Part shown: piece by piece, positions 1-64,000 of the stretch
How the letters are laid out: the number at the start of each line of letters is the position of its first letter
Numbering within the stretch: the first letter of the stretch is position 1
From: Pseudomonas sp. R76
GTDB taxonomy: Bacteria > Pseudomonadota > Gammaproteobacteria > Pseudomonadales > Pseudomonadaceae
DNA length: 64,000 nucleotides
Direction of reading: 5' to 3'
NCBI RefSeq assembly: GCF_009834565.1
Contig: NZ_CP019428.1
Coordinates: 3,038,001-3,102,000 of the forward strand
Program-made: the position numbers and the translations under genes
Notes under the pieces: generated by a model
What the model saw: only the letters and a program-made list of their open reading frames with translations
Told to the model about the DNA's origin: nothing
Databases searched by the model: none

Positions 1-82
1 GGAGGCGCTTGCGCCACAGGTCTTGCTCAGCGGCTTGAGCGTTGACGGTGCTGTGCAGTTGGCACTGCGGCACCCGTCCTGA
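1..82 (+). CDS. 3' end of an unidentified gene (possible STAS-domain protein), partial
   Basis: The reading frame starting at base 2 encodes a 26-residue tail (EALAPQVLLSGLSVDGAVQL...) and stops at 80-82. The start lies off the window. The same tail recurs at 382-463 with few changes, so this is the first of two copies of the gene's 3' end. Together with the longer second copy, the pattern of beta strand, helix and a final Ser-Val-Asp-x-Ala-Val resembles the C-terminal STAS domain of SulP-type anion transporters. That assignment is an inference from about 60 residues. The gene converges on acnB. Confidence 0.35.
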   Translation, partial: EALAPQVLLSGLSVDGAVQLALRHPS

Positions 83-99
83 ATGTGCAAAGCATCAAC

Positions 100-188
100 T
101 GTGGGAGCTGGCTTGCCTGCGATAGCGGTAGGTCAGTCAACGATGTATCAACTGACGGACAGCCATCGCAGGCAAGCCAGCTCCCACA
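100..188. repeat. REP doublet (REPIN)
   Basis: Two inverted REP arms, the left beginning TGTGGGAGCTGGCTTGCC and the right ending in its reverse complement, flank a short variable centre. The element sits directly after the stop codon at 82 and is part of the segment duplicated downstream (compare 481-569). Confidence 0.9.
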
Positions 189-225
189 GGGGTTTTGTGG
201 TGTTGTCGAGGCTGTATTCCAGGCA

Positions 226-259
226 TAAAAAACGCCGCGTACCTCTCGATACGCGGCGT
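226..259 (-). terminator. Extra copy of the acnB-type terminator
   Basis: A 10-bp perfect stem (ACGCCGCGTA, 232-241, pairing with TACGCGGCGT, 250-259) has an A-run at 227-232 that becomes the U-tract on the minus strand. The hairpin is the same as the one beside acnB at 588-622. It is a by-product of the duplication and now lies between two copies of the neighbouring gene's 3' end. Confidence 0.7.
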
Positions 260-276
260 CCTTTACATCAACTCAC

Positions 277-463
277 ATCGAGGCGCTGGCGGCATTTTTT
301 TGCGCAGGTGCGCGGGGAGGGCAAGCGTTTGGTGCTGGCACGCGTGCGGCATGACGCGTTGGAAGTGCTGCAAGCCTTGCCGGAGGCGCTTGCGCCACAG
401 GTCTTGCTCAGCGGCTTGAGCGTTGATGGTGCTGTGCAGTTGGCGCTACAGACCCAAACCTGA
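277..463 (+). pseudogene. Duplicated, truncated 3' end of the STAS-like gene
   Basis: The second copy of the tail at 1-82 is longer here because the left edge of the duplication lies further into the gene. From about 302 the frame reads FFAQVR...RLVLARVRHDALEVLQALPEALAPQVLL and stops at 461-463. Just upstream, the same DNA read one frame over gives IEALAAFF, the expected STAS-like continuation. The T7 run at 295-301 therefore looks like a T6 that gained one base. No start codon or ribosome site precedes it. I read it as a non-functional remnant of tandem duplication. The STAS assignment is tentative. Confidence 0.5.
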
Positions 464-480
464 GCGTGCAAGGCATCAAC

Positions 481-569
481 TGTGGGAGCTGGCTTGCCTG
501 CGATAGCGGTAGGTCAGTCAAAGATGCATCAACTGATGGACAGCTATCGCAGGCAAGCCAGCTCCCACA
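481..569. repeat. REP doublet (REPIN)
   Basis: Second copy of the REP pair at 100-188, carried by the same tandem duplication. The two copies differ by a few central bases. Downstream, the spacing to the terminator is 18 bp shorter than in the first copy. Confidence 0.9.
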
Positions 570-587
570 GGGGTTTGTATTCCAGGC

Positions 588-622
588 ATAAAAAACGCCG
601 CGTACCTCTCGATACGCGGCGT
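588..622 (-). terminator. Rho-independent terminator of acnB
   Basis: A 10-bp GC-rich stem (595-604 with 613-622) and an eight-base loop are followed on the minus strand by six U residues (590-595). It begins 18 bp past the acnB stop codon, the expected place for its terminator. Confidence 0.85.
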
Positions 623-640
623 CCTTTACATCAACACACC

Positions 641-3250
641 TTAGGCTTGAATCACCGGGATGTTGGCGCTTGCTGCGATTTTGCGGAACTCGGCGATCTG
701 GTCGAAGTTCAGGTAGCGGTAAACGTCACTGGCCATGGTGTCCAGTTTCGCTGCGTAACCCATGTACTCTTCGACGGTCGGCAGGCGACCCAGCGTGGAG
801 GCCACAGCTGCCAGCTCAGCCGACGCCAGGTAGACGTTGGCGCCGTCACCCAGACGGTTCGGGAAGTTACGGGTCGACGTCGACACAACGGTCGAGTTCG
901 GCTCTACACGTGCCTGGTTACCCATGCACAGCGAGCAGCCCGGCATTTCCATGCGCGCGCCAGCCTTGCCGTAGATGCCGTAGTAGCCTTCTTCGGTCAG
1001 TTGGTGAGCGTCCATCTTGGTCGGCGGCGACAGCCACAGACGGGTTGGCAGCTGACCCTTGACCTGTTCCAGCAACTTGCCGGCAGCGCGGAAGTGACCG
1101 ATGTTGGTCATGCACGAACCGATGAACACTTCGTCGATCTTCTCACCGGCAACGCTGGACAACAGACGGGCATCGTCCGGGTCGTTCGGTGCGCAGAGGA
1201 TCGGCTCGTTGATTTCGGCCAGGTCGATTTCGATGATTTCGGCGTATTCCGCGTCGGCATCGGCTTCCATCAGTTCCGGGTTGGCAACCCAGGCTTCCAT
1301 CGCTTGGGCGCGACGTTCCAGGGTGCGTGCATCGCCGTAGCCTTCGCCGATCATCCAGCGCAGCAGGGTGATGTTGGAGTTCAGGTATTCGGTGACCGAA
1401 TCTTTCGACAGCTTGATGGTGCAACCGGCAGCCGAACGTTCAGCCGAGGCGTCGGACAGCTCGAACGCTTGCTCCAGCGTCAGGTCGTTCAGGCCTTCGA
1501 TTTCCAGGATGCGGCCGGAGAAGGCGTTCTTCTTGCCTTTCTTCTCTACGGTCAGCAGGCCAGCCTGGATCGCGTAGTAAGGAATGGCATGAACCAGGTC
1601 ACGCAGGGTGATGCCAGGTTGCATTTTGCCTTTGAAGCGCACCAGGATCGATTCCGGCATGTCCAGTGGCATCACGCCAGTGGCTGCAGCGAACGCGACC
1701 AGACCGGAACCGGCCGGGAACGAGATGCCCATCGGGAAACGGGTGTGGGAGTCACCACCGGTGCCGACGGTGTCCGGCAGCAGCATGCGGTTCAGCCAGC
1801 TGTGGATGATGCCGTCGCCTGGACGCAGCGATACACCGCCACGGGTCATGATGAAGTCAGGCAGGGTGTGGTGGGTGGTCACGTCGATCGGCTTGGGGTA
1901 AGCCGCGGTGTGGCAGAACGACTGCATCACCAGATCGGTCGAGAAGCCCAGGCACGCCAGGTCTTTCAGTTCATCACGGGTCATAGGACCGGTGGTGTCC
2001 TGGGAGCCCACGGTGGTCATCTTCGGTTCGCAGTAGGTGCCAGGACGAACGCCTTTGCCTTCTGGCAGACCGCAGGCGCGACCGACCATTTTCTGCGCCA
2101 GGGTGTAGCCCTTGTCGCTTTCAGCCGGTGCTTCCGGCAGTTTGAACAGGGTCGAAGGCGGCAGGCCGAGTTCGGCACGTGCCTTTTCGGTCAGGCCACG
2201 GCCGATGATCAGCGGGATACGGCCGCCGGCGCGAACTTCGTCCAACAGCACCGGGGTCTTCATTTCGAAGGTGGTCAGGACTTCATCGGTGCCGTGTTTG
2301 CAGACTTTGCCAGCATGCGGGTACAGGTCGATCACGTCGCCCATGTTCATGTTGGTGACGTCGAATTCGATTGGCAGTGCGCCAGCATCTTCCATGGTGT
2401 TGTAGAAGATCGGAGCGATCTTGCTGCCGAAGCAGAAGCCGCCTGCGCGCTTGTTCGGCACGTAAGGAACGTCGTCGCCGAAGAACCACAGTACCGAGTT
2501 GGTTGCCGATTTACGCGACGAACCGGTGCCGACCACGTCACCGACGTAGGCGATCGGGAAGCCTTGGCCGCGCATCTCTTCGATCTGCTTCATCGGGCCG
2601 GTCTTGCCTTGCTCGTCCGGCACGATGCCTTCGCGCGCCATTTTCAGCATGGCCAGGGCGTGCAGCGGGATGTCAGGACGGGACCAGGCATCCGGGGCAG
2701 GGGACAGGTCGTCGGTGTTGGTTTCGCCGGTGACCTTGAACACGCGCAGGCTGATCTTGTCGGCCAGGGTCGGGCGGTTCTTGAACCACTCGCCATCGGC
2801 CCAGGACTGGATCACGGCTTTGGCGTGTTCGTTGCCGTTCTTGGCTTTTTCCGCGACGTCGTGGAACGCATCGAACATCAGCAGGGTGTGCTTGAGTTGG
2901 GCGGCAGCGACGGGCGCCAGTTCGGCGTCGTCCAGCAGCTCGACCAGGGTCACGATGTTGTAGCCGCCTTGCATGGTGCCGAGCAGTTCAACAGCGCGTT
3001 TCTTGTCGATCAGGGGGGAAGTGGCTTCGCCCTTGGCCAGGGCAGACAGGAAACCGGCCTTGACGTAGGCAGCTTCGTCAACGCCTGGTGGGATGCGGTT
3101 GGTGATCAGGTCAACGAGGAATTCTTCTTCGCCAGCCGGGGGATTTTTCAGCAGCTCAACCAGGCCTGCGGTTTGTTCGGCGTTAAGCGGCTGGGGAACG
3201 ATACCCAGTGCTGCACGCTCTTCGATATGTTTGCGGTAGGCTTCAAGCAC
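641..3250 (-). CDS. acnB: Aconitate hydratase B
   Basis: Bifunctional aconitase B, which isomerises citrate to isocitrate via cis-aconitate in the TCA cycle and also hydrates 2-methyl-cis-aconitate; cytosolic, with a [4Fe-4S] cluster. The three cluster cysteines are visible in [10 protein letters not shown] (near residue 712) and GCSLCMGNQ (near 771-774). The aconitase signatures [25 protein letters not shown] and [12 protein letters not shown] are also present. I chose the GTG at 3250 ([11 protein letters not shown]), giving 869 residues, because it matches the usual AcnB N-terminus and has GAGG about nine bases upstream. An in-frame ATG at 3265 would add five residues. It is monocistronic with a strong terminator, and its upstream leader contains a long hairpin. 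Confidence 0.97.
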
Positions 3251-3361
3251 AGTTATTACCCTCATCAGTGGTCCCACGGGACGCTCATCCAGAAATGAAC
3301 GGCACGCATGCGCTCGGGGGCTTTTTGGGCCGCAAAGCCAGCGCTGCCGGCATTCCTCACA

Positions 3362-3498
3362 GAAGCTGCTTTCAAAGTTTTACGCCTGCAGAACGGAGCT
3401 GATGAGGGTTGGCGCTGGCTGTTACCTACCGGGTAATAACCATCGCCAACACCGTTCTGAAGGAACGACTGTGCTCGTGACGCTTTGAAAACAGCTTC
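3362..3498. repeat. Long imperfect inverted repeat in the acnB upstream region
   Basis: The 396-bp gap between acnB and the next gene has no convincing ORF but folds into one extended hairpin. Outer arms 3362-3377 and 3483-3498 match at 15 of 16 bases. Inner arms 3389-3396 with 3452-3459 (CAGAACGG/CCGTTCTG) and 3408-3414 with 3444-3450 (GTTGGCG/CGCCAAC) are perfect, and TTACC/GGTAA closes the loop near 3422-3436. It is not the REP sequence found elsewhere. It would lie in the 5' leader of acnB if transcription starts near 3525 (possible -10 TAGAAT, minus strand, 3532-3537), or it could be an independent small RNA or repeat element. Confidence 0.6.
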
Positions 3499-3646
3499 CA
3501 GCGGATTATTGGCGCCTTACAAGGCCGGATGATTCTACGGCAAAAAAAATCTAAAGGTAAGTTGCCTAACCAAGTTTGCTGGGTGATCAACCTTAGACAA
3601 AGGGCTAACATGGCGCACTGTTTCGCTGATTTGTGTGTCGCTGCCC

Positions 3647-4117
3647 ATGTCCAACCAAACCATCAAGACCCCCTGCGTCGGCCTGTGCTCTACGGTTTAC
3701 GGCGATCTGGTGTGCCGTGGCTGCAAGCGTTTCCACCACGAAGTGATCCAGTGGAATGGCTATAACGAGGAAGAAAAACGCGCCGTCTGGCTTCGACTTG
3801 AGCAGCTGTTGGTGCAGGTGATGGCCGGCAAGCTGGAGGTTTTCGACCCCAAGATGCTGCGCGGGCAGTTGGAGCAGCGCAAAATTCGCTTTGTGCCGCA
3901 CCAGTCCGAGTACTGCTGGGCCTACCAGTTGATTGCCCGGGGCGCGCGGGTGATTTCCAATCTGGAGGCTTATGGCATGGTGCTGATGCCGGAGTTTCGC
4001 GATTGGGCATTGCCGGAGCTGCGCGATGCCATTGACCGCGAGTTTTTTATCCTGTCCGAGGCGCATTATCAGCGCTATATCGCCCCTGGGTTCCTGCGGG
4101 ATGCGTTTGCTGACTGA
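3647..4117 (+). CDS. DUF1289 family protein
   Basis: A 156-residue protein whose N-terminus carries the cysteine pattern of DUF1289: CVGLC near residue 9 and CRGC near 24. The pattern suggests a small metal or Fe-S site, followed by an acidic helical region (WNGYNEEEKRAVW). The C-terminal two thirds is longer than the minimal DUF1289 domain. Function is unknown for the family. The ATG at 3647 sits just before the conserved block; a GTG four codons earlier (3635) is possible, and neither has a good ribosome site. The gene faces away from acnB and ends at a REP pair. Confidence 0.75.
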   Translation: MSNQTIKTPCVGLCSTVYGDLVCRGCKRFHHEVIQWNGYNEEEKRAVWLRLEQLLVQVMAGKLEVFDPKMLRGQLEQRKIRFVPHQSEYCWAYQLIARGARVISNLEAYGMVLMPEFRDWALPELRDAIDREFFILSEAHYQRYIAPGFLRDAFAD

Positions 4118-4133
4118 CAATACAAAGCAAAAA

Positions 4134-4223
4134 TGTGGGAGCGGGCTTGCTCGCGAATGCGGTCTGTCAGTTGATACAGATGTCGACTGAGCCACCCTAT
4201 TCGCGAGCAAGCCCGCTCCCACA
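4134..4223. repeat. REP doublet (REPIN), CTCGCGAA variant
   Basis: Inverted arms TGTGGGAGCGGGCTTGCTCG and its reverse complement flank about 45 bp. The element fills the gap between two convergent genes (DUF1289 and the stress protein) and probably acts as a shared 3' structure. Confidence 0.9.
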
Positions 4224-4239
4224 TTTAATCTTCATTGTC

Positions 4240-5103
4240 TCAAGCTTTGGTCGCCAGCTCTTCCAAGTGATCCATCAACTCCTGCGGCTTGAGCACCAGC
4301 ACATCACTCTCCACCGCATCCAGTACCACTTCCGCCGTATTGCCGATCAACGCCCCCGAAATACCCGTGCGTGCCACAGTGCCGATGATCGTCACCGCCG
4401 CCTGCCATTTATGCGCCGCATGCGGGATCAACACGTCGGCCGGGCCTTCCTCGATATGCAGGCGCGCGTCATCCACGTCGAACTCGGCCTGGAACGCCTT
4501 GCACTGCTCGCGATAGCGCGCCTCGATGGTTTCCTTGAGCTGGAACGTCGGGTCGGCCGCCGACAGCATGGGCGATGGATGCGCGCTGATCACGTGCAAT
4601 TGCGCCTTGGCCAGGCTGGCTATTTCAAACCCGTGGTCAATGATGGTGTTGTGCAGTGCCTGGTGTTCAGTGTCGTTGTTGCCCACGTCAATCGCCGCCA
4701 GCACCACCTTGTCGGCCCACGGCGTGGCCGTTTTCACCAGCAGCACCGGAGTCGGGCAGTAGCGCAGCAGTTTCCAGTCGGCGGGGGTCAGCAAGGCCTT
4801 TTTCAGCGGGCTGTCGGCGAAGTGCTGCTTGATCACCAGCCCGCAGCCCTCGGCCTGTTGCACGTCGATAATGGTTTCATGCAGGCTGTCATTCCACGCC
4901 TGCTCGGTGGTCACGCTGTAGCCGTCTTCCTGCAGGCCGGACTTGAGCAGGCTCAGTAGCGCCGAGTGTTCATGCTTCTTGTCGCAGACCAGCAAGTGCA
5001 GGTGCGCGCCGGTGACCCCGGCGATCAGCTTGGCACGCTTGAGGGCCAGGCTTTCCGAGTGCTCGGGCTCGATGACCACCAGGATGCTGCGGATAGCTTG
5101 CAT
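4240..5103 (-). CDS. Tandem-domain universal stress protein
   Basis: A 287-residue protein of two UspA-type domains, comparable to E. coli UspE. Domain 1 (residues 1 to about 140) begins with the typical strand ILVVIEPE. Domain 2 holds the ATP-binding signature near the end (TGISGALIGNTAE followed by VLVLKPQEL), matching G-2x-G-9x-G-(S/T). Proteins of this type in Pseudomonas support survival under oxygen limitation and stationary-phase stress. A perfect Anr box and matching -10 element lie upstream (separate entry), so anaerobic induction is likely. It is divergent from miaE. Confidence 0.9.
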   Translation of the reverse strand: MQAIRSILVVIEPEHSESLALKRAKLIAGVTGAHLHLLVCDKKHEHSALLSLLKSGLQEDGYSVTTEQAWNDSLHETIIDVQQAEGCGLVIKQHFADSPLKKALLTPADWKLLRYCPTPVLLVKTATPWADKVVLAAIDVGNNDTEHQALHNTIIDHGFEIASLAKAQLHVISAHPSPMLSAADPTFQLKETIEARYREQCKAFQAEFDVDDARLHIEEGPADVLIPHAAHKWQAAVTIIGTVARTGISGALIGNTAEVVLDAVESDVLVLKPQELMDHLEELATKA

Positions 5104-5136
5104 GGACGGATCTCCAGAGACGGGGAAAAGGCGCTC

Positions 5137-5185
5137 TGGACAACTATAGTTGCTGCTCGCCAGACGTCATGTTGATGCACATCAA
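5137..5185 (-). promoter_or_regulatory. Anr/Dnr-type promoter of the universal stress gene
   Basis: TTGATGCACATCAA at 5172-5185 is a perfect 14-bp Anr/FNR consensus palindrome. On the minus strand a TATAGT -10 element lies at 5143-5148, with its centre 33 bp from the box centre. That is the class II geometry (box near -41.5), predicting a start of transcription near 5137, about 34 bp before the stress-protein ATG. The box lies 75 bp upstream of miaE on the other strand and could also influence that gene. Confidence 0.85.
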
Positions 5186-5259
5186 CGCCAGTGGCTGGTG
5201 GTCTGCGGCGGGGTCGGTATAATCGGCCCCCTTTTGTGATCCTTTTGCCCGTGAGCCCG

Positions 5260-5862
5260 ATGAACCTGCCCGAAATCCACGAATTCCTCGGCTGCCGCAC
5301 CCCCGACGCCTGGGTCCAGGCTGCTTTGGCCGATCAGGAAACGCTGCTGATCGACCACAAGAACTGCGAATTCAAAGCCGCCAGTACCGCCCTCAGCCTG
5401 ATCGCCAAGTACCACGCCCATGTTGACCTGATCAACATGATGTCGCGCCTGGCCCGCGAAGAGCTGGTGCACCACGAGCAAGTCATGCGCCTGATCAAGA
5501 AGCGCAAAGTCGAACTGCGTCAACTGCATGCAGGCCGGTATGCTTCGGGTTTGCGCAAAGTGGTGCGCAGCCACGAGCCGGTCAAGCTGGTGGATACCCT
5601 GGTGGTCGGGGCCTTTATCGAAGCGCGCAGTTGTGAGCGTTTCGAAGCACTGGTGCCACATTTGGACGAAGAACTCGGCAAGTTCTATTTCGGTCTGCTC
5701 AAAAGCGAGGCCCGGCATTTCCAGGGTTACTTGAAACTGGCCTACCAGTACGGCGACGCCAAAGACATCGCCCAAGTGATCGAGCGGGTGAGGGCGACCG
5801 AGCAGGAGCTGATCGAATCACCCGATATCGAGTTCCGCTTTCACAGTGGCGTGCCAGCCTGA
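5260..5862 (+). CDS. miaE: tRNA-(ms2io6A)-hydroxylase
   Basis: Non-heme diiron monooxygenase that hydroxylates the isopentenyl side chain of ms2i6A37 in tRNAs reading UNN codons. The 200-residue protein shows the ferritin-like iron ligands: EELVHHEQV near 69-77, EARSCERF near 125, and SEARHFQGY near 157. The ATG at 5260 gives the usual family length and the conserved start NLPEIHEFL; earlier codons in the frame encode no family sequence. The last 45 bases overlap the convergent MFS gene. Confidence 0.93.
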   Translation: MNLPEIHEFLGCRTPDAWVQAALADQETLLIDHKNCEFKAASTALSLIAKYHAHVDLINMMSRLAREELVHHEQVMRLIKKRKVELRQLHAGRYASGLRKVVRSHEPVKLVDTLVVGAFIEARSCERFEALVPHLDEELGKFYFGLLKSEARHFQGYLKLAYQYGDAKDIAQVIERVRATEQELIESPDIEFRFHSGVPA

Positions 5863-7017
5863 GGCCACCGCCACCCCAAGCAGCGCGGTGAGCCCCACCA
5901 GCAGCAGGATCACCGTCTGCGTGCCCAGCGGCGCCGCCAATACGGCCACCAACAAGCCTGCCAAGGGCTGGGACAGGTTGTTGAGCAAGGTAATCACGCC
6001 GACGGTTTTGCCGAAGTCCTGCACCGGAATCACGCGCTGACGGGTGCTGCGCAGGTACACGTTGAACATCTTGTCGAAGCCGGTGACCAGCAGGAAGCCA
6101 ACGCTGTACGCCCACACATTGGGGCTCAGGGCGGTGATCAGCGCGCCCACGCCGATCATCGCGTAAGACAGCCCGCCCATCACCTTCAGCGGTAGCGTGG
6201 CGCGCGCCAGATAAAACAGGATGCCGATGGTCACCAGCGCACCCGCCGCCTGCAGCAGGGCGTAGGTGTCCTTGCCGGCGCCGTATTGGCCCGTGACCAT
6301 CGCGGCAGACGTGGCCAGCGTCACGCCAATCATCAGGTTCACACCCACCGCCAGGGTGATGATCCGCTTCAACTCCACCAGGTTGCGGATATGCCCGAAC
6401 GCGATGCGCAGCGGCTGCAGCCAGATATCCGGGTGCTGCTCATGACTGTGCAGATTCACCGTGGTGTTGCGCTGCCAGACCCACATCGCCACATCCGCCA
6501 GCACAAACAAGCCGGCAATCCCGATGACCACCCAATGCCACGCCCAGACTTCCAGCATCAGCGCCGCCACCAACGGCCCCAGCACCAGGCCGCTCTGGTC
6601 GGCAATCTGCGAGTAGGACAAGGTTTTGGCGTAGGTGTAATGCTTGAAGATATGCGGCATCACCACTTCCCGCGCCATGATGCCCTGAGTGGTCAACACG
6701 CCGCACAGTGCCGACAGGATCACCAGCCAGTAGATGCCGTCGAACACGCCGTACAACGCCACCGCCACCACGCAGGCCAGCGCCCGGTACACCTGGCTGA
6801 TATGCAGGATGCGCACCGGCGAAAACTTGTCGCACAACGCCCCGCACACCGGGAACGCCAGGTAACGCGGCAGCGACTCGACAAAGAACGCCAGCCCTGC
6901 CCACGACACGCTGTTGGTGGTCTGGAACACGATCAGCGGCACGATAAACAGCAGGATCTGGTCCGCCAGCCGCGACAGGAACAGTGAGATAAAAAAAGCC
7001 AGGTAGTCCTTGCGCAT
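5818..7017 (-). CDS. MFS transporter
   Basis: A 399-residue membrane protein with about 12 predicted hydrophobic segments. The loop after segment 2 (CGALCDKFSPVRIL) takes the place of the usual MFS G-x-x-x-D-R motif. N-terminal residues MRKDYLAFFISLFLSRLADQILLFIVP form the first segment. The substrate cannot be read from sequence; the overall form resembles small-molecule exporters. It ends inside the 3' end of convergent miaE (45-bp antiparallel overlap), so read-through of either gene makes antisense RNA to the other. Confidence 0.85.
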   Translation of the reverse strand: MRKDYLAFFISLFLSRLADQILLFIVPLIVFQTTNSVSWAGLAFFVESLPRYLAFPVCGALCDKFSPVRILHISQVYRALACVVAVALYGVFDGIYWLVILSALCGVLTTQGIMAREVVMPHIFKHYTYAKTLSYSQIADQSGLVLGPLVAALMLEVWAWHWVVIGIAGLFVLADVAMWVWQRNTTVNLHSHEQHPDIWLQPLRIAFGHIRNLVELKRIITLAVGVNLMIGVTLATSAAMVTGQYGAGKDTYALLQAAGALVTIGILFYLARATLPLKVMGGLSYAMIGVGALITALSPNVWAYSVGFLLVTGFDKMFNVYLRSTRQRVIPVQDFGKTVGVITLLNNLSQPLAGLLVAVLAAPLGTQTVILLLVGLTALLGVAVASGWHATVKAELDIG

Positions 7018-7191
7018 GCTGCTCCCGTTCCAGTAACCACCGCGACAACTGAAAGCGGTTCAATGCCTTCCTTGATTTCCCTTGGTCATCTGCGCCAACG
7101 CGCGAATCCACGTTCCGAGTGTAACGTGGACAGGCTTTTTTGCGAGTGCAACGGCGGTTCAAGGCCGGCGTTGAGCGAGTCGGTTACCGCG

Positions 7192-7737
7192 CTACTGTGC
7201 AGTTGCGGGTTGAGCAGGCACTACCACCACTGCATCAATTTCCAACAACAACTCTTTGCGAATAAATTGGGATACTTCAACCAGTGTGCTGGCGGGCGGA
7301 TTTTTCTGATTGATATATTTATCGCGAACGGTTCGGAAGGCACTTAGTTGCCCCACATCGGTGACATAGACGCCCAGCTTGACCACATCATTAAAGGTTG
7401 CGCCACTGGCCTCCAGTGCAACTTTCAAATTGGCAAACACTTGTTCAGCCTGAGCGGTGAAATCACCTGGACCCACAAGTTGTCCCTGTTTGTCGAACGC
7501 GATCTGCCCGGAAATATACAGCGTGCGCCCCACCGGCGCTTCTACGACATGGGTATAGCCGGTGGGCGTGGAAAGCCCGGCCGGGTTGATAAACTTGGCC
7601 TTGTTGGGCAGGGTATTGGGCACGGCGCCGTTACTGCATCCGGCCAAGATACCGACGAGCCCGGCAATGGTTGCAACGTTACGCAGGGTTTTCCCTGGGT
7701 TACTTTTACTTCGGGTATCGAGTTGGGTATGACGCAT
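7192..7737 (-). CDS. RidA/YjgF-like lipoprotein
   Basis: A 181-residue protein with a positively charged N-terminus, a hydrophobic stretch VATIAGLVGI and a lipobox ending LAGC (Cys34), so it is predicted to be exported and lipidated. Residues 45 to about 172 form a RidA fold (LYISGQIAFD, LGVYVTDVGQLSAF, LVEVSQ). RidA enzymes deaminate enamine/imine intermediates in the cytosol with an arginine in P-A-R-S-x-V-E-V. Here that arginine is serine (P-A-S-T-L-V-E-V, Ser150). Both envelope location and loss of the arginine argue against ordinary RidA activity. It stands alone, with a 174-bp gap to the MFS gene. Confidence 0.8.
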   Translation of the reverse strand: MRHTQLDTRSKSNPGKTLRNVATIAGLVGILAGCSNGAVPNTLPNKAKFINPAGLSTPTGYTHVVEAPVGRTLYISGQIAFDKQGQLVGPGDFTAQAEQVFANLKVALEASGATFNDVVKLGVYVTDVGQLSAFRTVRDKYINQKNPPASTLVEVSQFIRKELLLEIDAVVVVPAQPATAQ

Positions 7738-8043
7738 AGTTAAGTGGCTCTTGCAGGAATGAAATTTAACTATGCCGCAGTGTAGTTCACCATCGCGTGA
7801 CTGATTTATTACTTGATGATTCGCGGCGCGCAGGTTGTTTCAGTGCTGCGAGAAGGGGCCGCGCACGCCGCGCAAAAAAGCAGGTTAAAAAGTATGCGGC
7901 AAATGTAAAAAACTCTTAAAAACATGAAAGTTGTGCAAAAACCGCGGAGAACATCGGATTTTCCTTCTTGTACAGTACCGTTTCCGGCCAGCTTGCCACC
8001 TATAATGCCGGTACTTCAATCCGCGTTCTTACACTGAGAATTT
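7738..8043. promoter_or_regulatory. Intergenic region with probable promoter of the parRS-type operon
   Basis: This 306-bp AT-rich gap separates two divergent genes and holds no ORF I can support. A perfect TATAAT lies at 8001-8006, 38 bp before the response-regulator ATG. No good -35 hexamer lies at the right distance, which fits a promoter needing an activator. TTGTAC at 7968-7973 is too far away (27-bp spacing). Confidence 0.5.
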
Positions 8044-8751
8044 ATGGAAAACCTGGGTTTGGGCAAGGTCTTGCTCGTTGAGGACGACGAGAAGCTGGCA
8101 GGGCTGATCGCGCACTTTCTGGCGCAGCACGGTTTCGAGGTGCGCGTGGTGCATCGGGGTGATGAAGCCCTGGCGGCGTTTCTCGACTTCAAGCCGAAGA
8201 TCGTCGTGCTCGACCTGATGTTGCCGGGCCAGAGCGGCCTGCACGTGTGTCGCGAGATTCGTAATGTGTCTGACACGCCCATTGTGATTCTGACGGCCAA
8301 GGAGGACGACCTGGACCACATCCTGGGCTTGGAGTCCGGTGCCGATGACTACGTGATCAAACCGATCAAACCGCCGGTATTGCTCGCACGGCTGCGTGCG
8401 CTGCAACGTCGCCAGGTGCCTGAGCCCACCGTACGCGGCTCGCTGGAGTTCGGCCGGCTGTCGATTGATCGCAGCTGCCGGGTGGTCAGCCTGGGCGGTG
8501 AGAAGATCGACCTCACCACCATGGAGTTCGAGTTGCTGTGGTTGCTGGCCAGCAGTTCGGGGAAAATCCTCTCCCGCGACGACATTCTCAATCGCATGCG
8601 CGGTATCGCCTTCGACGGCCTTAACCGCAGCGTCGACGTGTACATCAGCAAACTGCGCGGCAAACTCAATGACAACCCGCGTGAGCCGGTGTGCATCAAG
8701 ACCATCTGGGGCAAGGGCTACCTGTTCAACCCGTTCGCGTGGGAGGTTTAG
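8044..8751 (+). CDS. parR: OmpR-family response regulator (ParR/RstA type)
   Basis: A 235-residue regulator. Its receiver domain (about 8-120) has the acidic pair ED at 13-14, phospho-acceptor Asp57 in VVLDLMLPG, and the conserved Lys106 in IKPIKP. A winged-helix DNA-binding domain follows (about 135-232; TTMEFELLWLLAS, LNRSVDVYISKLR, IKTIWGKGYLF). It resembles E. coli RstA. The location near acnB and miaE and beside MipA-like and beta-lactamase-like genes matches P. aeruginosa ParRS, which senses cationic peptides and polymyxin. The name rests on similarity plus context, so RstA-like is the safer description. Confidence 0.72.
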   Translation: MENLGLGKVLLVEDDEKLAGLIAHFLAQHGFEVRVVHRGDEALAAFLDFKPKIVVLDLMLPGQSGLHVCREIRNVSDTPIVILTAKEDDLDHILGLESGADDYVIKPIKPPVLLARLRALQRRQVPEPTVRGSLEFGRLSIDRSCRVVSLGGEKIDLTTMEFELLWLLASSSGKILSRDDILNRMRGIAFDGLNRSVDVYISKLRGKLNDNPREPVCIKTIWGKGYLFNPFAWEV

Positions 8752-10029
8752 ATGCTGCGCCTGTTTCTGCGCCTGTATGTGATCCTGGCGCTGGGTTTGG
8801 CGGGGGCGATCTGGCTGGTCAACTACACCTTCGACGAGTTATTGCCCGAGGCCAACGAAGTCTATAACCGTGAGGCGCTGCGTGGCCCGGCCTATGGTTT
8901 GGTGGAGCAACTGAAGCCCCTGCAAGGCGCGGCGCGGCAAGCGCGTCTGGATGAACTTCAACCCCATTACGGCTTGCGCCTGAAACTGGTGCCCAGCGAT
9001 GCCCTGGCGCTGAACGAGCGCGAACAAAAACTGCTGGCTGACGGCCAACTGGTCGTGCGTGGGGACTTTATGGAGTTCCTGACCACGATTGATAGTGGCC
9101 CGCAATTGCTGCAAATCAAACTGCCGGAAGAGCCCAAATGGCTGTACCTGTGGGCCTACGGCTTCCTCGGTGTGAGCCTGGCCATCGTGCTGTATTTCTG
9201 GGTGCGCCCGCACTGGCGTGACCTGGAGCATATCCGCCTGGCCGCGCAGCGCTTTGGCGATAACGACCTGGCCTCGCGCATTCTGCTGCCGCGCCGCTCC
9301 ACCGTGCGCGAACTGGCCGGGCACTTCAACCAGATGGCCGAGCGCATCGAAAGCCTGATCGCCAACCAGCGTGAACTGACCAACGCGGTGTCCCACGAAT
9401 TGCGTACGCCGATTGCGCGCTTGTCGTTCGAACTGGACCAACTCAAGCAACAGTCCGACCCACGCCAAAGCCGCGAGCTGATCGCCGACATGTACGCCGA
9501 CCTGGGCGAGCTGGAAGAAATGGTCTCCGAACTGCTGACCTACGCCAGCCTGGAGCGTGGCGCCACCCAGGTCACCCGGGAAAACATCGAGGCCCACAGT
9601 TGGCTCGACAGCGTGATCGGCAGCGTGGCCCTGGAAGCCGAGGCGGCCGGGGTGCAGCTGTCGTTGCGCACCTGTGAGGTCGACTTTATCCAGATCGAGC
9701 CACGCTTTATGGCGCGCGCGGTGATCAACCTGCTGCGCAATGCGATTCGCTACGCCGAGCGCCGTGTGGAAGTGTCCTTGGTCAAATTCGGCAGTGGCTA
9801 CGAAGTGCGCGTTAATGACGACGGGCCTGGCGTACCGCTGGAAGGCCGGGCGAAGATCTTCGAACCCTTTTTGCGCCTGGACACCAGCCGCGACCGCCGC
9901 ACCGGCGGGTTTGGTTTGGGGTTGGCGCTGGTCAAGCGGGTGAGCCAATGGCATGGCGGACAAGTGGAAGTGCTGGATTCGGAGTGGGGCGGCGCGTCGT
10001 TTCGGATGACCTGGGCGTATGCCGAGTAA
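8752..10029 (+). CDS. parS: Sensor histidine kinase (ParS/RstB type)
   Basis: Starts immediately after the regulator's stop codon, so the two are translationally coupled. The 425-residue protein has TM1 at about 5-23, a periplasmic sensor of about 100 residues, TM2 at about 130-151, HAMP, a dimerisation domain with phospho-acceptor His215 (NAVSHELRTP), and a HATPase domain with N box (INLLRNAIRYAE), G1 (NDDGPGVP) and G2 (GGFGLGLALV). All catalytic motifs are intact. In P. aeruginosa the homologous kinase responds to polymyxins and indolicidin; that ligand assignment is inference here. Confidence 0.75.
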   Translation: MLRLFLRLYVILALGLAGAIWLVNYTFDELLPEANEVYNREALRGPAYGLVEQLKPLQGAARQARLDELQPHYGLRLKLVPSDALALNEREQKLLADGQLVVRGDFMEFLTTIDSGPQLLQIKLPEEPKWLYLWAYGFLGVSLAIVLYFWVRPHWRDLEHIRLAAQRFGDNDLASRILLPRRSTVRELAGHFNQMAERIESLIANQRELTNAVSHELRTPIARLSFELDQLKQQSDPRQSRELIADMYADLGELEEMVSELLTYASLERGATQVTRENIEAHSWLDSVIGSVALEAEAAGVQLSLRTCEVDFIQIEPRFMARAVINLLRNAIRYAERRVEVSLVKFGSGYEVRVNDDGPGVPLEGRAKIFEPFLRLDTSRDRRTGGFGLGLALVKRVSQWHGGQVEVLDSEWGGASFRMTWAYAE

Positions 10030-10071
10030 GCCCTGACGTTAAGCAAGGGTCAGGGTGATAACCGATTCAGG

Positions 10072-10361
10072 GTGGGAGCTGGCTTGCCTGCGATGGCATC
10101 AACTGGTTATGCCTGATGGACCGAGTTGCCTGCATCGCAGGCAAGCCCGCTCCCACAGAAAAGCAAAGCACAGAAGTCTGACGGCCGAACTCGGTCAAAT
10201 TGTGGGAGCGGGCTTGCTCGCGAATGCGGTGGGTCAGTTACAGATAAGCTGACTGACCCACCGCATTCGCGAGCAAGCCCGCTCCCACATTTGGATCTCG
10301 GTACATCAGACAAAGAGTTGCGTAGATACCTATGGATATTGCAGGCAAGCCAGCTCCCACA
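10072..10361. repeat. Cluster of REP elements: two doublets and one single arm
   Basis: The 353-bp gap after the sensor kinase contains a REP doublet of the GCCTGCGAT type (10072-10157), a second of the GCTCGCGAA type with nearly perfect symmetry (10201-10289), and an isolated half element (10341-10361). The gap holds no ORF I can support. It lies between the convergent kinase and MipA-like genes. Confidence 0.88.
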
Positions 10362-10382
10362 TTGCCCGGATGGGGCATCAAG

Positions 10383-11174
10383 CTAGAAGCTGTATTCCAA
10401 CACCCCCATCACTGACGTCTGCAACCGCCGCTCCACAATCGGGCTCTTGCCTGCTTCATCCGCCAGGTACTGCACGTCCAATAACGTCGAAAACTGCGTG
10501 CGCTCGCTGATCGGCATGCTCCACACCAAATTCATGCCATTACTGATGTTGCCTGCACCGGCCTTGTAGGCCTTGAAGCGGCTTTGCGCGGCCTGGCCGG
10601 TGGTGACGCCGTACCAGGTCTGCAAGTAGTTGCGGTCGCCGAAGTGGCTGCTGAGGCTGGCATCCACCGAGCCAAAGCGGCCTTCATACAGGTTGGTGCC
10701 CAGGCTCAGTTCCAGGTGGGTGTAGGCCTTGCCGGTGTCCTTGTGGTCATCTTCCTTGAGGGCATGTTCCAGCGTCCCACCTACGATCACGCCGCCCAGG
10801 TTGTAGGCGGCGCTGACCCCCAATTGCGGGCGCGCCTTGATTTCGCCCATGCCTTTGAGACGTTTGGAGCCAGCATGCAGGCTTTCGTTTTTATCCTTGC
10901 GTGAACGGCTGGCGCCGACATAAGCGCTGAAGCTCAAGGCGTTGCCTTCGTAGCCCCAGCCCAGGCCCTTGTCGGTGTCGAGGAAGATCCCCCAGGGGCT
11001 GATAATTTTGCCGCCCAGCAGCGGCGCAGTCATACGTTCGTCGCTGCCGCTGTAGCGGGGCGCGTTGGCCACGCCGGCCTTGAGGCTGTATTGCCAGTCT
11101 TCGGCAGTCGCGGTGTCGGCAGCCGCGAGCAGGCACAGCGAGGTGAACGACAGGCAGAGGTTTTTTGAGCGCAT
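10383..11174 (-). CDS. MipA/OmpV family outer membrane protein
   Basis: A 263-residue predicted beta-barrel with an N-terminal signal peptide (MRSKNLCLSFTSLCLLAAADTATA). Alternating strands end in the aromatic C-terminus LEYSF, typical for BAM-dependent insertion. I chose the ATG at 11174; the longer frame upstream overlaps the preceding gene and has no family similarity. It follows the beta-lactamase-like lipoprotein by 17 bp, so the two form one operon. In P. aeruginosa, as I recall, MipA-type proteins beside parRS take part in polymyxin sensing; the same role here is inference from gene order. Confidence 0.82.
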   Translation of the reverse strand: MRSKNLCLSFTSLCLLAAADTATAEDWQYSLKAGVANAPRYSGSDERMTAPLLGGKIISPWGIFLDTDKGLGWGYEGNALSFSAYVGASRSRKDKNESLHAGSKRLKGMGEIKARPQLGVSAAYNLGGVIVGGTLEHALKEDDHKDTGKAYTHLELSLGTNLYEGRFGSVDASLSSHFGDRNYLQTWYGVTTGQAAQSRFKAYKAGAGNISNGMNLVWSMPISERTQFSTLLDVQYLADEAGKSPIVERRLQTSVMGVLEYSF

Positions 11175-11191
11175 CAGGGTGTTCGTCCGTG

Positions 11192-13024
11192 TTAGAAATT
11201 CAGGCGGTGGTGGGGGGAGCGGGTGCGTTTGAAGGAGTAGCCCGACGCGCTGAGGCCATTGACCTGGCGGCTCACGGTGTCGCCCAGGCCATAGCCGTTG
11301 CCGGCCAGCACGGCGTGGGCGTTGTCGACGGGGAGCAGGATGTAGTCGGTCAGCGGCTCGTCGTGCAATTGGCCACGAATCACCAGGAAGCCTTCTTCCA
11401 GGCGCACGCTGATGCCACTTAACGGCGCGTCGGGCTCGTGGGTGTTGAGCACTTGGTAAGTGCCGATGGTGTCGGCCCACGCCAGCGGCAGTGGTGGCGG
11501 GTCGATGCGTTCGCCGATCGCAATGCGCTGGCCGTGGCTGCGGGCGGTGAGCAACTGGCGGCCCTGCACCGTGACCACGTCGAGTTGCACGCGCCCCAGG
11601 TCACCGAGGTCCTTGAGCCAGAAGCCGAGGATCTTCTTCTGCGCCCGCAGCCAGCCGGATTCATCGCGTAGCAGCTCGAAGTCGAACCCGGCCAACTTGC
11701 CGGCCAATCGACCGTTGTCGTCCTTGATGCGGAACACGCCCCAGGCCGTCGCGTAAAACCCGGCCAGGCGTTTGCGGTCGACGGCGGCCGGCACATGGCG
11801 CACCTTGAGCCCATGGTCGGGCGCCTGGCAGTCGTCGGCGCAGACCGCTTCGCCGGTTTGCGCCTGCAACATAAGGCGCAGGGCGTCGGTGGCGAGCCTG
11901 GCGACCAGCTCTTCGGCACTGCTGTCATTGGCCATGATGATCACGGCCAGCTGCGCGTCCGGCAACACGGTCAACTGCGCGGCAAAATCATCGCCACCGC
12001 CGCTGTGCTGGTAGGTGCGCACGCCGGGGGCGACGGGCTCATCGCCGCACGGCGCGAGGAACCAGCCCAGGCCCATCTGGCAATCGAAGTCCAGCGCGTT
12101 GCCGGTGTTCTGCTGGGTGAACATCGCGTCAATCGACGCACTGCCGAGCACGCGGTTGCCTTTGTACAGGCCTTGGGCGAACAGCATCTGCACGTAGTGG
12201 CTGAGGTCTTTCGGGCTGGCCCACAAACCGCCGGCGGCAAGGTCACGCACTTGGGCGTCGGTGCTCGCCACGCCATCCTCATAGCCCAGGGCGCGAAAGC
12301 TCAGCTGCGTGCCGGTGCCGACAAAGCTCGACTGGCTCATGTCCAGCGGCTTGAGCAGGCTGCTCTGCAACTGCGCTTCAAAGCTTTTGTGGCTGACCCG
12401 CTCAATCGCCGCGCCCACCAGCGAATAGCCGAGGTTGGAATACGCCACTTGCGAGCCGGGTGGGCTGCTCAGCCACACACCCGACACGCGCATTGGCATT
12501 TGGCCCATGGCGAAGCTGCTGCGCAGGTCGCGCAGGTGTTCACTGGGCAGGCCGGACTGATGGCTGAGCAAACGGCGCAGGGTGATATCGCGGTCGGCGG
12601 CGCCCTGGTCGGTGTGAAAGCGCGAGCGCACGTAGAACTCGCGCAGGGCTTGCTGGATCGGCGCGTCCAGGCCCAGGCGTTGCTGCTCGACCAGTTGCAA
12701 CGCGGCCGTGGCGGTGAGCAGTTTGGAGATGCCACCGGCGCGAAACGCGGTGTTCGGCGTGACCGGCACGCCCTGGGCCTTGTCGGCCATGCCGAACCCG
12801 CGCGCCCAGATCAGCTCCTGGCCATTGACCAGTGCAATCGACAGGCCGGGCACATTCTCCTGGGCCATTTCCCGTGGAATACGCGCTTGCAGGTAACGAA
12901 TGATCGCGCCGTAATCGCCCTTGGGAATTGGCGGCGGGGCAGGCGGTTGCCCATGGCAACCGAGCGTGCCCAGCAGGCAACCCAACAGCGGAATACCGCG
13001 CAATGTGCGAAACATGAAGAGCAC
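11192..13024 (-). CDS. Beta-lactamase-fold (serine hydrolase family) lipoprotein lacking the catalytic serine
   Basis: A 610-residue protein with a lipoprotein-type signal (Cys16 or Cys23 as lipidated residue), a beta-lactamase/DD-peptidase domain (about 40-385) and a C-terminal beta-rich region. The Tyr-Ser-Asn motif (195-197) and the His-Ser-Gly motif (340-342) are intact. The nucleophile motif reads F-R-A-G-G-I-S-K, where active relatives have G-S-x-S-K. Residue 98 is glycine (codon GGC, 12731-12733) instead of serine, so hydrolysis by the normal mechanism should be impossible. It heads an operon with the MipA-like gene and is probably a ligand-binding or sensing protein. The position corresponds to PA1797-type genes near P. 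aeruginosa parRS. Confidence 0.82.
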   Translation of the reverse strand: MLFMFRTLRGIPLLGCLLGTLGCHGQPPAPPPIPKGDYGAIIRYLQARIPREMAQENVPGLSIALVNGQELIWARGFGMADKAQGVPVTPNTAFRAGGISKLLTATAALQLVEQQRLGLDAPIQQALREFYVRSRFHTDQGAADRDITLRRLLSHQSGLPSEHLRDLRSSFAMGQMPMRVSGVWLSSPPGSQVAYSNLGYSLVGAAIERVSHKSFEAQLQSSLLKPLDMSQSSFVGTGTQLSFRALGYEDGVASTDAQVRDLAAGGLWASPKDLSHYVQMLFAQGLYKGNRVLGSASIDAMFTQQNTGNALDFDCQMGLGWFLAPCGDEPVAPGVRTYQHSGGGDDFAAQLTVLPDAQLAVIIMANDSSAEELVARLATDALRLMLQAQTGEAVCADDCQAPDHGLKVRHVPAAVDRKRLAGFYATAWGVFRIKDDNGRLAGKLAGFDFELLRDESGWLRAQKKILGFWLKDLGDLGRVQLDVVTVQGRQLLTARSHGQRIAIGERIDPPPLPLAWADTIGTYQVLNTHEPDAPLSGISVRLEEGFLVIRGQLHDEPLTDYILLPVDNAHAVLAGNGYGLGDTVSRQVNGLSASGYSFKRTRSPHHRLNF

Positions 13025-13109
13025 CCGCAGGCTTATTTGGATGCTCGAATGCTAGGGCGCAGTTGGCCAACAATCTTTGTGAGCTTTGTCGGGAAACTGT
13101 CAAAGACTG

Positions 13110-13598
13110 TTAACGCGACAGGCCCAAGCGTGCATGCCACTGGGCGATGGATTCTTCGGGGTATTCGTCGAACTGCAGGTCACCCTTGTGCACGCTGACT
13201 TCCACCCACGGCGCCTTGGAGCCGAGCATCAGGTGCGTGTGCTCCGGCGGCACCGGCAACGGCGTGTCGATGGCCGAGGCAAACGGGTGAATCAGCTCCG
13301 GCCACTCCGGGCTGAACAGCCACAAGGCGCTGCCGCACTGCGAGCAAAAATGCCGTTCGGCAGTGCTCGCGTACGCGCGGCTGGCGCCCTCGGGCTTGAG
13401 CCTGGCGTGGTAGATCGAGATGTGCTTGCGTCCCTGCACCTTCAGGCTTTGGGTATCGCCGGCAAGGTTGATCGCATAGCCACCGCCGCCTTGGGTCTTG
13501 CGGCAGATCGAGCAGTAGCAACGCTGGTAAGGGTACGGATGCTGGCTGTTCAGGCTGAATGTTACGGCGCCGCAATGGCAGGATCCTTCGAGTTGCAT
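13110..13598 (-). CDS. GFA-family zinc protein (glutathione-dependent formaldehyde-activating-like)
   Basis: A 162-residue protein with the zinc-binding cysteine layout of the GFA/CENP-V fold: CHCG near residue 7, CYCSIC near 28-33 and CSQCG near 87-90. The domain is named for formaldehyde-glutathione adduct formation, but most members have no proven reaction. I chose the ATG at 13598, directly before the conserved LEGSCHCG; an upstream start at 13628 adds ten residues without similarity. It is divergent from the MoxR operon, with about 90 bp between them. Confidence 0.8.
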   Translation of the reverse strand: MQLEGSCHCGAVTFSLNSQHPYPYQRCYCSICRKTQGGGGYAINLAGDTQSLKVQGRKHISIYHARLKPEGASRAYASTAERHFCSQCGSALWLFSPEWPELIHPFASAIDTPLPVPPEHTHLMLGSKAPWVEVSVHKGDLQFDEYPEESIAQWHARLGLSR

Positions 13599-13689
13599 GG
13601 GCTGACTCCTCAAGGCAGGTTGTAACAACGCTTTGCTAATACCTTAGCCTCAGGCAAGATTCCCCGCTTTGGTTTCAGGGAAGACACCC

Positions 13690-14805
13690 ATGATTGCTCA
13701 GTTGCAAAGCGCTGCCACGCAAATCCGCCACGCTGTGCGCACGGCGACCGAAGGCTTGGTCGGGCGCGAGCAATTGGCCGAGCTGATTGTGCTGGCGGCG
13801 GTCGCCCAGGAGCACATTCTGGTCATCGGCCCGCCCGGCACGGCCAAGAGCGCCGTGGTACGGCGTGTGGCGCAATCCATGGGCGGGCGTTACTTCGAAT
13901 ACTTGCTGGGGCGCTTCACTGAGCCGTCGGAGCTTTTCGGTGCCGTGGACCTGAAGAAACTGCGTGAAGGCACGGTGGAAACCGACGTCAGCGGCATGCT
14001 GCCGGAAGCCGATATCGTGTTTCTCGATGAAGTCTTCCTGGGCTCCACCGCCATCCTCAATACCTTGTTGGGCGTGCTCAACGAACGCCGCTTTCGCCGT
14101 GGCCATACCCAAATCCAATGCCCGCTGCGGGTGTGCGTCGGCGCCGCCAACGGCTTGCCGGACGATGAAGCACTGGCGGCATTTGGCGACCGCTTCCTGT
14201 TGCACCTGTTTGTCGAGTCGGTGCCGGACAATCAACTGGAAGCCATGCTGGCGGGCGGTTGGCAGTCGGAACAGCGGCCCGTGCAACAGTTGCTCGGGTT
14301 GGCGCAATTGGACACGCTGAGCCAGGCCCTGAAAAACGTCGACCTGGGCGCCGTGCGTCCGGCCCTGGCCCAGGCGATTCGGCGCCTGCGCGAAGCCGGC
14401 ATCCCGTTGTCGGACCGCCGTATCGTCAAGTCCCAACGGCTGATCGCGGCTGCCGCGCTGCTGGGCGGGCGGCTGCAAGCCAGCGATGCTGACCTGTGGC
14501 CGCTGCTGTATGTGCTGCCGACCAAAGAGGCTCAGCAGCATGGCCGCGAGGTACTGCGCGACCTGTTTGCCGCGTCCAGCAACAGCCATTTGTTCAGCGC
14601 GGTCGAAGAGGCCACCTTGCAGCCGATGTCGCGCTTGAATCGCTTGCTCGAAACGGCGCAAGACTACCTGGCCCGCAGCGAGCCGCCCGACAGCCCGGCG
14701 CTCGAAGGGCTGCTGCGCGAGATCGACGCCAACTTCAATAGCGAGACCATGCCGGAACCCTTGCAGCAGGTACGCGGGCAACTGTCCCGAATGCTGACGC
14801 CATGA
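13690..14805 (+). CDS. MoxR-type AAA+ ATPase of a MoxR-vWA-beta-propeller system
   Basis: A 371-residue AAA+ ATPase of the MoxR/RavA clade. Walker A is GPPGTAKS (near 47-54), Walker B is IVFLDEVF (near 108-115), and the sensor-1 region is VGAANGLP. The C-terminal lid carries SDRRIVKSQ. MoxR proteins act as chaperone-like remodellers on vWA partners, and both partners are encoded here. The ATG at 13690 has AGGGAAG upstream; a TTG seven codons earlier is less likely. It is the first gene of four that overlap (next start at 14802), so all are probably expressed from the 90-bp promoter gap before it. Confidence 0.9.
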   Translation: MIAQLQSAATQIRHAVRTATEGLVGREQLAELIVLAAVAQEHILVIGPPGTAKSAVVRRVAQSMGGRYFEYLLGRFTEPSELFGAVDLKKLREGTVETDVSGMLPEADIVFLDEVFLGSTAILNTLLGVLNERRFRRGHTQIQCPLRVCVGAANGLPDDEALAAFGDRFLLHLFVESVPDNQLEAMLAGGWQSEQRPVQQLLGLAQLDTLSQALKNVDLGAVRPALAQAIRRLREAGIPLSDRRIVKSQRLIAAAALLGGRLQASDADLWPLLYVLPTKEAQQHGREVLRDLFAASSNSHLFSAVEEATLQPMSRLNRLLETAQDYLARSEPPDSPALEGLLREIDANFNSETMPEPLQQVRGQLSRMLTP

Positions 14806-15248
14806 GTGCCGACCACTACGCCTGGACCTGGCGCCCAAGGCAGGTGCCGGCCGACCCTCAAGCCGCCGTTGCCTGGGGCGACGCCGCGCGCCGCTTGCAT
14901 GCGCGCTTGCTGCTGCTCGCCGATGAACAGGCGGCGCGCTTGCACGCCACCGCCAATGGCGATGTATTGGTGGTCACCGGAGCATCGGTGGATTTGCCGT
15001 GGGTCGACGGCGTGGCCTACGCCGCAGTGCACCCCGACGCGCCGGGGCTGTGGCTGCCCACCAGTTGGGAGCCGACAGCGCCGGTGGACGTGCTCGGCCA
15101 AACGCTGTCGGCACGTTTCAAGCGCTCGCCCTTGCTGTTATGGCGCGAACCGCAAGCCGTCGTGCCGTTGGATCGCCTGTTGCCGGTGACGGTTGAACAC
15201 CTTCAGCGCATCGCGACGCAGTGGGGAGCCCGCCATGCAACTGCCTGA
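14802..15248 (+). CDS. Small ternary-system protein (bpX5-like)
   Basis: A 148-residue protein with no enzymatic motif. It is rich in Trp, Pro and beta-strand segments (TGASVDLPWVDGVAYAA, GLWLPTSWEP). Its position between a MoxR ATPase and a vWA protein matches the small accessory domain known as bpX5 in MoxR-vWA-beta-propeller ternary systems; I assign that by context and general form, not by search. The start overlaps the MoxR stop by four bases (ATGA), and the stop lies inside the next gene, so translation is coupled on both sides. Confidence 0.65.
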   Translation: MSADHYAWTWRPRQVPADPQAAVAWGDAARRLHARLLLLADEQAARLHATANGDVLVVTGASVDLPWVDGVAYAAVHPDAPGLWLPTSWEPTAPVDVLGQTLSARFKRSPLLLWREPQAVVPLDRLLPVTVEHLQRIATQWGARHATA

Positions 15249-17040
15249 AGCCCTGCAACCCTGGCGCCAATGGCTGGAGTGGTTTGCGCCGCAGCATCTG
15301 CCGCTCTTCGCCGATTTGCTGGGGCGCCTCAACCCGGTACTCGGGCCACTGCGCGGTCGGCAGCAAGGCGGGGTGCCGGAGCCGGATGGCGTGGGTGATC
15401 TGCAACGCCGTGGGCCTTACGAGCGCCTGCTTTCCAGCGAATGGCTGCTGGCCGATGAAGTGCCGGATGAGTTTATGCGCCGGGCTGTCGGCGGCGAGCA
15501 TATGTTCCTGGCGCCGCAATACCGCGCCCGTGAAGCCAACCGCCTGATTGTCGTGCTGTTCGACGCCGGCCCGTTGCAGTGGGGCGCCGCGCGGCTGGTG
15601 CATATCGCCTTGCTGATGCTGCTGGCCCGGCGTGCCGAGGAGGCGGGCGCACAGTTGCGTTGGGGCATCCTGCAAGGCGCGCCGGTGCTGCATGCATTCG
15701 ATAGCGCGGGGCAGCTCAAACGGCTGCTCAAGGCGCGCACCTACGAAAGTGTCGCCCCGGCGCACTGGCACGCCTGGCAGGAATGGCTGGCTGTGCAGGG
15801 CGAAACGTTGGGTGAGTGCTGGACCGTCGGACAGCGCTTGCCCAAGGACACCACCAAGACCTCTACGCACCGGGTGCAGGTGCAGCGCAGCCTGGATGGC
15901 CAAAGTCTGTCCTTTGAATTGCAGGCCGGATCGGTGCGGCGCGTGCTGCTGCCTATGCCGGATGAAGGGCGCGCAGTGCAACTGCTCAAAGGCCAGTTCG
16001 ACGATGAAGGCCAGGCGCCGCCGCCGAAGCTCGCACGTGCGGTGCCACGCGTTGCCTTGACCTTGCCGCCGGTAATCTCCAGCGCCGGTAACTATGTGGC
16101 GCTGCGCATGCTCGATGAGCCGGGCATGGTGGTGATCAAGCTGCCGCACAAGAACCAGAAAAAGTCCCTGGAGGTTCGGCGCCGTCTGTGGGGCAAACAT
16201 CAGCGCGTCTTGAGCACCACCTTTCACCACCGCAGCCTCGGTGCCGTGTTGAGTGATAACGACAGCCTGACATTCTGGAACATCCCCGGTATGCCCACCG
16301 TCGACAAGCCCAACCGTGAACAGCTGCAACTGCCACCGGGCACCGCGACGTTCCTGCCGAGTGTGTGGCTGCACAGTCAGAATTCCGTGCGCGTGTACTT
16401 GCTCGACAGCCAGGGGCGGCTTGCCTACTGGAAGTCGCGTGAACTCTGCCGGGTGGCGGATGACGTGATGAGCCTGGTGCAGGTCGACCCCTTGACCATC
16501 GCTTATGCGCGCAGCGAAGGCGGGCAGATCGTCGCGTATTCCGGGTCTGCTGACGGTTTACGTACCAATGGTCATGCGGTCGGCTCGGCAGCGGGCGTCA
16601 GCCAGGTGTTGCTGGCCGCTAACTTTTACTGGCGCCAGTACTGCGGCGGTTGCGCGCTGCTGACCACTGAGGGCGGCCACCAGAGTTGGCGCCTGGTGAC
16701 CCATGAAAGTTTTCCGAAGAAACACGAGCAGATCGACTTGGCGCCCGGCTGGAAAGCCATCGGCCTGCACTACACGTACGCCCAACGGCCGGCTTACTCA
16801 CTGGTGCTGCTGGGGCCGAACCAGCACAGCGTCGGGCTGTACGCCGAGGGGCAACAGCGCACGCTGTTCACCACCTCGGCGCCGATTGCCCGCGCGAGCT
16901 TTTGCCCCATGAGCGGCTTGATCGCCGTACTGACCACTGACCGCGAATTACTGGTTTACTCGGTTGGCGAGCGCGCCATGCGCTTGCAAGTGATGTGCAA
17001 CCAGGCACCGCAGCTCACCCAGGACGCTGCCAATGCTTGA
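15235..17040 (+). CDS. vWA-type protein with C-terminal beta-propeller
   Basis: A 601-residue protein. Residues about 100-260 look like a von Willebrand A domain (LIVVLFDAGPLQWGAARL), but the metal site (D-x-S-x-S) is degenerate: Asp-Ala-Gly-Pro-Leu. Residues about 300-600 show repeated four-strand blades with hydrophobic-charged alternation (LGAVLSDNDSLTFWN, VRVYLLDSQGRLAYW, LIAVLTTDRELLVYS), as in a beta-propeller. I chose the ATG at 15235, with GGGGAGC upstream and a 14-bp overlap with the preceding gene. It would be the substrate or adaptor of the MoxR ATPase. No signal peptide or membrane segment is seen. Confidence 0.75.
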   Translation: MQLPEALQPWRQWLEWFAPQHLPLFADLLGRLNPVLGPLRGRQQGGVPEPDGVGDLQRRGPYERLLSSEWLLADEVPDEFMRRAVGGEHMFLAPQYRAREANRLIVVLFDAGPLQWGAARLVHIALLMLLARRAEEAGAQLRWGILQGAPVLHAFDSAGQLKRLLKARTYESVAPAHWHAWQEWLAVQGETLGECWTVGQRLPKDTTKTSTHRVQVQRSLDGQSLSFELQAGSVRRVLLPMPDEGRAVQLLKGQFDDEGQAPPPKLARAVPRVALTLPPVISSAGNYVALRMLDEPGMVVIKLPHKNQKKSLEVRRRLWGKHQRVLSTTFHHRSLGAVLSDNDSLTFWNIPGMPTVDKPNREQLQLPPGTATFLPSVWLHSQNSVRVYLLDSQGRLAYWKSRELCRVADDVMSLVQVDPLTIAYARSEGGQIVAYSGSADGLRTNGHAVGSAAGVSQVLLAANFYWRQYCGGCALLTTEGGHQSWRLVTHESFPKKHEQIDLAPGWKAIGLHYTYAQRPAYSLVLLGPNQHSVGLYAEGQQRTLFTTSAPIARASFCPMSGLIAVLTTDRELLVYSVGERAMRLQVMCNQAPQLTQDAANA

Positions 17041-19927
17041 GCCAGAACAGATGCTGATTCGCCGCCCGGTACTCACCGGGCACCAACAGATTGACGGCCT
17101 ATGGTTTGCCGCCGAGCGCTTTGATGAAGGCGAGCGCAGGCGCTTGATCCTCGACTATTGGCAAACCGACGCGCGCGCCTATCGCTTTGCCGACGGCGAC
17201 TTGTTGCAGTTCCACAGACCTTGCCCGGTGCATTGCGAAAGCCTGCACGGCTGGCCGCTGATCCGCCAGGGCCGGGGTTTGTCGTCTGCCGCGTTGCACC
17301 CGGAGGAATTGCGCGGGCTGCCCGTTGCCGACCTGTGGCTGGTGCGCGGCAGTCATGTCCACGCCCTGCAGTTGCGCGATGCACAGGTGCTGAAGCCCGG
17401 GCTGTGGCTCGACGTCAGCACCTACACGCTGCTTGACACCTTTGACTGCCATACCCCGTTGCCGGCAACGCTGCCGGAAGCGGTGGTCACCGACCTGCGT
17501 GAAATCCTCGGCGGGCCACTGGAGCCCGTCAGCCCGGAGCGCGAAGCAATCATGCAAGCGCTGCTGGAGCGCCCGCGTCACACGCCGAGTAAAGGGCCGG
17601 GCGCCAGCGCGGCGTCTGCGCAAAACAACGCAAACGGCGCCCGCGAAGTCTCTTCCCCGGTGCTGAAAATCGTGATCGGCTTGCTACTGCTGGGTGGGCT
17701 GGTCCGCCTCTTCGGCCAGAGCGAGCCCGCCGCCATGTTGGCCACCCACACACAGTCCCTCGGCGGCACGCTCCTGGGCGCGCTGATCTGGATGGTGGTG
17801 ATCACCGCGCTGCTGTTCGGGTTGAACCGCTTCCTGCACCGTGGCGCCTCGGCACCCGCCAAAGCGGCGCCCCAGCCGGTGGCCCGCGCTCCCGCTGACC
17901 CAGGCATCGCTGCGCGTGCCACCCCGCGCAGGCACAAACCTGCTGCGTGGCGCCGCCTGTTGACCCGGCTGACCCAGCACTCCCAGCTCTCCAAGCTGTA
18001 TGGCAAACGCCAGGCCGCCTACATGCAGCGCATGTTGGAGATGTTCGAAGACGGCAATTTCGAAGAAGCCTTGCGTCACGCCATCCCCTTGAACGGCGGT
18101 GCCTCCAGCGGTGAACAGAGCTTTGGTACGCCCCAGCGTCGCCAGGACTTGAGCCTCAGCCAGCAGGATAGCCCGGCGCGCTCGATGCTGTTTGAAGACG
18201 ACTTGACCGAGCACTTGCGCCAGGTGTATCGCCAGACCTTTGAGCGCCTGGACCGTGCCGGTCGTATCGAGGAAGCGGTGTTTGTACTCGCCGAATTGCT
18301 CAAAGAGCACCAGCAAGCCCTCGATTACCTGGAGAAACACGCGCGCTATCAGCAGGCCGCCGACCTGGCTCTGGCCTGGGACATGCCGCCTGCGGTGATC
18401 GTGCGCCTGCTGTGCCTGGCCGAGCAGTGGCAGCGCGCCGTGCTGGTGGCGCGGCGCGACAATGCGTTCGCCGACGCCGTGGTGATGCTCCAGGCCAAGT
18501 CGCCGGAAGCCGCCGACCGCTTGCGCCTGGAATGGGCCGAGTCGTTGATCGCCAAAGGCCTGTGGTTGCAAGCCGTCGATGTGATCTGGAGCCTGCCGGC
18601 AGAACGCCCACGCGCCGCGCAATGGCTGCTTAACGCCGAGGCGGCCGGCGGGCGCTTGGGCATTGAGGCGCTGGTTAAACGCGCGATCCTGTTGCCCGAA
18701 ACGCTGCAGGCTTACGGGCCGTGGGTCGAGCAATTGCGTGACGACCCCGCGCGCGCCGGCGAACGCGCCGCCCTGGCGCAGGCCTTGTTGCTGCACAAGG
18801 CCAACACCACCGCCCTGGCCTGGCTCGCCGGTGCCACCGTGCACGCGATTCTGGCCGATCAATTCAGCGATCACGGCCAACTGACCCATAACCAGCTACA
18901 AGCGCTGGTCAAGATGAGTCGCGACAAAGCGCTTCAGGCGGACTTGCCTGGCCAGGCGCTGAAGCGCACGCCTGTGGTCTCGCTGGAGCGTTTGGGTGAA
19001 CTCCGCGAGTGGTCTGCACCGGCCGCCGGCAGCCGGCCGATTTTCGACGCGGCGCCGCTGGAGGATGAGCGTTACCTGGTGGCGCTGGGCGAGGCGGGGG
19101 TGATGGTAGTGGATGCGGCGGGCGCAGCGTTGTTTCACTTTGCGGTGCCGGCGCAGAAGATCGTGATTGCCCATAGCCGACAGGTCGCGTTGGTGCTGAT
19201 CTGGCGGGGGAATGTATGGCGCGTGAGCAAACTGGACCTGGTCAATCGTGTCGCCAAAGACCTCGGCGTGCTGGCCATGGGTGTCTTTGCCAACGCGTTT
19301 GATGGCAGCCGCTGGACCATCGGCAAAGGCCCGCAGTTGCGCGTGGTGGATGTTGACCGTGGCTTTGAAACGCTCTGGCATGTGAGTGATCTGCCGGCGC
19401 CGGTGCAGGCCATCAAGGTCGATGAACACAACGAATACCTGTGGTTGTCAGCGCCGGGTGGGTGCCTGATGCTGTGGCATTATCGTCTGCCGGAGCGGCG
19501 CCTGGTCAGCCGCGAAAGCGCGTTTGACATCGTGGCGACGGACTTCCAGGAGCCCAGTGCCACCGCTGACTCGGCGCAGTATCGGATCAAGCACGACGAT
19601 GGCACACCCATTCTGGTCCTTAAGCAGCACGGGGTTAGAAAGGGCTATAGGCTGCCTGGCAACTTGCCGGACGAGGAATGGGATGAGTCCGTCAGCCCGT
19701 TTCTATTTGAGGACTGGTTGCTGATCAGTTATCGGGTTGAGGAGCACGACACCTGCTGGCACGTGATCCACCGTACCAGCGATCGGCTTTGCGTCACGTT
19801 GCACTGGCCGCAATCGCCGGCCCAGCTTCGCCGCCTGGGGTCTGATTTGTTGCTGTTCGACGGGCAGGGCCGACTGAGCCATATCAATATCGATACCGCC
19901 AGCCAGCGCAACATCAGCCTGCACTGA
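17033..19927 (+). CDS. Large membrane-anchored beta-propeller protein (bpX6-like)
   Basis: A 964-residue protein, last in the ternary operon, overlapping the vWA gene by eight bases. The N-terminal domain (about 10-140) fits the bpX6 type described in these systems. Two hydrophobic segments follow (about 211-228 and 245-267). Next come a low-complexity Ala/Pro linker, an alpha-helical repeat region (about 325-620; YRQTFERLDRAGRIEEAVFVLAELL, YLEKHARYQQAADLALAW) and a C-terminal propeller (about 640-960) with blade-like repeats. The layout suggests a sensor or scaffold tethered to the inner membrane. Biochemical function is unknown. Its end overlaps the convergent LysR gene by 14 bases. Confidence 0.75.
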   Translation: MLEPEQMLIRRPVLTGHQQIDGLWFAAERFDEGERRRLILDYWQTDARAYRFADGDLLQFHRPCPVHCESLHGWPLIRQGRGLSSAALHPEELRGLPVADLWLVRGSHVHALQLRDAQVLKPGLWLDVSTYTLLDTFDCHTPLPATLPEAVVTDLREILGGPLEPVSPEREAIMQALLERPRHTPSKGPGASAASAQNNANGAREVSSPVLKIVIGLLLLGGLVRLFGQSEPAAMLATHTQSLGGTLLGALIWMVVITALLFGLNRFLHRGASAPAKAAPQPVARAPADPGIAARATPRRHKPAAWRRLLTRLTQHSQLSKLYGKRQAAYMQRMLEMFEDGNFEEALRHAIPLNGGASSGEQSFGTPQRRQDLSLSQQDSPARSMLFEDDLTEHLRQVYRQTFERLDRAGRIEEAVFVLAELLKEHQQALDYLEKHARYQQAADLALAWDMPPAVIVRLLCLAEQWQRAVLVARRDNAFADAVVMLQAKSPEAADRLRLEWAESLIAKGLWLQAVDVIWSLPAERPRAAQWLLNAEAAGGRLGIEALVKRAILLPETLQAYGPWVEQLRDDPARAGERAALAQALLLHKANTTALAWLAGATVHAILADQFSDHGQLTHNQLQALVKMSRDKALQADLPGQALKRTPVVSLERLGELREWSAPAAGSRPIFDAAPLEDERYLVALGEAGVMVVDAAGAALFHFAVPAQKIVIAHSRQVALVLIWRGNVWRVSKLDLVNRVAKDLGVLAMGVFANAFDGSRWTIGKGPQLRVVDVDRGFETLWHVSDLPAPVQAIKVDEHNEYLWLSAPGGCLMLWHYRLPERRLVSRESAFDIVATDFQEPSATADSAQYRIKHDDGTPILVLKQHGVRKGYRLPGNLPDEEWDESVSPFLFEDWLLISYRVEEHDTCWHVIHRTSDRLCVTLHWPQSPAQLRRLGSDLLLFDGQGRLSHINIDTASQRNISLH

Positions 19928-20813
19928 GTGGGTCCGGCATCAGGGTGGCGATCAGCGCCCGAATGGTGCCGGGCAGGGCTTCCAGTTCGCGCACCAAAAT
20001 GCTCCGCTCGCGAATCGCCCAGGGCTCATCGAGCTTTACCGCCACCAACTGCATGGTCCGGCTGTGCCGCACCGCGGCGGATTCGGGGATGATGCCGATG
20101 CCCACGCCAGCCTCGACCATCCGGCAAATCGCCTCGAAACTCGACACCTGGATACGCAACGACAAATGCTTGCCGAGCCGTTCCACGTGTTCACGCAAAA
20201 AGCTCAACAGCGTGCTGCCTTCGTGCAGGCCGATATGTTGGTAGGCGAGGGTTTGGTCCAGCGTCACTGAAGGCTGGTCGGCCAACGGATGACCCACGGG
20301 CACCATCAGCACCAGTTCGTCGGTGCTGAAGTGCAGCACCTGCAAACCCGCCGCTTCAACCGGCCCGGCGATGATGCCCATGTCGCTGGTGCCATCCAGC
20401 ACGCCACGCACGATATCGCGGGACAGGCGCTCTTGCAGGTCGACGGTGACGCCGGGGCGCTGGGACAAAAAGCCCGCCAGCACCTCGGGCAGAAACTCGG
20501 TGACCGCCGTGGTATTGGCAAAAATGCGGATATGCCCGGCCGAGTCCACGCCGTACTGGGTGAACTCGCTTTTCAGGTAATCCACCTGGCGCATGATCAG
20601 TCGCGCATGGTGCAGCAGGCGCTCACCGGCCGGGGTGATCTCCACGCCACGGCTGTCGCGGTACAGCAACCGCGTGTCGAGCTGGCCTTCCAGCGCCTTG
20701 ATCCGCGCACTCGCGGCGGCGGGCGAGAGGAACGCACGCTTGGCGCCCTGGGTCAGGCTGGGGGATTCGGCGATATGGATAAACAGGCGCAGGTCGGCGA
20801 GATCGAAGTGCAT
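19914..20813 (-). CDS. LysR-family regulator of the itaconate cluster
   Basis: A 299-residue LysR regulator with an N-terminal HTH (about 1-60; LTQGAKRAFLSPAAASARIKALE) and a C-terminal effector domain (about 90-295). It is divergent from ich and corresponds in position to PA0877 of P. aeruginosa, which controls itaconate genes. I chose the ATG at 20813 (MHFDLADLRLF). A palindrome in the divergent region, repeated upstream of dctP, is its likely binding site. The 3' end overlaps the last ternary-system gene on the opposite strand. Confidence 0.85.
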   Translation of the reverse strand: MHFDLADLRLFIHIAESPSLTQGAKRAFLSPAAASARIKALEGQLDTRLLYRDSRGVEITPAGERLLHHARLIMRQVDYLKSEFTQYGVDSAGHIRIFANTTAVTEFLPEVLAGFLSQRPGVTVDLQERLSRDIVRGVLDGTSDMGIIAGPVEAAGLQVLHFSTDELVLMVPVGHPLADQPSVTLDQTLAYQHIGLHEGSTLLSFLREHVERLGKHLSLRIQVSSFEAICRMVEAGVGIGIIPESAAVRHSRTMQLVAVKLDEPWAIRERSILVRELEALPGTIRALIATLMPDPLSAG

Positions 20814-20847
20814 GCAAAACACCTATTCGGCAACGATGAAGATCAAT

Positions 20848-20937
20848 TGTGGGAGCTGGCTTGCCTGCGATTGCGATGTATCAGGTTGCACATGCATTGC
20901 CTGATCCACCGCCATCGCAGGCAAGCCAGCTCCCACA
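20848..20937. repeat. REP doublet (REPIN)
   Basis: Inverted REP arms lie between the LysR gene and the ich promoter, within 35 bp of the regulator's start codon. This is unusual because most copies here lie after genes rather than before them. Confidence 0.9.
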
Positions 20938-20965
20938 GGGCTAGGGGGTGTGCATCAAATTGTCG

Positions 20966-20986
20966 GCGTTCAGCATAACCGAACGC
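20966..20986. promoter_or_regulatory. Probable LysR operator upstream of ich
   Basis: GCGTTC-N9-GAACGC is a perfect six-base inverted repeat with nine-base spacing, of T-N11-A class size. It is preceded by TCG and followed by a GGT and an AAATTC-containing tract. The same arrangement occurs at 26616-26636 before dctP. It lies 86 bp upstream of the ich ATG and 153 bp upstream of the divergent regulator. Confidence 0.75.
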
Positions 20987-21071
20987 TGGTTTATTGAAAT
21001 GCAAATTCTCAGAACGGGCAGGCGCTTGCATGATCCGGGGCAGACCACCACTGCCAGAGGATGTGTACCCG

Positions 21072-21890
21072 ATGAGCGCCACCGATTGGATCGGCCGAAG
21101 TGAAACCGCCCACGACCACCTGAGCCACAACCTGCTCAAGCGCATCGCCGCGACCTTCGGCGCGGCGGTGCCCGTGGAGGGCGAAGCCGTTCCACCGCTG
21201 TGGCAGTGGTGTTTCTTCCAGGACCCACTGCCGGAATCGGCGCTGGGCACTGACGGCCACCCGGCCCGTGGCGGGTTTCTGCCGCCAGCGGAAAATCGCA
21301 ATCGCATGTGGGCCGGTGGGCGGATCGAGTTCCTGCATGCCTTGCGCGCCGGTGAGGCGGCGACTCGCGTGTCGACCATCACCCACGTCGAAGAAAAAAC
21401 CGGCCGCACCGGCGCGCTGCTGTTTGTCACCGTGCGCCATGACTATTCCCAGGACGGGCGACTGGCGATTCGCGAAGAACAGGACATCGTCTACCGCGAA
21501 CCCACGCCGCCCAAGCCAGGCAGCGGCGACGCACTCGCCGAAGGTGAATGGCGTGAGAGTGTCGACCCCACGCCAACCCTGTTGTTTCGCTACAGCGCCG
21601 TGACCTTCAACGGTCACCGCATCCACTACGACTACCCCTACGTCACCGGCACCGAAGGCTATTCGGGCCTCGTGGTGCATGGGCCGTTGATCGCCACCTT
21701 GAGCCTGCGCGCCTTTTGCCGTGCGCACCCGGGCGCCACCTTGCGCCGTTTCGCCTATCGCGGCGTGCGCCCGTTGATTGCGCCACAGCCATTTACCGTG
21801 GGCGGGCGCGTGACAGCACCCGGCGTGGCCCAGTTGTGGGCGGGCAATGCCGATGGCGTGGCGCAAACAGCCGAACTGCATTTCGACTAA
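21072..21890 (+). CDS. ich: Itaconyl-CoA hydratase (MaoC-like)
   Basis: A 272-residue double hot-dog hydratase of the MaoC/HTD2 type. It is predicted to convert itaconyl-CoA to (S)-citramalyl-CoA, step two of itaconate breakdown. The hydratase motif lies in the second half (YSAVTFNGHRIHYD, then HGPLIATL). The N-terminal part carries the family block GGFLPPAENRNRMWAGGR. I chose the ATG at 21072, with GAGG upstream; the frame continues 26 codons further but without similarity. It is first in the operon ich-acyl-CoA dehydrogenase-prpD-ict-ccl and corresponds to PA0878. Confidence 0.88.
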   Translation: MSATDWIGRSETAHDHLSHNLLKRIAATFGAAVPVEGEAVPPLWQWCFFQDPLPESALGTDGHPARGGFLPPAENRNRMWAGGRIEFLHALRAGEAATRVSTITHVEEKTGRTGALLFVTVRHDYSQDGRLAIREEQDIVYREPTPPKPGSGDALAEGEWRESVDPTPTLLFRYSAVTFNGHRIHYDYPYVTGTEGYSGLVVHGPLIATLSLRAFCRAHPGATLRRFAYRGVRPLIAPQPFTVGGRVTAPGVAQLWAGNADGVAQTAELHFD

Positions 21891-21918
21891 CACCAGAACA
21901 ACAGGCGGAGAGCCGTTA

Positions 21919-23082
21919 ATGAACCCGAATGACAACGAAGAACTCAATGCCATCCGCGAAGGCGTGCGCGCCTTGTGCGCTGAATTCGATGGCGCTTACT
22001 GGCGCAAGGTCGATGAAGAAAAAGGCTTCCCCGAAGCCTTCGTCAAGGCCCTGACCGACGCCGGCTGGTTGTCGGCGATGATTCCCGAAGAATACGGCGG
22101 CTCCGGCCTGGGCCTGGCCGAAGCCTCGGTGATTCTGGAAGAAGTGAACCGTTGCGGCGGCAACTCCGGCACGGTTCACGGCCAGATGTACAACATGTTC
22201 ACACTGCTTCGCCACGGCAGCGAAGCGCAAAAAAGCTTCTACCTGCCCAAGCTCGCCAGCGGCGAATTGCGCCTGCAATCGATGGGCGTCACCGAGCCCA
22301 CCACCGGCACCGATACCACCAAGATCAAGACCACCGCGATTCGGAGCGGCGACAAATACGTGATCAACGGCCAGAAAGTCTGGATCTCGCGGGTGCAGCA
22401 TTCCGACCTGATGATCCTGCTGGCGCGCACCACGCCGCTGGCCGAGGTGAAGAAAAAGTCCGAAGGCATGTCGATTTTCCTGGTGGACCTGCGCGAAGCC
22501 ATCGGCAACGGCCTGACCGTGCAGCCCATCGCCAATATGGTCAACCACGAAACCAACGAGCTGTTTTTCGACAACCTGGAGTTACCCCTCGACAGCCTGA
22601 TTGGCGAGGAGGGCAATGGCTTCAAATATATCCTCGACGGCCTGAATGCCGAGCGCACGCTGATCGCTGCCGAGTGCATCGGCGACGGCCGCTGGTTTAT
22701 CGAAAAGGCCAGCGCCTATGCCCGTGACCGCGTGGTGTTTGGCCGGCCCATCGGGCAGAACCAGGGCGTGCAGTTCCCGATTGCCGAAGCGCACATCGAA
22801 ATCGAAGCGGCGGACCTGATGCGCTGGCGTGCCTGCGAGGAATACGACAGCGGCAAGAGCGCCGGGGCCAGCGCCAATATGGCCAAGTACCTGGCGGCCA
22901 AGGCGTCCTGGGAAGCGGCCAACGCCTGCCTGCAAACCCACGGCGGCTTTGGCTTCGCCTGCGAATACGACGTGGAGCGCAAATTCCGCGAAACGCGCCT
23001 GTACCAAGTGGCGCCGATCTCCACCAACCTGATCCTGTCGTACGTGGCCGAGCATCTGCTCGAACTGCCACGCAGCTTCTGA
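21919..23082 (+). CDS. Acyl-CoA dehydrogenase family protein
   Basis: A 387-residue flavoprotein with the standard acyl-CoA dehydrogenase layout. The N-terminal helical domain contains IPEEYGGSGLG, the middle beta domain contains MGVTEPTTGTDTT and INGQKVWIS, and the C-terminal helical domain ends in QTHGGFGFACEYDVER. The glycine/aromatic context near residue 370 fits the family. I chose the ATG at 21919, with GGAGAG upstream; the longer frame overlaps ich. It corresponds in order to PA0879. Its role in itaconate use is not essential chemistry and may extend the substrate range (e.g. methylsuccinyl-type acids). Confidence 0.85.
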   Translation: MNPNDNEELNAIREGVRALCAEFDGAYWRKVDEEKGFPEAFVKALTDAGWLSAMIPEEYGGSGLGLAEASVILEEVNRCGGNSGTVHGQMYNMFTLLRHGSEAQKSFYLPKLASGELRLQSMGVTEPTTGTDTTKIKTTAIRSGDKYVINGQKVWISRVQHSDLMILLARTTPLAEVKKKSEGMSIFLVDLREAIGNGLTVQPIANMVNHETNELFFDNLELPLDSLIGEEGNGFKYILDGLNAERTLIAAECIGDGRWFIEKASAYARDRVVFGRPIGQNQGVQFPIAEAHIEIEAADLMRWRACEEYDSGKSAGASANMAKYLAAKASWEAANACLQTHGGFGFACEYDVERKFRETRLYQVAPISTNLILSYVAEHLLELPRSF

Positions 23083-23092
23083 GGGCCTGACC

Positions 23093-24442
23093 ATGAGCCA
23101 TACCCACGCCTTGTGTCGGTTCCTTGCCGAGTTGAGCTACGAACAGTTGCCCGACAACGTGCTGGCGCGCACCGAAGACCTGTATCTGGATTGGCTGGCC
23201 TCGGCGCTGGCCAGCAAAGGCGCGCACCCGATTCCACTGTTCGAACGCTACGCGCAAAAGATGGGCCCGAGCACTGGCCCGGCGCAGATCATCGTTAACG
23301 GCGCCAGCAGCAGCGCGTATTTCGCCGCGCTGGTGAACGGCGCCTCGTCCCATCTGGTGGAGCAGGATGACCTGCACAACAGCTCGGTGCTGCACCCGGC
23401 CACGGTGGTGTTTCCCGCCGCCTTGGCCGCCGCGCAAGACCTCGGCAAATCCGGCCGCGAGCTGCTGCTGGCGTCGGTGGCGGGCTACGAGGCCGGGATT
23501 CGCATCGGCGAATTCATGGGGCGTTCGCACTACCGCATCTTTCACACCACGGCGACTGTCGGCACCTTGGCGGCTGCCGTTGCCGTGGGCAAGCTGCTGG
23601 ATTTCAACCAGGAGCAATTCATCAATGTGCTCGGCAGTGCCGGCACTCAGGCTGCAGGGCTGTGGGAATTTTTGCGCGATGCCGCCGATTCCAAGCAGCT
23701 GCACACCGCCAAGGCCGCAGCCGATGGTTTGCTCGCCGCCTACCTGACGGCGGACGGGCTGACCGGCGCGCGCAATATTCTTGAAGGCGACCAGGGTTTG
23801 GCGGCGGGCATGTCCAGCGACGCTGAACCCAGCAAATTGTCCGCTGACCTCGGCACGCGCTGGGCACTGCTGGAAACCTCGTTCAAGTTCCACGCCTCGT
23901 GCCGCCACACCCATCCGGCCGCCGATGCGCTGTTGGAGTTGATGCAGCGCGAAGGGCTGGGCGCCGATCAGATTGCGCGCGTGGAAACCCGTGTGCATCA
24001 GGGCGCCATTGATGTGCTGGGGCGCGTCACCGTGCCTGCCAGCGTGCACCAGGCCAAGTTCTCCATGGGCACCGTGCTCGGCCTGATCGCCGTGCACGGC
24101 AAGGCCGGGCTCACCGAGTTCCACGAACTGGCGCTGAGCGATCCGGCCGTCTCGACGTTTCGCGACAAAGTCAGCATGACCCTCGACCCCGAGGTCGACG
24201 GCGCTTACCCGCAACGCTGGCTGGGCCGCGTCACCGTCACCACGCTCGACGGCCGCACGCTGCACGGCGCCATTGATGAGCCGAAGGGCGACCCGGGCAA
24301 CACCCTGAGCCGTGTGGAGCTGGCAGATAAATTCCAGCGCCTGACCCACTTCAGCGGCGCGCGTACACCGGCACAAGCCAATGCACTGATCGACAAGGTC
24401 TGGAACCTGCGTAACGCGGCGTCCATGGCCCACTGGCTCTGA
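23093..24442 (+). CDS. MmgE/PrpD family protein
   Basis: A 449-residue member of the 2-methylcitrate dehydratase fold: an all-alpha domain with HLVEQDDLHNSSVLHPA, then KFHASCRHTHPAADALLEL. Family members dehydrate methylcitrate, aconitate-like or related tricarboxylic acids, so one acting on a methylated or branched dicarboxylate fits this cluster (PA0881 position). It begins 10 bp after the dehydrogenase stop and ends 9 bp before ict. The exact substrate cannot be read from the sequence. Confidence 0.85.
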   Translation: MSHTHALCRFLAELSYEQLPDNVLARTEDLYLDWLASALASKGAHPIPLFERYAQKMGPSTGPAQIIVNGASSSAYFAALVNGASSHLVEQDDLHNSSVLHPATVVFPAALAAAQDLGKSGRELLLASVAGYEAGIRIGEFMGRSHYRIFHTTATVGTLAAAVAVGKLLDFNQEQFINVLGSAGTQAAGLWEFLRDAADSKQLHTAKAAADGLLAAYLTADGLTGARNILEGDQGLAAGMSSDAEPSKLSADLGTRWALLETSFKFHASCRHTHPAADALLELMQREGLGADQIARVETRVHQGAIDVLGRVTVPASVHQAKFSMGTVLGLIAVHGKAGLTEFHELALSDPAVSTFRDKVSMTLDPEVDGAYPQRWLGRVTVTTLDGRTLHGAIDEPKGDPGNTLSRVELADKFQRLTHFSGARTPAQANALIDKVWNLRNAASMAHWL

Positions 24443-24451
24443 GGAACTGTG

Positions 24452-25645
24452 ATGACTCATCAACGACCGCTGGACGGCATCACCGTTGTCAGCCTGGAAC
24501 ACGCAATTGCCGCGCCATTCTGCACCCGCCAATTGGCCGATTTGGGCGCGCGCGTGATCAAGATCGAACGCCCAGGCGCCGGTGACTTTGCCCGTGGCTA
24601 TGACGAGCGCGTGCGCGGCCTGGCCTCGCATTTTGTGTGGACCAACCGCTCCAAGGAAAGCCTGACCCTGGACCTCAAGCAGGACGAGGCGGGCGACATT
24701 CTCGACAGCTTGCTGGCCGACGCCGACGTGCTGGTGCAAAACCTCGCACCCGGTGCGGCGGCGCGCATGGGCTTGTCGTTCGAGGCGCTGCAGGAGCGTT
24801 TCCCACGGCTGATCGTCTGCGATATTTCCGGCTATGGCGAAGGCGGGCCTTACGAGAAGAAGAAGGCCTATGACTTGCTGATCCAGAGCGAGGGCGGCTT
24901 TTTGTCGGTGACCGGTGGCCCCGGTGACGACCAGATGGCCAAGGCCGGTTGCTCCATCGCCGATATCTCGGCGGGCATGTACGCCTACAGCGGCATCCTC
25001 TCGGCACTGCTGCTGCGCGGCAAGACCGGGAAGGGCAGCCGCATCGATGTGAGCATGCTCGAAAGCCTGGTGGAGTGGATGGGCTACCCGATGTACTACG
25101 CGTTCGACGGCGCGCCTCAGCCACCGCGCGCTGGGGCGGCGCATTCGACGATTTACCCGTACGGGCCGTTTCCCACCGGCGACGGCAGCACGGTGATGCT
25201 CGGTTTGCAGAACGAGCGCGAATGGGCGGCGTTCTGCGACAAGGTGCTGCTCACGCCTGAGCTTGCGACCGATGAGCGTTTCTCGGCCAACTTCAAGCGT
25301 TCGGCCAACCGCGAGGTGCTGCGCCAGATCATCGTCGACAGCTTTGCGCAGCTGGACGCCGAGGCGGTGATTCAGCGCTTGGAAGACGCGCAAATCGCCA
25401 GTGCGCGCGTCAATGACATGCAGGGAGTGTGGGACCACCCGCAGCTCAAGGCGCGCGACAGCTGGCGTGAAGTCCAGAGCCCGGCCGGGCCGTTGCCGTC
25501 GCTGCTGCCACCGGCGCGCAATGCCGCGTTCACGCCGCGAATGGACGCTGTGCCCGCGCTGGGGCAGCACAGCATGAGCATTCTCGACCGGCTCGGCTAC
25601 TCGGCCGATGCCATCGACAGCCTGCGCGCGCGCGGCGTTATCTAA
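24452..25645 (+). CDS. ict: Itaconate CoA-transferase (CaiB/BaiF, class III)
   Basis: A 397-residue class III CoA-transferase, predicted to move CoA from succinyl-CoA to itaconate. The N-terminal block is LDGITVVSLEHAIAAPFCTRQLADLGA. The catalytic aspartate lies in CSIADISAGMYAYSG near residue 169. The family blocks RSKESLTLDLK and SFAQLDAEAV are also present. I used the ATG at 24452; a GTG immediately before is in frame. It is fourth in the operon and matches PA0882 by order and type. Confidence 0.88.
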   Translation: MTHQRPLDGITVVSLEHAIAAPFCTRQLADLGARVIKIERPGAGDFARGYDERVRGLASHFVWTNRSKESLTLDLKQDEAGDILDSLLADADVLVQNLAPGAAARMGLSFEALQERFPRLIVCDISGYGEGGPYEKKKAYDLLIQSEGGFLSVTGGPGDDQMAKAGCSIADISAGMYAYSGILSALLLRGKTGKGSRIDVSMLESLVEWMGYPMYYAFDGAPQPPRAGAAHSTIYPYGPFPTGDGSTVMLGLQNEREWAAFCDKVLLTPELATDERFSANFKRSANREVLRQIIVDSFAQLDAEAVIQRLEDAQIASARVNDMQGVWDHPQLKARDSWREVQSPAGPLPSLLPPARNAAFTPRMDAVPALGQHSMSILDRLGYSADAIDSLRARGVI

Positions 25646-25660
25646 TAAGGAATTTACCTG

Positions 25661-26476
25661 ATGCCAAAGCCTTTAGTGCGTTCGGCCTTGTTTGTACCGG
25701 GCAGCCGCCCGGAGCGGTTTTCCAAGGCGTTGGCCAGTGGCGCCGATGCGGTGATTGTGGATTTTGAAGACGCGGTGGAAGAGCCGCTCAAGCGTCAGGC
25801 GCGAGACAACCTCGGCGCGTTTCTTAACGAGCATCCCGAGGCTCAGGTGTGGGTGCGCATCAACGCACCGGAACATGCCGAGCACTTTGAAGATGTGGCG
25901 TTCTGCAAGGCCCACGCCAACGTGGCCGGTGTGCTGTTGCCGAAGGTGGAAAGCGCGGCCCAGGTCGCCGTGGTGGCTGCTACCGGCAAACTGATCTGGC
26001 CGATCATCGAAAGCGCGCGGGGTTTGTTGGCAGTCGCCGAAATCGCCCATGCGCCGCAGGTGGAACGCCTGTCGTTTGGCGGCCTGGACCTGGCGCTGGA
26101 CTTGAACCTGAGCAGCAACTCGCCTGCTGCGCAGTTCGCCCTCGACCAGGCACGCCTGGCGTTGATCGTGCACTCGCGCGCTGCGGGTCTGGTCGCGCCG
26201 CTGGATGGCGTGCACCCGGCAATCGATGACCCTGAAGGGTTGCGGCGTTCGATCCGGCACGCCTACGAGATGGGCTTTGCCGGTGCGCTGTGTATCCATC
26301 CCAAGCAGGTGGCGGTGATACATGCGGCACTGGCGCCGAGCGCCGATGATTTGGCCTGGGCCAAGCGCGTGGTGGAGGCTGGGGCACATGGGGCAGGGGC
26401 GTATCAGATTGATGGGCAGATGGTGGATGCGCCGGTGCTGCTGCGGGCGCAGAGGTTGCTCGCCGCCCAGCTCTAA
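25661..26476 (+). CDS. ccl: (S)-Citramalyl-CoA lyase (HpcH/HpaI, CitE-like)
   Basis: A 271-residue TIM-barrel lyase, predicted to split citramalyl-CoA into pyruvate and acetyl-CoA, the last step of itaconate degradation. The family N-terminus RSALFVPGSRPERFSKALASGAD and the metal-binding VIVDFEDAVEE near residue 30 are clear, as are LLPKVESAAQ and CIHPKQVAVIH. A ribosome site (AAGGAA) precedes the ATG. It ends the first itaconate operon; a REP pair follows. Confidence 0.88.
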   Translation: MPKPLVRSALFVPGSRPERFSKALASGADAVIVDFEDAVEEPLKRQARDNLGAFLNEHPEAQVWVRINAPEHAEHFEDVAFCKAHANVAGVLLPKVESAAQVAVVAATGKLIWPIIESARGLLAVAEIAHAPQVERLSFGGLDLALDLNLSSNSPAAQFALDQARLALIVHSRAAGLVAPLDGVHPAIDDPEGLRRSIRHAYEMGFAGALCIHPKQVAVIHAALAPSADDLAWAKRVVEAGAHGAGAYQIDGQMVDAPVLLRAQRLLAAQL

Positions 26477-26499
26477 CTGACCAAAACCGAATCAAAAAT

Positions 26500-26589
26500 T
26501 GTGGGAGCTGGCTTGCCTGCGATAGCGGTGGCTCAGCTAACAAATTGACTGCCTGACACACCGCTATCGCAGGCAAGCCAGCTCCCACA
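26500..26589. repeat. REP doublet (REPIN)
   Basis: REP pair directly after ccl and 26 bp before the second operator palindrome. It marks the boundary between the catabolic and transport transcription units. Confidence 0.9.
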
Positions 26590-26615
26590 GGGGATCACTG
26601 GCGTTGATGAGATCG

Positions 26616-26636
26616 GCGTTCACCCACACCGAACGC
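26616..26636. promoter_or_regulatory. Probable LysR operator upstream of dctP
   Basis: GCGTTC-N9-GAACGC again, with the same TCG before and GGT plus AAATTC after as in the copy before ich (20966-20986). It lies 83 bp upstream of the dctP start, almost the same distance as in the ich copy (86 bp). This indicates a separate promoter for the TRAP genes under the same regulator. Confidence 0.75.
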
Positions 26637-26712
26637 AGGTATCTAAAATTCGAAATTCACTACACGCGTGACATCAGGCACCTTGCCCTACAACACAACA
26701 ATAAGAAGGTGA

Positions 26713-27702
<990 letters not shown>

Positions 27703-27740
27703 TTGGGCGACCACCCAAAGCTACTGTGGAAAGGGCTTTA

Positions 27741-27828
27741 TGTGGGAGCTGGCTTGCCTGCGATGCAGGCAACTCGGTGTATCTGTAGCACCGAGTTGAT
27801 CCCATCGCGGGCAAGCCCGGCTCCCACA
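27741..27828. repeat. REP doublet inside the dctPQM operon
   Basis: Inverted REP arms lie between dctP and dctQ. Such a structure can protect the upstream dctP message and lower expression of the downstream membrane genes; that effect is inferred from known REP behaviour. Confidence 0.88.
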
Positions 27829-27895
27829 GTGGTCCGCTTCCACAGTTTGCTCCGCTCTCCACCCCGACATCATTCCCGCTTCGCGAGGTTTTGCC

Positions 27896-28528
27896 ATGCA
27901 AACGCTAAGGCGCGTCTGGGAGCACCTGGAGGAAGGGTTTATCGCCTTCCTGCTGGCCGCCATGACCCTGGTGACATTCGTCTACGTCATGCTCAACAAC
28001 ATCTACACGCTGTTCTTTGCCTTGTCCGACAAGTGGGCGTGGAGCAGCCAATTCTTCGGCGCCCTGGGCGACCACACCATGACCTGGGCCCAGGACATGA
28101 CCTGGAGCGTGGCGCTGACCAAGGCCATGTTCGGCTGGCTGATTTTCTTCGGCATTTCCTATGGCGTGCGCACCGCCGGCCACCTCGGCGTGGACGCGCT
28201 GGTCAAGCTGACCAAACGCCCGGTGCAGCGCCTGCTCGGCATGCTTGCGTGCCTGTGCTGCCTGGCGTACGCCGGGCTGTTCATGGTCGCCAGCTACAAG
28301 TGGGTCAGCGCGGTGATGACCGCCCACATCGGCGCCGAAGACCTCGACCAATACGGCGTGGACGTGGGCGATATCGTGATCATCGTGCCCATCGGTTTCG
28401 CCCTGGTGTTTATCCGCTACCTGGAAATTTTCTACCGCATCTTTACCCACCGTCAGGTCGGGTTGGGCCTGGCCGACGAGGCCGGTGAGGCCAGCAAGTT
28501 GGCCGGCAGCCATGAGGAGCGTCACTGA
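27896..28528 (+). CDS. dctQ: TRAP transporter small permease (DctQ family)
   Basis: A 210-residue protein with four hydrophobic segments (near 18-40, 75-95, 110-130 and 155-175) in the DctQ arrangement. It contains the family block FFGISYGVRTAGHLGVDALV. It is the small membrane subunit that joins the binding protein to the large permease. The stop overlaps the start of dctM by one base. It corresponds to PA0885. Confidence 0.85.
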   Translation: MQTLRRVWEHLEEGFIAFLLAAMTLVTFVYVMLNNIYTLFFALSDKWAWSSQFFGALGDHTMTWAQDMTWSVALTKAMFGWLIFFGISYGVRTAGHLGVDALVKLTKRPVQRLLGMLACLCCLAYAGLFMVASYKWVSAVMTAHIGAEDLDQYGVDVGDIVIIVPIGFALVFIRYLEIFYRIFTHRQVGLGLADEAGEASKLAGSHEERH

Positions 28529-29808
28529 TGGCCGTGCTCTGTCTGTTTTTGCTGTTGTTCGTGTTCATGTTCCTCGGCGTGCCGATTGCGATTTCCCTCG
28601 GGTTGTCCGGCGCGGTGTCGATCCTGATGTTCAGCCAGGACTCGGTGAGTTCGCTGGCGATCAAGCTGTTTGAAACCTCCGACGCCTACACCTTCCTGGC
28701 GATTCCGTTCTTCCTGCTCTCCGGCGCGTTCATGACCACCGGCGGCGTGGCGCAACGGCTGATCGACTTCGCCAACGCCTGTGTCGGCCACATCCGTGGT
28801 GGCCTGGCGATTGCGGCGGTGTTGGCGTGCATGCTGTTTGCGGCGCTGTCCGGCTCATCGCCAGCGACGGTGGCAGCGGTGGGTTCGATTGCGGTGGCGG
28901 GCATGGTGCGTTCCGGTTACCCGAAGGAATTCGGCGCCGGCATCATCTGCAACGCCGGCACCTTGGGCATCCTGATCCCGCCGTCGATTGTGATGGTAGT
29001 GTACTCGGCGGCCACGGAAACTTCGGTGGGCAAGCTGTTTATGGCCGGGGTGATTCCTGGGTTGCTGTTGGGCCTGATGCTGATGGTCGCGATCTACATC
29101 GTCGCGCGCATCAAAAAGCTGCCGGCGCAGCCACGCGCGACCTTTCGCGAATGGCTGACCTGCGCGCGCCGTGCCTTCTGGGGCTTGCTGTTGCTGGTGA
29201 TCATCCTCGGCGGCATCTACAGCGGCATGTTCACGCCGACGGAAGCAGCGGCGGTGGCGGCGGTGTACTCGGCGTTCGTGGCTTTGTTCGTTTACAAGGA
29301 CATGAAACTGCGTGACTGCCCCAAGGTGCTGCTGGAGTCCGGACGCCTGGCGATCATGCTGATGTTTATCATCGCCAACGCCATGCTGTTTGCCCACGTG
29401 CTGACCACCGAACAAATCCCGCAGGAAATCACCGCCTGGGTGATCTCCGAAGGCCTCACGCCGATTGGCTTTTTGATCATGGTCAACATCGTGTTGCTGG
29501 TGGCGGGCAGCTTCATGGAGCCGTCGGCCATCGTGCTGATCCTGGCGCCGATCTTCTTCCCGATCGCGATGAAGCTGGGCATTGACCCGATTCACTTGGG
29601 GATTGTGATGGTGGTCAATATGGAAATCGGCCTGGTGCACCCGCCGGTGGGGTTGAACCTGTTCGTGACCTCGGCGGTGACCGGTTTGACGCTGGGGCAG
29701 ACCATCCGCGCGGCGTTGCCGTGGCTGATGATCCTGCTGGTGTTCCTGATTATGGTGACTTACTTGCCGTTTATCTCGCTGGCGTTGCCGCACTGGCTGG
29801 GGATGTAA
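28528..29808 (+). CDS. dctM: TRAP transporter large permease (DctM family)
   Basis: A 426-residue membrane protein of the DctM/elevator type, with about 12 hydrophobic segments and the family blocks FFLLSGAFMTTGGVAQRL, LSGSSPATVAAVGSIA and EIGLVHPPVGLNLFVTSAV. It catalyses sodium-driven uptake together with dctP and dctQ. It overlaps dctQ by one base. It ends the itaconate cluster, and the terpene synthase gene converges on it with a 12-bp gap and no clear terminator. Confidence 0.88.
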   Translation: MAVLCLFLLLFVFMFLGVPIAISLGLSGAVSILMFSQDSVSSLAIKLFETSDAYTFLAIPFFLLSGAFMTTGGVAQRLIDFANACVGHIRGGLAIAAVLACMLFAALSGSSPATVAAVGSIAVAGMVRSGYPKEFGAGIICNAGTLGILIPPSIVMVVYSAATETSVGKLFMAGVIPGLLLGLMLMVAIYIVARIKKLPAQPRATFREWLTCARRAFWGLLLLVIILGGIYSGMFTPTEAAAVAAVYSAFVALFVYKDMKLRDCPKVLLESGRLAIMLMFIIANAMLFAHVLTTEQIPQEITAWVISEGLTPIGFLIMVNIVLLVAGSFMEPSAIVLILAPIFFPIAMKLGIDPIHLGIVMVVNMEIGLVHPPVGLNLFVTSAVTGLTLGQTIRAALPWLMILLVFLIMVTYLPFISLALPHWLGM

Positions 29809-29820
29809 AGGCAGCGCTGA

Positions 29821-31521
29821 TTACTCGCCCTTGAAGCGTATTTCTCGATAGCGCGGCACTGCCAGGTGCCAGGCGATGTTGCCGCGCCATAGATCATGCA
29901 GGGCTTGGGCGCAGATCATCGCTTGCTCCTGAGCCCGCTCTTCATAGCCCAGCGCTGCCAGGCGCTCGGGCAGCGCGGCCTGAGCCCGTGCGAACTGTGT
30001 GGCCCACTGGTCGATGCGTTGCGACACTTGGCTCGCGGCTTGCGCCGCGCCAAGGCCTTGGGTGTGCCTCAGGTGAGTGAGCAGGTTGTAGATGTCTTCA
30101 TCAGGGTTTTCCATGATCCGAAACGACAGCAAGTCGTTGACGGCCTTCAGCAAGTTCAAGGCCAGGCTGCGCAGTTCCTGCCAGGGTTGGCTGTAGTAAA
30201 GTGCCGACGATAATTGGATGTTTTGCACCAGGTAGATGAACTCGAGACAGACTTGAAAACCGCCAGCGTTTTGCCAGAGCGTTTCATAACCTTCCACACC
30301 CGGCTGTGTGTGGTTGATGCGGTGCATCAACGCGGTAGTAGAGGGCGTCAGGTACGTTGAGTATTGCTCGCCAACGCGCTGTTTCCAGAGTGGCGGCATC
30401 AGGCGCGACGCGCGCCGGATGATATCTGCCAGCGCACGCGCCAAGGGCTCTCGGTTGGTGGTGTCGCCTGTGAAGGCAGTGGTGTAAACGCCCCGAATCA
30501 AGCGTTCAAGGGTTTCGGGATTATTGCAGTCTTCGTCAGCAAGGTCGTCCTGGCAACTGAACCATCCCACCAGGTCGGAAAGAATGAGCAGTATCTCAAG
30601 GGGGGCAGCACTCCACATGTAACCGGCGTATTTACCCGGAACGTATATGTCCAATCGGCGGGTGGTTTCGGGGCTGTCTTCCAACCCCATGGACTTGAGC
30701 CATTGACGCGTGTGCTGTTGGACCTGATCCGTAAAGGGGCTCAGCGGGTACGTGGCTGTTTCAAGCCAGCGGGGTAAATGGAAGGGAGCAACCGACGGCG
30801 GGGTGCTATGCGGCGATGAGGGTGAGGGCGCGTGCTCCGGTGTACCTGCCCACTTGGCTATCTCATTTAACCCGTAATGCTCGATCAGTGTGCGAAACCA
30901 AATCGTGAAGGTATCGGGTGCGTTCTCCAGCTCATCCTGCAAGTCGAGAGGGTGTACCCAACGCCAGGCCTTGGCTTCATCAGGGGCAGGATTGGGTGCT
31001 GCGTCACTGATACCCACGAAGACATGATCGTATTCGTACTCCATCAACGCTTGCGACACCTGTGCTTGGTAGGTGAATGTAAAGCGCTCGACCAATTCAC
31101 AAGCCAGCCCCATCTCTTCCATCAGTCGACGTTTTGCCGCATCCAGCGTCTTCTCGCCCAGTCGTGGATGCCCGCAGCAGGTATTACTCCACAGTCCAGG
31201 GGAGTGGTACTTGCCGTCCGCTCTTTGTTGCAGAAGTACACGAGCCTCCCGGTCGAACAAGAAGATAGAGAACGCACGGTGCAACAAGTTTTTTTGGTGC
31301 GCGCGCAGTTTTCCGGCAGTGCCTATCTGCTGATCATTAAGGTCAACGAGTATGAGTAGATCTTCCATTGTGCAGTCATCGGGCAGGGCTGTGAGATAAC
31401 TTATAGTGCTGAATGGGGCGGCAAGCTTATTTTTTTTACAGGGATTTGCAGCGAAGGGCTTATGCCTTTTGTTTTTTATATCGGGGATTTTAATTTCGTT
31501 AAAGTTTGTTGGTGTACTCAT
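29821..31521 (-). CDS. IPP isomerase-terpene synthase fusion protein
   Basis: One frame encodes two enzymes. Residues about 52-225 are a Nudix-type isopentenyl diphosphate isomerase, with active-site cysteine in NTCCGHPRLGE (115-116) and the acidic motif EYEYDHVF (161-168). A Pro/Ser-rich linker (about 230-250) leads to a class I terpene synthase (about 250-566). This part has the Asp-rich motif DDLADE at 325-330, an NSE-like motif NDLLSFRIME at 462-471 (the final Glu one residue later than usual) and a C-terminal R-Y pair. The start is uncertain: ATG 31521 (566 residues) or ATG 31368 (515 residues, exactly at the isomerase domain); neither has a good ribosome site. The 5' part is AT-rich. 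The product terpene cannot be predicted. Confidence 0.85.
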   Translation of the reverse strand: MSTPTNFNEIKIPDIKNKRHKPFAANPCKKNKLAAPFSTISYLTALPDDCTMEDLLILVDLNDQQIGTAGKLRAHQKNLLHRAFSIFLFDREARVLLQQRADGKYHSPGLWSNTCCGHPRLGEKTLDAAKRRLMEEMGLACELVERFTFTYQAQVSQALMEYEYDHVFVGISDAAPNPAPDEAKAWRWVHPLDLQDELENAPDTFTIWFRTLIEHYGLNEIAKWAGTPEHAPSPSSPHSTPPSVAPFHLPRWLETATYPLSPFTDQVQQHTRQWLKSMGLEDSPETTRRLDIYVPGKYAGYMWSAAPLEILLILSDLVGWFSCQDDLADEDCNNPETLERLIRGVYTTAFTGDTTNREPLARALADIIRRASRLMPPLWKQRVGEQYSTYLTPSTTALMHRINHTQPGVEGYETLWQNAGGFQVCLEFIYLVQNIQLSSALYYSQPWQELRSLALNLLKAVNDLLSFRIMENPDEDIYNLLTHLRHTQGLGAAQAASQVSQRIDQWATQFARAQAALPERLAALGYEERAQEQAMICAQALHDLWRGNIAWHLAVPRYREIRFKGE

Positions 31522-31668
31522 AACATTGCTAGCGTTGAGTGAGTAGCAATGTTGCCCACGCAAAGCAGTGGCCTGTGTTGTGTTGATGGTCTTTTACGCG
31601 TGAAGAAAACACTGTGTAAAAAGTGAGAATGGACGCTCTCATACCTTTCAGCCAACGAGGTCGTGAAG
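31522..31668. promoter_or_regulatory. Divergent promoter region of the terpenoid gene pair
   Basis: AT-rich gap of 147 bp between the fusion gene and the prenyl synthase, which start in opposite directions. It presumably holds both promoters. I see no operator palindrome I can defend. AACGAGG ahead of the ATG at 31669 is the ribosome site that sets the prenyl synthase start. Confidence 0.5.
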
Positions 31669-32616
31669 ATGGTCAATTCCTGCTTGTCATTTGATAATGC
31701 CTGGTACTTGGGTGCCAAAGCCCAGTGGTCTGAGCCTTTCATGTATCAAGAACGCACACCTGGAAAGCTCGTGCGAACGGAGCTTGCGTGGGCGCTCTGC
31801 GCGCTATACGGCGTGCCTTGCGCTCAAACCCACGTGCTGTGCGCTGCCATAGAGCGAATGAACCTGTCTTCATTGATTCATGACGACCTGCTCGACGGGG
31901 ACAGTTTGCGCCGAGGCATTCCAACGGTGTGGAAGCAATATGGCCCGGAAGTTGCGCTGGTCTCAGGCATGTACGGTTACTTGGACGGGCTGAGAATGCT
32001 CGCTGAGTTAAATGATATGAATATTGTCCGCGCCGGCATAGAGAGTCTTGAGTGCCTGCATGTGGGTCAGTACTTGGATGCTCAAGTAAGTGCCGGTGAA
32101 ACGTTGCCCTCCCTGGAAGAGTATGGCTGCATCGCTCAAGCCAATACGGGTTGTTTTTTCATGTTTTTATTAAATGCCTGTCAGTGTTTAAGGGCGCTGG
32201 ATGTTGACACCTATAGCTTACTTAAGTCGATGATGAACCTGTTGGGTGTCTATTATCGCTACGTCAATGATTACTGCGATATTAATCATATCCCTCATTT
32301 TGAGAAGAAAAGCTTTGCAATGGATCTGGAAGGGGGCCCAAAGTCATTTCTAATGATCCTGGCTAACAGGCCATTGGTGAAGGGCGCGTTAACGGCGGAT
32401 CAGAAAAGACAAATTATTCAGGACTTCGGTGAGGCCGGTGTATTTGACGCCGCCCTGGCGCTGATGGAGGCAACCTACGCACAGCTTCTCAGTTACTTGG
32501 AGGCTGTGAGGCAGTGCAAGGGTGCGGTCAATATCAATATGCTGGAGGTGTTTTTAAGTACCCTGCATTTCCAGCCTGGCCCGGATGACAATTACTACAA
32601 GCGCGTGCTCGCTTAA
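31669..32616 (+). CDS. Prenyl diphosphate synthase with eukaryote-like second half
   Basis: A 315-residue trans-prenyltransferase. The substrate lysine/arginine block (PGKLVR, 31-36), the first Asp motif HDDLLDGDSLRRG (71-83) and GQYLD (133-137) are standard. The second motif is altered: YYRYVNDYCD (195-204) has Asn200 where the first Asp of D-D-x-x-D is expected. The following KKSFAMDLEGGPKSF resembles the KGF-x-DL-x-EGKFSF of eukaryotic GGPP synthases more than bacterial IspA. The aromatic pair before the second motif, rather than the first, is unusual for bacterial FPP synthase. It is divergent from the isomerase-terpene synthase and probably makes its substrate (C15 or C20). Local GC is low, consistent with acquisition. 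Confidence 0.8.
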   Translation: MVNSCLSFDNAWYLGAKAQWSEPFMYQERTPGKLVRTELAWALCALYGVPCAQTHVLCAAIERMNLSSLIHDDLLDGDSLRRGIPTVWKQYGPEVALVSGMYGYLDGLRMLAELNDMNIVRAGIESLECLHVGQYLDAQVSAGETLPSLEEYGCIAQANTGCFFMFLLNACQCLRALDVDTYSLLKSMMNLLGVYYRYVNDYCDINHIPHFEKKSFAMDLEGGPKSFLMILANRPLVKGALTADQKRQIIQDFGEAGVFDAALALMEATYAQLLSYLEAVRQCKGAVNINMLEVFLSTLHFQPGPDDNYYKRVLA

Positions 32617-32665
32617 CGCCGTCGCGGCCACGTGTGCCCGCGACGGTCGGGAACAGGCTTGCCGC

Positions 32666-33820
32666 TTAGTGATCCATCGCACTCAAGATCGCATGCGCCA
32701 CCTTGACCCGTTCAGCATTCGGGTAATTCTTGTTCGCCAACATCACCACGCCGATGTCCTTGCTCGGCACGTACACCACGTACGCGCCAAAACCGCCGGT
32801 TGAGCCGGTTTTGTTGTACAGCACGTTCGCCGGTTGCGGCTGGGCCGGTGTCAGCCAAGTGACCTTGTGCGGCTCCATTGCCATCGGCGTGGAGTTGCCC
32901 TCCAGCAGGGCTTGCAGCGTGATCGGGTAAGGGTAGCGTTCCCAACCCAGGCCTTGGGTCATGCCGTTCACGGTGTAGTAACCCGCGTGGGTGGTGGCAA
33001 TCGCCTGCTGCAGCGGTTTTTCCAGGGTTTGCGGGTGCATGTTCACCATTACGTAGTGGGCCATGTCCTGGGCGCTGGTCTTGATGCCATAGGCTTCGCT
33101 GTCGAGTGCACCGGGGCTGACGCGGATGGGCTTCAAGTTCTTGTCATAGCCCTGGGCGTACAGGCTGGATTTGTCGGCGGGCACGCTGACGTGGGTGTTG
33201 GTCAAGCCCAGCTTGGGCAGCAGGGTTTTCTCCATGGCCACGTTGAACGGTTGGCCAAGGCTTTGCGCCGACAGGTAGCCGAACAGCCCGATGCTCGGGT
33301 TGGAATACAAACGTTGTGTACCTGGCGTGTAAGTCGGCTTCCAATGCTGGAAGTAGCCGAGCATGGTCTCAGGGCTGTCGGCCGCGTCCGGGAACTGCAG
33401 GGGCAGGCCGCCGGGGGTGTAGGTCGCCAGTTGCACCAGGCTGATCTTGTCGAAAGCGCTGCCGGCCAACGCGGGCAGGTGCTGGCTGGCGATGTCCGAG
33501 AGCTTGAGCTTGCCGGTCGCCTGGGCATAGCCGCCGAGGGTGGCGGTGAAGGTTTTGCTCACCGAGCCGATCTCGAACAGGGTGTTTTCGCTGACCGGTT
33601 GCTGGGTTTCTTTTGACGCCGTGCCGTAGTTAAAGTAATGCACCTTGCCGTTCTGAACCACGGCGACCGCCAGGCCCGGAATCGCCTGCTGTTGCATCAA
33701 CGGTTTTACGCTGGCGTCTACCACGGCTTGCAGGTCTGTGGCCGCCAGGCAGTTGCCGGCTGCCAGCAATACAGCCAGGGCGTTTAAATTACGCACTCCA
33801 AACAGAGAAAGTTGGGGCAT
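32666..33820 (-). CDS. ampC: Class C beta-lactamase
   Basis: A 384-residue periplasmic serine beta-lactamase with a signal peptide (ALAVLLAAGNCLAA). All three class C motifs are intact: S-V-S-K in FEIGSVSKTFTA, Y-S-N in RLYSNPSIGL and K-T-G in VLYNKTGSTGGFG. It is divergent from ampR, the classic inducible arrangement. The gene ends 49 bp from the convergent prenyl synthase. Confidence 0.93.
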   Translation of the reverse strand: MPQLSLFGVRNLNALAVLLAAGNCLAATDLQAVVDASVKPLMQQQAIPGLAVAVVQNGKVHYFNYGTASKETQQPVSENTLFEIGSVSKTFTATLGGYAQATGKLKLSDIASQHLPALAGSAFDKISLVQLATYTPGGLPLQFPDAADSPETMLGYFQHWKPTYTPGTQRLYSNPSIGLFGYLSAQSLGQPFNVAMEKTLLPKLGLTNTHVSVPADKSSLYAQGYDKNLKPIRVSPGALDSEAYGIKTSAQDMAHYVMVNMHPQTLEKPLQQAIATTHAGYYTVNGMTQGLGWERYPYPITLQALLEGNSTPMAMEPHKVTWLTPAQPQPANVLYNKTGSTGGFGAYVVYVPSKDIGVVMLANKNYPNAERVKVAHAILSAMDH

Positions 33821-33947
33821 GATGTCGCTTCCATGAGGTGATCGATTAAATAGATAGCCTGCGCAGGCGGGGCAAATGTAGGCAGTTTGCCGGCCGCGAT
33901 CAAACGATCATATCTTGCACCAGCCATTAGATAAATTAGGGTCAAGC

Positions 33948-34838
33948 ATGCTGCGTTCCCATCTGCCGCTCAATGCCTTGCGCGCGTTCGAGGCGTCGGC
34001 CCGCCACTTGAGCTTTACCCGCGCCGCGATTGAGCTGTGCGTGACCCAGGCGGCGGTCAGCCATCAGGTCAAGAGCCTGGAAGCACAACTCAATGTCACC
34101 TTGTTCAAGCGCTTGCCACGCGGCTTGATGCTCACCAGTGAGGGCGAGACCTTGCTGCCGGTGGTGCGCGAATCGTTTGACCGCATTGCCCAGACGCTCA
34201 ACCAGTTTGAAGGTGGGCATTATCGCGAAGTGCTTACCGTGGGCGCGGTGGGCACCTTTACCGTGGGTTGGCTGCTGCCGCGCCTGCCGGACTTTCAGGC
34301 GCGCTACCCGTTTATCGACCTGCGCCTGTCCACCCACAACAACCGCGTCGACGTAGCCGCCGAAGGCCTGGATTACGCGATCCGTTTCGGCGCTGGAGCC
34401 TGGCACGGCACCGACGCCTGCGAGCTGCTCGCAGCGCCGCTGACCGTGCTGTGTACGCCCACGCTGGCCGAGCAATTGCGCACGCCGGCCGACCTGTTGA
34501 AGCACACGCTGCTGCGCTCCTACCGCGCCGATGAGTGGACCCAATGGTTCCAGGCCGCAGGCCTGCCCGCCGACACCGTCGTGCCGCGCAGCATTGTGTT
34601 CGATTCGTCACTGGCAATGATGGAGGCGGCGCAGCAAGGCATCGGCGTGGCATTGGCCCCGGCGATGATGTTCTGGCGGCAATTGGCGACGGACGTGATT
34701 CGCCAGCCGTTCGATATCGGCATTACCACCGGCAGTTATTGGCTGACGCGCTTGCAGTCGCGGGCGGAGACTTCGGCGATGCTGGCGTTCAAGGGCTGGC
34801 TGGAGGAATTGTCGGCAGCGCATCGAAAGCTGTCCTAA
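33948..34838 (+). CDS. ampR: LysR-family beta-lactamase regulator
   Basis: A 296-residue LysR regulator, near-identical in its first 200 residues to the remembered P. aeruginosa AmpR pattern (LPLNALRAFEASARHLSFTRAA, GHYREVLTVGAVGTFTVGWLLPRL). AmpR represses or activates ampC depending on UDP-MurNAc-pentapeptide versus anhydro-muropeptides. I chose the ATG at 33948; the frame extends 11 codons upstream without similarity. The 127-bp ampC-ampR gap should hold its operator. Confidence 0.92.
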   Translation: MLRSHLPLNALRAFEASARHLSFTRAAIELCVTQAAVSHQVKSLEAQLNVTLFKRLPRGLMLTSEGETLLPVVRESFDRIAQTLNQFEGGHYREVLTVGAVGTFTVGWLLPRLPDFQARYPFIDLRLSTHNNRVDVAAEGLDYAIRFGAGAWHGTDACELLAAPLTVLCTPTLAEQLRTPADLLKHTLLRSYRADEWTQWFQAAGLPADTVVPRSIVFDSSLAMMEAAQQGIGVALAPAMMFWRQLATDVIRQPFDIGITTGSYWLTRLQSRAETSAMLAFKGWLEELSAAHRKLS

Positions 34839-34914
34839 GGCCATTAATTTGAAACAAAATGAAACATTCTCTCGGCGGCAGCGATCTACAGTTTCTCCCG
34901 CCTTGAGTTCATCC

Positions 34915-36099
34915 ATGAAAACCCCGCGCCCCGCCGACCGCATGCCCCACCTCACGCAACTACGCAATTTGAAGATGGCGCGTTCCGCCCATGCCTATGT
35001 ACGTGGCAGCACGGTGCAGTTTTACGAATGGCTGCACAGCCAACCCGGCCGCCGCTTGCCCCACGGCCCGGCGATCTGGATCTGCGGCGATTGCCATGCG
35101 GGCAACCTCGGCCCGACCGGCGACACTAAAGGCCGTATCGACATGCACATCCGCGACCTCGACCAGACCGTGATCGGCAACCCCGCCCACGACCTGGTGC
35201 GCCTGGCGCTGTCGTTGGCCACCGCCGCGCGCGGCTCGGACCTGCCGGGGGTGACCACCGCGCGCATGCTCGAAGAAATGATGGTCGGCTACGAGCAGGC
35301 CTTTAAAGACAAACCCGATGAAGCACCGCCACGTCCGTCCCAGGTCAAGGCCGGCATGCGCAGCGCGGTGGAACGCACGTGGAAGAACTTGGCGCGTGAA
35401 CGCATTGAAAACGTACGACCGACGATTCCGCTGGGCAAGCATTTCTGGTCGCTGTCGCGCGCAGAAAAGGCTGCGCTGAAGACGCTGTGCGCCTCCGATG
35501 AGCTCCACCAGTTGGTCACCTCACTCAAAGGCCGGCCAAAAGACGCCGAAGTTGAACTGCTGGATTGCGCCTATTGGGTCAAGGGCTGCAGCTCCCTCGG
35601 CCTGTTGCGCTATGCGGTACTGCTGGGCGTGGGCGACAAGGATGATCAGGAATATTGCCTGATCGACATCAAGGAAGCCGTCGGCGCCGCTGCACCGCGT
35701 GCGGCCCGCGCGAAGATGCCCAGGGATAACGGGCGCCGAGTGGTGGAGGGCGCGCGCCAGCTGTCACCGGGGCTGGGTGAACGCATGTTGGCGACGCGCT
35801 TTTTGGACCACGGATTTTTCATCCGCGAGTTGCTGCCCCAGGACATGAAGCTGGAGCTGGATGAACTCAGCGAGACCGATGCGATGCACGCCGCCGGCTA
35901 CCTGGCCCGCGTGGTCGGCATCGCCCACGCCCGACAGATGGACCGCGATACGCGCAAGGAATGGATGGCCGTGCTGCAGGAGAACCGCTCGAAACAGCTG
36001 GATGCGCCGTCATGGTTATGGACCAGTGTGGTGCAGTTGGTGGGCAGCCATGAGCAGGGTTATCTCAACCATTGCCGGCGGTATGCGTTGGAGCATTGA
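34915..36099 (+). CDS. DUF2252 family protein
   Basis: A 394-residue protein of the DUF2252 family, with kinase-like features: RGSTVQFYEWL, ICGDCHAGNLGP, DMHIRDLDQTVIGNPAHDLVRL and KGCSSLGLLRYAVLLG. The H-x-G-N and D-x-D patterns resemble aminoglycoside-phosphotransferase-like folds, but no substrate is known. The ATG at 34915 is preferred; a TTG at 34849 would add 22 residues. It follows ampR by 76 bp and ends just before the large REP array. Confidence 0.8.
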   Translation: MKTPRPADRMPHLTQLRNLKMARSAHAYVRGSTVQFYEWLHSQPGRRLPHGPAIWICGDCHAGNLGPTGDTKGRIDMHIRDLDQTVIGNPAHDLVRLALSLATAARGSDLPGVTTARMLEEMMVGYEQAFKDKPDEAPPRPSQVKAGMRSAVERTWKNLARERIENVRPTIPLGKHFWSLSRAEKAALKTLCASDELHQLVTSLKGRPKDAEVELLDCAYWVKGCSSLGLLRYAVLLGVGDKDDQEYCLIDIKEAVGAAAPRAARAKMPRDNGRRVVEGARQLSPGLGERMLATRFLDHGFFIRELLPQDMKLELDELSETDAMHAAGYLARVVGIAHARQMDRDTRKEWMAVLQENRSKQLDAPSWLWTSVVQLVGSHEQGYLNHCRRYALEH

Positions 36100-36122
36100 T
36101 CTAGCGAGCAGCGACGAGCAAA

Positions 36123-37467
36123 TGTGGGAGCTGGCTTGCCTGCGATAGCGTTGTGTCAGCCAGCCTAAATGTCACTAACAGACCGCCATCGCAGGCAAGC
36201 CAGCTCCCACAGTTTGCCCGCGTTTCAAATCAGGTCATGCAGGGCGCGGCGATGAGCAACTGGATAAATGCGGTCCACCTGTGGGAGCTGGCTTGCCTGC
36301 GATAGCGGTGGATCAGCCAGCCTATTTATCACTGACAGACCGCCATCGCAGGCAAGCCAGCTCCCACAATTTGCCCGTGTTTCAAATCAAGTCATGCAGG
36401 GCACGGCGCTCAGCAACCGGATCAACACAGCCCATCTGTGGGAGCTGGCTTGCCTGCGATAGCAGTGAATCAGCCAGCCTATCTATCACTGACAGACCGC
36501 CATCGCAGGCAAGCCAGCTCCCACAATTTGCCCGTGTTTCAAATCAGGTCATGCAGGGCGCGGCGATGAGCAACTGGTTCAACACAGCCCACCTGTGGGA
36601 GCGGGCTTGCCTGCGATAGCGGTGGATCAGCCAGCCTATTTATCACTGACAGACCGCCATCGCAGGCAAGCCAGCTCCCACAGTTTGCCCGCGTTTCAAA
36701 TCAAGTCATGCAGGGCGCGGCGATCAGCAACTGGATAAATGCGGTCCACCTGTGGGAGCGGGCTTGCTCGCGAAAGCGGTGGATCAGCCAGCCTATTTAT
36801 CACTAACAGACCGCCTTCGCAGGCAAGCCAGCTCCCACAATTTGCCCAAGTTTCAAATCAAGTCATGCAGGGCACGGCGCTCAGCAACTGGTTCAACACC
36901 GCCCACCTGTGGGAGCTGGGTTGCCTGTAATAGCGGTGGATCAGCCAGCCCATTTATCACTGACAGACCGCCATCGCAGGCAAGCCAGCTCCCACAGTTT
37001 GCCCGCGTTTCAAATCAAGTCATGCAGGGCACGGCGATCAGCAACTGGATAAATGCGGTCCACCTGTGGGAGCTGGCTTGCCTGCGATAGCAGTGAATCA
37101 GCCAGCCCATGTGTCACTGACAGACCGCCTTCGCAGGCAAGCCAGCTCCCACAGTTTGCCCGCGTTTCAAATCAAGTCATGCAGTGTACGGCGATCAGCA
37201 ACTGGATAAATGCGGTCCACCTGTGGGAGCTGGCTTGCTCGCGAAAGCGGTGGATCAGCCAGCCTATTTATCACTGACAGACCGCCTTCGCAGGCAAGCC
37301 AGCTTCCACCATTTGACCGTGTTTCAAATCAAGTCATGCAGGGCACGGCGATGAGCAACTGGATAAATGCGGTCCACCTGTGGGAGCGGGCTTGCTCGCG
37401 AAAGCGGTGAATCAGCCAGCCCATTTATCACTGACAGACCGCCTTCGCAGGCAAGCCAGCTCCCACA
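36123..37467. repeat. Tandem array of nine REP-doublet units, 157-bp period
   Basis: The REP core TGTGGGAG starts at 36123, 36280, 36437, 36594, 36751, 36908, 37065, 37222 and 37379, exactly 157 bp apart each time. Each unit is a REP doublet of about 90 bp plus a conserved spacer of about 67 bp that includes TTTCAAATCA and GTCATGCAGGGC. The last unit lacks the spacer. Single-base differences, and swaps between the GCCTGCGAT and GCTCGCGAA arm types, are scattered among units, which suggests expansion by unequal exchange followed by gene conversion. Short ORFs through the array are repeat artefacts. It fills the gap between DUF2252 and the dienelactone hydrolase. Confidence 0.95.
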
Positions 37468-37480
37468 TTTCAGAGTCTGA

Positions 37481-38368
37481 TCAGGCCAGGTATTTGTGGA
37501 ACCACCCAAGGGTTCTTTCCCACGCCAGATTCGCCGCCGCCTCGTCATACCTTGGCGTCGAATCATTATGAAACCCATGGTTGGCGCCCTTGTAGATATA
37601 CGCCTCATAGGTCGTACCCGCTGCCTTCAGCGCCTTCTCATACGCCGGCCAACCCTCGTTGATCCGCGTATCCAACTCGCCGTAATGCAACATGATCGGC
37701 GCCTTGATGCGGGGCACATCTTTCGCTTCCGGCTGCTTCCCGTAGAACGACACCGCCGCGCCCAACTCCGGATACGCCACCGCCGCCGCATTGGTCACGC
37801 CGCCGCCATAGCAGAAGCCGGTTATCCCGACTTTGCCGGTGCTGCTGTCGTGGTGCATCAGCCATTCGATGGCGGCGAAGAAGTCGTTCATGAGTTTTTC
37901 CGGGTCGACTTTTTGCTGCAATTCCACGCCTTTTTCATCGTTGCCGGGGTAGCCGCCCATTGAGGTCAGGCCGTCGGGCGCCAGGGCGATGAAGCCGGCT
38001 TTGGCCAGGCGGCGGGCGACGTCTTCGATATACGGGTTGAGGCCGCGGTTTTCGTGCACCACCACCACCGCCGGCAGTTTGCCGCTGGCGTTGGCCGGGC
38101 GCACCAGGTAACCGCGCACGGTGCCGTTGCCTTTGGGCGAGGGGTAGGTGATGTAGTCGGCGACGATGTCCGGGTCGGTGAATTTGACTTGTTCGGCCAG
38201 CGCGTAGTTGGGGCTCAGTGCCGCCAGCAGCGCGGAGGCCGTGAGACCGCCGAAGGTGAACAGCGCGGCGCGGTCGAGAAATTCGCGGCGGTTGAGCTTG
38301 CCGTGGGCGTAGCCGTCATAGAGTTCCAGCAGTTCGGGGGCAAAGTCTTTCGCGGTGAGACGAGTCAT
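37481..38368 (-). CDS. Dienelactone hydrolase family protein (probable Tat substrate)
   Basis: A 295-residue alpha/beta hydrolase of the DLH family. The nucleophile lies in GFCYGGG near 177-183 (Cys as in dienelactone hydrolases), the acid in GELDTRI near 225 and the histidine in GANHGFHND near 263. The N-terminus has a twin-arginine-like stretch ([26 protein letters not shown]), so export by Tat is likely. The in vivo substrate is unknown. It is followed by the REP array. Confidence 0.83.
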
Positions 38369-38412
38369 CGGTGCAATCCTCGATTAGCGGTGGCAATCAA
38401 TGTAGACCAGGA

Positions 38413-38907
38413 TCAGCCCTCGCGACCATGCGCGGCGGCGGCCAGTTGGCCGGTGTCGACGCGCACGAACACCGAGTCGCCGATAGCCGTGAGCACGTCA
38501 CCGGCGTACACCTCACAGACCACGCGGCTTTTGCGCCCCACCTCACCCTCGACCCGCGCGCGCAGGCTCAGCGTGACGCCCATGGGCGTGGGCTTGATGA
38601 ATTTGATGCCGAGGTTGCCGGTGACGCAGTCGATGCGCGGCAAGCTGCCGGGTTCGCGCTGTTCGGCGCGGTAGTGGTAGGCCATCGCCGTCCAGTTGGA
38701 GTGGCAGTCCACCAGCATGGCGATCAGGCCGCCGTAGACCAGGTCGGGCCAGCCGCTGTACTTGGCCTCGGGCTGATGCTCGGCGATGACATGGACGCCA
38801 TCGGCAGCCCAGCGGCTCTTGATGTGCAGGCCATGCGGGTTACTGCCGCCGCAGCCGTAGCAGATGCCTTCGGGGGCGGTGGTGTCCTGCAGGGAAGGGG
38901 TGTGCAT
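38413..38907 (-). CDS. Hot-dog fold thioesterase (PaaI-like)
   Basis: A 164-residue protein with a single hot-dog domain. The N-terminal YGCGGSNPHGLHIKSRW and central GGLIAMLVDCHSNWTAM match acyl-CoA thioesterases of the PaaI/4HBT type. It lies 44 bp upstream of the hydrolase in the same direction, so it is probably co-transcribed. The acyl-CoA substrate is not evident. Confidence 0.8.
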   Translation of the reverse strand: MHTPSLQDTTAPEGICYGCGGSNPHGLHIKSRWAADGVHVIAEHQPEAKYSGWPDLVYGGLIAMLVDCHSNWTAMAYHYRAEQREPGSLPRIDCVTGNLGIKFIKPTPMGVTLSLRARVEGEVGRKSRVVCEVYAGDVLTAIGDSVFVRVDTGQLAAAAHGREG

Positions 38908-39031
38908 GCAAAGTCCTTATTGTTTCTTTTGGCGACTACTTTGTTTAGCAGGGCGCGCACCGAAAGGGAATAAATCCATGGCATGGCGTGTTAGCTCAGC
39001 ACCTGTGTCCTTTTCTTTTGCGGAGTGTTCC

Positions 39032-39598
39032 ATGAAGCGTCAAATGTCCAAGGTGTGCTTGCTGGCGCTGGTCTTCGGTTGGTTGGCCAACGCGCAGGCC
39101 GTGGAATACAAAGATGTGAACCGCACGGCCAGCCAGATCAGCTTTACCTTTCAGCAGTTCGGGCAGCGCGTGTATGGCACCTTCAGCGACTTTGAGGGCA
39201 CCCTGAGTTTCGACACGCAAAAGCCCGAGGCGGCGCATGCCTTGCTCAAGATCCAGCTCGCCAGCATCGATGCCGGCAGCCAGGACGCCAATACCCAGCT
39301 GCAGCAGCCCGCCTGGTTCGACACCGCGGCCTATCCGGTCGGCGTGTATGAATCCAACGGCGCCGCCGCGCTGGGCGATAACCGCTACAAGATCACCGGC
39401 AACCTGACGATCAAAGGCATCACGCGGCCGGTGGACATCACTGTGTTGCTCAAGGAGCAAAGCGGCATTGGCGTGTTCGACGGTGAATTCGTGCTCAAAC
39501 GCGACGACTTCAAGATCGGCGAGGGCGAGTGGGCCGGCAACAGCGTGGTGTCCAACGACATCAACATCAAATTCAAGATGGTCGCGCCGCAGCGTTAA
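39032..39598 (+). CDS. YceI family periplasmic protein
   Basis: A 188-residue secreted lipocalin-like protein. It has a signal peptide (SKVCLLALVFGWLANAQA) and YceI-type barrel strands (ISFTFQQFGQRVYGTFSDFEGTL, ITIKGITRPVDITVLLKE). Family members bind isoprenoid or amphiphilic ligands such as polyprenyl chains. I chose the ATG at 39032, with GGAG upstream; earlier in-frame codons overlap the divergent thioesterase. Its last bases overlap the convergent EamA gene. Confidence 0.87.
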   Translation: MKRQMSKVCLLALVFGWLANAQAVEYKDVNRTASQISFTFQQFGQRVYGTFSDFEGTLSFDTQKPEAAHALLKIQLASIDAGSQDANTQLQQPAWFDTAAYPVGVYESNGAAALGDNRYKITGNLTIKGITRPVDITVLLKEQSGIGVFDGEFVLKRDDFKIGEGEWAGNSVVSNDINIKFKMVAPQR

Positions 39599-40485
39599 CG
39601 TGCAAACCGTTTCGCGCCGGCCACGCAGGCGATCACCGCAACCGTGACCAGCAGCATGCCCAGGCTGACCTGCTCATGCAGCAGGCCCGCCGCCAATGCC
39701 AGGCCGAAGAACGGTTGCAGCAACTGCAATTGGCCGACGGCGGCGATGCCACCCTGGGCCAGGCCGCGATACCAGAACACAAAACCGATCAGCATGCTGA
39801 ACAGCGCCACATACCCCAGGCTCAGCCAGGCGGGCAGGCTGATGCCGCTCAAGGTGGGCGGCGCGAGGATCACACTCAGCGGCGCCACCACCGGCAGCGA
39901 CAGCACCAGCGCCCAGCAGATCACCTGCCAGCCGCCCAGGCTGCGCGACAACTTGGCGCCCTCGGCATAACCCAAACCGCACACCAGCACCGCCAGCAGC
40001 ATCAGCACGTCACCGACCGGCGCGGCACTCAAGCCTTGGGCGAAGGCGTAGCCCATCACCAACAGGCTGCCGAGAATCGAAAACAGCCAGAACACCGGGC
40101 GCGGCCGCTCACCGCCACGCAGCACGCCAAACACCGCCGTGGCCAGCGGCAGCAGGCCGATGAAGACGATGGAGTGCGCCGAGGTCACGTATTGCAGCGC
40201 CAGCGCCGTCAGCAGCGGGAAGCCAATCACTACGCCGAGCGCGACGATTGCCAACGGCATCCATTGCGCGCGCGCCGGGCGTTTCTCCTTGAACAGCCAC
40301 AGCAGGCACAACCCCAGCGCCGCAGCCAGGGTGGCGCGGATCATGGTCAGGAACACCGGGTCGAATTCCATCACCGCCAGGCGCGTGGCCGGCAATGAGC
40401 CGCTGAAGATCACCACGCCGATAAAGCCATTGACCCAGCCTTGGGCGCTGCTATCGAGGGTGTTGAGGCGCGAGGTGCGTTCCAT
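39595..40485 (-). CDS. EamA/DMT superfamily transporter
   Basis: A 296-residue protein of ten hydrophobic segments in two EamA repeats (about 15-140 and 155-290). It has the typical GLLPLATAVFGVL and LQLLQPFFGLALAAGLLHE ends. The direction is probably export of small metabolites or amino acids. It is divergent from a MocR-type regulator with only 74 bp between them, a common pair in which the regulator controls the transporter. Confidence 0.85.
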   Translation of the reverse strand: MERTSRLNTLDSSAQGWVNGFIGVVIFSGSLPATRLAVMEFDPVFLTMIRATLAAALGLCLLWLFKEKRPARAQWMPLAIVALGVVIGFPLLTALALQYVTSAHSIVFIGLLPLATAVFGVLRGGERPRPVFWLFSILGSLLVMGYAFAQGLSAAPVGDVLMLLAVLVCGLGYAEGAKLSRSLGGWQVICWALVLSLPVVAPLSVILAPPTLSGISLPAWLSLGYVALFSMLIGFVFWYRGLAQGGIAAVGQLQLLQPFFGLALAAGLLHEQVSLGMLLVTVAVIACVAGAKRFAR

Positions 40486-40541
40486 AAGGGCCTGCTCGAA
40501 AAAGATAAGTTGCGTTCGGTCATCCTAGGATTGAAGATTAA

Positions 40542-40559
40542 GACAATCAAAAAATTGTC
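40542..40559. promoter_or_regulatory. Inverted repeat before the MocR-type regulator
   Basis: GACAAT-N6-ATTGTC lies immediately before the regulator's ATG at 40560 and inside the 74-bp divergent gap with the EamA gene. A symmetrical site in this position is a plausible autoregulatory operator. Confidence 0.45.
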
Positions 40560-41900
40560 ATGGATACACCGCCTATGCCGCGCGCCCGCTACAAGTCGCT
40601 GGTCGACACCTTCGCCGAGAACATCCGCAGCGGCACACTGGCGCCCGGCACACGCCTGCCGACCCATCGACAATTGGCCGCCGACCACGGCCTGGCGTTG
40701 GTCACCGCCAGCCGCGTGTACACCGAGCTTGAAGCCATGGGCCTGGTCAGCGGTGAAACCGGGCGCGGCACCTTCGTGCGTGAGATCGCGTTACCGCCGG
40801 GGCAGGGCAGTGGGCAGATGACCATCGGCACCGGCATGCTCGACCTCAATTTCAACTACCCGTCGCTGCCGGGCCAGGCCGACCTGTTGCGCACGGCCTT
40901 GCGCCAACTGGCGCTGTCGGGCGACCTGGAAGCGCTGCTGCGCTATCAGCCCCATGCCGGGCGCCTGCACGAGCGCGCGGCGGTGGCGCGGCACGTGTTG
41001 AGCCGAGGGCTGGCGGTCGAGGCCGAGCAGGTGCTGGTGGTCAGCGGCGCCCAACACGGCTTGGCCGTAACGATGATGGCAATGCTCAAGCCTGGCGACG
41101 TGGTTGCTGTTGATGCGCTGACCTATTCAGGCTTCAAGGTGCTGGCCGAAACCCTGCACTTGGAAATCGTCGCGATACCGGTCAGCGCCAGCGGGCCGGA
41201 CCTGGACGCACTGCAACGCCTGTGCAGCAAGCGCCCGGTGCGCGCGGTGTACAGCATTCCGACGCTGCACAACCCGTTGGGCTGGGTGATGAGCCTGGCG
41301 CAGCGCGAGCAACTGGTCGGGGTTGCCCGTCAGCACAACCTGATGATCATCGAGGATGCGGCCTACGCGTTTCTGGCCGCAGACGCGCCGCCGCCACTGG
41401 CGACTTTGGCGCCGGAGCGCACGGTGTACGTCGGCGGGTTTTCCAAAAGCGTTGCTACCGGTTTACGCGTTGGGTTTCTTGCGGCGCCGGCGGCGTGGGT
41501 AAAGAAGCTGGAGCGCACCATCATGGCCACCACCTGGAACGTGCCGGGGGTGATGAGCGCACTGGCCGTGGCCTGGATCGAAGACGGCACCGTCGCCCAC
41601 TTGGAAGCGCAAAAGCGCCAGGACGCCCAGGCGCGACAAGCCCTGGCGGCGCAGGTGTTGGACGGCGTGAATTACATCAGCCATCCCTCGTCGTATTTTC
41701 TATGGTTGCCGCTGGGGGAAGATGTGCGGGCTGATCAGGTGGCCATGGCCTTGCAGCGGGAGGGTATTTCGGTGTCCACCGCCGAGCCGTTTGCCGTCTC
41801 GGCAACCGTGCCGCACGCGCTACGTTTGGCCTTGGGCTCGGTGGACATGCAGGCGTTGCGCGAAGCGCTGGTGAAGGTGCGCGAGGTGGTGCGCTGGTGA
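40560..41900 (+). CDS. MocR/PdxR-type regulator (GntR HTH-aminotransferase fusion)
   Basis: A 446-residue protein. The N-terminal GntR winged helix (about 8-75; LAPGTRLPTHRQLAADHGLALVTASRVYTEL) joins a class I aminotransferase fold. The fold has the PLP-lysine region GGFSKSVATGLRVGFL (Lys near 292) and the aspartate in IIEDAAYAFL. Such proteins use PLP or its adducts as effector and usually control vitamin B6 or amino-acid genes. The divergent EamA transporter is the obvious target. Confidence 0.88.
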   Translation: MDTPPMPRARYKSLVDTFAENIRSGTLAPGTRLPTHRQLAADHGLALVTASRVYTELEAMGLVSGETGRGTFVREIALPPGQGSGQMTIGTGMLDLNFNYPSLPGQADLLRTALRQLALSGDLEALLRYQPHAGRLHERAAVARHVLSRGLAVEAEQVLVVSGAQHGLAVTMMAMLKPGDVVAVDALTYSGFKVLAETLHLEIVAIPVSASGPDLDALQRLCSKRPVRAVYSIPTLHNPLGWVMSLAQREQLVGVARQHNLMIIEDAAYAFLAADAPPPLATLAPERTVYVGGFSKSVATGLRVGFLAAPAAWVKKLERTIMATTWNVPGVMSALAVAWIEDGTVAHLEAQKRQDAQARQALAAQVLDGVNYISHPSSYFLWLPLGEDVRADQVAMALQREGISVSTAEPFAVSATVPHALRLALGSVDMQALREALVKVREVVRW

Positions 41901-41929
41901 GCTGACGCCGGTCAGCTCACCGTCAGCCA

Positions 41930-42361
41930 TCAGTATTTGTAAGCCTGACGCCCGATCAGCAGCCATTTGCCTTTTTGCTTCTGCCAGACCTGGAAGTTGT
42001 CGATGTCGGTTGGCGTGTCGACGCCGCTGTTCACCGCCAGCGCGTGAAAGTGGTTGCGCACCAGGGCGGTGTCGCCGTCGAGGGTGATGGTCTGGTTCTG
42101 CATTTCGAGGGTTTTGAAGGCGCTGGTGTGGGTTTCAAGGTCCGCGATGAATTGCGCTTTGTTCTGCACCTTGCCGCTGGAGTGGCCGTAGGTGAGTTTG
42201 TCGGAGGTCAAGGCGTGAAGCTGCTTGAGGTCCAGGTGCAGCATGGCTTGGGTCAGTTGGTCGACCGCTTGGGCCACATCCTTCTCGGCAGGGGCAGGCG
42301 CAGCTGCGACGTAGCCGGTGAACAGGCACAGAAAACCGATCAGCACTTTGACGTTTGGCAT
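41930..42361 (-). CDS. Secreted SnoaL/DUF4440-like protein
   Basis: A 143-residue protein with a signal peptide (MPNVKVLIGFLCLFTGYVAAAPA) and an NTF2-like fold: a helix-rich N-terminal half, then IADLETHTSAFKTLEMQNQTI and the C-terminal strand FQVWQKQKGKWLLIGRQAYKY. The family includes small-molecule isomerases and proteins without activity. I chose the ATG at 42361, with GGAAAC upstream. A TTGTACGAC-containing site lies upstream at 42404-42416. Confidence 0.78.
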   Translation of the reverse strand: MPNVKVLIGFLCLFTGYVAAAPAPAEKDVAQAVDQLTQAMLHLDLKQLHALTSDKLTYGHSSGKVQNKAQFIADLETHTSAFKTLEMQNQTITLDGDTALVRNHFHALAVNSGVDTPTDIDNFQVWQKQKGKWLLIGRQAYKY

Positions 42362-42403
42362 GGGTGTTTCCTTATTGTTGTTGGGGCGGATGCGACAATT
42401 TAA

Positions 42404-42416
42404 GTCGTCGTACAAC
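42404..42416 (-). promoter_or_regulatory. GTTGTACGACGAC site upstream of the SnoaL-like gene
   Basis: Read on the minus strand, these 13 bases equal the sequence at 58985-58997 upstream of the hexuronate-type transporter. A shorter form (TTGTACGAC, 42506-42514) lies in the same divergent gap on the DUF6434 side. The form resembles FadR-type GntR half sites, but no regulator can be named. Confidence 0.35.
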
Positions 42417-42618
42417 CATGCAATATTTTCGGTGGGGAAGGAAAGTGAAATTTTGAAATATCTTGAAAAGGTTGGCGGATTTGCCGTTATAAGCAATTAG
42501 GGTTCTTGTACGACATCCCAACACTGCCTGAATGCTCAAGCGTTTCTTCATGCTGCTTCCTGCCCAACAAGCACCTCGCTATGCTACTGCCGAAAGCACA
42601 CACTGCCCGAGAGACGAA

Positions 42619-42837
42619 ATGGATTTTGACTGGCACAGCGACGCCATCACTCGCGCCACTCCCGTGACCCCACACTACAAAAATACCCAGAACGTACGCC
42701 GTTTCATGCTTGAACACTGTGGCCCAGCGTTCAAGTTCGACCGGCCATTCATGGCCTGGATTCGCAACGACATCCCCAAGACCCTGGGCGATGTGGTGGA
42801 TGAATGGCAACGTCGACACGAGGAATCACGCCCATGA
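42619..42837 (+). CDS. DUF6434 family protein
   Basis: A 72-residue protein (MDFDWHSDAITRATPVTPHY, then NVRRFMLEHCG, FDRPFMAWIRN and KTLGDVVDEW). The second half is a short helical domain like that found after SAP-type modules. The ATG at 42619 follows GAGACGAA. The stop overlaps the next start (ATGA), so it is translationally coupled to the RidA gene. Function is unknown. Confidence 0.7.
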   Translation: MDFDWHSDAITRATPVTPHYKNTQNVRRFMLEHCGPAFKFDRPFMAWIRNDIPKTLGDVVDEWQRRHEESRP

Positions 42838-43304
42838 CCCGCGATGAAAAATACCAGGCCGCGCAACAGCGCATCGGCTATCAACTGGACGAATTCAAAG
42901 TCGGCGGCAATTACACGCCGCTGGTTCGCGATGGCGACCACCTGTACATCAGCGGCCAGATTCCGCGTGTGGGCGACACGATTGTGCTGCCGGGCAAAGT
43001 CGGCGACAGCCTGACCCTGGCCCAGGCGCAAATCGCCGCGGGTATCAGCGCGCTGCGTTGCCTGGGTTTGCTCAAGCAGGCGCTGGGTTCGTTGGACCAG
43101 ATCAAGGCAATCCCGCGCATCACCGTGTATGTGCGCAGTGCTGAGGATTTTGACCAGCAGAGCGAAGTGGCCAACGGCGCCTCGGACCTGCTGCACGAGA
43201 TCCTCGGCAGCGCCGGGGTGCATACGCGGACCTCGGTGGGGGTGATGCAGTTGCCGAAGTCGGCAGCGGTCGAGGTCGACATGATTGCTGTGGCCCACGG
43301 CTGA
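42834..43304 (+). CDS. RidA family protein
   Basis: A 156-residue cytosolic RidA/YjgF-type protein. It contains YISGQIPRVGD and, near the C-terminus, the block HTRTSVGVMQLPKSAAVEVD, where the arginine expected for imine hydrolysis is present. This differs from the envelope RidA-like lipoprotein at 7192-7737. It overlaps the DUF6434 gene by four bases and ends 7 bp before the CPBP gene, forming a compact operon. Confidence 0.85.
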   Translation: MTRDEKYQAAQQRIGYQLDEFKVGGNYTPLVRDGDHLYISGQIPRVGDTIVLPGKVGDSLTLAQAQIAAGISALRCLGLLKQALGSLDQIKAIPRITVYVRSAEDFDQQSEVANGASDLLHEILGSAGVHTRTSVGVMQLPKSAAVEVDMIAVAHG

Positions 43305-43311
43305 GTCGTCG

Positions 43312-44049
43312 ATGATCACCCAGGGCCTGGAGGTATTGATTGATTACAGCGCCCACGTGGCGCCGGGCCTGTTGCTGTTTGGCCTGTGGTTCACGCTAAC
43401 GCCCAGGGCGTTGGGCGCGATGCGCATCCTGATCCTGCTGGCAGCCTTTGTATTGATGCGCGATGCGATGACGCCCTTGGGAATGTGGGCGCTCAGCAGC
43501 GACGTGCAGATCGCGTTCAGCGCCAATGCGTTTGTATTGGCGGCACTGGGCGGGCTCTCGGTGTTGCTGATCATGCTGCTGGCACGCCTGGCACCGGAGT
43601 TGTGGCGGCTGGTGCGCTGGTCTATCGGCAACCCGGTCGTTGGTCTGGCCGTCGGGCTTCTCGTGGGTTGTTTGATTGGCGTGCCGCTGCGGGTTTACCA
43701 AGGTATCGAGGCGTCCGGGATTCACGGTTATTGGGTGTGGCTGCCGGGCATGGTGGTCTTGGCCTACGGCGCCAATGCCTTGGAAGAGGTGTTGTTTCGC
43801 GGGTTCTTGCAGGGCTACCTGGAGCAACAGGTGACGCCATTGCGTGCGGCGTTGATCAGCGGCGTGGCGTTTGCGGCGTGCCATGCTTTCCTGGCGTTGA
43901 GCGTCACCCAGCTAGGCTGGCCGGTGTTGCTGTTCACCCTGATCGAAGGGCTGGCCTGCGCACTGGTGCGCATGCGCTATGGCGTGCTGCCGGCGACCCT
44001 GGCCCACGGCACCGCCATCCTGCTGATCGCCGTGCCCTACCTGACTTGA
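43312..44049 (+). CDS. CPBP family intramembrane metalloprotease
   Basis: A 245-residue membrane protein with about eight hydrophobic segments. The CPBP (Abi/CAAX-protease-like) motifs are present: EEVLFRGFLQGYLEQ near 157-171, CHAFLAL near 192 and HGTAILL near 232. Related proteins process prenylated or bacteriocin-type substrates or confer self-immunity; the target here is unknown. It is third in the DUF6434-RidA-CPBP operon. Confidence 0.85.
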   Translation: MITQGLEVLIDYSAHVAPGLLLFGLWFTLTPRALGAMRILILLAAFVLMRDAMTPLGMWALSSDVQIAFSANAFVLAALGGLSVLLIMLLARLAPELWRLVRWSIGNPVVGLAVGLLVGCLIGVPLRVYQGIEASGIHGYWVWLPGMVVLAYGANALEEVLFRGFLQGYLEQQVTPLRAALISGVAFAACHAFLALSVTQLGWPVLLFTLIEGLACALVRMRYGVLPATLAHGTAILLIAVPYLT

Positions 44050-44068
44050 TGTGAAATGCAGTAAACCC

Positions 44069-44831
44069 TGTGGGAGCTGGCTTGCTCGCGAAAGCGGTGG
44101 GTCAGTCACCCGATGTATTGACTGACACGTCCTCTTCGCGAGCAAGCCCGCTCCCACATTTTTAACCGCATTTAGCCTGTCGCTGTTCACCGCACCCAGC
44201 ATGACTTGAGGTGAAATGCAGTTAAAACTGTGGGAGCTGGCTTGCCTGCGCTAGCGGTCTGCCAGTGAAAAATAGACCGGCTGACCCACCGCCATCGCAG
44301 GCAAGCCAGTTCCCACAGGTTGACCGGGTTTAGCCTGTTGCTGCTCGCCGTGCCCTGCATGGGTTGAAGTGAAATGCCGTTAAAAATGTGGGAGCTGGCT
44401 TGCCTGCGAAAGCGGTTTGCCAGTGACAAATAGACTGGCTGACCCACCGCCATCGCAGGCAAGCCAGCTCCCACAGGTTGACCGGGTTTAGCCTGTTGCT
44501 GCTTGCTGCGGCCCTGCATGGTTTGAGGTGAAATGCAGTTAAAACTGTGGGAGCTGGGTTTAGCCTGTTGCTGCTCGCCGTGCCCTGCATGGGTTGAAGT
44601 GAAATGCCGTTAAAAATGTGGGAGCTGGCTTGCCTGCGAAAGCGGTGTGCCAGTGACAAATAGACTGGCTGACCCACCGCCATCGCAGGCAAGCCAGCTC
44701 CCACAGATTGACCGTGGTTTGAGGTGAAATGCAGTTAAAACTGTGGGAGCGGGCTTGCTCGCGAAAGCGGTCGGTCAGTCACCCAATGTATTGACTGACA
44801 CACTGCCTTCGCGAGCAAACCCGCTCCCACA
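44069..44831. repeat. Second REP array, partly rearranged
   Basis: REP cores start at 44069, 44229, 44387, 44546, 44617 and 44742. The first three intervals are 160, 158 and 159 bp, then 71 and 125 bp. The element at 44546 is cut after TGTGGGAGCTGG and joins directly to a spacer (TTTAGCCTGTTGCTGC), so an internal deletion removed most of that doublet. The spacer of this array differs from that at 36123-37467. It fills the gap between the CPBP and amidase genes. Confidence 0.92.
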
Positions 44832-44843
44832 ATTGAACGGCGT

Positions 44844-46550
44844 TTAGCCTGCTGCCAACGGCGGCGTACGTGGCGGGATCAGGCGTTTGCTGCCGGTGGC
44901 TTCATATGCCGCGGCAAAGCGCAGCAGCGCTGAGTCGTCATAAGCACGCCCGGCGAAGGTCAGCCCCACCGGCATGCCGATGTCGGCCATCACGCCCATC
45001 GGCACGGTGACGGTGGGCACGCCCAGGTGGCGAATCGCGAGGTTGCCGTTGGCCACCCAGACGCCGTTGCTCCAGGCAATATCGGCGGACGCTTCGTTGA
45101 CATCGGCATCGGCCGGCCCCACATCGGCCACGGTCGGGAACAGCACCGCATCCAGCCCCAGCGTGTCCATCCAGTCTTCCAGGTCGATGCGCCGGGTTTG
45201 CTCCAGGCCGCGCAGGCCGTCCGGCACGGTGCTGATTTCGTTCCACGGCGTAATGCCGCGCTCGGCCATGCGCACGTATTCGTCCATGCCGGCGGCGAGG
45301 TCGTCTTCACGGTTGGGCAGGGTGCCGGGGTCGTGCGGGAAGATTTTCGGCCCGTCGACATCCGCCAGGCGGTTAAGCGCCGGGTCGTCATTGGCGCGCA
45401 GGAAATCATCGAATGCCCAGGCCGACAGTTCCCACAACTCGTCGTGCAAAAATTCCTTGGAGACCAAGCCACGGGTAAATACCGTCGGCGCGCCAGGGCG
45501 GTCGCCTTCGCAGTTGGAGACCAGTGGGAAGTCCACCTCGATCACTTCGGCGCCAGCCGCTTCCAGCGCTTGGCGCGCGGCGTGCCACAGGTCGATCACG
45601 CTGGCGCGGGTGTTGATTTTTTGCCCGGTCGGCCCACCGATCCCGGGTTTTTCGCTGGTGCCGGCCTCGGGGTCGGCATTGATGTACATGCGCGGTACGC
45701 CGAAGCGTTTGCCGGCGAGGGCTGCACTGTTGACCGCCAATTCAGCGTAGGACGCCGGGCGCACCGAGGCCACGCTCGGGATCGGCACCCACGGCTGCAG
45801 GCGCCACAGGTCGCCGCGCGGGTTGGGGTCTTCAGCGACCACCACATCAAGTACTTCGAGCAAGTCGGCCATGGTGCGCGCATAGGGCACCACCACGTCC
45901 ATGGTCGGCGTCAACGGCCAGTTGCCGCGCACCGAAATCACCCCGCGCGATGGCGTGTAGGCGCACAAGCCGTTGTTGGATGCCGGGCCGCGCCCGCTCG
46001 ACCAGGTTTCTTCGGCCAGGCCAAAGGCGGCGAAGCTGGCCGCCGTGGCCGTGCCCGCACCGTTGGACGAGCCCGAGGCGAACGGTGCGGTGAGGTAGTC
46101 GGCGTTATACGGGCTTTCTGCGCGGCCATACACGCCGCGCTGCATCCCGCCGTTAGCCATCGGCGGCATGTTGGTCTTGCCCAGGCAAATGGCACCGCCC
46201 GCGCGCAAGCGTTCAATGGTGAAGGCATCGCGCTGCGCGACCAGCTTGGCAAAGGCCGGGCTGCCGGATGCAGCCGTCAGGCCCTTGACCAGGTAACTGT
46301 CTTTGGCGGTGTAAGGAATGCCGTCCAATGGCCCCAAGGTTTCGCCCTTGGCCCGGCGCGCATCGGAGGCCTGGGCTTCTTCAAGGGCGTGCGGGTTGCG
46401 CACCACCACGGCGTTCAGCGCGGTCGCGGTCTGCGGCCCGTCATAGGCCTCGATACGCGCCAGGTAAGCCTGGACCAGTTCTACGGCAGTGGTCTGGCCA
46501 CTTTCAAGCGCCGCGCGCAGTTGGGCAATGGAGACTTCGGTAACTTGCAT
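44844..46550 (-). CDS. Amidase signature family protein
   Basis: A 568-residue amidase with the Ser-cisSer-Lys triad in family context: lysine in IPYTAKDSYL, the cis-serine in ASGSSNGAGTA, and the nucleophile region TWSSGRGPASNN. This last part is atypical, because most amidases read D-T-G-G-S-x-R-x-P. The serine and arginine align but the glycine pair is lost. It is longer than typical GatA-like amidases. I chose the ATG at 46550. It lies 58 bp downstream of the XRE regulator in the same direction. The substrate is unknown. Confidence 0.82.
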   Translation of the reverse strand: MQVTEVSIAQLRAALESGQTTAVELVQAYLARIEAYDGPQTATALNAVVVRNPHALEEAQASDARRAKGETLGPLDGIPYTAKDSYLVKGLTAASGSPAFAKLVAQRDAFTIERLRAGGAICLGKTNMPPMANGGMQRGVYGRAESPYNADYLTAPFASGSSNGAGTATAASFAAFGLAEETWSSGRGPASNNGLCAYTPSRGVISVRGNWPLTPTMDVVVPYARTMADLLEVLDVVVAEDPNPRGDLWRLQPWVPIPSVASVRPASYAELAVNSAALAGKRFGVPRMYINADPEAGTSEKPGIGGPTGQKINTRASVIDLWHAARQALEAAGAEVIEVDFPLVSNCEGDRPGAPTVFTRGLVSKEFLHDELWELSAWAFDDFLRANDDPALNRLADVDGPKIFPHDPGTLPNREDDLAAGMDEYVRMAERGITPWNEISTVPDGLRGLEQTRRIDLEDWMDTLGLDAVLFPTVADVGPADADVNEASADIAWSNGVWVANGNLAIRHLGVPTVTVPMGVMADIGMPVGLTFAGRAYDDSALLRFAAAYEATGSKRLIPPRTPPLAAG

Positions 46551-46608
46551 CAGGTTTTTTTCGCCGCCTTCAAGTGGGAGGTATGGCGGCAGTCTACGTA
46601 CAGATATT

Positions 46609-47043
46609 TCACAAAACCAGCGCGGCATAATCCGCATAGGCGGCGCGCATCACTTGCCACGTGGGCGCGTCAGCAGGAATCAGATGCTCGATGCGCAGCG
46701 AGGTGAGGGTGATGTCCTGGGGCATGCCGAAGGTGGTGAAGGTCGACAGGAAACTCAGCTCACCGCGCGTAGAGCGGATGCGCGTCAGCACCAGTGGCGG
46801 CATTGCATCGGGCAGTTCGGTGCTGCTCGGTATCGGTAAGCGAGCCAGTAACCGCTCCAGCGGCGCTTCCAGCGCCGTCAGTAATTTATGCAAGGTGCGC
46901 GGGCTCGGCTTGGCGCGGCCAGTTTCGAGGCAACTGAGGTGGCGCTGGGAAACACCGGTTATCAATGCCAGGTCCAGCTGGCTGAGCTTGGCGTGTCGAC
47001 GCAATTGGCGCAGGTGCTGGCCGGCAGTTGAAGGGGTGTCCAT
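46609..47043 (-). CDS. XRE-family regulator with MmyB-like C-terminal region
   Basis: A 144-residue regulator. The N-terminal helix-turn-helix (about 8-62) reads LRQLRRHAKLSQLDLALITGVSQRHLSCLETGRAKPS. The C-terminal part (FTTFGMPQDITLTSLRIEHLIP) resembles the ligand-binding end of MmyB-type regulators. A palindrome 10 bp before its start suggests autoregulation and probable control of the downstream amidase. Confidence 0.8.
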   Translation of the reverse strand: MDTPSTAGQHLRQLRRHAKLSQLDLALITGVSQRHLSCLETGRAKPSPRTLHKLLTALEAPLERLLARLPIPSSTELPDAMPPLVLTRIRSTRGELSFLSTFTTFGMPQDITLTSLRIEHLIPADAPTWQVMRAAYADYAALVL

Positions 47044-47052
47044 GGCCTGATC

Positions 47053-47069
47053 ATGACCTCCGAGGTCAT
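47053..47069. promoter_or_regulatory. Operator-like palindrome before the XRE gene
   Basis: ATGACCTC-C-GAGGTCAT is a perfect 8-1-8 palindrome centred at 47061. It lies 10 bp upstream of the XRE start and 58 bp upstream of the divergent DUF2834 start, so one protein could control both. Confidence 0.6.
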
Positions 47070-47126
47070 TGCGAGAGGCGCCACCTTATCACTATGTTGA
47101 GCCTCGATCCTTTCAAGGAAGGCACC

Positions 47127-47450
47127 ATGCGCAGACCCTATTTCGCCCTGGCCGGTTTGCTGGGATTTTCGTTGTACACCTTGGCTACGCTGCTCACGGC
47201 CGAACAATCACTGTTGGCGTTTGGGCGCGAATTGATGTCGCGGCCGGACACTGCGCAGGTGGTTATCGACCTGTACCTGATGGCGGTGCTGGCGTGTGTG
47301 TGGATGTATCGGGATGCGCGCGGGCGAGGGCGGTCGGTAGGGTCGCTGGTGCCGTACTTTTTGCTGACGGCGGTGTTTGTGTCGGTGGGGCCGTTGCTTT
47401 ACATCGTTGTGAATGGGTGTGCCGCCAAGGAATGGCAGACTGAACATTAG
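47127..47450 (+). CDS. DUF2834 family membrane protein
   Basis: A 107-residue protein with three hydrophobic segments (about 5-25, 45-65 and 75-98) in the DUF2834 pattern (LYLMAVLACVWMYRDARGRG, FVSVGPLLYIVVN). A strong ribosome site (AAGGAAGG) precedes the ATG at 47127. It is divergent from the XRE regulator. Function is unknown. Confidence 0.78.
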   Translation: MRRPYFALAGLLGFSLYTLATLLTAEQSLLAFGRELMSRPDTAQVVIDLYLMAVLACVWMYRDARGRGRSVGSLVPYFLLTAVFVSVGPLLYIVVNGCAAKEWQTEH

Positions 47451-47493
47451 CCTCGTTTATTTATAGCGTTTTATTTGAGAGCGCTAGATGAGC

Positions 47494-47516
47494 GCGCACT
47501 GTGAAACACAGTGCGC
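47494..47516. terminator. Hairpin between convergent genes
   Basis: A perfect 10-bp stem (GCGCACTGTG/CACAGTGCGC) with an AAA loop lies between the DUF2834 gene and the convergent protease remnant. There is no U-run on either side, so efficient intrinsic termination is doubtful. Confidence 0.5.
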
Positions 47517-47543
47517 CGGCCCCGTTGGCACAAAGGATAGTTA

Positions 47544-48289
47544 TTAACGCGGTGTTTGCGGTCGTTCCCGGGGGCGACCATTGTAGTGTGGATAAAGCGT
47601 CGGCAGGAATGTTTTGTCATTTTCACTGAGCACGTAATTAGCGCCAGTCGACGGTTGCTTCCATAGTAGTTTATCGTTCATGGCGTAGTGCATGATTGAT
47701 TGTTGATCATAGGGTGACGTGATGACGTCGGCAGGATCGGCTTTTTTAAAAATATTGTGGTAGGTGCGGGGGACGCCCCAATTGTATTCGTTTTCGAAGT
47801 GCTTGTAAGTTTCTCGTATATTGAATTCAAGCGTTCTATCGGGATGTTGATGCTCATGCAGCAGGCCGAGTGCATGTCCAAATTCATGCAGGATATTCGC
47901 TGAAAGATTTCCCGTGTCGGGAGGGTAGTCGATATGCATAGTCGGCTCATTGGGCGGAATGTTTAGCGCTTCAGTTCCAATGACTGACCAGGTTCCCGTT
48001 TCTGCCTTGCTGGTGGAGATGCGGATGTCGCCTTTAGACCCGTCAACAAATTTTAGCTGTAAGTTGATCAGTGGGCCGTAAGTGTCTTCTATGATTTTTT
48101 TATAAATTCTTGTTCGTGCGCCGGGGTGTCCATGAAGGCGATAGTCAGTGTCGTGTGTTGCGGCCATAAATTCAATTTACTGGCGACGCCACGTTTATTT
48201 CTAACGGTCGACGCCGCAGTGGACGCTTCAGCGGACAGCGGATCAATTGAAACGGCGGAATGATAAGTCGGGGGAGATTTAACTATCAT
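47544..48289 (-). pseudogene. Astacin-like (M12A) metalloprotease interrupted by a frameshift
   Basis: The 5' part (48289 to about 48100) encodes MIVKSPPTYHSAV...TLTIAFMD...EQEFIKK and stops one codon later. The remaining sequence continues one frame over (IIEDTYGPLINLQLKFVDG... to 47544). It contains the zinc motif HEFGHALGLLHEHQHP and the Met-turn SIMHYAM. The neighbouring paralogue (48503-49279) has both halves in one frame, which shows that the two parts belong together. The break is at an A7 run (minus strand, 48095-48101); eight As would restore the frame. It may be a pseudogene, a phase-variable gene, or a -1 ribosomal frameshift at A-AAA-AAA. There is no signal peptide. GC is low relative to neighbours. 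Confidence 0.75.
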
Positions 48290-48502
48290 GGTTTTTCGCT
48301 CTTCTTGGCATCTGCTGCCGTTGCTTTACATCGTCGCGAATAGGGGCCGAGATGAATGACCAGCTGCCTCTATAAGCAGGAGGTGTGCCAGTTGTTACGA
48401 ATCACATCGAAACCTGCGTTCCCTGTGACGGGCGAGTTCGCATTCGCGCGCCTACCCGCATGTGCGAGGTTTCGCCTCCCGATCAGTGGTGGAAGCCAAA
48501 CT

Positions 48503-49279
48503 TTAAAAAATTTTGAAAAAGTATTTCGTTTTCAGTGGGTTGTGGTGCTTTTCGACGATTTTAGTCGGGTAGAGCGACTTCCAGAAGGCACGGTCTTCAT
48601 CGGAAGGTTTAAAGCTAATATTGATGTCTTCATGTTTCCACAGAACGTCTTTGCTCAGTCCGTAGTGCATGATTGATTTTTGATCATAGTGTGAGTGGGT
48701 TATGTCGGCAGGTTTAAGTTTTTTTAAAATATTTTCATAAGTTTCTGCCTGGCTCCACTGTGCATGTTTTTTGTAAATTCTATACGTTTTTGCAATATTG
48801 AACTCAAATGATCTGTCCGGATGCTGGTGTTCATGTAACAATCCCAGTGCATGTCCAAATTCATGGATTATATTTCTTTTTGCACTGTCTTTAGTGCTGT
48901 TGAAGTCGAAATGCATGGTTGGCTGGTCGGCAGGAATTTTTTTGGCATCAGTGCCTACCATTGACCAGTTTCCGTTTAACGTCTTACTCGTGGAGATGCG
49001 GATATCGGCTTCAGTGCCTTCAACGAATTTCAGTGTCAGATTAATCAGTGGTGAATAAGTGTCCTTGATATACTTTTTTATAAACTGTTGCTTTGACGGC
49101 GTGGTGTCCATAAACGCGATAGTCAGTGTGCCGTTCTGTGGCCATAGTTTTTGCGTATCGGCCACGCCGCGTTTGGTTCGGGTGACGTGAGCGGCACTCG
49201 TCGTTTCAGTGCTCGCCGGTGCATGACCAAAATCGGCCGAATAGGCGGGGTTATAAGGCGCAGAGTTTGAAATGTTCAT
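48503..49279 (-). CDS. Astacin-like (M12A) metalloprotease
   Basis: A 258-residue metzincin protease. The zinc motif HEFGHALGLLHEHQHP places ligands His139, His143 and His149 with catalytic Glu140, and the Met-turn is KSIMHYGL. The region after TRTKRGVA (34-40) starts the catalytic domain; the K-R-G step looks like a maturation site. The first 30 residues are Ser/Thr/Ala/Pro-rich without a hydrophobic signal, so any export would not use Sec; a type III- or type VI-type route is possible but unproven. It is AT-rich compared with flanking genes and paralogous to the broken gene downstream. The start at 49279 agrees with the shared N-terminal pattern. Confidence 0.82.
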   Translation of the reverse strand: MNISNSAPYNPAYSADFGHAPASTETTSAAHVTRTKRGVADTQKLWPQNGTLTIAFMDTTPSKQQFIKKYIKDTYSPLINLTLKFVEGTEADIRISTSKTLNGNWSMVGTDAKKIPADQPTMHFDFNSTKDSAKRNIIHEFGHALGLLHEHQHPDRSFEFNIAKTYRIYKKHAQWSQAETYENILKKLKPADITHSHYDQKSIMHYGLSKDVLWKHEDINISFKPSDEDRAFWKSLYPTKIVEKHHNPLKTKYFFKIF

Positions 49280-49471
49280 GCTTTAGCCTCTTTAGGGTAA
49301 GGGGGCTGCCGTCACTGCCGACGAGCATGAAATGTGTGGTTGTATTGACGATTTAGTTCCAGTTTTCTGTAGGACTCGCTTCAATCGCACCGCAGTCTAA
49401 TTACGCAAAGTATGTAAGCTCGAGGCGGCCTTTTGAGGCGAGTTTTCACCTTCTTTTAGAACCAAACAACC

Positions 49472-50638
49472 CTAGCTGTACGAGCGAGCACTCGTTCGGT
49501 CCACCAACCGAATGCTGTCTCGCCCGCCGCGCTTGGTTTCGTAGAGCGCGGTGACGCCCTGTTCGATCAATGCCGTGAGGTTCTCCGGTGGTTGGTCGAA
49601 CAGGTTTGCACCGATGCTCAAGGTCACCGGCGCCGGGGTGGTGAAAGTCGCAGATGTCGTTTGCTGGAACTGCTCACGCAAACGACTGCCCAGTTCAACG
49701 ATTTGCTGCGTCGAAGCCTTGTTCAGCAGGATCACAAATTCATCCCCTCCCAGGCGTGCCGCCAATGCACCTCTGGGCACCACCGCGCGGATCATTTCGC
49801 TCAAGGCGATCAGCAAGCGGTCGCCGGCGCTGTGGCCGTAGAGGTCGTTGACCAGTTTGAAATTGTCGATGTCGATCAATAGCAAGGCGCCCGGTTGTGC
49901 GGGCGATACCTGGGCCAACAGCTGCGGCGCGCGTAAATCGAGGGCGCGACGGTTGTACAGCGCTGTCAGCGGGTCGCGGGCCGCCAGGCGGGCGATTTGT
50001 TGTTCACGCCGATAGCGTTCCGAGCCGGTCATCGACAAGGCGATCAGCATGATCGCCATCGCACCTTCCACCAACGAGACCTGGATAATCTCGCCCTTGA
50101 ACGCGGCGAGGTCGATCAGCGTGCCAGGTATCAGCACCGACAGCGCCTTGGCCACGTAGAACGCGCCGTGCAGCAGCAACACATAGCGCAACTGCACGGC
50201 GCCGATGCTCAAGGATTTGCCGTGGGGGCGCAGCAGGAAGCTGGCGCGCAGGGTCGGCAGCGCCACCAGCAGCGACTGCACGGCCAGCATGGCTTTGGAC
50301 CACGACAGGTCGGTTGGCAATGCGAGCATGCCGAGCCAGATGATCAGCAACAGCAGCCACAGCCGCGACAGGCGCACCTGGGTAAAGCGGGCCACGCCGA
50401 GTAAAAACAGGAAGTGTGCGGTCACCAGCAGGCCGTTGGCGAACCAGATACCTATCATCAACAGGCCGCTGCCGCGCAGCAACGCCAGGGTGGAACCGAG
50501 GCTGATGGTCGCAAAGCCTGCGGCCCAGAACAGCAGCGACGGCTCGCGCACGCTGCGCCACTCAACGGCCAGGTACAGGGCCGCGGCCGCGGCGAGCGCA
50601 ATGCTCAGGGTCAAAATCGTAGGAGGGTCGAGCGTCAT
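49472..50638 (-). CDS. Membrane diguanylate cyclase (GGDEF)
   Basis: A 388-residue protein with about seven hydrophobic segments in the first 210 residues, then a GGDEF domain (about 225-385). The active-site motif RLGGDEFVIL is intact, as are DPLTALYNRRALD and LLLIDIDNFKLVND, so c-di-GMP synthesis is expected. The inhibitory RxxD site before the motif is absent. I chose the ATG at 50638; the upstream frame lacks a ribosome site. The integral sensor is unidentified. Confidence 0.87.
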   Translation of the reverse strand: MTLDPPTILTLSIALAAAAALYLAVEWRSVREPSLLFWAAGFATISLGSTLALLRGSGLLMIGIWFANGLLVTAHFLFLLGVARFTQVRLSRLWLLLLIIWLGMLALPTDLSWSKAMLAVQSLLVALPTLRASFLLRPHGKSLSIGAVQLRYVLLLHGAFYVAKALSVLIPGTLIDLAAFKGEIIQVSLVEGAMAIMLIALSMTGSERYRREQQIARLAARDPLTALYNRRALDLRAPQLLAQVSPAQPGALLLIDIDNFKLVNDLYGHSAGDRLLIALSEMIRAVVPRGALAARLGGDEFVILLNKASTQQIVELGSRLREQFQQTTSATFTTPAPVTLSIGANLFDQPPENLTALIEQGVTALYETKRGGRDSIRLVDRTSARSYS

Positions 50639-50748
50639 GTCGTGCCGGGTCTGCCTGGGTGTGCGCTTTAAGTCGGGATTGTAAGCGCACACGCAGGTTT
50701 TTCGGAGCATTCCGTGTAGTAGCACACGGCCAGCCGATGATCGGCGGG

Positions 50749-51960
50749 TCAGACGCCTTTAGTCGAAGGCAGCAAGATCGTGAGGATGCCCGCCAGCGGC
50801 AGGAACGAGCAGATCTTGTAGACGTACTCGATGCCATGGTTGTCGGCGAGCAAGCCCAGTAGTGCGGCACCAATGCCACTGAAACCGAACATCAGGCCGA
50901 AGAAGATGCCGGCGATCATCCCCACATTGCCCGGCACCAGTTCCTGGGCGAACACCACGATGGCCGAGAAGGCCGAGGCGATGACGAAGCCGATCACCAC
51001 ACTGAGCACGGCGGTCCAGAACAGGTCGACGTAGGGCAGGGCCAGGGTGAACGGCGCAGCGCCGAGGATCGAGAACCAGATGACTTTCTTGCGGCCGATC
51101 TTGTCGCCGATCGGGCCACCGGCGAAGGTGCCGACGGCCACCGCACCGAGGAACAGGAACAGGTACATCTGCGAGCTGGCCACCGACAGGTGGAATTTCT
51201 CGATCAGGTAGAAGGTGAAGTAGCTGGTCAGGCTGGTCATGTAGAAGTATTTGGTAAACACCAGCAGCGCCAGCACCACCAGGGCAAACGTCACGCGGCC
51301 TTTGGACAAGCCGTGGGTGGCCTTGCCGCCTTGCTTGAGCTTGAACAGGTTGAGGTGGTTGCGATACCAGCGGCTCAGGCCGTACAGCACCAAAATGGCG
51401 AACACGGCGAACAGCCCGAACCAGGCGATATGGGTTTGGCCGTAGGGAATGATGATCGCCGCCGCCAGCAACGGGCCGAAGGCGCTGCCGGTGTTGCCGC
51501 CGACCTGGAACGTCGATTGCGCCAGGCCGTAGCGGCCGCCGGAGGCCAGGCGCGCCACGCGCGAGGTTTCCGGGTGGAAGGTCGAGGAGCCAACGCCGAC
51601 CAGCGCCGCCGCCAGCAGGATCGCCGGGAAGCTGCCGACAAACGCCAGCATCAGAATGCCGATCAGGGTGCACACCATGCCGGCCGGCAGCAGCCACGGC
51701 TTGGGATGGCGGTCGGTGTGGTAGCCGATCCAGGGTTGCAGCAGGGACGCGGTCAGTTGGAAGGTCAGGGTGATCAGGCCGACCTGGGTGAAGCTCAGCC
51801 CGTAGTTGGTCTTGAGCATCGGGTACACCGACGGCAGCACGGCCTGGATCAGGTCATTGATCATGTGCGCCAGGGCGCAGGCGCCGAGAACGCGCATGAC
51901 CAAGGGGCTTATTTGCGGTGTGGCGGTTGCAGCGGCAGGTGACGCGGTCAGGCTCGACAT
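50749..51960 (-). CDS. MFS transporter (fosmidomycin-resistance type)
   Basis: A 403-residue, 12-segment MFS protein. It resembles Fsr-type efflux pumps by the N-terminal ALAHMINDLIQAVLPSVYPML and GYHTDRHPKPWLLPAGM blocks. The motif GGPIGDKIGRKKVIW lies between segments 8 and 9. Efflux of phosphonate-like or other drugs is the family expectation. It is divergent from an AraC regulator with 79 bp between, which may control it. Confidence 0.86.
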   Translation of the reverse strand: MSSLTASPAAATATPQISPLVMRVLGACALAHMINDLIQAVLPSVYPMLKTNYGLSFTQVGLITLTFQLTASLLQPWIGYHTDRHPKPWLLPAGMVCTLIGILMLAFVGSFPAILLAAALVGVGSSTFHPETSRVARLASGGRYGLAQSTFQVGGNTGSAFGPLLAAAIIIPYGQTHIAWFGLFAVFAILVLYGLSRWYRNHLNLFKLKQGGKATHGLSKGRVTFALVVLALLVFTKYFYMTSLTSYFTFYLIEKFHLSVASSQMYLFLFLGAVAVGTFAGGPIGDKIGRKKVIWFSILGAAPFTLALPYVDLFWTAVLSVVIGFVIASAFSAIVVFAQELVPGNVGMIAGIFFGLMFGFSGIGAALLGLLADNHGIEYVYKICSFLPLAGILTILLPSTKGV

Positions 51961-52039
51961 GCAGGCATTCCATACAGGGCAGCGAACAGGGGCGGCGAGT
52001 ACTTAAGCTCGCCGTCCGTTTCTAAATGTTGCGGTGTTT

Positions 52040-52879
52040 ATGCTAGATTTGCTGAAAATGCCTGTCTCGCGAAATTCGGGCGCCAACTGTTGCAAAAAGG
52101 GCGAAATCATCAAACCACTGGATGTATTTCTGCGGGAGATCGACGAAGGCGACTGGTCTGTGATCAGTTCCGCCACCGATTATCCCGAAAATTGGGTGAT
52201 CCCCGAGCACAGCCACGAGAAGCATCAACTGTTGTATGCGGTTGAAGGCGTGATGGTGGTGTACTCGGCGCTGAACCAATGGACGGTGCCGCCCAATCGC
52301 GGCTTCTGGATGCCCTGCGGGCAAGTGCATTCGCTGCGCTGCGTCGGCACCTTGAAAATGCGCAGCGTATTTGTGCGCCCGGAGCGCTTTCCCAACCTGC
52401 CCACCGAGCCCAAGACCGTCAGCGTCTCGCCGCTGCTGAGCGAGTTGATCAAGGCTTCGGTCAGCTTGAAACCGCCGTACGCCGAGGATTCGCGTGACGC
52501 GCGGATCATGCACCTGATCCTCGATGAGCTGGCGATTCTGCCCGCATTGCCGCTGTCGCTGCCCCAGCCTGCGGACCTGCGCATCAACCGTATTTGCCAG
52601 GCGCTGCAACACGAGCCGGGGGACGCTTCAACGGTGGCGGATTGGAGTGAACGGCTGGCCCTGGACCAAAAAACCATCCAGCGCCTGTTCCGCAAGGAAA
52701 CCGGCCTGACCTTCGGCCAATGGCGCCAACAGGCGCGCTTGCTGTTGGCGCTGGAGCGCATTGCGGTAGGGGAGAAGATCATCGATGTGGCCATCGAGTT
52801 GGGCTATGAAAGCCCGAGCGCCTTTACCAGCATGTTCAAGAAGCAGTTTGGCAAGACGCCGAGTCAGTTTTTCAGGTAG
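52040..52879 (+). CDS. AraC-family regulator with N-terminal cupin
   Basis: A 279-residue regulator. The N-terminal cupin-type sensor (about 30-130) contains IPEHSHEKHQLLYAVEGVMVV. The C-terminal double HTH (about 185-279) contains QKTIQRLFRKETGLTFGQWRQQARLLLALE and VAIELGYESPSAFTSMFKKQFGKTPSQFF. I used the ATG at 52040; a GTG two codons earlier and an ATG at 52058 are alternatives. Its last eight bases overlap the convergent MFS gene. Its divergent neighbour, the fosmidomycin-type pump, is the likely target. Confidence 0.85.
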   Translation: MLDLLKMPVSRNSGANCCKKGEIIKPLDVFLREIDEGDWSVISSATDYPENWVIPEHSHEKHQLLYAVEGVMVVYSALNQWTVPPNRGFWMPCGQVHSLRCVGTLKMRSVFVRPERFPNLPTEPKTVSVSPLLSELIKASVSLKPPYAEDSRDARIMHLILDELAILPALPLSLPQPADLRINRICQALQHEPGDASTVADWSERLALDQKTIQRLFRKETGLTFGQWRQQARLLLALERIAVGEKIIDVAIELGYESPSAFTSMFKKQFGKTPSQFFR

Positions 52880-54059
52880 TTCGGATGGCCTTGTGTGCGG
52901 CTGCAGAGCACCGTGAGGTCTGGTACGCCAACAGACTGGCGACGCCCAGCAATGCCGCGCTGAGTTCAAAGGTCGCCCGGTAGCCGCTCAGGTCGAACAC
53001 CACGCCGCCGAGTGTGGCACCGGAGGCGATTGCCAATTGGATGATAGCGACCATCAGTCCGCCGCCTGCCTCGGCATCGTTCGGCAGCACCCTCGACAAC
53101 CACGTCCACCAAGCCACTGGCGCGGCCGTGGCAATCAGCCCCCACAGGCCCAGCAAAACGGTGGTAGCGGTTGGCGAGCGCCCCACTGCAACCAGCCCCA
53201 GGGCGATCACCGCCATTACCAGTGGGATAGCCATCAACGTGAAGTACAGGCTGTTTTTCAGCACGCGCTCAATCAGGAACGTCCCCGCAAGCCCAGTCAA
53301 CCCCAGCACCAACAACATGAGTGAAAGCGTGGGCACACTGACTTGGGTCACGTTCTCCAAGAATGGGCGCAGGTAAGTGAACAGCATGAACTGCCCCATG
53401 AAGAACACACTGGCGGCCGCCATGCCCAAGGCCACGGGCGTGCTCTTCATCAGGCGAAATACGTTGCCGGTCTTGGCTGCAGCGTCCGCCTTGATCGAAG
53501 GCAGGCTTATCAGCAGCCACACGCTGGCCACAATCGCCACCGGCACAACGCAGAAGAACGCGCCACGCCAACCGATCAGTCCGCCGAGGAAGCTACCCAA
53601 CGGTGCTGCAATCACCGTCGCCAGCGCGTTCCCGCCATTGACGAGCGCTAAGGCACGCGGCACTTGCGCGGCGGGCACCAAGCGCATCGCGGTAGCGGCG
53701 GACAGCGACCAGAAGCCGCCAATCGCCACGCCGATCAACGCACGGCCGAGCATGAACGCCAGGTAGTTTGGCGCCAGCGCCACCACCGTTCCGGACAGGA
53801 TCATGAGCACAGTCAGCGCCAACAACAAACCTTTGCGATCCACCCGCGCAGCCACTGCGGCAATGGCCAGGCTGGTCAGCAAGGCGAACAGCCCAGACAC
53901 TGAAATGCCTTGGCCGGCCTGGCCTTCAGAGATGTGCAGGTCGGCCGCCAACGGCGTCAACAGGCTCACGGGCATGAATTCAGACGCCACAAGGGCGAAC
54001 GCCGCGAGGGACATGGCGAGTACCGCGCCCCAGTGGGGCGTAAGAGCGTTTTGGGACAT
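52872..54059 (-). CDS. MFS transporter (DHA1/arabinose-efflux type)
   Basis: A 395-residue, 12-segment MFS protein. It contains FMPVSLLTPLAADLHISEGQAGQGISVSG at segment 1-2, LLTSLAIAAVAARVDRKGLL as motif A and GGFWSLSAATAMRLVPAAQVPRAL in the central region, typical of sugar/drug efflux pumps of the YdhP/AraJ group. Its ATG overlaps the stop codon of the hydrolase gene by one base (TAATG), so the two are co-translated. Confidence 0.85.
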   Translation of the reverse strand: MSQNALTPHWGAVLAMSLAAFALVASEFMPVSLLTPLAADLHISEGQAGQGISVSGLFALLTSLAIAAVAARVDRKGLLLALTVLMILSGTVVALAPNYLAFMLGRALIGVAIGGFWSLSAATAMRLVPAAQVPRALALVNGGNALATVIAAPLGSFLGGLIGWRGAFFCVVPVAIVASVWLLISLPSIKADAAAKTGNVFRLMKSTPVALGMAAASVFFMGQFMLFTYLRPFLENVTQVSVPTLSLMLLVLGLTGLAGTFLIERVLKNSLYFTLMAIPLVMAVIALGLVAVGRSPTATTVLLGLWGLIATAAPVAWWTWLSRVLPNDAEAGGGLMVAIIQLAIASGATLGGVVFDLSGYRATFELSAALLGVASLLAYQTSRCSAAAHKAIRTT

Positions 54060-55081
54060 TACTTCAAGTTGCTTTTGAAAAAGGTGGCGAGCTTGGCGAA
54101 CGGGATCAGGTTCACCCGGTCGTAGAGGTCGACATGGCCTGCACCCGGGATGATCACCAGTTCCTTGGGTTCGGCGGCACGCTGGTAGGCGTCTTCGCTG
54201 AATTCGCGGGAGTGCGCATCGGCCCCGGCAATCAGCAACAGAGGGTGCGGGGAGATCGTCTCGATGTCGTTGAACGGATAGAAGTTCATGAACTTCACAT
54301 TGCTGGTCAGCGTGGGCCGTGTGGTGTTTTGCGGCGAAGCACTGGCTGGAGTGAATGCTCCGCGCGGGGTACGGTAGAAATCGTAGAACTCGTCGCCCAC
54401 CGCATCGCCAGTGAGGGTGTGCGGGGTGCCGCCGGTGTAGACGGTGTTGCCGCCCTGGAATTCCACATAACGCTGGTTGGCTGCCTGGCGCAACAGTTGT
54501 TGGCGCTGCGCCTGAGTGACACCCTGCTTGAGGCCGTTGCGGTTGGCAGCCCCCATATCGTACATGCTGACGGTGGCGATGGCCTTGAGTCGAGGGTCGA
54601 TCTTTGCCGCCGCGATGGCGAAACTACCGCTGCCGCAAATGCCGATTATGCCAATGCGCTCACGATCCACCAGCGGGCGAGTGCCGAGGAAGTCGACGGC
54701 GGCGCTGAAGTCTTCAACGTAGAGGTCAGGCAGCACCGCGTTGCGTGGCAAACCTGCGCTTTCACCCCAGAACGACAGGTCCAGGGAAAGGGTAACAAAG
54801 CCCTGTTCAGCCATTTTGGTGGCGTAGAGATTGGCGCTCTGTTCTTTTACGGCGCCCATCGGATGGCCAACGATTATCGCCGGATTTTTTGACCCCGCAG
54901 CAATATGCTTGGGTAAGAACAGATTGCCGGCGACCCGCATCCCATACTGATTATTGAAGGTGACCTTTTCCATTGTCACTGTGTCGCTGTTGTAGAAGTT
55001 GTCAGCACCGTTGGACATGTCGGCTCCTATTGAAGAAAAAGAAGTCACCAGCAAACCCAGGGCGAGCAATAGGCGTTTCAT
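54059..55081 (-). CDS. Secreted alpha/beta hydrolase
   Basis: A 340-residue hydrolase with a signal peptide (MKRLLLALGLLVTSFSSIGA). The oxyanion block is IIVGHPMGAVKEQ, the nucleophile lies in GICGSGSFAIAAA (Ser near 157), the acid in IAGADAHSREFS and the histidine in IPGAGHVDLYD. Relatives are YcjY/DUF1100-like esterases of unknown substrate. It is co-transcribed with the downstream MFS gene and divergent from an AraC regulator (gap 165 bp), a common regulated pair. Confidence 0.83.
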   Translation of the reverse strand: MKRLLLALGLLVTSFSSIGADMSNGADNFYNSDTVTMEKVTFNNQYGMRVAGNLFLPKHIAAGSKNPAIIVGHPMGAVKEQSANLYATKMAEQGFVTLSLDLSFWGESAGLPRNAVLPDLYVEDFSAAVDFLGTRPLVDRERIGIIGICGSGSFAIAAAKIDPRLKAIATVSMYDMGAANRNGLKQGVTQAQRQQLLRQAANQRYVEFQGGNTVYTGGTPHTLTGDAVGDEFYDFYRTPRGAFTPASASPQNTTRPTLTSNVKFMNFYPFNDIETISPHPLLLIAGADAHSREFSEDAYQRAAEPKELVIIPGAGHVDLYDRVNLIPFAKLATFFKSNLK

Positions 55082-55246
55082 AGGTTGAACCTTGGCGAAG
55101 TGGGGTGGCCCATTTTCCCGGTGCGCTCGAAGGTTCTGTAGTGTGTTTCACTGGAATACTTGCCTGATCCTCTGAGTGTGTGTGCTCACTTGGGACGCCA
55201 AGGGGCTGGCGCGGTAAAGTCCAGTGAAGAACAGAAAGAGCCCGCC

Positions 55247-56179
55247 ATGAAGACACAGCACATCCCCCAATCGCCTCTGCAAACGCTGGTTCAGTCGATT
55301 GCCTCGCGGGTCGCGGCACCCGGCGACTACCCCATGCCGATCCCGGGCCTGGGCTTTTATCGGCGTGAGCAGCCCGCTGCGCCGGTGGTGTGCATGGTCG
55401 AGCCGAGCATCGTCCTGGTTGCCCAGGGCGAGAAGCAATTATGGGTCGGTGGCCATGGCTATTCGTACGACACCGGCCGATTTCTGGTCACGTCACTGGA
55501 CATCCCGGCCAATTCGCAAGTGCTGGCCGCCAGCCCGTTGGAACCCTGCCTGGGCCTGACCTTCAAATTGGATCTACGCATCCTCGCCGAACTGATTGCC
55601 CAGAGTGGCGCGCCGCCGACGCGTGAGCGGGCGATACTGAAAGGAGTGGGTATTGGCACTGTCACCGATGGGATACTGGCGTCTTTCGCGCGCCTGGTTG
55701 CCTTACTGGACGAGCCTGAGGCGATACCGGTACTGGCTCCGCTGGTTCAGCGCGAGATCCACTACCGGTTGTTGCAAAGCGATCAGGCCAGCCGATTGCG
55801 CCAGATCTGTTCCGTTGATGGGCCGGGTTATCGAATAGCCAAGGCGATCGATTGGCTGAAACTGAATTACGGCGAACTGCTGCGCGTGGATGAATTGGCC
55901 GCGCGGGTACAAATGAGCGCGGCCACTTTTCACCATCACTTTCGCCAACTGACGGCCATGAGCCCGCTGCAGTATCAGAAGTGGTTGCGCTTGAACGAGG
56001 CGCGACGTTTGATGTTGAACGAGCATCGGGACGTGTCCAGTGCCGCGTTCCAAGTGGGCTATGAAAGCCCTTCACAGTTCAGTCGCGAGTACAGCCGACT
56101 GTTTGGCGTGCCGCCCAAGCGCGATATTGCTGCGCTGCGAGAGAGAACGGCCGTTACTGATCAGTCGTTGTCAGGTTAG
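55247..56179 (+). CDS. AraC-family regulator (AraC_N type)
   Basis: A 310-residue regulator. The N-terminal AraC_N domain (about 25-180) carries ISPTEP-like sequence in the form VCMVEPSIVLVAQGEKQLWVG. The C-terminal HTH pair (about 205-300) carries VDELAARVQMSAATFHHHFRQLTAMSPLQYQKWLRL and AFQVGYESPSQFSREYSRLFG. I chose the ATG at 55247, after GAAAGAG. It is divergent from the hydrolase-MFS pair and probably controls it. Its 3' end overlaps the GAF gene by 26 bp. Confidence 0.86.
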   Translation: MKTQHIPQSPLQTLVQSIASRVAAPGDYPMPIPGLGFYRREQPAAPVVCMVEPSIVLVAQGEKQLWVGGHGYSYDTGRFLVTSLDIPANSQVLAASPLEPCLGLTFKLDLRILAELIAQSGAPPTRERAILKGVGIGTVTDGILASFARLVALLDEPEAIPVLAPLVQREIHYRLLQSDQASRLRQICSVDGPGYRIAKAIDWLKLNYGELLRVDELAARVQMSAATFHHHFRQLTAMSPLQYQKWLRLNEARRLMLNEHRDVSSAAFQVGYESPSQFSREYSRLFGVPPKRDIAALRERTAVTDQSLSG

Positions 56180-56660
56180 CGAAAAAAATGCACCCAATCA
56201 GCCGCGCAAACAGGCTCAAGGTTTCCGGCAAGTTGGGGTCGTCAAACAACATCGCCCGCGAATCCAGCGCACACAGCGCGCCGAACAGGCGGCCATCGGG
56301 CAGGAAGATCGGCGCGCCGGCGTAGCTTTCGATGGCGTATTGCTTGACCACCGGGCGCGCAGCGAAGCGGCCGTTCTGGCTGATTTGCGGAATAAACAGG
56401 GTTTGCGGGTTGATGCAGAACTCACTGCACAGGGTGGTTTCCAGGTCGAGTACGTCATCGACATGAATGCCCATGTCGAGCGGATCGTGCACCGAGCACA
56501 CCACCCATTCCAGGTCGGTGAATTTGGCGATGCCGGCAAAGCGCATGCCGGTCAGGCGGGTAACCAGTTGCAGGATGCTGGTAGTGGCTTCGATTTCGGC
56601 GATGGCAGCGCGCTCATCGGCGCTGAGTAACGAATGGGCTGCGGTGACGCTTGGAAGCAT
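56154..56660 (-). CDS. GAF-domain protein
   Basis: A 168-residue protein consisting of a single GAF domain (RFAGIAKFTDLEWVVCSVHD, then YAGAPIFLPDGRLFGALCALDSRA). There is no fused kinase, cyclase or HTH. The Cys-containing motifs resemble free-standing GAF sensors that bind small ligands. The start at 56660 is preferred to 56675. It lies downstream of and convergent with the AraC gene. Confidence 0.78.
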   Translation of the reverse strand: MLPSVTAAHSLLSADERAAIAEIEATTSILQLVTRLTGMRFAGIAKFTDLEWVVCSVHDPLDMGIHVDDVLDLETTLCSEFCINPQTLFIPQISQNGRFAARPVVKQYAIESYAGAPIFLPDGRLFGALCALDSRAMLFDDPNLPETLSLFARLIGCIFFANLTTTDQ

Positions 56661-56714
56661 GCTTGAGCACTCCAATGGCGTGGCGGCCTGGGGGCCACCA
56701 CGCAGGGTCAGGTG

Positions 56715-58217
56715 TTAGTTAATGCGTGGATGCTGTTGCACCAGGTTCTGGCGCTTGGCTTCAAGCGCGGCAATTTCGGCGTCGATGTCTCCGATCTTCT
56801 GCTCGATATTGTCGTGGTGCTCTTGCAGGATTTCCTTGGCTTCTTCCATGTCCGAAGCGGCCGGGGCCGCGCCGCGCAGGGGCTTGTTGGCAGTTTCCTT
56901 CATGGTCAGGCCGGTGACCAGGCCGACCACGGCAAACACCATCAAGTAGTAGGCGGGCATGTACAGGTTGTTGGTGCTTTCCACCAGCCAGGCCACAGCG
57001 GTTGGGGTGAGGCCGGCGATCAATACCGAGACGTTGAACGCGCTGGCCAGCGCGCTGTAGCGCAAGTGCGTGGGGAACATCGCCGGCAGTGTCGAGGCCA
57101 TTACGCCGATAAAGAAGTTGAGGACCACGGCAAGAATCAGCAAGCCTGCGAAGATCAGGCCGATCTTGCCGCTGGTGATCAGCATGAACGCCGGGATCGA
57201 CAGAAACAGCAGACCGACGCTGCCAGCGATGATGAAGGGCTTGCGGCCGATCTTGTCGCTGACAAAGCCAATGAATGGCTGCACGAACAGCATGCCGACC
57301 ATGATCGCGATGATGATCAGCACGCCGCTGTTTTCTTTGTAATGCAGGTTATGCGACAGGTAGCTCGGCATATACGTGAGCAGCATGTAGTACGTCACGT
57401 TGGTGGCCGCGACGATGCCGATGCAGGTCAGCAGGCTGCGCCAGTGCTTGGTGGCGACTTCCTTGAACGACACTTTGGGACCGTGGGTCAGGCCCTGGCG
57501 GTCGCCTTGTTCGAGTTTGTCCATGTGCTGCTGGAAGGCTGGGGTTTCTTCCAGCGCGTGACGCAGATAAAGGCCGATGATGCCCAGGGGCAGGGCGAGG
57601 AAGAACGGCAGGCGCCAGCCCCACGCTTCGAAATCGGCTTCACCCAATATCGTTGAGATCAGCACCACCACACCCGCGCCGAGCACGAAGCCGGCGATGG
57701 AGCCGAAGTCCAGCCAGCTGCCGAGGAACCCGCGTTTGCGGTCCGGCGCATATTCGGCGACGAAGATCGAGGCGCCGGTGTATTCACCGCCCACCGAGAA
57801 CCCTTGGGCCATTTTGCACAGCAACAGCAGGATCGGCGCCCAGATGCCAATCGAGGCATAGCCGGGAATCAGGCCGATGGCGAAGGTGCTCAGGGACATG
57901 ATCACAATGGTGGCGGCAAGGACCTTCTGCCGCCCGTATTTGTCGCCCAGGGCGCCAAAGAACAGGCCGCCCAACGGGCGAATCAGGAACGGCACGGAGA
58001 ACGTACCCAGGGCAGCGATCATTTGTACGCTGGGCGAGGCGTCGGGGAAGAACACCTTACCGAGTACATAGGCGACGAACCCGTAGACGCCGAAGTCGAA
58101 CCATTCCATGGCGTTACCCAGGGCAGCGGCGGTGATTGCCTTGCGCACCTTGGTATCGTCGACGATGGTGATGTCTTTCAAACCGATGGGTTTGACGCTT
58201 TTCTTACGTATTTTCAT
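56715..58217 (-). CDS. proP: Proline/betaine osmolyte transporter
   Basis: A 500-residue MFS protein of the metabolite:H+ symporter (MHS) family, the same length as E. coli ProP. Signatures are MEWFDFGVYGFVAY, the motif GALGDKYGRQKVL, AQGFSVGGEYTGASIFVAEYAP and GFVSDKIGRKPF. The C-terminal tail (about 460-500; EEAKEILQEHHDNIEQKIGD) is a heptad-type coiled coil, the osmosensory feature of ProP. I chose the ATG at 58217 (MKIRKKSVKP). It takes up proline, glycine betaine and ectoine during osmotic upshift. Confidence 0.9.
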   Translation of the reverse strand: MKIRKKSVKPIGLKDITIVDDTKVRKAITAAALGNAMEWFDFGVYGFVAYVLGKVFFPDASPSVQMIAALGTFSVPFLIRPLGGLFFGALGDKYGRQKVLAATIVIMSLSTFAIGLIPGYASIGIWAPILLLLCKMAQGFSVGGEYTGASIFVAEYAPDRKRGFLGSWLDFGSIAGFVLGAGVVVLISTILGEADFEAWGWRLPFFLALPLGIIGLYLRHALEETPAFQQHMDKLEQGDRQGLTHGPKVSFKEVATKHWRSLLTCIGIVAATNVTYYMLLTYMPSYLSHNLHYKENSGVLIIIAIMVGMLFVQPFIGFVSDKIGRKPFIIAGSVGLLFLSIPAFMLITSGKIGLIFAGLLILAVVLNFFIGVMASTLPAMFPTHLRYSALASAFNVSVLIAGLTPTAVAWLVESTNNLYMPAYYLMVFAVVGLVTGLTMKETANKPLRGAAPAASDMEEAKEILQEHHDNIEQKIGDIDAEIAALEAKRQNLVQQHPRIN

Positions 58218-58370
58218 GCGGGCCACTCTAAAACAGAACAGGGGAGGTGCCATCGTTGCGATGGCACCGCTCTGTCAGTTCAGATACAAGAGGACATCAA
58301 ATAATTCACCACTATTTGCGTTTTTTTGCAGATGCATTGAACTTCGTGGCTTTACGAGGGAAATATCCGA

Positions 58371-58901
58371 ATGCCAGCCGCCGCCTCACGCCTGACCTAC
58401 CGCAAGCCCGAAGCCAGTGACGTGCAGCGATTGTTCGCGATCTTCGGCGACCCGCAGACTAACCTGTTCAATCCCAACGGCCCGATGGCCAGCCTGGCCG
58501 ACGCCCAACGCTTGCTCGACCACTGGCTCGAACAATGGGCCACTCAAGGCTACGGCTGGTGGGCGGTTGCCCGCAGCGAGCAGCCTGAGCGCATCATCGG
58601 CTTTGGGGGCGTGGCGCCGCTTAATTACCTGACCGAGCGGCGTATCAACCTGGGTTATCGCTTTGCCGTCGAGGCCTGGGGGCAGGGCTTCGCCACGCAG
58701 CTTGGCCGTGATGCGCTGGCGCAGGCGTTCGGACCGCTGCGGCTGCCGGCTGTGTTCGGGTTGGTGCGCCCGGACCACGCCGCGTCGATTCGTGTGCTGG
58801 AAAAGCTCGGCATGCAGCCTTTCGGCGTGCTCGACGATGTGCCGGGCCAGGCGCCTAGCCTGGTATTACGGATTTGTCGTCCTACAACTGCCGTTGATTG
58901 A
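58371..58901 (+). CDS. GNAT family acetyltransferase (RimJ/RimL-like)
   Basis: A 176-residue acetyltransferase. It contains LTYRKPEASDVQRLFAIFGD, IIGFGGVAPLNYL, the acetyl-CoA loop EAWGQGFATQLGRDAL (near 101-116) and the C-terminal RPDHAASIRVLEKLGMQ of the Acetyltransf_3 type. The acceptor, protein N-terminus or small amine, is not indicated. It is divergent from proP (gap 153 bp). Confidence 0.85.
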   Translation: MPAAASRLTYRKPEASDVQRLFAIFGDPQTNLFNPNGPMASLADAQRLLDHWLEQWATQGYGWWAVARSEQPERIIGFGGVAPLNYLTERRINLGYRFAVEAWGQGFATQLGRDALAQAFGPLRLPAVFGLVRPDHAASIRVLEKLGMQPFGVLDDVPGQAPSLVLRICRPTTAVD

Positions 58902-58984
58902 GCCGATCTATACCGGCCTGACACCTCAATAAACCGCAATCTTTGCGATTGACACCGCACAGGCAGCCCGCTATAAAAGTCACA

Positions 58985-58997
58985 GTTGTACGACGAC
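58985..58997 (+). promoter_or_regulatory. GTTGTACGACGAC site upstream of the hexuronate-type transporter
   Basis: This 13-base word is identical to the one at 42404-42416 (minus strand) and lies 48 bp before the transporter start. It is followed by ATATGACGTTACGTAT, a second symmetric stretch. The form is compatible with a FadR-type GntR operator; such regulators usually control sugar-acid transport genes. Confidence 0.4.
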
Positions 58998-59044
58998 ATA
59001 TGACGTTACGTATGTCCTACCTAACAAAAATAAAAAGTGATGCC

Positions 59045-60448
59045 ATGAATTTGAATGAGCCCCTCAACGCCCATCGCGTCGGCACGGCCGTCGGCAACTA
59101 TCGCTGGACCATCTGCGCGATGTTGTTCTTCGCCACCACCGTCAACTACCTCGACCGCCAGGTCCTCAGCCTATTAGCGCCGCAGCTGTCGACGCAATTT
59201 GGCTGGAGCAACACGGACTACGCCAACATTGCGGCGGTCTTCCAGTTTGTTTATGCGATTTCGATGCTGTTTGCCGGACGCTTTGTCGACAAGATCGGCA
59301 CTAAAGCCGCCTACGTGGTGGCGATTGGCATCTGGTCTTCGGGCGCCATCATGCATGCGTTCTCGGTGCCGATGGGCGAGGGCATTGCAGCGGTCAGCAC
59401 GGCTATCGGCCTGGCGGTGATTCCGGTATCGATTGCCGGTTTCATGCTGTCACGCGCCGTGCTGGCGATTGGCGAGGCGGGCAACTTCCCCATCGCGATC
59501 AAGGCCACCGCCGAATACTTCCCGAAAAAAGAACGCTCCCTGGCCACCGGTATTTTCAACTCCGGCGCTAACGTCGGCGCGATCCTGGCGCCGATCTGTG
59601 TGCCGTTGATTGCCGGGATTTGGGGCTGGGAAGCCGCCTTTATTGTCATCGGCGCGCTGGGCTTTGTATGGGTGGCGGTGTGGGCGGCGGTCTACGAAAA
59701 ACCGGAGCAGCAAAAACGCCTGTCGGCCGCAGAGCTGGCTTACATCCGCAGCGACCAGACCGTGCAGCCGTTCACACCTGAACCTGTCGGTACAGCGCCG
59801 AAGAAAGTCTCGTGGTTCAAGTTGCTGACTTACCGCCAGACCTGGGCGTTTGCCTTCGGTAAGTTCATGACTGACGGCGTGTGGTGGTTCTTCCTGTTCT
59901 GGCTGCCCACCTACTTGTCAGCGCAATACGGCATGAAAGGTGCCGATATCGTGATGCCGCTGGCTGTACTCTACAGCATGACCATGGTCGGCAGTATTGG
60001 CGGCGGCTGGTTCCCCAGCTACTTCATGGCCCGCGGCGACGCACCGTATGACGGCCGCATGAAAGCCATGCTGGTGATCGCGCTGTTCCCGCTGGTGGTG
60101 TTGCTGGCCCAGCCTTTCGGCTACCTGAGCTTCTGGGTGCCGGTGCTGTTGATCGGCGTGGGCGCCTCGGCGCACCAGGCGTGGTCGTGCAACATCTTTA
60201 CCACCGTGTCCGACATGTTCCCGCAAAAAACCGTGGCCTCGGTGGTCGGCATTGGCGGCATGGCGGGTGGCTTGGGCGGTGTGGTGATGACCAAGATTGG
60301 CGGTTGGGTGTTCGACTACTACAAGTCCATCAACGACATCCACACCGGCTACATGATCATGTTCGCAATCTGTGCCCTGGCTTACCTGGTGGCGTGGAGC
60401 GTGATGAAGGCGTTGGTGCCGCGTCATAAGGAAATCACTGATCTGTAA
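59045..60448 (+). CDS. MFS transporter for hexuronate/galactonate-type sugar acids (ExuT-like)
   Basis: A 467-residue MFS protein of the anion:cation symporter group. Marks are WTICAMLFFATTVNYLDRQVLSLLAP at segment 1, FAGRFVDKIGTKAAYV as motif A, GEAGNFPIAIKATAEYFPKKERSLATGIFNSGANVGA and the central loop before segment 7. The family carries hexuronates, galactonate and glucarate. No sugar-acid enzymes are adjacent, so the substrate is open. I chose the ATG at 59045; upstream in-frame ATGs lack ribosome sites. Confidence 0.87.
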   Translation: MNLNEPLNAHRVGTAVGNYRWTICAMLFFATTVNYLDRQVLSLLAPQLSTQFGWSNTDYANIAAVFQFVYAISMLFAGRFVDKIGTKAAYVVAIGIWSSGAIMHAFSVPMGEGIAAVSTAIGLAVIPVSIAGFMLSRAVLAIGEAGNFPIAIKATAEYFPKKERSLATGIFNSGANVGAILAPICVPLIAGIWGWEAAFIVIGALGFVWVAVWAAVYEKPEQQKRLSAAELAYIRSDQTVQPFTPEPVGTAPKKVSWFKLLTYRQTWAFAFGKFMTDGVWWFFLFWLPTYLSAQYGMKGADIVMPLAVLYSMTMVGSIGGGWFPSYFMARGDAPYDGRMKAMLVIALFPLVVLLAQPFGYLSFWVPVLLIGVGASAHQAWSCNIFTTVSDMFPQKTVASVVGIGGMAGGLGGVVMTKIGGWVFDYYKSINDIHTGYMIMFAICALAYLVAWSVMKALVPRHKEITDL

Positions 60449-60482
60449 AACGGACACAAACCTCAAAGCTGCGAAGATCTAA

Positions 60483-60570
60483 TGTGGGAGCGGGCTTGCC
60501 CGCGATGCAGGCACCGCGGTGTGACTGACACACCGAGGTGACACTATCGCGGGCAAGCCCGGCTCCCACA
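60483..60570. repeat. REP doublet (REPIN), CCGCGAT variant
   Basis: Inverted arms TGTGGGAGCGGGCTTGCCCG and a near complement lie between the transporter and the convergent MarR-GNAT gene. Confidence 0.9.
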
Positions 60571-60594
60571 AAGCCCGTCCACAGGGCGAATGCC

Positions 60595-61512
60595 TTACAG
60601 CTCACGCGCCCAGGTTTCACTCACCAGCGATTTGCCGAAACTGACCGTGGCCTCTTCATCAACCAGGTTGAACCCGGCCTTCTGATACAGCCTGCGCGCG
60701 TCGGTCAGCGCGTCCACCGTCCACAGCAACATACTTTTGTACCCTGCATTGCGTGCAAAGCGCAGGCATTCGTCCACCAGGCGCTGGCCGATGCCCATGC
60801 CGCGTGCACTGGCGTCCACATACAGCATGCGCAGCTTCGCCGTGGTTTCGTCATGGCGCACCACGAACACCGAACCCACCACTTCGCCGTCTTTTTCCGC
60901 GATCCAGCAACGCTCGCTGGCAGGGTCAAACTCGCGCAAGTACTTGGCGACAATCTCCGACACCAGCGCTTCAAACTCCCAGTTCCAGTTGTACTCGCGG
61001 GCATACAGCGCCGATTGCTGCTGCACCACCAGGCCCATATCGCCCGGTTGCGGGTCGCGCAGCAAGTAGCTCGGCGTGCGGCCTTGCAACAGTGTCTGGA
61101 TACGCTGCATGGCGGCCGTCAGTTGCTGTTGCTGCGATTCGGGCAGGGCCTCCAGCAAGGCAATGACTTCCTGTTGGGTCTGGTTTTCCAGCGGTGCGAG
61201 CACGGCGCGGCCGACGTCGCTGAGGTGCAATTGCACGGCGCGCGCGTCGGTGACAGAGCGGACTTTCTGGATCAAGCCTTTCTTTTCAAACCCGCTGATC
61301 AGCCGGCTCAGGTAACCCGCATCGAGGCCGAGCATCTGGCACAGGTCGGCGCTGGTCAGGTCGCCACGCGAGGAGAGTTCGTACATCACACGGATTTCGG
61401 TGAGGGAGAAGTCGCTTTGCAGAAGGTGTTCCTGCAGCACACCGATCTGGTGCGTGTAGAAACGGTTGAAACCGCGAATGATCGCGGCGCGTTCGACAAG
61501 GGTCGTAGACAT
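60595..61512 (-). CDS. MarR regulator-GNAT acetyltransferase fusion
   Basis: A 305-residue protein joining a MarR winged helix (about 5-140; FSLTEIRVMYELSSRGDLTSADLCQMLGLDAGYLSRLISGFEKKGLI) to a GNAT domain (about 155-300; CWIAEKDGEVVGSVFVV, LRMLYVDASARGMGIGQRLVDE). Such fusions are common in Pseudomonas, but the acetylated substrate is generally unknown. A 38-bp palindrome 15 bp before its start fits autoregulation. Confidence 0.87.
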   Translation of the reverse strand: MSTTLVERAAIIRGFNRFYTHQIGVLQEHLLQSDFSLTEIRVMYELSSRGDLTSADLCQMLGLDAGYLSRLISGFEKKGLIQKVRSVTDARAVQLHLSDVGRAVLAPLENQTQQEVIALLEALPESQQQQLTAAMQRIQTLLQGRTPSYLLRDPQPGDMGLVVQQQSALYAREYNWNWEFEALVSEIVAKYLREFDPASERCWIAEKDGEVVGSVFVVRHDETTAKLRMLYVDASARGMGIGQRLVDECLRFARNAGYKSMLLWTVDALTDARRLYQKAGFNLVDEEATVSFGKSLVSETWAREL

Positions 61513-61526
61513 GATGATGCTCGATT

Positions 61527-61564
61527 GGTTGCCTAAAGCAATTATATTGTTGCTTCAGGCAACC
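61527..61564. promoter_or_regulatory. 38-bp operator palindrome of the MarR-GNAT gene
   Basis: Arms GGTTGCCTAAAGCAA (61527-61541) and TTGCTTCAGGCAACC (61550-61564) match at 14 of 15 positions with an eight-base AT-rich centre. The site sits just upstream of the MarR-GNAT start and 16 bp after the stop of the upstream sorbosone-type gene. It is long enough to bind two dimers. Confidence 0.8.
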
Positions 61565-61580
61565 AAGTCAAACACTTTGT

Positions 61581-62873
61581 TCAGCGGTTACGCGTCACCC
61601 GCCAAATGGTGTTGGCCAGGTCATCGGCGATGATCAGCGCACCTTTCGGGTCCACCGTCACGCCCACCGGCCGTCCACGGGTCTTGCCGTCATCGCCGCG
61701 AAAGCCAGTGGCGAAGTCGATGGGTTCACCGGACGGCTTACCGTTACTGAACGGCACGAAGATCACCTTGTAGCCCACCGGGTTGTCGCGGTTCCAGCTG
61801 CCGTGCTCGCCGACGAATGCGCCGTCGGCGAATTTTTCACCCATGGCGGGGATGGAAAAATCCACGCCCAGCGCTGCAACGTGGGAGCCCAGGCTGTAAT
61901 CCGGCTTGATCGCCTCGGCGACTTTTGCCGGGTTCTGCGGTTGCGCGCGCGGGTCGACATTCTGGCCCCAGTAGCTGTAGGGCCAGCCATAGAAGGCGCC
62001 TTCACGCACCGAAGTCAGGTAGTCCGGCACCAGGTCCGGGCCGAGTTCATCGCGCTCGTTGGCCACCGCCCACAATTGCCCCGAGCCCGGCTGAATGGTC
62101 AGTGCGGTCGGGTTGCGAATGCCGGTGGCGTAGGGTTTGTGTGTGCCCGTGGCGGCGTCGATCTGCCAGACCATTGCCCGGTCGATTTCCACTTCCATGC
62201 CGCGCTCGGTGATGTTGCTGTTGGAGCCGATGCCCACGTAGAGCTGGCGACCGTCCTCGCTCACGGCCAGGGACTTGGTCCAGTGGTGGTTAATCTGCGC
62301 CGGCAGGTCGGTGATTTTGGTCGGCGGGCCGCTGGCCTTGGTCTGGCCGTCGGCATAGTCGAAGCGCACCAGCGCGTCCTGGTTGGCGACGTAGAGTTTG
62401 CCGTCGGCGAACGCCAGGCCGTAAGGCGCATTGAGGTTGTCGGCGAACACGGTTTTCAGTTCGTAGGTGCCGTCACCGTCGGCATCGCGCAGCAGGGTCA
62501 GGCGGTTGCCGCCCTTGACCTGGGTGTTGCCCTGGGCCTTGATCACGCTGGCAATCACGTCCTTGGGCTTGAGCTTGGCCGCGCTGCCGCCACGGCCTTC
62601 GGCAACCAGGATGTCGCCGTTGGGCAATACCAGGGTTTGGCGCGGGATCGCCAAATCGGTGGCGATGGCGGTGACGCTATAGCCTTCGGGCACCTTGGGT
62701 TTTTGCGCGCCCCAGGGCGTGGGTTCGGCAATTTTCATGCTCGGCAACAGGCTGCTTTGTTGTTCCGGCAATTTCGGATCAGGGCCACGGGCCTGGGTCT
62801 TGTCGCCTTCGCCACCGCAGGCAGCCAGCAACAGGGCGGTGCTGAGCAGGGTCAGTGTGTGGGACGTTTTCAT
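61581..62873 (-). CDS. Sorbosone dehydrogenase-like lipoprotein (PQQ-type propeller)
   Basis: A 430-residue predicted lipoprotein (lipobox LLAAC, Cys19) with a six-bladed propeller of the glucose/sorbosone dehydrogenase family. Blocks are ILVAEGRGG, GLAFADGKLYVANQDALVRFDY, NHHWTKSLAVSEDGRQLYVGIGSNSN, TGIRNPTALTIQPGSGQLWAVANERDELG and FVGEHGSWNRDNPVGY. Members use PQQ to oxidise sugars in the periplasm. It overlaps the DUF2231 gene by four bases. Confidence 0.85.
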   Translation of the reverse strand: MKTSHTLTLLSTALLLAACGGEGDKTQARGPDPKLPEQQSSLLPSMKIAEPTPWGAQKPKVPEGYSVTAIATDLAIPRQTLVLPNGDILVAEGRGGSAAKLKPKDVIASVIKAQGNTQVKGGNRLTLLRDADGDGTYELKTVFADNLNAPYGLAFADGKLYVANQDALVRFDYADGQTKASGPPTKITDLPAQINHHWTKSLAVSEDGRQLYVGIGSNSNITERGMEVEIDRAMVWQIDAATGTHKPYATGIRNPTALTIQPGSGQLWAVANERDELGPDLVPDYLTSVREGAFYGWPYSYWGQNVDPRAQPQNPAKVAEAIKPDYSLGSHVAALGVDFSIPAMGEKFADGAFVGEHGSWNRDNPVGYKVIFVPFSNGKPSGEPIDFATGFRGDDGKTRGRPVGVTVDPKGALIIADDLANTIWRVTRNR

Positions 62874-63286
62874 TTGGCACCTCCGGTACGCAGGCCGGTC
62901 CAGGTGGCGGCGAGCGTCAACACCGTGACGATCACCGACAGCACCAGGCCGGCAGGCATGGCGGCGTATGCGTCCTTGGCATGCTGGAAGGCATTGATCA
63001 GGCCCAGTACCCAGGTGGCCAACAGCAGCAGCACATACACAACAGGTTGACCTGCTTTACGCTCGGCGCGCAGCAGATTGACCAGCGCAAACAAAAACGC
63101 GAAACCCGCGAACACCAAGGCACCGGCGATCAGCCACGAGGCGAAGTTGGCCCATTGAATCTGGTAGGTCTGGGTGTAGGCGATGTCGCTGAGCAGGGCG
63201 CCGAGAAACAGCGGCACCGTGCCTGCCAATAAGGTCGCATGCAGCGGCCCCGGCGTTGAGCTTCTATAGACGGGAAGGGTAGTCAT
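62870..63286 (-). CDS. DUF2231 family membrane protein
   Basis: A 138-residue protein with four hydrophobic segments (near 15-35, 45-70, 80-100 and 110-130). It has the family pattern PGPLHATLLAGTVPLFLGALLSDIAY at the first segment and NAFQHAKDAYAAMPAGLVLS near the third. DUF2231 proteins often accompany periplasmic dehydrogenases, and this one overlaps the sorbosone-type gene (ATGA), suggesting an electron-transfer or anchoring role. I chose the ATG at 63286. Confidence 0.8.
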   Translation of the reverse strand: MTTLPVYRSSTPGPLHATLLAGTVPLFLGALLSDIAYTQTYQIQWANFASWLIAGALVFAGFAFLFALVNLLRAERKAGQPVVYVLLLLATWVLGLINAFQHAKDAYAAMPAGLVLSVIVTVLTLAATWTGLRTGGAK

Positions 63287-63461
63287 GTTGATGGCGGCTC
63301 CTTGTTGTACAACGCCCCTGGGGTCGGGGCAGCGCATAGGAGAGGAGCGCAGCGTTTGTCAGAAAGTTCAGGGTATTTCGTGTCGAAATATTATGAACCC
63401 ACTGGGTAGGCCTGGGCCTAACGCCGTATCATCCAACCCTTTGTCCCCGCCAGGCAGTGTT

Positions 63462-64000
63462 ATGACCCACCCGCGCATCGGCTTCGTCTGCCAATACAAG
63501 CATTCCGACCGTCAACTCTCGGCCAGCGCCTTGAAGTTGATTGAAGGCCCGTTCAACCCGCGCACCACGACGTTGCGTTGGCTCGAAGGCGTGGCGCCGT
63601 CTGTGGCCCGCGACAAGCTGGTGGAAATCGTCACGCATAATCTGGCGGCGCAATTGCGCTTGCTGGCCTACGTCGCCGAGCTGCCGCCGACCTTGCGCAT
63701 GCTGCGCTTGAGCAGTGACTTGCTGCCGTTCTACAGCCACCCGAAAGTCGCGGACGTGTACAAAGACCCGGCAATCGAACGCCAGTTGATCGAGGGCTTT
63801 GCGGCCATCGGCGACTTTGCGCGCGCCTCGGACATTCGCCTGTCATTCCACCCAGGCCAATACTGCGTACTGGGCTCGGAAAACCCCGGCGTGGTGGAAA
63901 ACAGTGTGGCCGAGTTCGAATACCACGCCGACATGATTCGCATGATGGGCTACGGTCGACGCTTCCAGGACCTCAAGTGCAACGTGCATATTGCTGGCCG
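63462..64000 (+). CDS. uvsE: UV damage endonuclease UvsE, 5' part
   Basis: The frame is open from the ATG at 63462 to the window edge (179 full codons), so the gene is cut. The N-terminus RIGFVCQYKH, the central RLSSDLLPFYSHP and the metal-binding RLSFHPGQYCVLGS match the TIM-barrel UvsE/UVDE endonuclease. This enzyme nicks DNA 5' to UV photoproducts and other lesions in an alternative excision route. It is divergent from the DUF2231 gene. Confidence 0.85.
   Translation, partial: MTHPRIGFVCQYKHSDRQLSASALKLIEGPFNPRTTTLRWLEGVAPSVARDKLVEIVTHNLAAQLRLLAYVAELPPTLRMLRLSSDLLPFYSHPKVADVYKDPAIERQLIEGFAAIGDFARASDIRLSFHPGQYCVLGSENPGVVENSVAEFEYHADMIRMMGYGRRFQDLKCNVHIAG

What the first reader, a model, noticed from the sequence alone, without database searches (positions are those of the whole stretch)
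29821..31521. IPP isomerase fused to a class I terpene synthase
One frame encodes a full Nudix isomerase (CCGHP and EYEYDHVF motifs) and, after a Pro/Ser linker, a terpene synthase with DDLADE, an NSE-like motif and a C-terminal R-Y pair. I do not recall this domain order as a standard fusion. It would couple the IPP/DMAPP balance to terpene formation in one polypeptide.
Basis: partly seen in the sequence, partly recalled or inferred. Interest (0 to 1): 0.88.

Follow-up and report, generated by a model that had tools for sequence, protein, structure and literature searches.

The report
Isomerase–terpene synthase fusion in Pseudomonas
A Pseudomonas bacterium carries a real natural fusion of an isoprenoid-building-block isomerase with a terpene-making enzyme, beside a prenyl-synthase-like gene whose active site is altered in a way that hints at unusual terpene chemistry.

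Summary
An intact minus-strand ORF (29821-31521; probable start 31368) encodes a complete type I IPP isomerase (IDI) joined by a disordered linker to a class I terpene synthase (TPS). It is no artefact: 13 other database clusters and six other sampled Pseudomonas genomes have it. The locus is TPS plus a divergent polyprenyl-synthase homologue (IDS). In relatives idi is fused, separate just upstream, or absent; fusion was gained or lost repeatedly, also in an unrelated TPS family. The partner IDS has five substrate-site changes (four in 15 of 15, one in 14) that 57 other bacterial prenyl synthases lack, but for three sharing one; two match chrysanthemyl diphosphate synthase, a DMAPP+DMAPP enzyme. 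The fused IDI is the genome's only IDI above cut-off. A bacterial irregular-terpene pathway is possible but unproven; five relatives, one with a truncated locus, have no IDI above cut-off.

The parts
29821..31521 (-). IDI-TPS fusion ORF, 566 aa from the first ATG; probable real start Met52 at 31368 (515 aa)
30874..31368 (-). Type I IPP isomerase domain, residues 52-216; residues recalled as catalytic in E. coli IDI (here His75, His81, Cys116, His118, Glu136, Tyr151, Glu161, Glu163, Trp208) present
   Evidence: 14 of 14 fused proteins at each residue, 13 of 14 for Trp208
30757..30873 (-). Pro/Ser-rich linker, about residues 217-255; low model confidence at 229-242
   Evidence: higher dN/dS than the domains
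29821..30756 (-). Class I terpene synthase domain (PF19086), residues 256-566
30532..30549 (-). Aspartate-rich motif DDLADE (residues 325-330)
   Evidence: D325 43 of 45, D326 39 of 45, D329 45 of 45
30274..30276 (-). Trp416 at the diphosphate-sensor position, 46 residues before the NSE motif, where Arg is usual; the next residue is Gln here, Arg in 27 of 45
   Evidence: Trp in 45 of 45; position rule
30112..30138 (-). Modified NSE motif N462-D-L-L-S466-F-R-I-M470; Met/Leu replaces the metal-binding Glu
   Evidence: N and S 45 of 45; M 42 and L 3 at position 470; Glu at 471 in 39 of 45
29848..29853 (-). C-terminal RY pair (residues 557-558)
31369..31662 (.). Divergent intergenic region between the two genes, G+C 0.44 against 0.61 for the window
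   Evidence: promoter-like matches no more than in shuffles
31663..32616 (+). Polyprenyl-synthase homologue (PF00348), 317 aa, non-canonical active site
31861..31863 (+). Asn67 where ordinary synthases have the IPP-site His (role recalled)
   Evidence: Asn 14 of 15; His in all 58 background rows
31882..31896 (+). First aspartate-rich motif DDLLD, retained
32143..32145 (+). Asn161 where ordinary synthases have the Lys of the KT motif
   Evidence: Asn 15 of 15; Lys in all 58 background rows
32254..32280 (+). Second aspartate-rich region YRYVNDYCD: Tyr198 (usual Phe), Arg199 (usual Gln), Asn202 (usual Asp)
   Evidence: each 15 of 15; of 58 background rows Phe 53, Gln 58, Asp 58

Best explanation
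This is a two-gene terpene locus of Pseudomonas. One gene encodes a bifunctional enzyme. Its N-terminal type I IDI interconverts IPP and DMAPP, and its C-terminal class I TPS ionises an allylic diphosphate and releases a terpene. The fusion arose from a neighbouring idi-tps gene pair and has been gained or lost several times, which suggests that the benefit is co-expression and a raised DMAPP supply rather than obligate channelling. The divergent gene encodes a trans-prenyl-synthase relative that keeps its allylic (first Asp-rich) site but has lost several residues of the usual IPP, diphosphate and second-metal sites, so it probably does not perform, or does not only perform, ordinary head-to-tail chain elongation. 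Shown here: the fusion, conservation of both domains, the locus, its variants and the altered residues. Inferred: both activities, the order of the steps, and the reason for the extra DMAPP. Unknown: substrate length and product.
For: Domains, motifs and fold. Residues recalled as catalytic in IDI kept in 14 of 14 fused family-A proteins, 13 of 14 at one Trp. dN/dS against L038: IDI 0.10, TPS 0.08, IDS 0.09 (dS 1.6-2.0, so rough); closer pairs L040/L042 and L040/L043 give 0.11-0.25. TPS and divergent IDS occur together in all 16 loci examined (15 contigs: L034 and L048 are one), and no other ORF of 90 aa or more is shared by more than 9 of them apart from a frame antisense to the genes counted. 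IDI states: fused (window, L032, L038-L040, L042, L043), separate upstream gene (L034/L048, L035), absent (L033, L041, L044-L047). L034 has an ATGA idi/tps overlap. L033 keeps linker-like sequence without IDI, which suggests loss of the domain. A second TPS family shows both fused and split states. In the own genome type II IDI matches stay below cut-off and type I has one hit above cut-off, this one.
Against: Five genomes with the same TPS and IDS have no type I IDI above cut-off anywhere, so IDI is helpful at most; one of them (G304, L046) has lost the 5' ends of both genes. G016 has the fusion and a second, separate IDI. The TPS departs from consensus at the diphosphate sensor and the NSE glutamate in every member, so full activity cannot be assumed. 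In P. putida, adding E. coli idi on top of dxs did not raise lycopene significantly (PMC6734295, passages). No expression or product data.
Confidence: 0.6

Rival explanations
1. Ordinary regular pathway: despite its substitutions the divergent enzyme makes GPP, FPP or GGPP head to tail, the TPS cyclises that product, and IDI only balances IPP and DMAPP, as proposed for idi genes of gibberellin operons.
For: The first Asp-rich motif, RRG and the last Lys are kept in 15 of 15, the Arg of GKxxR in 14 of 15. Closest solved relatives are human GGPP synthase and fungal prenyltransferase domains. In gibberellin operons idi is presumed to balance IPP and DMAPP and was lost from many rhizobial operons (PMC7273348, passages).
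Against: Five concerted changes at IPP-site, diphosphate and metal positions; of these only Phe to Tyr occurs in the background (3 of 58 rows). The Lys of GKxxR is also replaced in 5 of 15 (4 Met, 1 in the truncated L046).
Confidence: 0.35
2. Irregular pathway: the divergent enzyme joins DMAPP to DMAPP, or to another allylic diphosphate, in a non-head-to-tail manner; the fused IDI supplies DMAPP; the unusual TPS turns the irregular diphosphate into the product.
For: Two of four substitutions reported for plant chrysanthemyl diphosphate synthase, Phe to Tyr four residues before, and Asp to Asn at, the first Asp of the second motif (PMC3518182, section 3 and passages), are in 15 of 15 partner enzymes. 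The IPP-site His is Asn in 14 of 15. IDI is the obvious DMAPP source in a genome with no other IDI above cut-off. The TPS is itself atypical.
Against: The region IV Thr-to-Gly change of that enzyme is absent: Thr is kept in 15 of 15. In mealybug transIDS5 the same Asp-to-Asn change abolished irregular activity (PMC10960109, passages). Relatives keep the locus without IDI. Sequence alone cannot show the reaction.
Confidence: 0.22
3. The divergent enzyme has lost coupling altogether and acts as a prenyl-synthase-derived terpene synthase or as a non-catalytic partner subunit; the TPS then works on host FPP.
For: Loss of coupling, mostly with ND-type second motifs, is reported for fungal IDS-like terpene synthases (PMC7484799, passages).
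Against: Most of those fungal enzymes have NDxxSxxxD/E, and one Arg is named as key to coupling; here the motif is NDxxD and the Arg of GKxxR, which I take as the equivalent, is kept in 14 of 15. The first Asp-rich motif is fully kept.
Confidence: 0.2
4. The TPS domain is catalytically degenerate and only the IDI works.
For: Sensor Arg and NSE Glu are replaced in 45 of 45.
Against: Low dN/dS and invariant Asp329, Asn462, Ser466 and RY residues. Natural variants at these motifs can be active: SmTS1 lacks the sensor and has altered Asp-rich and NSE motifs, though it keeps the NSE Glu (PMC8450962, passages).
Confidence: 0.1
5. The fusion is a frameshift or assembly artefact.
For: None found.
Against: Found in six other sampled genomes, two of one contig, and in 13 other protein clusters.
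Confidence: 0.01

Closest known systems
Type I (Nudix) isopentenyl-diphosphate isomerase, TIGR02150 / NF002995
   Same: Above the curated scores; catalytic residues present
   Different: Continues through a linker into a terpene synthase; the NCBIfam models are 159 and 185 positions long
Bacterial class I terpene synthases; nearest solved relatives 1,8-cineole synthase of Streptomyces clavuligerus (5nx6/5nx7) and T-muurolol synthase
   Same: Fold, Asp-rich motif, Asn and Ser of the NSE motif, RY pair
   Different: About 25% identity; Trp for the sensor Arg, Met/Leu for the NSE Glu, N-terminal IDI. Far below the cut-off of each product-specific NCBIfam TPS model that matched
Trans-prenyl diphosphate synthases (PF00348), human GGPP synthase type
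   Same: Fold and first Asp-rich motif
   Different: Asn for His, Asn for Lys, Tyr for Phe, Arg for Gln, Asn for Asp at substrate and metal positions
Plant chrysanthemyl diphosphate synthase (PMC3518182)
   Same: Phe-to-Tyr and first-Asp-to-Asn changes in the second Asp-rich region
   Different: Region IV Thr is kept; lineage differs (plant FPP synthase against a GGPP-synthase-like bacterial protein); no product data
idi genes within terpene operons, e.g. gibberellin operons (PMC7273348, passages)
   Same: idi beside terpene genes, often lost; fusions of neighbouring operon genes occur there too (cyp114-fd, fd-sdr)
   Different: In the passages seen idi is a separate gene and the fusions involve other genes
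'Unknown terpene 1' of Pseudomonas Ps655: TPS beside a polyprenyl synthetase (PMC8719888, passage)
   Same: Same two-gene composition; possibly the same locus
   Different: Described in that passage without an IDI domain; identity with this locus not tested

Membership tests
Type I IPP isomerase | Score above NCBIfam equivalog cut-off | tested here: met
   164.1 bits against 127 (NF002995) and 127.4 against 105.8 (TIGR02150)
Type I IPP isomerase | Catalytic Cys, Glu pair, metal His and Glu, active-site Tyr and Trp (E. coli residues recalled) | tested here: met
   14 of 14 fused family-A proteins, 13 of 14 for the Trp
Type I IPP isomerase | IPP/DMAPP isomerisation | not testable with these tools
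   needs enzyme assay
Class I terpene synthase | Pfam PF19086 above cut-off and alpha fold | tested here: met
   73.7 bits against 23.7; Foldseek E 4e-13
Class I terpene synthase | DDxx(x)D motif | tested here: met
   DDLADE in the window; D325 43 of 45, D326 39 of 45, D329 45 of 45
Class I terpene synthase | NSE triad ND(L,I,V)xSxx(K,R)E | tested here: not met
   Asn and Ser kept 45 of 45; Glu position is Met/Leu in 45 of 45; a Glu one place later in 39 of 45. Natural variants at these motifs can be active, so it is filed here by fold and profile, not by this motif
Class I terpene synthase | Diphosphate-sensor Arg 46 residues before the NSE triad | tested here: not met
   Trp in 45 of 45; Arg one place later in 27 of 45, Gln in the window; SmTS1 lacks the sensor and is active
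Head-to-tail trans-prenyl diphosphate synthase | First Asp-rich motif | tested here: met
   15 of 15 at both Asp positions scored
Head-to-tail trans-prenyl diphosphate synthase | Second Asp-rich motif DDxxD/N | tested here: not met
   NDxxD in 15 of 15; Asp in all 58 background rows. 2,865 of 3,040 fungal enzymes have DDxxD/N (PMC7484799, passages)
Head-to-tail trans-prenyl diphosphate synthase | IPP-site His and Lys of the KT motif (roles recalled) | tested here: not met
   Asn in 14 of 15 and Asn in 15 of 15 against His and Lys in all 58 background rows
Chrysanthemyl diphosphate synthase | First Asp of second motif to Asn, and Phe to Tyr four residues before | tested here: met
   15 of 15 each, after PMC3518182
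Chrysanthemyl diphosphate synthase | Thr to Gly in region IV | tested here: not met
   Thr 15 of 15
Chrysanthemyl diphosphate synthase | C-terminal Arg to Gly | not tested
   C-termini not compared
Fungal IDS-like terpene synthase | NDxxSxxxD/E and loss of the Arg equivalent to R81 | tested here: not met
   NDxxD in 15 of 15; Arg kept in 14 of 15, the other (L046) lacks its N-terminus

The most novel reading that the evidence does not exclude
The locus is a bacterial irregular-terpene pathway built on trans-prenyl-synthase folds: the fused IDI turns MEP-derived IPP into DMAPP, the divergent enzyme joins DMAPP units without using IPP as nucleophile, by substitutions partly convergent with plant chrysanthemyl diphosphate synthase, and the atypical TPS domain processes the irregular diphosphate. 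Selection for DMAPP would explain why IDI is repeatedly joined to this synthase.
Probability: 0.2. Interest if true: 0.88.

Novelty: new variant of a known kind. Interest (0 to 1): 0.6.

Why it matters
A natural IDI-TPS polypeptide would be a ready-made part for terpene engineering and a test of whether precursor balance is usefully tied to a cyclase. The fused, split and IDI-less relatives form a natural experiment for asking what a fusion buys. The partner enzyme's consistent loss of IPP-site residues gives a precise, cheap test for irregular coupling in bacteria outside the cis-prenyltransferase fold.

Tried and rejected
Artefact or frameshift: rejected. Plasmid or phage origin: no record covers 80% of the fusion among plasmids or phages. 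A longer conserved gene cluster with tailoring enzymes: only TPS and IDS are shared by all 16 loci among ORFs of 90 aa or more; smaller genes were not looked at. Promoter-like and terminator-like matches were no more than in shuffles. Relatives outside Pseudomonas: in 398 phylum genomes no further match spanned both domains; the IDS had no match at E<=1e-30 in 368 other class genomes. 'Ordinary GGPP synthase' was my first guess and was weakened.

Full report
What is there. The minus-strand frame 29821-31521 has no internal stop and encodes 566 residues. Pfam finds NUDIX at 80-208 and Terpene_syn_C_2 at 316-506, both well above cut-off; NCBIfam assigns the first part to IPP isomerase equivalogs. 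AlphaFold on a 51-sequence alignment gives mean pLDDT 84.8, with residues 1-52, 229-242 and the last five below 50, and Foldseek lists both class I terpene synthases and type I IPP isomerases for the model. Twelve of the 13 other fused proteins of this family start at the equivalent of Met52; P0002 starts 20 residues earlier. The protein is therefore probably 515 aa, starting at 31368; I saw no clear ribosome-binding site at either ATG (sequence).

Surroundings. The window is a Pseudomonas chromosome by its relatives' names; the genome has 6.83 Mb in 2 contigs. A 317-aa PF00348 protein is encoded divergently at 31663-32616. G+C is 0.571 for the fusion from Met52, 0.439 for the gap and 0.505 for the prenyl-synthase gene against 0.609 for the window. 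On one side lies a row of acyl-CoA dehydrogenase, MmgE/PrpD, CoA-transferase, lyase and TRAP transporter genes, on the other a class C beta-lactamase gene and a LysR regulator. I examined 16 loci of the family (15 contigs, since L034 and L048 are one): all 16 have TPS and the divergent synthase; the next most widespread real neighbour, the beta-lactamase gene, is in 9 (ORFs of 90 aa or more; the loci were picked by their TPS match).

Distribution. In a genus sample 53 of 398 genomes matched at E<=1e-10; at most three candidates per genome were scored. By my count of the listed rows, 32 match in the IDI region alone, 8 belong to a second IDI-TPS family, and 13 carry the window's TPS family: seven fused (G000, G373, G337, G031, G352, G084, G016), one with a separate upstream idi (G375) and five without IDI at the locus (G164, G301, G233, G304, G230). 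In those five, 0 of 5 have an IDI above the TIGR02150 cut-off anywhere in the genome, against 5 of 5 controls with idi (G000, G375, G352, G373, G337). G304's copy (L046) has lost the 5' ends of both genes. G016 has the fusion and also a separate IDI. In the protein database 19 of the 120 listed hits (239 found) carry both PF00293 and PF19086: 13 of the window's family and 6 of the second. In 398 genomes of the phylum no further match spanned both domains.

History. On a quick TPS tree the fused proteins of family A lie in two separate starred groups (the window's wider group of 36 rows, and P0020/L040/L042/L043), with split and IDI-less members between and among them; for the label 'fused' against all other rows, starred branches force at least five changes (two partial rows marked 'fused?' counted as others). 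On an IDI tree the IDI domains of both groups and of the second TPS family fall in one starred group of 46 rows, interleaved with stand-alone IDIs. In L034 the idi stop and tps start overlap as ATGA. L033 lacks IDI but its TPS keeps a linker-like N-terminus, pointing to loss; its genome was not searched for another IDI. The second family has separate neighbouring idi and tps in L024 and L053 and fused ones elsewhere. The picture is an idi-tps gene pair that fuses, and loses idi, repeatedly. Counts of changes alone do not tell gain from loss.

Function of the two halves. The IDI residues recalled as catalytic are kept in 14 of 14 fused family-A proteins (one Trp in 13 of 14). dN/dS of the window against L038 is 0.10 (IDI), 0.08 (TPS), 0.09 (partner) and 0.16 (linker), but dS there is 1.6 to 2.9 and in several other pairs saturated; the closer pairs L040/L042 and L040/L043 give 0.11-0.25 for IDI, TPS and partner. 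The own genome has no type II IDI above cut-off and no other type I IDI above cut-off. The TPS keeps the Asp-rich motif, the Asn and Ser of NSE and the RY pair, but Trp416 stands 46 residues before the NSE motif where the diphosphate-sensor Arg is usual, and Met or Leu replaces the NSE Glu, in 45 of 45 family members; a Glu one residue later is present in 39 of 45, and an Arg one residue after the Trp in 27 of 45 (Gln in the window) (rules from PMC8450962, passages). A one-residue shift of both positions is thus possible in many members but not all. The same paper describes an active natural TPS without sensor Arg and with altered metal motifs, though it keeps the NSE Glu, so these changes flag an unusual active site and do not show inactivity.

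The partner enzyme. Sequence and fold place it near human GGPP synthase and fungal prenyltransferase domains (model pLDDT 77.7 from five sequences). The 15 family members have Asn for the IPP-site His (14 of 15), Asn for the Lys of KT (15), Tyr for Phe (15; 3 of 58 rows in background), Arg for Gln (15) and Asn for the first Asp of the second motif (15), while the first motif, RRG, the Thr and the last Lys are kept in 15 of 15; the Lys of GKxxR is kept in 10 of 15. Residue roles other than those cited from papers are recalled. The background is made mostly of best-scoring matches and thus of housekeeping enzymes; it is not a sample of unusual prenyl synthases. The prenyl synthase beside the second TPS family (L049/L126) is ordinary at these sites except Leu for Phe. 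The chrysanthemyl diphosphate synthase paper reports Phe to Tyr and Asp to Asn at the corresponding places, plus Thr to Gly and Arg to Gly (PMC3518182, section 3 and passages). A counter-example is mealybug transIDS5, where Asp to Asn abolished irregular activity (PMC10960109, passages).

Reading. The fusion is real, conserved and recurrent; that the locus makes a terpene is inferred. Whether by regular or irregular coupling is open. I favour a locus in which extra DMAPP matters, but the IDI-less relatives show that IDI is not indispensable.

Print record. The listings of searches for an IDI-TPS fusion or a bacterial irregular pathway of this kind (lists cut at 20 of 44, 20 of 28, 15 of 16 and 12 of 35) showed no description in the held open-access library; subscription papers are not covered. 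The eLife pan-genome paper mentions a Pseudomonas TPS beside a polyprenyl synthetase (PMC8719888, one passage), which may be this locus. Further papers of which passages were searched without bearing on the conclusion: PMC12723471, PMC7839719, PMC10509563, PMC4872519, PMC10881772.

Noticed in passing
L049, L050, L052, L054-L056; P0046-P0048, P0050, P0052, P0054: A second, unrelated Pseudomonas TPS family with canonical NSE motif is also fused to IDI; in L024 and L053 its idi and tps are separate neighbours.
   Followed up: partly
P0057, P0067, P0074, P0075 and others; L057: IDI fused to a squalene/phytoene-synthase domain (PF00494): IDI first in the ones named Pseudomonas; IDI last in many other proteins of the hit list (P0057).
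   Followed up: partly
P0063, P0065, P0076: Database proteins that join IDI to a polyprenyl synthase, to DXP synthase, and to PF02401 (recalled as the IspH family), suggesting IDI is a frequent fusion partner (P0076 only).
   Followed up: partly
L046 8655-10345: TPS and IDS reading frames both lack their 5' ends and overlap; the divergent promoter region seems deleted, so this copy is probably dead.
   Followed up: partly
L035 8727-9748: TPS lies in two overlapping reading frames, a broken copy or sequencing error; idi separate upstream.
   Followed up: no
window 32666-34838: Class C beta-lactamase gene (NF033085, 566.5 bits, cut-off 415) divergent from a LysR regulator whose best NCBIfam match is PenR, below cut-off (389 against 625), next to the terpene locus. 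Looks like a chromosomal ampC-ampR type pair; described only.
   Followed up: no
window 21847-29808: Row of genes for acyl-CoA dehydrogenase, MmgE/PrpD, family III CoA-transferase, HpcH/HpaI-type lyase and a TRAP transporter (DctP, DctQ, DctM), likely uptake and breakdown of an organic acid.
   Followed up: no
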